Virus record (IMG/VR): IMGVR_UViG_3300036845_000777
Span: 1-20,646 of that record
Strand: one strand, 5' to 3'
DNA from: a virus
DNA: 20,646 bases
Shown here piece by piece: positions 1-20,646 of this stretch (positions are counted from its first letter, which is position 1; each line of letters begins with the position of its first letter). The position numbers and the translations under genes are program-made. A model generated the notes under the pieces. It was not told where the DNA came from, searched no databases, and saw only the letters and a list, made by a program, of their open reading frames with translations.

Positions 1-1
1 C

Positions 2-1396
2 TATCTCCGGTATTCCGGCGGCTGGCTCCCCAACGGCTCGTCGACCAACTTCTGGCAGCTCGGCGAGAACGTGCAGCCGTGGTCGAGTTCATCGGCCGTC
101 GTTGAAGCTTGCATTTCGGCCTACTCGCAGACAGCGGCCATGTGCCCCGGCGCGCAATGGCGGCTCAATGACAAGGGCGGCCGGGATCGGGTAACGACAA
201 CGGCGCTGTCGCGGGTCCTGAAGCAGCCAAACGACTATCAATCGATCAGCGACTTCATGCTGAATGCCGTCCGCCAGCTATACATGGAGGGCAATGCCTA
301 CGCGCTGGCGATCCGCAATGAACGGTTCGAGATTCAAGAACTGCACCTGATGGATTCGTGGCTGTCGCGGCCGCAGCTAGCGGTTGACGGCGAGGTTTTC
401 TATCGGCTTTACGGCAATCAGGTGATTGCCAGGCGGCTGGATGAAAAGCCGCTGGTCGTCCCGCAGCGCGACGTGCTTCATATCAGATTGCACGCCGATC
501 GCTCGCGCCGCTATCCGTTCCCGCTCTGGGGGCAGACACCGCTGCTCGCGGCGCTCAACGATATCGGCGTCAGCAGCGCGATCAGCAACCAGCAACTCGG
601 ATTTTACCAGAATCAGGCGCGGCCCTCTGCGGTTGTTTCAACCGACCTGGTTCTGGACAAGGACAAGGTTCAGGACCTGCGGGACCGGCTGAATGAGGTG
701 ACGACAGGCGCCGCCGCCGGTGGCGTGCCGATTCTGACGCACGGCCTGAAGATGCAGCCGTGGACTATCGGCGGCCGTGACGCGCAGCTTGCGGAGATGC
801 TGAAGATTTCCGAGGAGCACATCGCAATGGCCTTCCGCGTGCCGATGCAGTTGATTGGCCTCGGCGGCTCGTCGATGGGCTCGACGGAAGCGCTGATGCA
901 GTTTTGGGTTGCGACCGGGCTCGGGTTTCTGCTCAATCACATCGAGGAGGCGTTCGGGGTTCTTTTCCAGCTTAAAGGCCAGCCGGACGAATTTGTGGAA
1001 TTCGATACCCAGGCGTTGTTGCGCTCGAACATGAAGGAACGGATCGAGGCGCTTGCCCGCGGCGTTCAGGGCGGGATTTTCTCGCCGAACGAAGCGCGCG
1101 CCCAGGAGGGGCTGCCTTCAGTCAAGGCGGGAGATGAGCCCAGAGTACAAGCCCAAGTTGTGCCACTTTCGGCAGCAGGGGCAATTCCTTCGGCTCCGGC
1201 GTCGCCTTCGAGCGATTCGGCTCCGGCTCCGGCCGGACCGGGCAGCGGATCAGGTAACGGATCGGGCAACGGATCGGGCAACGGTAACGGATCGGCTGGC
1301 GGGCTAGATACGCAACAGACGGATTTTCAAGATGCAGCCAAACGGGAAGCACGACGTCTCCTTGATTACGCCTCCCGGCGCCGATTTAATTCTTGA
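2..1396 (+). CDS. Phage portal protein, HK97 family (5' end outside window)
   Basis: The frame is open from the first bases of the window, so the gene starts upstream and the GTG at 71 is internal. The portal forms the dodecameric ring at the capsid vertex through which DNA is packaged and to which the neck attaches. The in-window part (about 464 residues) has HK97-portal character: an N-terminal stretch with a WLPNGSS-like segment, a [14 protein letters not shown] helix, an RPSAVVSTD segment, and the [18 protein letters not shown] block followed by STEALMQFW. The last 70 residues are low-complexity Ala/Pro/Ser and then a Gly-Ser-Asn tract encoded by 12-base tandem units around 1246-1296. That tail is longer than usual for the family. 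The 3' end overlaps the next gene by 65 bases in another frame. The fold family is recognised from sequence memory. Confidence 0.9.
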
Positions 1397-2489
1397 AGCT
1401 TGGCGTCAAGCGCTCGGCGAGGTGCTCTGCGAACAGCGTCATCATTGGTCGCGGGAGCGCGAGCTGATCGAGGCGCAGGCGCGCGCGGTGCTCGCCGATC
1501 TGCGCTCGCAGATCGCGATTCTTCAGACCGAAATTCAGTTGCGCCTGGCGATGCTGCGCAATGGCATTGACGGCGCGCCGGGACCGCAGGGCGATCAGGG
1601 TCCGCCGGGCTTGCCGGGACTGCCGGGCGAAATCGGGGCCACCGGGGCCACCGGAGCGGCGGGGCCCCAAGGGCTGGCGGGCGAGATCGGCCCCATCGGC
1701 CCGCCCGGTGAGGCCGGAACCCCAGGCATGACCGGGCTCGACGGCGAGCGCGGGCTGCCGGGCGAGATCGGTCCGGCGGGTCCTGTCGGACCGGCGGGCG
1801 AGGCCGGTTTGGCCGGGCTCGATGGCGAGATCGGCCCGCAAGGTCCGGCGGGCGAGATCGGGCCGCAAGGCGAGATCGGTCCGGCTGGTCCGGTCGGACC
1901 AACGGGTGCGGATGGACAGCCCGGTGTTGCTGGAGCCAGTGGTGAGCGCGGGTTGCAAGGTGAAGTCGGCCCGGCTGGTCTCATGGGCCCTCCCGGTCCG
2001 GCCGGTGAGATAGGGTGTCCCGGCATAGATGGAGCCGACGGCGAGCGCGGGCTGCAAGGCGAACCGGGCGAACCTGGGCCAGTCGGCCCTGCCGGTCCGG
2101 CTGGTGAGGCCGGTATGGCCGGAGCCGATGGCGAGCGCGGGCTGCAAGGTGAGGCTGGCCCGGCCGGTCCCATGGGTCCGCCCGGTGCGATCGGGGAGGC
2201 CGGACATCCTGGTCTGGCTGGAGCCGACGGCGAGCGGGGGCTGCAAGGCGAGCCGGGCGAATGCGGCCAGATTGGGCCAGCCGGGGAAAGAGGCGAGCGC
2301 GGGCTGCCGGGGCCGGAAGGTCCGCCTGGAGCCGATGGCGAATCCGTGATAGGTCCGACCGGGCCTCAGGGTCCGCCCGGTCGAGACGGCCGGTCGGTTA
2401 TTGTCGGGAAGGGCATGCCGACCGCGTTAGCGGAAGTCGGCATGCTTTACCTCGATAGCGAAAGCGGAAGCCTTTACGAGTTCAGATGA
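1332..2489 (+). CDS. Collagen-like Gly-X-Y repeat structural protein
   Basis: This 385-residue protein has three parts. Residues 1-77 are mainly charged helix (a stretch rich in Glu, Arg, Leu and Ile with heptad-like spacing), a plausible trimerising coiled coil. Residues 78 to about 354 are nearly unbroken Gly-X-Y triplets with one slip at GESVIG. The last 30 residues form a short non-collagen cap ending [14 protein letters not shown]. Within the collagen part a block beginning D-G-E-R-G-L-(Q/P)-G-E recurs about every 33 residues, so the gene is built from roughly 100-base tandem units. Collagen-like proteins of phages are usually fibres, decoration or adhesion proteins on the virion. The start codon lies inside the portal gene, and no strong ribosome binding site is visible before it, so translation may be coupled to the portal. 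The exact role is unknown. Confidence 0.8.
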
Positions 2490-2528
2490 TTCGTTTATCC
2501 TCGCAAGTCTTTGATTTCATTGGCTAAA

Positions 2529-2915
2529 TCAGAAAGGTATTTCATCGTCGAAGTCAGGCTTTCTGGCGGGTGCCGCGGCGCTCCGTGGTTTTGGCTTTGG
2601 CATCTCGCTTTCCGGTGTCGGGGGAGAGATCGGGCGGATGAGGACGCTGTCGCGTTTTTCGTTCATGAATTCGGTTTGGCCGACGTAAAGCTCGACTTCT
2701 TTCCCGACCCAGTTGTTTGTCTCCGTGCCCCAGGATTTTGCCAGCACGCGCATGTTGGTGGCGTTGAGCGAGAGTTTCCCGCCGTCCTGGAACTCGACAT
2801 CAGGCCTGTCGAATTTTCCGGGCCGGATATCGAAGATGACGTTTCGCTGCGGGCCATCGGCAAGATGGTCGACTTTGATGAATCCTCCTGAATTGATTTG
2901 ATCGCTGATATCCAT
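2529..2915 (-). CDS. Phage protein with SSB-like acidic C-terminal tip (opposite strand)
   Basis: The 128-residue product starts at ATG 2915 behind a GGGAAG-type ribosome binding site; longer in-frame versions add a Pro/Arg-rich stretch with no sign of coding constraint. It contains a [19 protein letters not shown] block and a [12 protein letters not shown] block, which I recognise as the conserved core of a small phage family with 'N-x-T-N...W-(I/V)-G-K-x-(I/V)-x-L' spacing and no assigned function. It ends in a Pro/Lys/Ala-rich linker followed by DFDDEIPF, which closely resembles the acidic tip by which bacterial SSB recruits DNA-metabolism enzymes. A role in single-stranded DNA binding or recombination is inference. 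It lies antisense to the late operon, between two collagen-like genes, so it is probably expressed separately as a moron-like cassette. No clear sigma-70 promoter was found. Confidence 0.75.
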
Positions 2916-2941
2916 CTCTTTGCTTCCCTTGTCTTTGCTTG

Positions 2942-2962
2942 GAGCCGCCGTGGCAGCGGCTC
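2942..2962. promoter_or_regulatory. Perfect inverted repeat between divergent genes
   Basis: GAGCCGC (2942-2948) pairs with GCGGCTC (2956-2962) across a 7-base loop. It sits between the start of the minus-strand SSB-tailed gene (2915) and the start of the plus-strand collagen/CBM gene (2996). It could be a hairpin in the leader of the minus-strand gene or an operator. A TTGACA hexamer on the minus strand (2991-2996) is near, but no well-spaced -10 box follows it. There is no U-tract, so it is not a standard terminator. Confidence 0.4.
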
Positions 2963-2995
2963 GGATACGGTGCGGCAAGCCCGAGGTGCCTGTCA

Positions 2996-3805
2996 ATGTC
3001 TTGGATCGAGATCGGCAATCTTCGCGGCCCGGAAGGCGTGCCCGGCGCGGCTGTTGACGGAGTGCCTGGTGCGGCCGGTCAGCCGGGGCCACAGGGCGAG
3101 AAAGGCGAGCGTGGGAACATCGGTCCGCAGGGGCCGCAAGGCCCTCGTGGCGAAGCTGCGGTCGGTCTCAAGGGCGATACGGGCAGCGAGGGGCCGCGCG
3201 GTGCGCCGGGGATACCAGGCATTGCCGGTCCTCAGGGGATACCTGGTTTGGTCGGGCCTCAGGGCGAGCCGGGCGAGCGCGGGCCAGCCGGGTTCATGCG
3301 CATGGCGCAGCCGTGGGTCGACAAGGTTCACTATGAGGGAACAATCGTCACGCACGATGGCGGGACGTTCCAGGCGGTGCGCGATACCGGGCGGCCGGTG
3401 GCATCGGATGACTGGGTGCTTCTTGCGGCGCCAGGCGTTGCCGGATGCGACGGCAAGGACGGACGCTCGATGAACCTGCGTGGCACGTACGCGCGGACCC
3501 TTGCTTATCGGGCGCTCGACGTCGTGGCGCTCGACGGCGGGTTGTTCGTCGCCCGGCGGGACGATCCTGGGCCGTGCCCCGGCGACGGATGGCAATTGTC
3601 GGCGATGCGGGGAAGGAAGGGCGAGGCCGGGCCTCAGGGCGAGCGCGGGGAGCGGGGCGAGAAGGCACCGAGGTGGACGGGCTGGCAGATCGATCGCGCG
3701 CGCTATTTGGCAATCCCTCTTATGTCGGACGGGAGCCAGGGACCGCCGCTGGAGCTTCGCGAGTTGTTCCAGCAGTTCCAGCAGGAGACGATGCCGGATG
3801 GCTGA
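2996..3805 (+). CDS. Collagen-like protein with carbohydrate-binding-type modules
   Basis: The start is ATG 2996 (MSWIEIG) with GAGGTG eight bases upstream; an in-frame TTG at 2939 is less likely because it would run through the inverted repeat. The 269-residue product has Gly-X-Y repeats at about residues 9-98 and then two modules. The first (about 104-141) reads [15 protein letters not shown]...DDWVLLA. The second (about 160-202) has [21 protein letters not shown] followed by [10 protein letters not shown]. These resemble the CBM5/12-like chitin-binding fold found in many phage fibre and decoration proteins: a Tyr, a 'G-x-x-V-x-H/L-D-G-G-x-F' turn and a closing Trp. A short second collagen piece ([15 protein letters not shown]) separates them from the C-terminal helix. 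The likely role is surface decoration or glycan binding on the virion. The 3' end overlaps the connector gene by eight bases. Confidence 0.75.
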
Positions 3806-4448
3806 TCGCATCATCACGGTGCTGACGCCCGCGACGAGCTTCGATCTGATGACGCTGTCGGAGGCGAAAATGCTCATGGGCATTTCTCCAGCCGACACGA
3901 CGCAGGATACGGCGCTTCAGTTTTTCATCGACGTTAACAGCCAGATCATCGCCCGGCTTTGCAATCGCACGTTCGCGCGCGAGGAGGTTCGCGAGGAGTG
4001 GCGCGAGCTTAACGGCGGCACCCGGATTTTCCCGTCACACTGGCCGATCCAGTCTGGGGATATCGAGAGCGTGGAATCGCCGCTCGGGACCGTTCTCGAT
4101 CCCACCGGGTACGAGCTGGAGGAGGAGAGCGGCAAGATCGAGCTTATCGACCCGACCGCTGGTTATGCGAACGCCTGGGCCGAGCCGGTCATCGTCACGT
4201 ACTGGGGCGGCTATATGCTGCCCGGCGAGGCCCCGCTGCCGCTGAAGCAGGCATGCACGGTTCTGAATATTCAGAGCAAGCTGCTGGCCTCGCTCGGCTT
4301 GATGGGCGGCATGCGGCTTTTGTCGCACAAGGAAAAGAGAGTCGCCTTTCACGATCCTTTAAAGATACTCGAAGCCGCCATGGGCGCGGCCGGTAAGCCA
4401 AACGTCGTGATGGGTCTGCTCGACTATTATATCCGGCTTGAGGTTTGA
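3798..4448 (+). CDS. Head-tail connector, gp6-like (phiE125 gp8 / HK97 gp6 family)
   Basis: The 216-residue protein starts at ATG 3798 inside the last codons of the collagen/CBM gene, so the two are translationally coupled. The N-terminal part, [14 protein letters not shown]...[23 protein letters not shown], is the hallmark of gp6-like connectors: an all-helical bundle that docks under the portal and forms the first neck ring. The middle ([12 protein letters not shown] and the YWGGYMLPG segment) matches the longer phiE125 gp8-type members, which carry an extra beta-rich region. The C-terminal helix holds a run of Lys and Met residues. In HK97-like phages this gene directly follows the major capsid gene; here it follows collagen-like genes instead. 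Confidence 0.82.
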
Positions 4449-4464
4449 TCGCGGGATCATCCTG

Positions 4465-4827
4465 ATGGGCGTTGATTTTGCAACAATAGACTATCTGCCG
4501 AACTTCAATCTGTGGGCGCGGCCGATCCTCATTGCGCCGATTGTGTCGCAGCCTGGTGCTCCCGGCTACGCGGCACGCGGGATCTACGATACCGCCGAAA
4601 CTGATGTTGCGGCAGAGGACGGATCAGTCATCACCGATCACAGGACGATACTCGATATTCTCGAATCGGAATTCGGCACGCTGCCGGTGCAGGGCGATGT
4701 CGTCACCATCGGCGCTGATACCAATGCCAACGAACCGGCGCTCGGCGACTTCGAGATCATCAACGTCTGGCACGACGGCGCGGGCGAGACATCGCTACAA
4801 CTTCGCAAAATCATGACGGTGCCGTGA
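4465..4827 (+). CDS. Putative neck / head-tail stopper protein
   Basis: This 120-residue protein is rich in predicted beta-strands and lies immediately after the gp6-like connector. Its pattern of a GYAARGIYDTAE segment, VAAEDGSVITDHRTILDILESEF, LPVQGDVVTIGAD and a closing GETSLQLRKI matches small phage proteins placed at the lambda FII-like head-tail joining position. Such proteins cap the connector and stop DNA leakage before the tail binds. The start was put at ATG 4465. An in-frame TTG at 4438 would overlap the previous gene and adds residues unlike the family. No strong ribosome binding site precedes 4465, so coupling to the upstream gene is likely. The function rests on position and pattern. 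Confidence 0.65.
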   Translation: MGVDFATIDYLPNFNLWARPILIAPIVSQPGAPGYAARGIYDTAETDVAAEDGSVITDHRTILDILESEFGTLPVQGDVVTIGADTNANEPALGDFEIINVWHDGAGETSLQLRKIMTVP

Positions 4828-4828
4828 A

Positions 4829-5233
4829 ATGGCATTCGAAATGAACTTCATGGATACCGACGATTGCGTGGCCCGCATCGGCAAGATGATCGGTCACATC
4901 AATTACTTTGCCAATGTCGAGATGCGCCAGGAATTCAATGCATGGCAGACGCAGGACATGCATCGCAAGAAGGCCTCGACAAAGGGAACGAAATGGCGTC
5001 GCCATCAGAAATCGGTCTTCACGATCATAAGACCGCACAGCTATTACGAAACGCAGCGCTCCCAGCTTTATCAAGCCAAGCTGGTGCGCAAGCTGCGCCG
5101 CCGGAAGCGGCCGCTTAACGCCTATATCCAGCTACGCACCTCGACGCGGCCGATTCTGCGGGAGAGCGTCTATCAGAAACTGCCGCCGCGGATGAACGAA
5201 GCGTTGAGGCAGACCATCAACTGGAAAGATTGA
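4829..5233 (+). CDS. Putative neck protein, HK97 gp10-like by position
   Basis: The 134-residue product begins at ATG 4829, one base after the preceding stop codon. It is strikingly basic in its second half, with RRHQK, KLVRKLRRRKR and further Arg residues, and an acidic N-terminus (MDTDDC). It sits between the neck-stopper candidate and the tail terminator candidate, where HK97 gp10-like minor tail or neck proteins are found. I do not recognise a specific motif, so the call is positional. The last codons TTGA overlap the next gene's start. It could instead be a DNA-contacting neck protein, given the basic charge. Confidence 0.5.
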   Translation: MAFEMNFMDTDDCVARIGKMIGHINYFANVEMRQEFNAWQTQDMHRKKASTKGTKWRRHQKSVFTIIRPHSYYETQRSQLYQAKLVRKLRRRKRPLNAYIQLRTSTRPILRESVYQKLPPRMNEALRQTINWKD

Positions 5234-5913
5234 ATCTTGTGGCAATCCTCGCCGATGGTGTCATTGAAGCGGCTGATGCCGCCGATGCGCCGCGGGTAGT
5301 CTCCGGGCTGCCGGAAGGAATCACGCAAACCCAATCGTATAGCTGGGTGCTGCGGGAATTGTTCGTCGAGGCGCTGCAACCGCTGTTCCGCGGCTTCACA
5401 TTCGTTCGCAATCCCGAGCGGCCGATCCAAACGTGGCAATTGCCGGTCGTCGGCGTCTACATGCTGCCCGAGCGAATGACGCCATGGGGCGACATCAACG
5501 CGGGCGACATCCGCTTTACCCACGATTTCCAGGTCGGGTTTTCGATCGTCATCGCCGACAACGATCACGACAAAGCCCAGCAGACATTGGATTCGTACTG
5601 GTGGACGCTGATGTTCGGGCTATGGGCGAACGACGGCCTGACCAACCTCGTCATGTCCAACGGCCCTGACAATGTGCGGTTCATGGGCGTTTCTCTCGGC
5701 AACAAGCGCTTTGTCTTCGGTTCGGTCGGACAGAAAAACGAAACGCCGGTCGCCGAGCTACAGTACGAAGCAACCTGCAAATTCGGCAGCGAGTGGGCTC
5801 CGATCCCGCAAGACGACCTGCTCACCATGCGCGTGACTGTCCTTCCCGGCGGCTTCGATCAAACCGTGACGCCGGTCATCACGACCGAATACGACTTCTC
5901 ATCAACCGGCTAG
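5230..5913 (+). CDS. Putative tail terminator / tail completion protein
   Basis: The 227-residue protein occupies the slot just before the sheath block, where the tail terminator is normally encoded; this protein ends tail-tube and sheath polymerisation and docks to the neck. The sequence is typical of phage proteins annotated this way: VLRELFVEALQPLFRGFTF near the start, a VVGVYMLPERM segment, a DFQVGFSIVIADND strand pair, a Trp-rich helix (YWWTLMFGLWANDG) and an ELQYEATCKF strand near the end. The start is uncertain: TTG 5230 overlaps the previous stop as TTGA, while GTG 5239 sits ten bases after GGAAAG and would shorten the protein by three residues. The family call is inference from order and general pattern. 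Confidence 0.55.
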   Translation: MNLVAILADGVIEAADAADAPRVVSGLPEGITQTQSYSWVLRELFVEALQPLFRGFTFVRNPERPIQTWQLPVVGVYMLPERMTPWGDINAGDIRFTHDFQVGFSIVIADNDHDKAQQTLDSYWWTLMFGLWANDGLTNLVMSNGPDNVRFMGVSLGNKRFVFGSVGQKNETPVAELQYEATCKFGSEWAPIPQDDLLTMRVTVLPGGFDQTVTPVITTEYDFSSTG

Positions 5914-5928
5914 AAAGGAGAGAACGCA

Positions 5929-6258
5929 ATGCCTACGACACCAACTCAACGCCAGACCGCAATGCCGATTCCCAAGAGCCTCACCCGCAACGAGGCGCGG
6001 CAGGCGCGCTATCGCGAGATCGCTAAGGCGATGCAAATCCAGCGCGTGCGCGTCGAGCCGACCAGCGACAAGCTGCGGAGCTTTCTCAGGCACCCGTCCG
6101 GCGCGCGCTTCCACGCTACGGGCTCGTCCGACTGGCCCTTCGATTCATTCACCCATCGTCGCCTCCGCGACGGCGATATCCGGGTCGTCAGCGAGGAACA
6201 TCCCGCGCACCAGGCTGAAGCAAAGCCCGCTCACCCTCCGGGCGGCACACCGGCTTGA
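5929..6258 (+). CDS. DUF2635-like small protein upstream of tail sheath
   Basis: ATG 5929 follows a strong AAAGGAG ribosome binding site. The 109-residue product contains RVRVEPTSDKLRSF..HPSGARF followed by WPFDSFTHRRLRDGDIRVV. That layout, with a P-rich first strand, a G-x-x-x-x-x-x-G turn, an aromatic residue and the R-R-L-R-D-G-D block, is the DUF2635 pattern. In Mu-like phages a protein of this type is encoded just before the tail sheath; its biochemical role is not settled. Here it is separated from the sheath by two extra genes. The C-terminus (KPAHPPGGTPA and stop) is encoded within the first copy of a 41-base direct repeat whose second copy follows the next gene. Confidence 0.65.
   Translation: MPTTPTQRQTAMPIPKSLTRNEARQARYREIAKAMQIQRVRVEPTSDKLRSFLRHPSGARFHATGSSDWPFDSFTHRRLRDGDIRVVSEEHPAHQAEAKPAHPPGGTPA
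6216..6256 (+). repeat. 41-base direct repeat, copy 1
   Basis: This copy covers the last codons of the DUF2635-like gene. It matches 6864-6904 with two differences (G/A at base 10, T/C at base 16). Its core forms a 6-base stem CCGCTC/GGGCGG over a 7-base loop with one G-U pair. Confidence 0.9.
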
Positions 6259-6281
6259 TCCGCCAATTGCGGAGCTTTTTT
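6259..6281 (+). terminator. Rho-independent terminator-like hairpin
   Basis: TCCGC (6259-6263), loop CAATT, GCGGA (6269-6273), then GC and six T (6276-6281). It begins one base after the stop codon at 6258. The stem is short but GC-rich. It contains the GGAG that would serve as the ribosome binding site for ATG 6285, so the fold could both reduce readthrough and mask that site. Confidence 0.5.
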
Positions 6282-6284
6282 GCG

Positions 6285-6866
6285 ATGGATGAGGTGGTCA
6301 ATGCTGTGCATTGCGTCGATGCGCAGGTCGTCCGCGGCGCTGGCTCCATTGAATCTGCGGACGCACACGGCCGCTATGACGTCGTATGCTTCGGGCCGGA
6401 CGGCGAGGAGAAATGGCGCGACACGATCGAGAACGTCGTCGTCACGGTCGGCAAAAATCTCGCGCTTGATACGTTCCTGGCTGGCTCTGGCTACACCGTC
6501 GTCGGGCCGTTCATGGGTCTGATCAGCTCGGTTGGCTACTCGGCGATTGCCGCCAGCGACACCATGACGTCGCACCCCGGCTGGACCGAGGCCGGAGGTG
6601 CCAATGCCCCGACCTACAACGTTCCACGCAAGATGTGCCTCTGGTCGGCCGCGTCCAGTGCATCGAAGTCGCTGAGCGCCGCGCTGATGTTCGCCATCAC
6701 CGCAACCGGCACAATCAAGGGAGCCTTCCTGGTCTTCGGGACCGGCGCGCTCAACACCATCGACAGCACCTCTGGCGTGCTCTACTCCGCGGGCCTGTTC
6801 TCGCATGGCGACAAAGTCGTTGGAAATGGTGACACATTGAATTGTAGTTTCTCGGCGTCGATGTGA
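6285..6866 (+). CDS. Phage virion-associated protein of unknown function
   Basis: The 193-residue product starts at ATG 6285 (MDEVVNAVHCV) with GGAG ten bases upstream; a TTG at 6255 would read through the terminator-like hairpin and is less likely. The sequence has a pattern I have seen in phage structural regions: GRYDVVCFGPDG..KWRDTIENVVVTVGKNLALDTFLAGSGYT, then FMGLISS, SHPGWTEAG, NAPTYN, and a C-terminal SGVLYSAGLFSHGDKVV...GDTLNC. It is dominated by short beta-strands with Gly/Ser/Thr, as in beta-rich virion proteins. No enzyme motif is visible. The gene is bracketed by the 41-base direct repeats at 6216-6256 and 6864-6904, which suggests it entered as a cassette between the DUF2635-like gene and the sheath. 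Confidence 0.7.
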   Translation: MDEVVNAVHCVDAQVVRGAGSIESADAHGRYDVVCFGPDGEEKWRDTIENVVVTVGKNLALDTFLAGSGYTVVGPFMGLISSVGYSAIAASDTMTSHPGWTEAGGANAPTYNVPRKMCLWSAASSASKSLSAALMFAITATGTIKGAFLVFGTGALNTIDSTSGVLYSAGLFSHGDKVVGNGDTLNCSFSASM

Positions 6867-6904
6867 AGCAAAACCCGCCCACCCTCCGGGCGGCACACCG
6901 GCTT
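6864..6904 (+). repeat. 41-base direct repeat, copy 2
   Basis: This copy starts at the stop codon of the 6285-6866 gene and ends inside the stop codon of the minus-strand gene at 6903. Relative to copy 1 its two base changes are both synonymous in the DUF2635-like frame, and the following stop is TAA instead of TGA. Its CCGCCC/GGGCGG stem is fully Watson-Crick. Confidence 0.9.
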
Positions 6905-7394
6905 AATGCCCGCGACAAATTTGCCGCTTGTACTTGATGATGGCATCAAATGCCGCGAGTTTGACCGCAGACGGGCTCACATAATGGCGTTCTGAGAAAC
7001 GGGTGTATCCGGTCGCCTTGTCCAGAAATCGCGCGTGCCACAGCGCTCCCTTTTGGAACACGACGACGTTAAAGCCATCCGCAGTGTTGAGAAACTCATT
7101 GCCATTGGCGGAAACCCGCCAATGGCGGCGCAGCCAATTGGCTCGACGGCTCTTGAAGCTCGCCTCGCGCCGACGCGCGCCAACTAAATCCTGTTCCATA
7201 TAGCCCGCGCAGATGCAGCCGGTTCTCAGCACGTCGGGGTAATCAGTGTGTGCCATGTGATGGACGTACCTGATCACCTGCACCTCACACATTTCGCAGA
7301 CGAAGCACGGCTTTTCGAGATCGTCGATATCGACGCATTCCCATCCTTTGTGCGGCACGCCGGGAACGCACCACTTGCCGGTGCCTTCCGTCAT
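6903..7394 (-). CDS. Cys-rich probable zinc-binding phage/host protein (opposite strand)
   Basis: ATG 7394 has a perfect AAGGAGG ribosome binding site six bases upstream (7401-7407). The 163-residue protein has a Cys/His-rich first half: C9, C20, C30-x2-C33-x2-C36, a HHMAH cluster at 45-49, and C60-x-C62. It opens with WCVPGVPHKGWECVDIDDL. The second half is basic (ARRREASFKSRRANWLRRHW) and then beta-like, with a C-terminal VKLAAFDAI helix. I recall similar proteins of unknown function in rhizobial genomes and phages; zinc binding is inferred from the Cys spacing. It runs against the late operon and looks like a separately expressed moron. A TAAAAT -10-like hexamer lies on the minus strand at 7419-7424 without a good -35, so promoter evidence is weak. 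Confidence 0.75.
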   Translation of the reverse strand: MTEGTGKWCVPGVPHKGWECVDIDDLEKPCFVCEMCEVQVIRYVHHMAHTDYPDVLRTGCICAGYMEQDLVGARRREASFKSRRANWLRRHWRVSANGNEFLNTADGFNVVVFQKGALWHARFLDKATGYTRFSERHYVSPSAVKLAAFDAIIKYKRQICRGH

Positions 7395-7459
7395 GCGCGC
7401 CTCCTTAACGGTGGCACAATTTTATCCATCGAAGTCTCTCCCCGGATTTCGATTGGCTA

Positions 7460-7494
7460 GAGCCGAGCTGGTGCCGCAAGCGCCAGTTCGGTTC
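7460..7494 (+). promoter_or_regulatory. Long hairpin in sheath leader (15-bp stem)
   Basis: The left arm 7460-7474 (core CCGAGCTGGTGC) pairs with 7480-7494 (core GCGCCAGTTCGG) around the loop CGCAA. Fifteen pairs form in RNA, three of them G-U. There is no following U-tract. It lies 83 bases before the tail sheath start, downstream of the divergent Cys-rich gene. Confidence 0.6.
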
Positions 7495-7495
7495 G

Positions 7496-7520
7496 CACAA
7501 TCCGCCATGCGGCGGTTGTG
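7496..7520 (+). promoter_or_regulatory. Second leader hairpin before tail sheath
   Basis: CACAA (7496-7500), one bulged T, and CCGCC (7502-7506) pair with GGCGG-TTGTG (7511-7520) around loop ATGC, giving ten base pairs. It begins two bases after the first leader hairpin. The rest of the non-coding stretch 7395-7576 holds a minor GGG-TAAG-CCC hairpin (7532-7541) and the GAGGA ribosome binding site of the sheath gene. Confidence 0.6.
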
Positions 7521-7576
7521 GTGTCAACCCAGGGTAAGCCCCACTTTGGCAATCCTAGCTAAGTCGAGGAAATCAC

Positions 7577-9154
7577 ATGCCTATTTCGTTCTCAGATATC
7601 CCCGCAAATTGGAAAGTCCCACTTTACTGGGTCGAAATTGACCCCAGCATGGCAGGTTTGCCGACGCTCGGATTACCCGCGCTTCTTGTGGGTGTTTCGA
7701 CGATGGGGACCGGCGGTGCGGCGATGGATGTGCCGATCATTGTCGGCAGCCAGGCGCAGGCTGATGCTCAGTTTGGCATGGGCTCGCAGCTATCGCGGAT
7801 GTTTAAGTCCTTCTTTCGCAACAACTTTGCGAATCAGGTTTATGGCTTGCCTGTAGCGCCGGGGACCGGGGCTGCGGCTGCGACGGCGAGCATTGTGATA
7901 ACGACGCCCCCGACCGAGCCGGGGACGATCAGTTTGTATATCGGCGGCGAGCCGGTTCAGTGCAATGTTTCGCCGACGGACACGGCGCAAATGATTGCGG
8001 CGAACTTGGCCGAGGATATCAACGACATTATTGATATTGCGGTGATCGCCGACGGCACGACGACGCCGGGGACGGTCAAGGTGACGTGCAACTGGGCTGG
8101 GATCAGCGGCAACGACATCACGCTGGCGCTGAATTACTATGGGACGGTGGGCGGCGAGATCACGCCTCTTGGTTTGGTGATGACGATGCCGCCGATGCTG
8201 ACGGGCGGCTCAGGATTGCCGAGCTTCACCAATGCGGTTGCCAATCTTGGCGAGCAGAATTTCGAGTATGTGGCTTTGCCGCTTACCGATGCGGTGACGC
8301 TAAGTACTTGGGAAACCGAGTACTCGTTCGAGGATACGGGGAGGTGGGGGTGGCAGCGCCAGCTCTATGGGCTGTTGTTTGCGGCGCATCGGGACACGTA
8401 CTCGAATTTGATCACGTTCGGGATGACGCGGAATTCTGGTGTGACTTCGATCATGGCGGTGGAGATGGCGAGCCTGACGCCGACATTCGAGTGGGCGGCG
8501 GCTTATTGTGCGAAGGCGCAGCGGAGCCTGTCGAACGATCCGGCGCGGCCGTTGCAAACGTTGTCGTTGAACGGGGTCAAGCTGGCGCCGCTGCATCAGC
8601 GGTTCAACATACCGGAGATCAACACGCTGGCGGAGTCTGGGCTGGCGACGCAGAAGGCGGGGTCTGACAATCAGCCGATGATCTCGCGAGAGTCCACGAC
8701 GTATCAATTGAACTTGTACGGCAATCCGGATACGGCGTATGAGCTGGTTACGACGCTGGCGACTTTGGCCAAGCTGATCCGCAATCAGAAGCAGGCGATT
8801 ACGTCGAAATTCCCGCGGTCGAAGCTGGCCAACGACGGCACGAGATTCGGACCTGGGCAGGCAATCGTCACGCCGAGCATTATCAAGGGCGAGTTGATCG
8901 CCGAGTACGAATCTGATATGTACAATGGTTTGGTCGAGGATGTAAGCGATTTTGAGCAGAACCTGGTTGTCGAAAGGGACCCTAACGATCCCAACAGGGT
9001 TAACGTACTATATCCTCCCGACCTTATAAACCAGTTGCGGGTGTTTGCCGTGCTGGCGCAGTTCCGCTTGCAATACAACGCCAATATCGATCCTATCATT
9101 GGCGCGAATATCGGTGTCACCGGAATTATTCCGGCTGGCGGCATTCCGGCATAA
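7577..9154 (+). CDS. Contractile tail sheath protein, Mu gpL-like
   Basis: The 525-residue protein starts at ATG 7577 with GAGGA six bases upstream. The opening ISFSDIPANWKVPLYWVEIDPSMAG is the recognisable N-terminus of Mu-type sheath proteins. It is followed by a beta-rich insertion (about residues 80-220), a conserved YVALPLTD...LSTWETEY block, the HRDTYSNLITFGMTRN segment, and the C-terminal handshake region ending GANIGVTGIIPAGG. The sheath surrounds the tail tube and contracts at infection. Length is in the normal range for the family. The adjacent tube, chaperone and tape measure genes agree. The gene is preceded by an unusually structured leader (7460-7520), which may allow separate transcription or translation control of this abundant protein. 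Confidence 0.93.
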   Translation: MPISFSDIPANWKVPLYWVEIDPSMAGLPTLGLPALLVGVSTMGTGGAAMDVPIIVGSQAQADAQFGMGSQLSRMFKSFFRNNFANQVYGLPVAPGTGAAAATASIVITTPPTEPGTISLYIGGEPVQCNVSPTDTAQMIAANLAEDINDIIDIAVIADGTTTPGTVKVTCNWAGISGNDITLALNYYGTVGGEITPLGLVMTMPPMLTGGSGLPSFTNAVANLGEQNFEYVALPLTDAVTLSTWETEYSFEDTGRWGWQRQLYGLLFAAHRDTYSNLITFGMTRNSGVTSIMAVEMASLTPTFEWAAAYCAKAQRSLSNDPARPLQTLSLNGVKLAPLHQRFNIPEINTLAESGLATQKAGSDNQPMISRESTTYQLNLYGNPDTAYELVTTLATLAKLIRNQKQAITSKFPRSKLANDGTRFGPGQAIVTPSIIKGELIAEYESDMYNGLVEDVSDFEQNLVVERDPNDPNRVNVLYPPDLINQLRVFAVLAQFRLQYNANIDPIIGANIGVTGIIPAGGIPA

Positions 9155-9214
9155 CCGGACGGCCTTGTCAATCAATCTTGTCAAACAGCTTCAGAAAGGT
9201 AAGGAGGAACGATC

Positions 9215-9634
9215 ATGGCTCAGATGATCGCTGGTATTGCGACTTTGCAGGTGACGCCAGGGGACCAGATAGCACTGCGCGGCAACTTCACGGTCTCGCA
9301 TTCAATGATCGAGCGTACGATGCTCGCGGGGCAGGATGGCATTCACGGCTACCAGGAGCTGCCGAGGGTGCCGTGGATCGAGGGCGATATCTCTACGATC
9401 CCGACGTATGACGTGCGGCAGTTGGATGGGATGGTTGATGTAACAGTTCATGCCGCTTTGGCCAATGGTTGGAATTTCACGCTGAATCAAGCGATTTGCA
9501 AGGCGGGCCTCGAACAGAACACCAGGGATGGGCAAATGCGCGTACGGTGGGAAGGTATTTCCATGAGCGCAACTAATAGCGGCGGTTCAGAGGGGCGGGC
9601 GGCGCTCCTTGATGGTCGTCCGCCGGGGACTTGA
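9215..9634 (+). CDS. Tail tube protein, Mu gpM-like
   Basis: ATG 9215 follows a consensus AAGGAGG (9201-9207). The 139-residue sequence has the pattern of the Mu tube family: IAGIATLQVTPGDQIALRGNFTV, ERTMLAGQDGIHGYQELPRVPWIEGDIST, VTVHAALANGW, and a closing DGQMRVRWEGISM. The tube polymerises around the tape measure inside the sheath. The last 20 residues, Gly/Ser/Arg-rich, extend past the usual family end. The short gap to the sheath gene (9155-9214) contains CTTGTCAA twice (9164-9171, 9177-9184), of uncertain meaning. Confidence 0.9.
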   Translation: MAQMIAGIATLQVTPGDQIALRGNFTVSHSMIERTMLAGQDGIHGYQELPRVPWIEGDISTIPTYDVRQLDGMVDVTVHAALANGWNFTLNQAICKAGLEQNTRDGQMRVRWEGISMSATNSGGSEGRAALLDGRPPGT

Positions 9635-9636
9635 TC

Positions 9637-10074
9637 ATGCGCGAGGGATTTATTGCGCCGTCGGACGGCGACCAGCCTGCGCTCGCGCCTCAGCGAGCGC
9701 CGGTCCAATCTCAGCCCGTGCCGCAATCGCAATCGCAACCGGAGCCGAGCGCTCAGGTTGTCGATATTCCGGCGCGGCCAGCATGGCCGATGGTCATCAA
9801 GCTTCGCAACAAGCCGATCATTGGCCCGCGAGGTGAGTCGATTGATGAATTGAAGTTTCGCGAGCCGACCGGCGGCGATGTCATGCGGATCGGCAATCCG
9901 TGCTGGATACGCTCGGACGGCGAGCTGATGATCGATGATCCGAAGATGATGCGGATGATGGGGCAGCTTAGCGGTGTGCTGGCGCCGCTGCTCGAAGCGA
10001 TGCACCCGAAGGATTACAATTCGTGTGCATATAGACTGCGCCCCTTTTTTATTCCGGACTGGGAAGCGTGGTAG
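9637..10074 (+). CDS. Tail assembly chaperone, Mu gp41-like (0-frame product)
   Basis: The 145-residue protein starts at ATG 9637, three bases after the tube stop codon. Residues 1-48 are Gln/Pro/Ala-rich and disordered-looking. The core PMVIKLRNKPIIGPRGESIDELKFREPTGGDVMRIG matches the tail assembly chaperone family of Mu-like phages (strand, 'PI', then 'L-x-x-R-E-P-T-x-x-D'). It is followed by a helical region with MMRMMGQLSGVLAPLLEAMHPKDYN. Such chaperones coat the tape measure before the tube polymerises. A C4T6 run at 10041-10050 lies eight codons before the stop, and the overlapping -1 frame encodes a second chaperone-like segment; this is the standard arrangement in which a small fraction of ribosomes make a longer form. 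Confidence 0.82.
   Translation: MREGFIAPSDGDQPALAPQRAPVQSQPVPQSQSQPEPSAQVVDIPARPAWPMVIKLRNKPIIGPRGESIDELKFREPTGGDVMRIGNPCWIRSDGELMIDDPKMMRMMGQLSGVLAPLLEAMHPKDYNSCAYRLRPFFIPDWEAW
10041..10051 (+). other. Candidate -1 frameshift site (C4T6A)
   Basis: The 0-frame codons here are CGC CCC TTT TTT ATT. Slipping back one base on the second TTT keeps a TTT codon and enters the frame that reads on to the TGA at 10254-10256. The result would be about 206 residues. No obvious downstream stem-loop is seen. Confidence 0.6.
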
Positions 10075-10256
10075 CAGGCGAGGACGAGGATTTAGTTCTC
10101 GATTGTTTACGGCTTGCCCAGTTTTTTCACGTCAATCCCGAAATCTATTTGGCGATGCCGCTGTCGGAGATGTGGCTGCATCTCTCGTGGACGATCAAAC
10201 TGAAGCAGCGTCAAGAAGACGACGCGCGGAACGCTAAACGGATGCGCGATGGCTGA
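10068..10256 (+). CDS. Tail assembly chaperone C-terminal extension (frameshift partner)
   Basis: This frame is open from the slippery run at 10050 to the TGA at 10254. It has its own GTG at 10068 (62 residues) but no convincing ribosome binding site, so it is more likely made as a -1 frameshift extension of the preceding chaperone, as in the paired chaperone genes before tape measure genes in many tailed phages. The sequence LVLDCLRLAQFFHVNPEIYLAMPLSEMWLHLSWTIKL has the form seen in such second products: 'P-x-x-I-x-x-(M/L)-P-L-x-E-(M/L)'. It then ends in a basic helix KQRQEDDARNAKRMRDG. This part of the long form is thought to bind the tape measure and recruit tube protein. The following 216 bases to the tape measure start are non-coding. 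Confidence 0.72.
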   Translation: MVAGEDEDLVLDCLRLAQFFHVNPEIYLAMPLSEMWLHLSWTIKLKQRQEDDARNAKRMRDG

Positions 10257-10266
10257 CGAAGCGGAT

Positions 10267-10299
10267 GTCGATACGGACACTAAATGTGCCCGTATCGAC
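10267..10299 (+). promoter_or_regulatory. Intergenic element A: hairpin
   Basis: GTCGATACGG (10267-10276) pairs perfectly with CCGTATCGAC (10290-10299). Inside, an A-C mismatch precedes three further pairs (CAC/GTG) around loop TAAAT. It begins 11 bases after the chaperone stop codon and leads directly into the pentamer tract. Confidence 0.8.
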
Positions 10300-10301
10300 G
10301 C

Positions 10302-10376
10302 CTGCCAAGCGTTGCCACACCGTGCCAGACCTGACCAGGCCTCGCCTGACCTCGCCTCGCCGCACCATGCATAGCC
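10302..10376 (+). repeat. Intergenic element A: NNGCC pentamer tract
   Basis: Fifteen consecutive five-base units in one phase, each of form NN(G/A)CC with two one-base deviations (AAGCG, ATGCA). The remaining 10377-10460 holds a small ACGTG-CA-CACGT hairpin (10383-10394) and no gene. The ribosome binding site AAGGA for the tape measure is at 10461-10465. Confidence 0.85.
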
Positions 10377-10472
10377 GCCTCAACGTGCACACGTCGGTGC
10401 GGCCGTCGTTAGCTCTAGCGCATGCTAGCTATAGCCGCAATAGGTTCAAGTTAACTGCTCAAGGACGACGAA

Positions 10473-13400
10473 ATGGCCGATGGCGAGCAAGAATTGCAAC
10501 TTTCTGTAAAGTTTCGCGATGAGGCGTCGCCTGGGCTGCTTGCGCTCAAGCAGACCATGCAGCAGACCGGCCAAGCTGCTACCGATCAGCAGAAGAAGAA
10601 TACTGCGGAGCAGTCGAAACACCAAAAGGAATTGGAGGATCATACCAAGAAAATTCACGAGGGGTTCAGCAAGGCATTAGATGAATTCAATAAATATTCG
10701 GGGAAGATTTCAGGATTCAATGTTGGCGAATTTGGTCGCTTGGCTGTGGAGGCGACGCACGGCGTCGAGGGCTTGGCCATCGGCCTTTCGGCTTTGCCGA
10801 GGCTATTCAGCGAAGCCAATGAATCATTCAAGGAATTCACCGATAGCATGATTGGCCTTGAGGCGCGATCCAGGTCAGTTGGCATTATGGCTTCTCAGTT
10901 CAAGGCTCTCGCCGACAGGGTGCATGAACTGACCGGCATTTCGGAGAAGGCGGCGGAACAGAGGTTAACCACATTTTTCGATAGAATTCAGGCGGGGGCG
11001 ACCGGCGGGACGGCTGAAAGGAAGTCTCTCGGCGAAGTCTTTACTAATCCTGGACAAATCCAGGCGATGATGGCGCGCTGGCAGAGAATGCGGGTCGAGG
11101 ACCCGGAGGGGGGACCGGCTAAAATCCTAAATGAGGCTCGCGATGTTTTGCGGCGGCAACGAGAGGAGAATATTCGCAGAGATCCTTACCATGCTCAAGA
11201 TATCACAAGGAGGCAGGGGGAGAAGCTTGGATTCCCGGAATTGGAGTCGGCACAGGGCGAGTTTGTGGCGGCAACGAAGGAGCAGACGGATCTTATAAAC
11301 CGTAGTATTGCGCAGGCGCACAAAACCGTAGAAATTCAAGGCAAAAAGGACACGGCGGACGAGGAAGCTGGTTTGAAGCTAAAACTCGGTCTTGCGCCGC
11401 CAATGGATTGGCTTGTCAAGGCAATCACAACAGTCACCGAAGCTCTGGGGCCATGGGCTGCGGGACTAGGTGCTGTCGGCACAGCGATGTTCGCTATTTC
11501 CGGCCACCTAATGAGGGTGGCCGGGACCATTTGGTCGGGGAGAACGATAGAAAGGGGACTTGGCTGGTGGCAGGCTCGGCGCGCTGCGCGTGCGGCTAGG
11601 TTGGGAGCGGCGCCTGAGGCTGCGGCCGAGGGGGCGGTTGAGGGCGCGGTTGAAGGCGCGGCGCCTGAGGCAGCTTTAGAGGGTGGTGCCAAAGTTGCGC
11701 CAGAAACTCTTGTAAAGGCTGCGCCGAAAATTGCGCCAGAGGTAATACCGAAGACCCCGAGTTTGCTGGCGAGATCTGGCATCTTCGAATTGCTGCCTTT
11801 CTATGCTGCTGCCGCTTCTATCGCGACGACCAAGGATATTAAGGCAAAGGCTCCTGGTGGTCGTGAGTGGATAGACGTCATAAACGAGCGGAGCAGCAAA
11901 AAGCACGCCGAAGCCGCTGCCGCAGCATCGGAGCACGCCGCTGCCGGGCATCTGGCTGCCACGCCCGATGGCGCGGCGGCTAAACCGTTTGTGTTGCCTA
12001 ATGTACCTATTCCCTTAGTGGGGGGCATTGGTGGTCTTCAGAGCCCGGCAGCCAAGCCGCTGCCGCTGCCGGTGCCTGTCGAAGTTGTGAAAATGCCGGA
12101 AGAGGCGCGGCCTGCTGCGCCTGCTGCGCCTGCCGTACCTGCCGCCCGTCTTGAGAACATGCCGGGGCTGACGGACGAGCAGCGAGAGAACCTGAAGCAT
12201 GCTTTCGGGGGCAGATACATCATGCCTGGCCAGGGCGCGCCGACGGAAGTGGCTCCGCCACCTGCGCCTGCGCCTGTCGAGACAGTGCCGCGGCCGCCAG
12301 AGCGGCCGATTCCTCGGTTGCCGTTTGGCCGCGGGGCCGAGGCCGAAGGGCCGGTGCGGCTGGCATCGCTCGGGATACCGCAGGGGATCAAGATACCGGA
12401 AGCCGAGCCGCGCGCGCCTGGGCTCGCCGAAACATTCTTCCGGCAGCGTGCGGCGGTGCAGGAGCAGACTGACAAGACCGAGGCGCAGTCGAAGGCCACG
12501 ACGGAAAACACCGATCAGCTGCGGCGGCTCAACGATCTGCTCGATCCGACGGCTAAGGCCGGTGCGCCGGGCGGCGGGAAGGCTCCGGCGAGCGCGGCTG
12601 GCACTGCGGCACCGGGCGCGGCGGCTGGTTCTGCACCGAGCGCGGCGACCGAAGGCGTTCCTATGGGGAACGGCATCGTATCTGCGTCGGCTACTCTTCC
12701 GGGGCCGCACAACGACATCATCGGGCCATCCGTGACCGGGTCAGCAAGCCCGGCGGCTGGCGCGGGGAAGCCGGGCGGCGGTTCGTGGACGTACCAGCGG
12801 CTGCTTGAAGGTTTCAGGAACTCGAACTTGATCGGCGTTGTGCCCCGTGATGGCGCGCGCTTCGGGATCAGGACCGGATCGGCCGAGGAGTGGGCGCGCT
12901 TCGGCACCGCGGTCGCCAGCGCCGAGTCAAGTTTCAATCCGAATTTGCCAGGACCGGCAAATGATCCTGGCGGCTCTCATGGTTTGTTCCAATATGCGCA
13001 CGGTCAAGTTCCTGGTGGGAACGCCTTTGATCCGAACGCATCGGTCAAGGCGTTTATTCGGGATGCTGAGATTTCGGCTAGGTCCGGAAGTCTTGGTGGT
13101 GGTGGTCTGTTAGGGCGACGGTTCGAGACGATTGGAAAGCATCCGGAACGGACAATGTCGCGCTTGGGCGAAGCTAACAGGATCGCCTCACGCGCTGGCG
13201 CTGACACTAATTTGGCGCCGATGGGCTCCAACACTCCTGGCCCGGCTGGCAATCCGGCCGTACCGACCAGCGTTTTGGCGCGAGGGCCTGTCGCGGGTGA
13301 TGTCGAGGGCAGGGGCGGCTCTTCCGGCGGCCGGTTTAATGTGGCGGCCGGTACGCCGATTTCAGGGGAGCACGAGACCGTCACGCTGGCGAACGGCCAA

Positions 13401-14402
13401 AAGTTGACTGTCAACAAGCGCGCCGCCGAACAATTTCGTGGTTTCTTCAACGACATGATCAAAGCCGGTGCGCCGATCCGAAATCTCGGCGGATTCGGTA
13501 CGCGTCCGGGGAATGCATCGCAGCATCCGGTCGGCCTCGCGGTGGATTGGGCGCAGCACAGCCGCAATGTCGTCGATCGCGATGTTCAAAACTGGATCAG
13601 CAAAAATCGCGTTCAATTGAAAACACTTGAAGATCGCTGGGGCATGAGCGGCGGTGAAAATTGGAAGTCGCCCGATACGGGGCATTTTTCGGTCGAGCGG
13701 ATTTTCGGTGCGGAACATCTGGCCAAAGCTGGTGCGGGGTTGACCGTTCCAGGAACGACAACGGCAGTAGCAGGCGGCGGCGATCTGGGTGGAGGTGGCG
13801 GTGGTGGTGGTGGTGGCGGCGGTGGTCTTGGGCTTCCCGGTGGCTTTGGCGGTGGTGGAGGTGGGGGAGGTTTCGGCGGCGGCTTGGCTGCGCTCGGGCT
13901 CCCAGCGGGGATCAATATTGGAGGACTTCTTGGCGGGAAGCTCGGGCCGTTCGGCGGCATTTTAAGCAGCCTCCTCGGCGGTGGCGGAGGCGGTGGTTTT
14001 GGTGGAATCCTCGGCGGATTGCTCGGCGGCGGCGGCGGTGGTGGTTTGGGCGGGATTCTCGGCAGTGTTCTCGGAGGAGGGGGCGGCGGCGGTGGAGGTT
14101 TCGGCGGGATACTTGGCGGACTGCTTGGCGGTGGCGGTGGAGGGTTCGGCGGATTGCTTGGTGGCTTCAGCCATATGCTTGACCGCGGGTCGCTCGACCG
14201 ATCGGCGTTGGATCGCGGCGGCTCGATGACTCATCATGTCGAGGGCACCGGGTCGCTGAATGTCAATGTGGCCGCGCCGCATGGAACTTCCGTTCATGCG
14301 CGCGGCGGCGGGCTCTTCAAACGTGTGGCGATGACGCGGCAAACGCAGATGCAACCGACAGTTGCGGGGCCGCATACTTCGGGCGGTCTGTTCGATATTT
14401 GA
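10473..14402 (+). CDS. Tape measure protein with lytic transglycosylase and M15-type peptidase domains
   Basis: This is the longest gene (1309 residues) and lies in the canonical place after the chaperone pair; the protein sets tail length and is ejected into the host. ATG 10473 follows AAGGA at seven bases. Residues 1-300 are helical with coiled-coil character (QQTGQAATDQQKKNTAEQ). A hydrophobic segment lies near 315-350, followed by an Ala/Glu/Pro-rich tract. A lytic transglycosylase-like domain spans about 770-880, with candidate catalytic Glu818 in ASAESSFNP and GLFQ at 837-840. An M15-type peptidase-like domain follows at about 965-1090, with H1018-x6-D1025 (HPVGLAVD) and H1071 in GHFS. 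Residues about 1100-1233 are extreme poly-glycine. The C-terminal segment with GLFKRV..TRQTQM matches tape measure ends. The 5' part is visibly AT-richer than the rest, which points to a mosaic gene. Confidence 0.92.
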   Translation: MADGEQELQLSVKFRDEASPGLLALKQTMQQTGQAATDQQKKNTAEQSKHQKELEDHTKKIHEGFSKALDEFNKYSGKISGFNVGEFGRLAVEATHGVEGLAIGLSALPRLFSEANESFKEFTDSMIGLEARSRSVGIMASQFKALADRVHELTGISEKAAEQRLTTFFDRIQAGATGGTAERKSLGEVFTNPGQIQAMMARWQRMRVEDPEGGPAKILNEARDVLRRQREENIRRDPYHAQDITRRQGEKLGFPELESAQGEFVAATKEQTDLINRSIAQAHKTVEIQGKKDTADEEAGLKLKLGLAPPMDWLVKAITTVTEALGPWAAGLGAVGTAMFAISGHLMRVAGTIWSGRTIERGLGWWQARRAARAARLGAAPEAAAEGAVEGAVEGAAPEAALEGGAKVAPETLVKAAPKIAPEVIPKTPSLLARSGIFELLPFYAAAASIATTKDIKAKAPGGREWIDVINERSSKKHAEAAAAASEHAAAGHLAATPDGAAAKPFVLPNVPIPLVGGIGGLQSPAAKPLPLPVPVEVVKMPEEARPAAPAAPAVPAARLENMPGLTDEQRENLKHAFGGRYIMPGQGAPTEVAPPPAPAPVETVPRPPERPIPRLPFGRGAEAEGPVRLASLGIPQGIKIPEAEPRAPGLAETFFRQRAAVQEQTDKTEAQSKATTENTDQLRRLNDLLDPTAKAGAPGGGKAPASAAGTAAPGAAAGSAPSAATEGVPMGNGIVSASATLPGPHNDIIGPSVTGSASPAAGAGKPGGGSWTYQRLLEGFRNSNLIGVVPRDGARFGIRTGSAEEWARFGTAVASAESSFNPNLPGPANDPGGSHGLFQYAHGQVPGGNAFDPNASVKAFIRDAEISARSGSLGGGGLLGRRFETIGKHPERTMSRLGEANRIASRAGADTNLAPMGSNTPGPAGNPAVPTSVLARGPVAGDVEGRGGSSGGRFNVAAGTPISGEHETVTLANGQKLTVNKRAAEQFRGFFNDMIKAGAPIRNLGGFGTRPGNASQHPVGLAVDWAQHSRNVVDRDVQNWISKNRVQLKTLEDRWGMSGGENWKSPDTGHFSVERIFGAEHLAKAGAGLTVPGTTTAVAGGGDLGGGGGGGGGGGGGLGLPGGFGGGGGGGGFGGGLAALGLPAGINIGGLLGGKLGPFGGILSSLLGGGGGGGFGGILGGLLGGGGGGGLGGILGSVLGGGGGGGGGFGGILGGLLGGGGGGFGGLLGGFSHMLDRGSLDRSALDRGGSMTHHVEGTGSLNVNVAAPHGTSVHARGGGLFKRVAMTRQTQMQPTVAGPHTSGGLFDI

Positions 14403-14413
14403 TGATTTGAAAA

Positions 14414-14444
14414 GCTGATTACCGGTGTTCATCCGATAATCAGC
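14414..14444 (+). promoter_or_regulatory. Intergenic element B: hairpin
   Basis: GCTGATTA (14414-14421) pairs with TAATCAGC (14437-14444). A C-A mismatch then leads to an inner CGG/CCG stem around loop TGTTCAT. A further A-C mismatch with AA/TT pairs flanks the outside. It starts 12 bases after the tape measure stop codon. Confidence 0.8.
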
Positions 14445-14459
14445 CTTCATCGCTGGACC

Positions 14460-14524
14460 ATGCCAGCCACGCTATGCCACGCCATGCCATGCCGAGCCAT
14501 GCCCAGCCAAGCCCCGCCTGGCCG
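14460..14524 (+). repeat. Intergenic element B: NNGCC pentamer tract
   Basis: Thirteen five-base units with GCC recurring every five bases from 14466 onward (one GCT). The first unit is offset by one base. The 34 bases that follow (14525-14558) are AT-rich and lead to the next start codon at 14559. Confidence 0.85.
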
Positions 14525-14558
14525 CGAATGTTTGAAATGAAAAATTCAGAAAAGTCAA

Positions 14559-15149
14559 ATGGGATCGATTCGAGATATTAGCACTCCTTGGCGCGACGGG
14601 ATGCTTCTCCCGGCGATGTTCGACGGGTGTCCGTTCTATACCGACAGCGGCGCTCGCGAATCTGGCCGCCGGACTGTTGTCCATGAGTACCCGAAATCGG
14701 ATAGATGCTACGCTGAGGACATGGGACAGCGCGCGGTCGAGTTTACGGTGCGCGCGTATTTCGTAGCTTATGTTCGCGACGAAGATGGTGACGCTCTCAC
14801 GTCGCAGTGGCTGCACAGGCGTGATTACCGCATCGGGCGTGACAAGCTCCAGATGCGCCTCGACCAAGGCGGCGAGGGCGTCCTTCAGCTACCCAATCAA
14901 GGTCGCGGCGGTGGTGGCGATCAGCTTACTTTGACTGTGGTTTGCACGCGCTACCGGATGGTCGAGGAAGATCGCTATGGTGGTTACGTCACGTTCGAGA
15001 TGTCGTTCGTCGAATATGGCCAAGTGCCAATGCCGCAGATTTCGACGAAAAATCTTGTTAACGATGCCATGCAGAATGGCCAGAATCAAACAACCAACAA
15101 TCTCCTGAACCTGCCACAGTTGCCACAGGTGCATCAGCCGATCCCGTAG
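14559..15149 (+). CDS. DNA circularisation protein, N-terminal part (Mu gpN-like)
   Basis: The 196-residue protein has the N-terminal pattern of the Mu gpN / DNA circularisation family: SIRDISTPWRDGMLLPAMFDGCPFYTDSGARESGRRTVVHEYPKSD, then VEFTVRAYFVAYVRDEDGDALTSQWL and a closing VTFEMSFVEYG. In Mu-like phages gpN is a baseplate-associated protein encoded after the tape measure; the name comes from an older functional description. Whole-length members are around 400-500 residues. Here the frame stops at TAG 15147 and again at TGA 15153, and the C-terminal half resumes as a separate gene in the same frame. The end (residues 166-196) is Asn/Gln/Pro-rich linker. The start ATG has only a weak AGAAAAG ribosome binding site and follows pentamer element B. 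Confidence 0.8.
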   Translation: MGSIRDISTPWRDGMLLPAMFDGCPFYTDSGARESGRRTVVHEYPKSDRCYAEDMGQRAVEFTVRAYFVAYVRDEDGDALTSQWLHRRDYRIGRDKLQMRLDQGGEGVLQLPNQGRGGGGDQLTLTVVCTRYRMVEEDRYGGYVTFEMSFVEYGQVPMPQISTKNLVNDAMQNGQNQTTNNLLNLPQLPQVHQPIP

Positions 15150-15173
15150 GGATGAACAGGAACAGGTCGACTG

Positions 15174-15842
15174 ATGTTCAAAGCCGACGCCTTGCAGGCC
15201 GTTCCAATTCTTGATGTGGTGCTCGCCGAGTTGCTGGCGCAGACGCCAGCGACCGGTCTTTCCGGCGCCAATCTGCGCTTTGCGGTCAACTCGCTCCGCG
15301 TGAATGCCGAGGCAATTGTGATGGCGGATGCGGTCGGGCCGCCGCTTCAAAATATCTTCGTGATTGCTGTCGGCAATGGCATCAGCTTGGGGCAGATGGA
15401 AAGCATTCGCGGCGTTGCTATTGCGCAATCCGCAACGCTGCCCGGTGCAATTTTGGTCCGGGATTCCCTGGTCCATTATTGTCTATTCAGCGAGGGGGTG
15501 ATCACCGCGGCGATGGATTTTGTAAGCCGTGATGATGTCGAGGCTGTTCGCCAGATCATCAACGATGCATATTCGGTGTCCGAGGAAAGCGCCGCGGATG
15601 CGATGGATCAGGCGACCTATAGCGTGCTGGTGGCCGGGCATGCGGCGATAGGCTACGATCTCACGCAGCGAGCCCAGCCGCTGCCGCAAATGCTGATGTT
15701 CCAGTTCGCAGCATCGCTGCCGACGCTTACCGCCGCCTATAAGCTTTATGCGGATGCCTCGCGCGCCGACGAGCTGCGCAATCAGAACCATGTCATCCAT
15801 CCGGCGTTCATGCCCGCGACGGGCCGCGCATTATCGGCGTGA
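15174..15842 (+). CDS. DNA circularisation protein, C-terminal part (Mu gpN-like)
   Basis: The 222-residue product starts at ATG 15174 behind GGAACAGG. Its second half, VLVAGHAAIGYDLTQRAQPLPQMLMFQF...LPTLTAAYKLYADASRADELRNQNHVIHPAFMPATGRALS, corresponds to the C-terminal end of gpN-type proteins ('L-Y-x-D-A-x-R-x-x-E-L...N-x-V-x-H-P-x-F'). Residues 1-70 contain Ala-rich helices. It is in the same reading frame as the N-terminal half, with only 24 bases and two stop codons between them. The two products would have to assemble as a split protein on the baseplate. Whether this is a lineage-fixed split or a recent nonsense change is not decided by the sequence, but the separate ribosome binding site favours a functional split. 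Confidence 0.78.
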   Translation: MFKADALQAVPILDVVLAELLAQTPATGLSGANLRFAVNSLRVNAEAIVMADAVGPPLQNIFVIAVGNGISLGQMESIRGVAIAQSATLPGAILVRDSLVHYCLFSEGVITAAMDFVSRDDVEAVRQIINDAYSVSEESAADAMDQATYSVLVAGHAAIGYDLTQRAQPLPQMLMFQFAASLPTLTAAYKLYADASRADELRNQNHVIHPAFMPATGRALSA

Positions 15843-15845
15843 GAG

Positions 15846-17042
15846 ATGCCCTATCCGAATCCGCTGGAAATTGCCGTGATCACCAGCGGCAGCATAGCAT
15901 TTCAGAATTGGGAGACGGTGTGGATTCAGGAGCGGTGGACCGATTCGTCGTGTCATTTCCGGTTCACGTGCTCCGAGTTCTCGCCGATGCCGACGGTGTG
16001 GACGGGATTGAAGTTCCTTCCCGGTGACGTGGTGGAGATTACGCTCGGCGGCGTGCTTGAGCTTGCGCAGGGCCTGATCACTGACCGGCAGGTTGCTTAC
16101 GATGCTAGCAATCATGCGGTCGAGTTAACTGGTGTAAGTTTAACCTGGAAAGCGGCGATGTCTAGCGTCGACATGCCTGGACAGTCATTCGATGAAATGA
16201 GCTTCGAGCAGATTGCCCGTATCGTGCTTGCGAACTACGGGCAGCCGGTCAAGGTCATTGCGGATAATGGTCTTAACCCGCGGCCTTTCGAGTATGCGCA
16301 GCCACAAAAGGGCGAAACCGTCTGGGACTTCCTGGAAAGTCTTGCGAGGCCGCGCGGGATTATTCTCGGCAGCGACCACGAGGGGAATTTCCTGCTGATC
16401 GGCGATCATTTTGATGCGCCGATTGCCGATCTTGTCGAGGGCGTGAACATCCTGAAATGCCAATGCGTGATTTCGATTCAGAGCGCGTATCCCTTTCTCG
16501 CTGCGGAGAATCAAACGCAGGGTGACAATACTACCAACATGGCGGACGCGAGCGAACAACGCGCCACTCTTAATACGGGCGTAGGAGTGCCGGGAATAAC
16601 GCTGCCGTGGCGAAATCTCTTGACGATGCCCCCGCATCCAACGCGCGGCCTGGATGAGCTAAAAGAGGTTGTCAAGAACGAAGCCACGTGGGCTAACGGC
16701 ACGATCATCAAGGCGACCATAACCACGCAGGGATGGATGCGGCCAGGAACGAATCCACCTGCGCTATGGCACGCCGGGCAGACGGTCAGGGTTTGGTCGC
16801 CGATGGCGGTTCTCGACATGCCGTTGGCGATCGAGACCGCGACGTTCAGCCAGGACCGGAACAGCGGCACGCTGACCACGCTTGAGCTGGTCGTGCCGTG
16901 GCTTTTGACGAAAAAGACGCCGGGTGTGGTTCCGGAGGGAATGCCGACGGCTCCCGACAATCCGCAGGCTGGCCCGACACCGACGCCGACGCCGCAACCG
17001 ACGCCGACGCCCGAGCCGCCAACAACACCGCCAACGCCGTAG
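15846..17042 (+). CDS. Baseplate hub protein, Mu gpP / gpD-like
   Basis: ATG 15846 lies three bases after the previous stop, so translation is coupled. The 398-residue protein has the hub layout. An N-terminal barrel contains ETVWIQERWTDSSCHFRFTC and LKFLPGDVVEITLGGVLELAQGLITDRQVAYD. A middle domain includes SFEQIARIVLANYGQPVKV and QPQKGETVWDFLESLARPRGIILGSDHEGNFLL. A second barrel ends TTLELVVPWLL. These hubs form the central trimer that holds the spike. The last 30 residues are a Pro/Thr repeat (units of PTPT), an exposed linker not usual for the family. The neighbouring gp45-like spike gene supports the call. Confidence 0.85.
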   Translation: MPYPNPLEIAVITSGSIAFQNWETVWIQERWTDSSCHFRFTCSEFSPMPTVWTGLKFLPGDVVEITLGGVLELAQGLITDRQVAYDASNHAVELTGVSLTWKAAMSSVDMPGQSFDEMSFEQIARIVLANYGQPVKVIADNGLNPRPFEYAQPQKGETVWDFLESLARPRGIILGSDHEGNFLLIGDHFDAPIADLVEGVNILKCQCVISIQSAYPFLAAENQTQGDNTTNMADASEQRATLNTGVGVPGITLPWRNLLTMPPHPTRGLDELKEVVKNEATWANGTIIKATITTQGWMRPGTNPPALWHAGQTVRVWSPMAVLDMPLAIETATFSQDRNSGTLTTLELVVPWLLTKKTPGVVPEGMPTAPDNPQAGPTPTPTPQPTPTPEPPTTPPTP

Positions 17043-17053
17043 GGGGATCGAAG

Positions 17054-18121
17054 ATGCATCGTGCGACGCCGTTCAATGTTGCGGTTCGTTCCTATACGGC
17101 TGGCGGTGCGCGCGGCGTTGCGGGCAAGGTTGATGATTCAAAATTCATGCAGGAGATCAGCGCCAACTTCATGTCTGGCGAAAGCCGGTCGAAGATTGAA
17201 GCGCCGCAAAATTACGGGTTCACAAGTGTCCACATGCCGCCTGATGCGGATGGGAAGGGGGCCGAGCACTTCAGTTCGTTCATGGGCGGTGCCAGGAATT
17301 TCCCGGTCGCGAGCGCCATCGATGACCGGCGCCATCGCCTCTACAGCATGCAAGAGGGCGATGTTGCCATGTATCGGACCAAGTCCGATCAGTTGCAGCT
17401 TCACCTCGCGCAAGATGGCGGATACTGGACGGGGCCCGACAGCAAAAAGCTTCGCCTGCAATTGATTCAGGGGCAGCAGGGCGGGCAGGGCGGCTCGTCA
17501 GGGAGTGGAGGATCGTCCGGATCGAGCGGTAGTGGCTCGTCGGGGACGTCGGGCGGTCAGAGCCAGATGGGCCAGCAGCCGCTCTATCAGCAGGAGTCAA
17601 AGCAATATTCCGAAGTTAATGGGAGTATGACCCAGCACGTCAACAAGCAGCATCAGGTGGTGCTGCAAGACAAAAACACGGGCATCGAGGTCAATCCCGA
17701 CAACAACGTTTATCTCGGCGCCATCAAGGGCTCCGCATCCTCGGAGCGGAGCGGCCAGTTCTTGCAGGTTTTGCTGAAGGGCGGCGTGCTGGCGAAAAAC
17801 GTGTTTGGGCTCGTCGGCGGCGGCACGGATGGCGGCGGCGGTGGCGGTGGTGGCACCGTCAGTTCCGCATCTCCTCCGCTTAGTGTCGATAGCGTCGGCA
17901 ACATGGTGCTGTCGCATCTCGCGCCGCTATTCACGACGGCATCGACCGCGGCCAATCCCAACTCGCTTGCGCTCGCTGCCGCTGCGCCGCTGTTCGTCGA
18001 TACGGGCGGAAATCTTAATCTAGGGGCACCGGCCGGTCCGGCGACCTATGGCGTTAGCGGCACCGCGTGGACGCAGGTGCTGGCGCATAGTGGAGACGTT
18101 CTGGACGGTGGAAATTTTTGA
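17054..18121 (+). CDS. Baseplate spike protein, Mu gp45-like, with fibre-like C-terminus
   Basis: ATG 17054 has GGGGGA six bases upstream. Residues about 30-135 (VDDSKFMQEISANFMSGES through HLAQDGGYW) match the Mu gp45-type spike: an OB-fold N-domain with the P-Q-N-Y-G-F-T-S block, then a central beta-prism that pierces the outer membrane. A Gly/Ser/Gln-rich linker follows at about 139-175, then more beta-prism-like sequence (QHVNKQHQVVLQDKNTGIEV), an octa-glycine tract near 260, and an 85-residue Ala/Leu-rich segment. That last segment resembles tail fibre repeats (APLFTTASTAANPNSLALAAAAPLFVDTGGNLNL). The protein (355 residues) is longer than plain gp45 proteins, consistent with a spike-fibre fusion. 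Its final residues LDGGNF resemble LDGGVF in the next gene. Confidence 0.82.
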   Translation: MHRATPFNVAVRSYTAGGARGVAGKVDDSKFMQEISANFMSGESRSKIEAPQNYGFTSVHMPPDADGKGAEHFSSFMGGARNFPVASAIDDRRHRLYSMQEGDVAMYRTKSDQLQLHLAQDGGYWTGPDSKKLRLQLIQGQQGGQGGSSGSGGSSGSSGSGSSGTSGGQSQMGQQPLYQQESKQYSEVNGSMTQHVNKQHQVVLQDKNTGIEVNPDNNVYLGAIKGSASSERSGQFLQVLLKGGVLAKNVFGLVGGGTDGGGGGGGGTVSSASPPLSVDSVGNMVLSHLAPLFTTASTAANPNSLALAAAAPLFVDTGGNLNLGAPAGPATYGVSGTAWTQVLAHSGDVLDGGNF

Positions 18122-18127
18122 GGAAAT

Positions 18128-18158
18128 GGAACGGTGAGGTTGATGGCCTCACCGCTCC
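18128..18158 (+). promoter_or_regulatory. Intergenic element C: hairpin
   Basis: CGGTGAGG (18132-18139) pairs with CCTCACCG (18147-18154) around a 7-base loop TTGATGG. Outside, an A-C mismatch is followed by GGA/TCC pairs (18128-18130, 18156-18158). It starts seven bases after the spike stop codon. Confidence 0.8.
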
Positions 18159-18161
18159 TGG

Positions 18162-18236
18162 GAGCCAGCCTTGCCGAGCCCCGCCCCGCCGTGCCCCGGC
18201 ACGCCCCGCCTAGCCTAGCCAAACCATGCCTAAGCC
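18162..18236 (+). repeat. Intergenic element C: NNGCC pentamer tract
   Basis: About 15 units, mostly NNGCC, with GCC (or GGC/ACC) every five bases from 18171 to 18230. A four-base unit lies near the start and a six-base unit at the end. Confidence 0.85.
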
Positions 18237-18254
18237 GAGTTGTGTAAACTCGGC
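18234..18254 (+). promoter_or_regulatory. Hairpin between pentamer tract C and tail fibre start
   Basis: GCCGAGTT (18234-18241) pairs perfectly with AACTCGGC (18247-18254) around loop GTGTA. It overlaps the last GCC of the tract and ends 42 bases before the TTG start at 18297. No U-tract follows. Elements A and B have no equally strong counterpart here. Confidence 0.6.
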
Positions 18255-18296
18255 AAACCCAAGCTAACAGATATAGAAGCAAATAGGAAAGCTATT

Positions 18297-19769
18297 TTGG
18301 CCGACGTCATTCGAATAAAGAGGCGATCGTCAGGTTCGCCGGGTGCGCCAGCGTCGTTGGCCAGCGCGGAACTTGCCTATAATGAAACCGACCACACGTT
18401 GTATTACGGCGAAGGAAATTCCAGCGGAAATGCTATAACAATTGCTGCTATCGGCGGCCAGGGTCTCGCGAGCAGCGTAACGCCGACCATGGCGGGCGCC
18501 GGGGCGCCAGGTACGGCCTCGCAATGGTCCCGCGGCGATCACGTCCATCCGACAGACACTACGCGAGCGCCATTGGCGTCTCCGGCTTTCACCGGGAGCC
18601 CGACCGCGCCAACCGTAACGCCGGGAACCGACAGTAGCACCAAAGTCGCGACGACGGCGTTTGTCCAATCGGCTGTCGCCGCAGTCTCTTCAGGTGTGAC
18701 CAACATCACCGCGGGCACGGGCCTGACGGGTGGGGGCACCGGCAACGTCACGATCTCCGTTGCGCCAAACGGCATCAGCAATGCGCTGGCAGCGCTGATG
18801 CCGACGCTGACGCTGAAGGGGAACAACACAGGCGCGAGCGCGGCGCCAATCGATCTCACCGCCGCGCAGACGATGACGATGCTCGGCGCGGCTCCGACCG
18901 CGTCGCCAACTTTTTCCGGAACGGTGACGGCGCCGAAGATCGTCGGCCTCACCGACCCGAGCAATCCGCAGGACGCCGCGACCAAGAATTACGTCGACGC
19001 GACCGTCCAGGGCATGACGCCCAAGCCGACGGCCTGGGTTGCGACGGTCGGCGCGCTGCCGACGAACACCTATGCGAACGGTACTGCCGGTGTCGGCGCA
19101 ACGCTGACGGCGACGGCGAACGCGGCATTGAGCGTCGATGGCGTCGCTGTCGCGGCCGGGCAGATCGTCCTCGTCAAGAACGAGGCGACCGCGGCAAACA
19201 ATGGCTTGTATGCGGTCACGAATGCGGGCTCGGGGGGCGCGCCCTATGTGCTTACGCGCCACGCTGACATGGACACAGCCGGGGAGTTCTCCGGCGCCAT
19301 GGTGCCCGTCGGCAACGCTGGGGCGGCAAACGCCAATTCGCTGTGGCTCGCCAATCCATCGACGCCGATCACGGTCGGCTCAACGGCGATTCCGTTCACG
19401 CAGCTCAATGCTGCGACCAGCTACACGGCTGGCAACGGCATCAACATCTCGGCCAACACGATCGCGGCCGTCGGTACGGCGAACAGGATCGTCTCGACGC
19501 CGAGCGGAATTGACATCGCGAGCATCTACGTTGGTCAATCGTCTCTCAATACTCTCGGTACAGTTACGACAGGAGTCTGGAATGCTACGCCGATTGCAGC
19601 AGCATATATTGCCGGGCTCGGCACGATGGCTTCGCAGAATGCCAATGCGGTGGCTATAACGGGAGGGACCATTGATAATGTGGTTCTTGATGGTGGAGTC
19701 TTTGTTCTCTTCTTGTCTGTGCTCCCGCATCTGTTGGGATGGTTGAACGCTCTCGCTTTAATTTCGTAG
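18297..19769 (+). CDS. Tail fibre protein (3' end probably altered by an insertion)
   Basis: The start is TTG 18297, with AGGAAAG seven bases upstream; the protein then begins with the ADVIRIKRRSSGSPGAPASL module that also starts the gene at 20505. An upstream TTG at 18240 would lie inside a hairpin. The 490-residue product has an N-terminal attachment module (NETDHTLYYGEGNSSG), a phage tail repeat (APLASPAFTGSPTAPTVTPG, about 91-110), Gly/Thr/Ala-rich beta-helix-like sequence (GLTDPSNPQDAATKNYVD), and a GTMASQNANAVAITGGTIDNVVLDGG segment. Fibres of this type recognise the host surface. After LDGGVF (residue 469) there are 21 hydrophobic residues unlike the rest, encoded antisense to the end of the endonuclease gene; the spike gene stops right after its equivalent LDGGNF. 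Confidence 0.85.
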   Translation: MADVIRIKRRSSGSPGAPASLASAELAYNETDHTLYYGEGNSSGNAITIAAIGGQGLASSVTPTMAGAGAPGTASQWSRGDHVHPTDTTRAPLASPAFTGSPTAPTVTPGTDSSTKVATTAFVQSAVAAVSSGVTNITAGTGLTGGGTGNVTISVAPNGISNALAALMPTLTLKGNNTGASAAPIDLTAAQTMTMLGAAPTASPTFSGTVTAPKIVGLTDPSNPQDAATKNYVDATVQGMTPKPTAWVATVGALPTNTYANGTAGVGATLTATANAALSVDGVAVAAGQIVLVKNEATAANNGLYAVTNAGSGGAPYVLTRHADMDTAGEFSGAMVPVGNAGAANANSLWLANPSTPITVGSTAIPFTQLNAATSYTAGNGINISANTIAAVGTANRIVSTPSGIDIASIYVGQSSLNTLGTVTTGVWNATPIAAAYIAGLGTMASQNANAVAITGGTIDNVVLDGGVFVLFLSVLPHLLGWLNALALIS

Positions 19770-20418
19770 CGCCGTGCTGATCTAAATATTCCGCTAATTT
19801 ACGGAGAAGTGCTGCGTCATCATCGGCAAGACCGAGAAGTGTATTACAGCGATGGCAAATCCATCCTCTAAACATTCCGTTAGTGTGGCTATGATCGAAG
19901 CAGATGCGCTTTGTCTCTTCGCATATTTCACATGCCTTAGGTTTTTGTCGTCCTGCTCGCTTTTCTTGGTTTGCAATTGTTTTCTTCCAATTGGCCATAA
20001 GTCGTTTCTCCCTGTGTTTTGCATATTGGGCACGACTTGTTGCTTGACTGACTTTTGGATTTTGCAGTCGTTTCGCGCGCTGTTTCTCAGACATGCGATT
20101 TGCGTTTCTCGCGTACCAAGTTGCGGATCGTCGCTTTTGAGCGTCTCGATGCAATGCATTCCATTCATTTTTTTGTTTGCGCACCTTGTCTCTATTTTCC
20201 GCGTCATAGGCACGTTTTCTTGCTCGCCATCGCTCAAGATTGTTCTCACGCCATTCGCGTCGTTTTCTAGCGTCTTCGCCAGGATTGGCCGCGCGCTTCG
20301 CAGCCAATCGAGCCAGCCATTTTTCTCTATTTTTGTGATAGTACGCGCGCATATAGTCGCGGTGGCGCGTTCGCTTGCGCTCGATGCGATCATTTGCGCT
20401 ATCATGGGGATCAGCCAT
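19654..20418 (-). CDS. Endonuclease VII-like (His-Me finger) protein, probable mobile intergenic endonuclease
   Basis: ATG 20418 (MADPHD) follows an AGAGGA ribosome binding site; a TTG five codons upstream is less likely. Residues 1-155 are strongly basic with repeated Tyr/Trp-x-x-N-R-(E/D)-K-like units, a DNA-binding style common in phage HNH and endonuclease VII relatives. Residues about 160-215 form the catalytic module: CEIC (C163, C166), FDHSH (D175, H176, H178), FRGWICHRCN (C188, C191, N192) and LGLADD. This fits a Zn-stabilised beta-beta-alpha metal nuclease that cuts branched or specific DNA. The 40-residue tail after YLDQHG is not family-like, and the last 17 or so residues are encoded opposite the tail fibre gene. 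The region 19704-20418 is visibly AT-richer than its surroundings, as expected for acquired DNA. Confidence 0.85.
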   Translation of the reverse strand: MADPHDSANDRIERKRTRHRDYMRAYYHKNREKWLARLAAKRAANPGEDARKRREWRENNLERWRARKRAYDAENRDKVRKQKNEWNALHRDAQKRRSATWYARNANRMSEKQRAKRLQNPKVSQATSRAQYAKHREKRLMANWKKTIANQEKRAGRQKPKACEICEETKRICFDHSHTNGMFRGWICHRCNTLLGLADDDAALLRKLAEYLDQHGATKLKRERSTIPTDAGAQTRREQRLHHQEPHYQWSLPL

Positions 20419-20439
20419 CGGTTCCTCTCCCAAGGGGCC

Positions 20440-20505
20440 ATGGTCAGGAGCGGCATCGACGGTGAGACGTTGATGCCGTTCCGCTTATATCACAGCGGCG
20501 CCTGA
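20440..20505 (+). pseudogene. Possible 3' remnant of a gene split by the endonuclease insertion
   Basis: A 21-codon plus-strand stretch (MVRSGIDGETLMPFRLYHSGA) ends at TGA 20503-20505, which overlaps the ATG at 20505 as TGATG. Such overlap is usual between coupled phage genes. The reading frame continues upstream only as the antisense shadow of the endonuclease. It may be the end of a small gene that preceded the second fibre gene, or chance. Confidence 0.3.
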
Positions 20506-20646
20506 TGGCTAGCACGCTTCGCATCAAGCGCCGCGCCTCTGGGGCAGCAGGGCCACCGGCATCATTGGCTGCGAGCGAAATCTGCTGCAATGAAACTGAT
20601 AATACTTTTTGGTATGGCAAAGGAAACAGCGGCGGCCTAGCGACAA
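20505..20646 (+). CDS. Second tail fibre-type gene, 5' end only
   Basis: Only the first 47 codons are in the window. The N-terminus MASTLRIKRRASGAAGPPASL..NETDNTFWYGKGNSGG aligns with the start of the 18297 tail fibre gene: the shared positions include RIKRR, SG, PASLA, NETD, YG and GNS-G. It is therefore a paralogous attachment module, and the phage encodes at least two proteins that use the same docking domain. A difference worth noting is EICC in place of ELAY before NETD. The start lacks a strong ribosome binding site and is coupled to the TGA at 20503. The rest of the protein, and so its receptor-binding part, lies beyond the window. Confidence 0.8.
   Translation, partial: MASTLRIKRRASGAAGPPASLAASEICCNETDNTFWYGKGNSGGLAT

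What the first reader, a model, noticed from the sequence alone, without database searches (positions are those of the whole stretch)
10267..10376. Three-copy intergenic element: mismatch hairpin plus NNGCC pentamer tract (copy A)
Elements A (10267-10376), B (14414-14524) and C (18128-18236) share length (109-111 bases), order and position: stop codon, 7-12 bases, a hairpin with 8-10 continuous pairs broken from a 2-3 bp stem by an A-C mismatch, then a tract with GCC every five bases for 12-15 units, then a plus-strand start. Stem sequences are unrelated between copies while pairing is kept, so structure rather than sequence appears conserved. I know no described element of this form. It may be an RNA element that separates or differentially expresses late genes, or a boundary that aids module exchange; both are inference.
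Basis: partly seen in the sequence, partly recalled or inferred. Interest (0 to 1): 0.85.

Follow-up and report, generated by a model that had tools for sequence, protein, structure and literature searches.

The report
Phage guide RNAs beside their targets
The three "mystery elements" are guide-RNA genes of VIPR, a CRISPR-like phage-versus-phage weapon described in a 2026 preprint; they are read from the opposite strand, and each sits next to the gene whose version in rival phages its guide appears to address.

Summary
On the minus strand A, B and C are each a tract of 12-15 GGY-NN pentamers followed by one 3' hairpin. A's odd "ACC" units become GGT, and the A-C mismatch in each stem becomes a G-U pair. 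This is the anatomy of vrRNAs, the guide RNAs of VIPR (PMC13142463, bioRxiv April 2026).

I reached VIPR independently. A blind scan for GCC pentamers returned 120 viral stretches; 83 hold one rare gene family (PHROG 4652), which models as a Cas7/Csm3-like RAMP and matches PDB "SUSP1 Vipr" (E 6e-44).

Decoded with VIPR's 1-nt-skip rule, the three guides match relatives of this phage at the N-terminal codons of the gene directly downstream of each element: A the tape measure (22/26), B a baseplate protein (19/24), C the tail fibre (22/26). Skipped bases fall on wobble positions. Other skip lengths and nearly all shuffled guides do worse.

Guides scattered antisense through a late operon, each beside the gene whose rival alleles it fits, are not described in the preprint's main text. 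The window, a fragment, lacks vipr. Expression and silencing are inferred.

The parts
10302..10376 (-). vrRNA A, guide tract: 15 pentamers, GGCTA TGCAT GGTGC GGCGA GGCGA GGTCA GGCGA GGCCT GGTCA GGTCT GGCAC GGTGT GGCAA CGCTT GGCAG; 13 of 15 begin GGY
   Evidence: shuffles
10267..10299 (-). vrRNA A, 3' tail hairpin (14 continuous pairs with a G-U where the + strand has A-C)
   Evidence: -25.3 kcal/mol, z -7.5
10473..10517 (+). Start of the tape-measure gene: own copy of the site addressed by guide A (21/26)
   Evidence: skip base at codon position 3; relatives L249 and L367 22/26
14464..14523 (-). vrRNA B, guide tract: 12 pentamers, GGCCA GGCGG GGCTT GGCTG GGCAT GGCTC GGCAT GGCAT GGCGT GGCAT AGCGT GGCTG
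   Evidence: shuffles
14411..14447 (-). vrRNA B, 3' tail hairpin (15 continuous pairs)
   Evidence: -23.3 kcal/mol, z -4.8
14559..14593 (+). Start of the baseplate-hub-like gene 14559-15149: own copy of the site addressed by guide B (15/24, chance level); relatives L254 and L367 19/24
18166..18230 (-). vrRNA C, guide tract: 13 pentamers, GGCAT GGTTT GGCTA GGCTA GGCGG GGCGT GCCGG GGCAC GGCGG GGCGG GGCTC GGCAA GGCTG
   Evidence: shuffles
18128..18158 (-). vrRNA C, 3' tail hairpin (12 continuous pairs)
   Evidence: -23.2 kcal/mol, z -6.0
18396..18434 (+). Tail-fibre N-terminal codons (TLYYGEGNSSGNA): own copy of the site addressed by guide C (16/26, chance level); relatives ILYYGEGTGGSGG up to 22/26

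Best explanation
A, B and C are three vrRNA (guide RNA) genes of a VIPR system, transcribed from the minus strand, antisense to the late operon. In each, the GGY-NN tract would be coated by a Vipr protein (a Cas7-like RAMP) encoded elsewhere in the phage; the NN dinucleotides would pair with double-stranded DNA at spacing NN-x-NN-x; the 3' hairpin caps the RNA. The guides address the first codons of the tape-measure, baseplate-hub and tail-fibre genes of related phages, so they would silence late genes of a competitor. Each guide sits directly upstream of this phage's own, diverged copy of the gene it addresses; I suggest that guide and non-matching allele are thereby inherited together, so that a recombinant does not silence itself. 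Shown: anatomy, strand, family association, match positions. Inferred: expression, Vipr binding, silencing, and the reason for the linkage.
For: GGY-NN tracts of 12-15 units plus 3' hairpin; G-U pairing and stability place the RNA on the minus strand, as do GNRA/UUCG loops in 161 tails of other phages. Tracts elsewhere go with PHROG 4652: in 83 of 120 stretches found by DNA pattern alone, fixed orientation 223 to 6, 33 of 50 tract-bearing records vs 2 of 26 sheath relatives. That family is Vipr: PDB 36pp 'SUSP1 Vipr', E 6e-44; fold closest to Csm3. In the two window relatives with a Vipr gene it lies on the strand opposite to the sheath gene, as the window's vrRNAs do. Guides match relatives at 1-nt skip at the start of the adjacent gene: A 22/26, B 19/24, C 22/26, wobble phase; unit-shuffled guides reach that in 0/200, 4/200 and (best of 100) 20/26.
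Against: No vipr or vap gene in the window (the window is a fragment). No perfect target found. Guide A fits the phage's own gene almost as well (21/26) as the best relative. The three tails differ in sequence, whereas the preprint describes an invariable tail in its model clade. No expression data.
Confidence: 0.82

Rival explanations
1. They are vrRNAs, but they regulate the phage's own late genes (for example delaying tape-measure, hub and fibre expression) rather than competitors' genes.
For: Each lies directly upstream of the gene it fits; guide A fits the own tape-measure start at 21/26.
Against: The own copies of the B and C sites score 15/24 and 16/26, chance level, while relatives reach 19/24 and 22/26.
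Confidence: 0.1
2. They are relic vrRNAs left in a phage that has lost vipr; nothing is expressed today.
For: No vipr in the window; single deviant units in each tract; elements are gained and lost.
Against: Tracts and hairpins are intact far beyond chance; the window covers only part of a genome.
Confidence: 0.12
3. A transcription-end or insulator element of the plus strand: a hairpin followed by an unstructured C-rich tract of Rho-utilisation type.
For: Position between genes; C-rich plus-strand tract after a hairpin.
Against: Strand evidence from G-U pairs, GGY and tetraloops; association with the Vipr family; guide-to-target matches.
Confidence: 0.02

Closest known systems
VIPR vrRNAs (Viral Interference Programmable Repeat; PMC13142463, bioRxiv 2026.04.26.720920)
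   Same: 9-16 GGY/NN pentamers with variable NN, 3' structured tail, phage-encoded, 1-nt-skip code, skip base at codon position 3, targets in competing phages or prophages.
   Different: Here single vrRNAs are scattered antisense in a late operon, without vipr beside them, with three unrelated tail sequences, each next to the gene whose alleles in relatives it fits. The preprint's main text shows vrRNAs flanking vipr; its supplement was not readable here.
Class 1 CRISPR guides (type I/III, Cas7/Csm3 backbone)
   Same: A RAMP backbone on a guide RNA; the Vipr fold is closest to Csm3; structured end of the guide.
   Different: No CRISPR array, no contiguous spacer, no cas genes; gapped pairing.
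TRAP-binding RNA (11 x NNGAG; own knowledge)
   Same: A five-base step, one step per protein subunit.
   Different: Spacer bases carry no code there; a different protein; no structured tail or DNA target.
Intronless homing endonucleases placed beside their target site (own knowledge)
   Same: A selfish function linked to a resistant allele of the gene it attacks in competitors.
   Different: RNA-guided repression instead of cutting; here an analogy only.

Membership tests
VIPR vrRNA | 9-16 tandem pentamers with constant GGY and variable NN | tested here: met
   15, 12 and 13 units; far above shuffles
VIPR vrRNA | Structured 3' tail after the tract | tested here: met
   Minus-strand hairpins, z -7.5, -4.8, -6.0
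VIPR vrRNA | Invariable tail within a system | tested here: not met
   Tails of A, B and C are unrelated in sequence. The preprint states this for its model clade; four tails in L077 also differ, so it does not look like a defining feature of all types.
VIPR vrRNA | NN bases match competing elements with a 1-nt skip, skip base on the wobble position | tested here: met
   22/26, 19/24 and 22/26 in relatives, skip 1 only; no perfect target found
VIPR system | vipr (RAMP) gene with a vap gene | tested here: inconclusive
   Absent from the 20.6-kb fragment; present in 2 of 26 sheath-relative records
VIPR system | vrRNA expressed and bound by Vipr; represses target transcription | not testable with these tools
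   Needs RNA sequencing, pull-down and reporter assays
Any Rfam family | Match above the gathering score | tested here: not met
   No match in the window

The most novel reading that the evidence does not exclude
Some VIPR phages scatter single guide-RNA genes through their own structural operon, each inserted beside the gene whose diverged alleles in competing phages it silences. Guide and non-matching allele then form a linked, selfish allele-exclusion unit that travels by recombination, like intronless homing but by RNA-guided repression.
Probability: 0.5. Interest if true: 0.85.

Novelty: new variant of a known kind. Interest (0 to 1): 0.74.

Why it matters
It adds an architecture to a months-old class of RNA-guided systems proposed to precede CRISPR: solo guides without a local protein gene, inside a late operon, linked to the allele of their target. 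It points to tape-measure, baseplate and fibre gene starts of close relatives as natural targets, and gives a directly testable idea of how self and non-self are told apart and how guides spread by module exchange. It also links an unannotated phage protein family (PHROG 4652) to a function.

Tried and rejected
Fold-back copying or MITE-like insertion of a hairpin element: suggested by L247 at B, dropped because L247 keeps a partial tail, which looks like a deletion remnant, and because the Vipr link explains the anatomy.

Rho-site, terminator, TRAP-like and G-quadruplex readings: none explains constant GGY, variable NN and the association with one gene family.

Plain microsatellites or coding repeats: most bacterial-genome hits to the pattern are uniform repeats or coding; only 6 of 120 bacterial loci have short tracts with varied NN, against 68 of 120 viral ones.

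Exact searches with 9-10 guide units in viral contigs: none for A and C; one for B (L366, 22/24, AT-rich), probably chance. A shorter A pattern found two tape-measure-like starts at 22/26.

blastn of tracts against named phages found nothing. A target search in host genomes was not possible, the tool refusing the centre given. Locus search with alignment A1 failed for lack of conserved stretches. The guides of L324 and L428 have no significant match in the held relatives.

Full report
What is there. The window is a 20,646-base virus record carrying a tailed-phage late operon on the + strand: portal, sheath, tube, tape measure (10473-14402), baseplate hubs and tail fibre.

Strand. Read on the minus strand, the tracts are GGY-NN pentamers: A 10376-10302 (15 units), B 14523-14464 (12), C 18230-18166 (13). 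A hairpin follows 3' of each tract. Every unit that begins GG continues with C or T. A's irregular plus-strand units (ACC) are GGT, and the A-C mismatch of each stem is a G-U pair. Folding is stronger on the minus strand for all three, and the run scores (11.5, 10.25, 11.25) are far above shuffles, whose maximum is 5. Across 161 tails in other phages the GGY strand is also the more stable one, and it carries the GNRA and UUCG loops.

How the family was found. Short tracts with varied NN occur in 68 of these but in only 6 of 120 bacterial loci found with a longer pattern; the other bacterial hits are mostly uniform repeats or coding. The two patterns differ in length and both scans hit a cap, so this compares composition, not rates. 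Genes next to the tracts share one family, PHROG 4652, unknown in PHROGs and absent from Pfam. It lies in 83 of the 120 stretches and in five bacterial loci that have varied-NN tracts. The tract strand is fixed relative to this gene, 223 tracts to 6. On whole records it is found in 33 of 50 tract-bearing ones against 2 of 26 sheath relatives. Its AlphaFold model is confident (pLDDT 96.5) and closest to Csm3/Cas7 RAMPs. Its profile finds PDB 36pp, 'SUSP1 Vipr protein'. That led to the preprint on VIPR, whose vrRNAs match in tract length, code and 3' tail. A further search found no other paper on it.

Decoding. Using the published rule (NN bases pair, one target base is skipped), I scored each guide against the held relatives. 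Guide A's best sites all lie at the start of the tape-measure gene: L249 and L367 22/26, L247 and L369 21/26, the window itself 21/26, with the skip base at codon position 3. With all 15 units, which cover the start codon, L249 reaches 25/30. Guide B's best sites in relatives are the start of the homologue of the gene after B, antisense: L254 and L367 19/24. Guide C's best sites are the fibre N-terminus: L390 22/26, L376 21/26, several at 20/26, while the window's own fibre scores 16/26. Skips 0, 2 and 3 give at most 17-19, leaving out each guide's trivial match to its own tract at skip 3. Unit-shuffled guides reach the observed score in 0/200 (A) and 4/200 (B); for C the best of 100 shuffles was 20.

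Is the adjacency general? In another contig, L110, a vrRNA lies beside a 174-aa baseplate-region gene and matches its homologue in L367 at 20/24, its own copy at 19/24. Testing 285 guides against their own flanks (500 bases each side), six beat all 200 shuffles at skip 1, against 2, 1 and 1 at other skips, about 1.4 being expected. So this is a minority pattern with modest statistics. It rests mainly on the three guides of this window, which were not chosen for it.

Gain and loss. L247, L368 and L249 lack intact elements at the homologous gaps, and L247 keeps part of B's hairpin without the tract, which suggests loss there. Of 80 sheath-relative loci only L324 has a vrRNA, again antisense to late genes.

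Mechanism, marked. Shown here: anatomy, strand, association of such tracts with Vipr genes, position and phase of guide matches. From the preprint: Vipr binds vrRNA, the complex binds NN-x targets and represses transcription. Inferred: that these three RNAs are made, that a Vipr encoded elsewhere in this phage loads them, that they silence relatives' late genes, and that guides sit beside a non-matching own allele so that the pair is exchanged as one module.

Limits. The window is a fragment without vipr. Perfect targets were not found. Guide A fits the own gene nearly as well as any relative, so self-avoidance is unproven there. The preprint's supplement could not be read here, so scattered solo vrRNAs may already be noted in it.

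Noticed in passing
L360 (Gordonia phage MakoManhole) about 1656-1694, 2986-3025, 3102-3142; L361 (LittleE) about 5200-5390: Near-identical tRNA-like minihelices (acceptor stem plus T-arm, GGTTCGANTCC) lie between GGY tracts, as if they were tails or processing marks of another vrRNA type.
   Followed up: no
L364 (phage wV8) 3750-3807 and 5143-5200: Felixounavirus wV8 carries the Vipr family (gene 95) with GGT-NN tracts; annotated 58-bp direct repeats 'DR_4' flank genes 95 and 94.
   Followed up: partly
L361 (Mycobacterium phage LittleE) 3980-5142: A two-gene Vipr cassette sits on the opposite strand between the tape-measure and other tail genes, with five GGY tracts around it.
   Followed up: partly
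L358 (record G051) about 1000-2400: A window relative has a Vipr gene in GC-rich repeats that do not follow the plain GGY-NN rule; possibly another tract consensus.
   Followed up: no
L233 6001-6789: A Vipr-family gene with GGY tracts in the chromosome of the isolate Dokdonella fugitiva RH2WT43, probably a prophage; a possible laboratory model.
   Followed up: no
window 18233-18253: A second perfect hairpin (GCCGAGTTGTGTAAACTCGGC) lies just 5' of guide C on the minus strand; A has an imperfect one in the same place. Possibly part of the vrRNA 5' end.
   Followed up: no
window 1332-2489 and 2939-3805: Two ORFs with long collagen-like Gly-X-Y repeats between portal and head-closure genes.
   Followed up: no
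window 19654-20433, minus strand: An ORF whose C-terminal part (CEICEETKRICFDHSH...WICHRCN) looks like a recombination endonuclease VII/HNH domain; judged by eye only.
   Followed up: no
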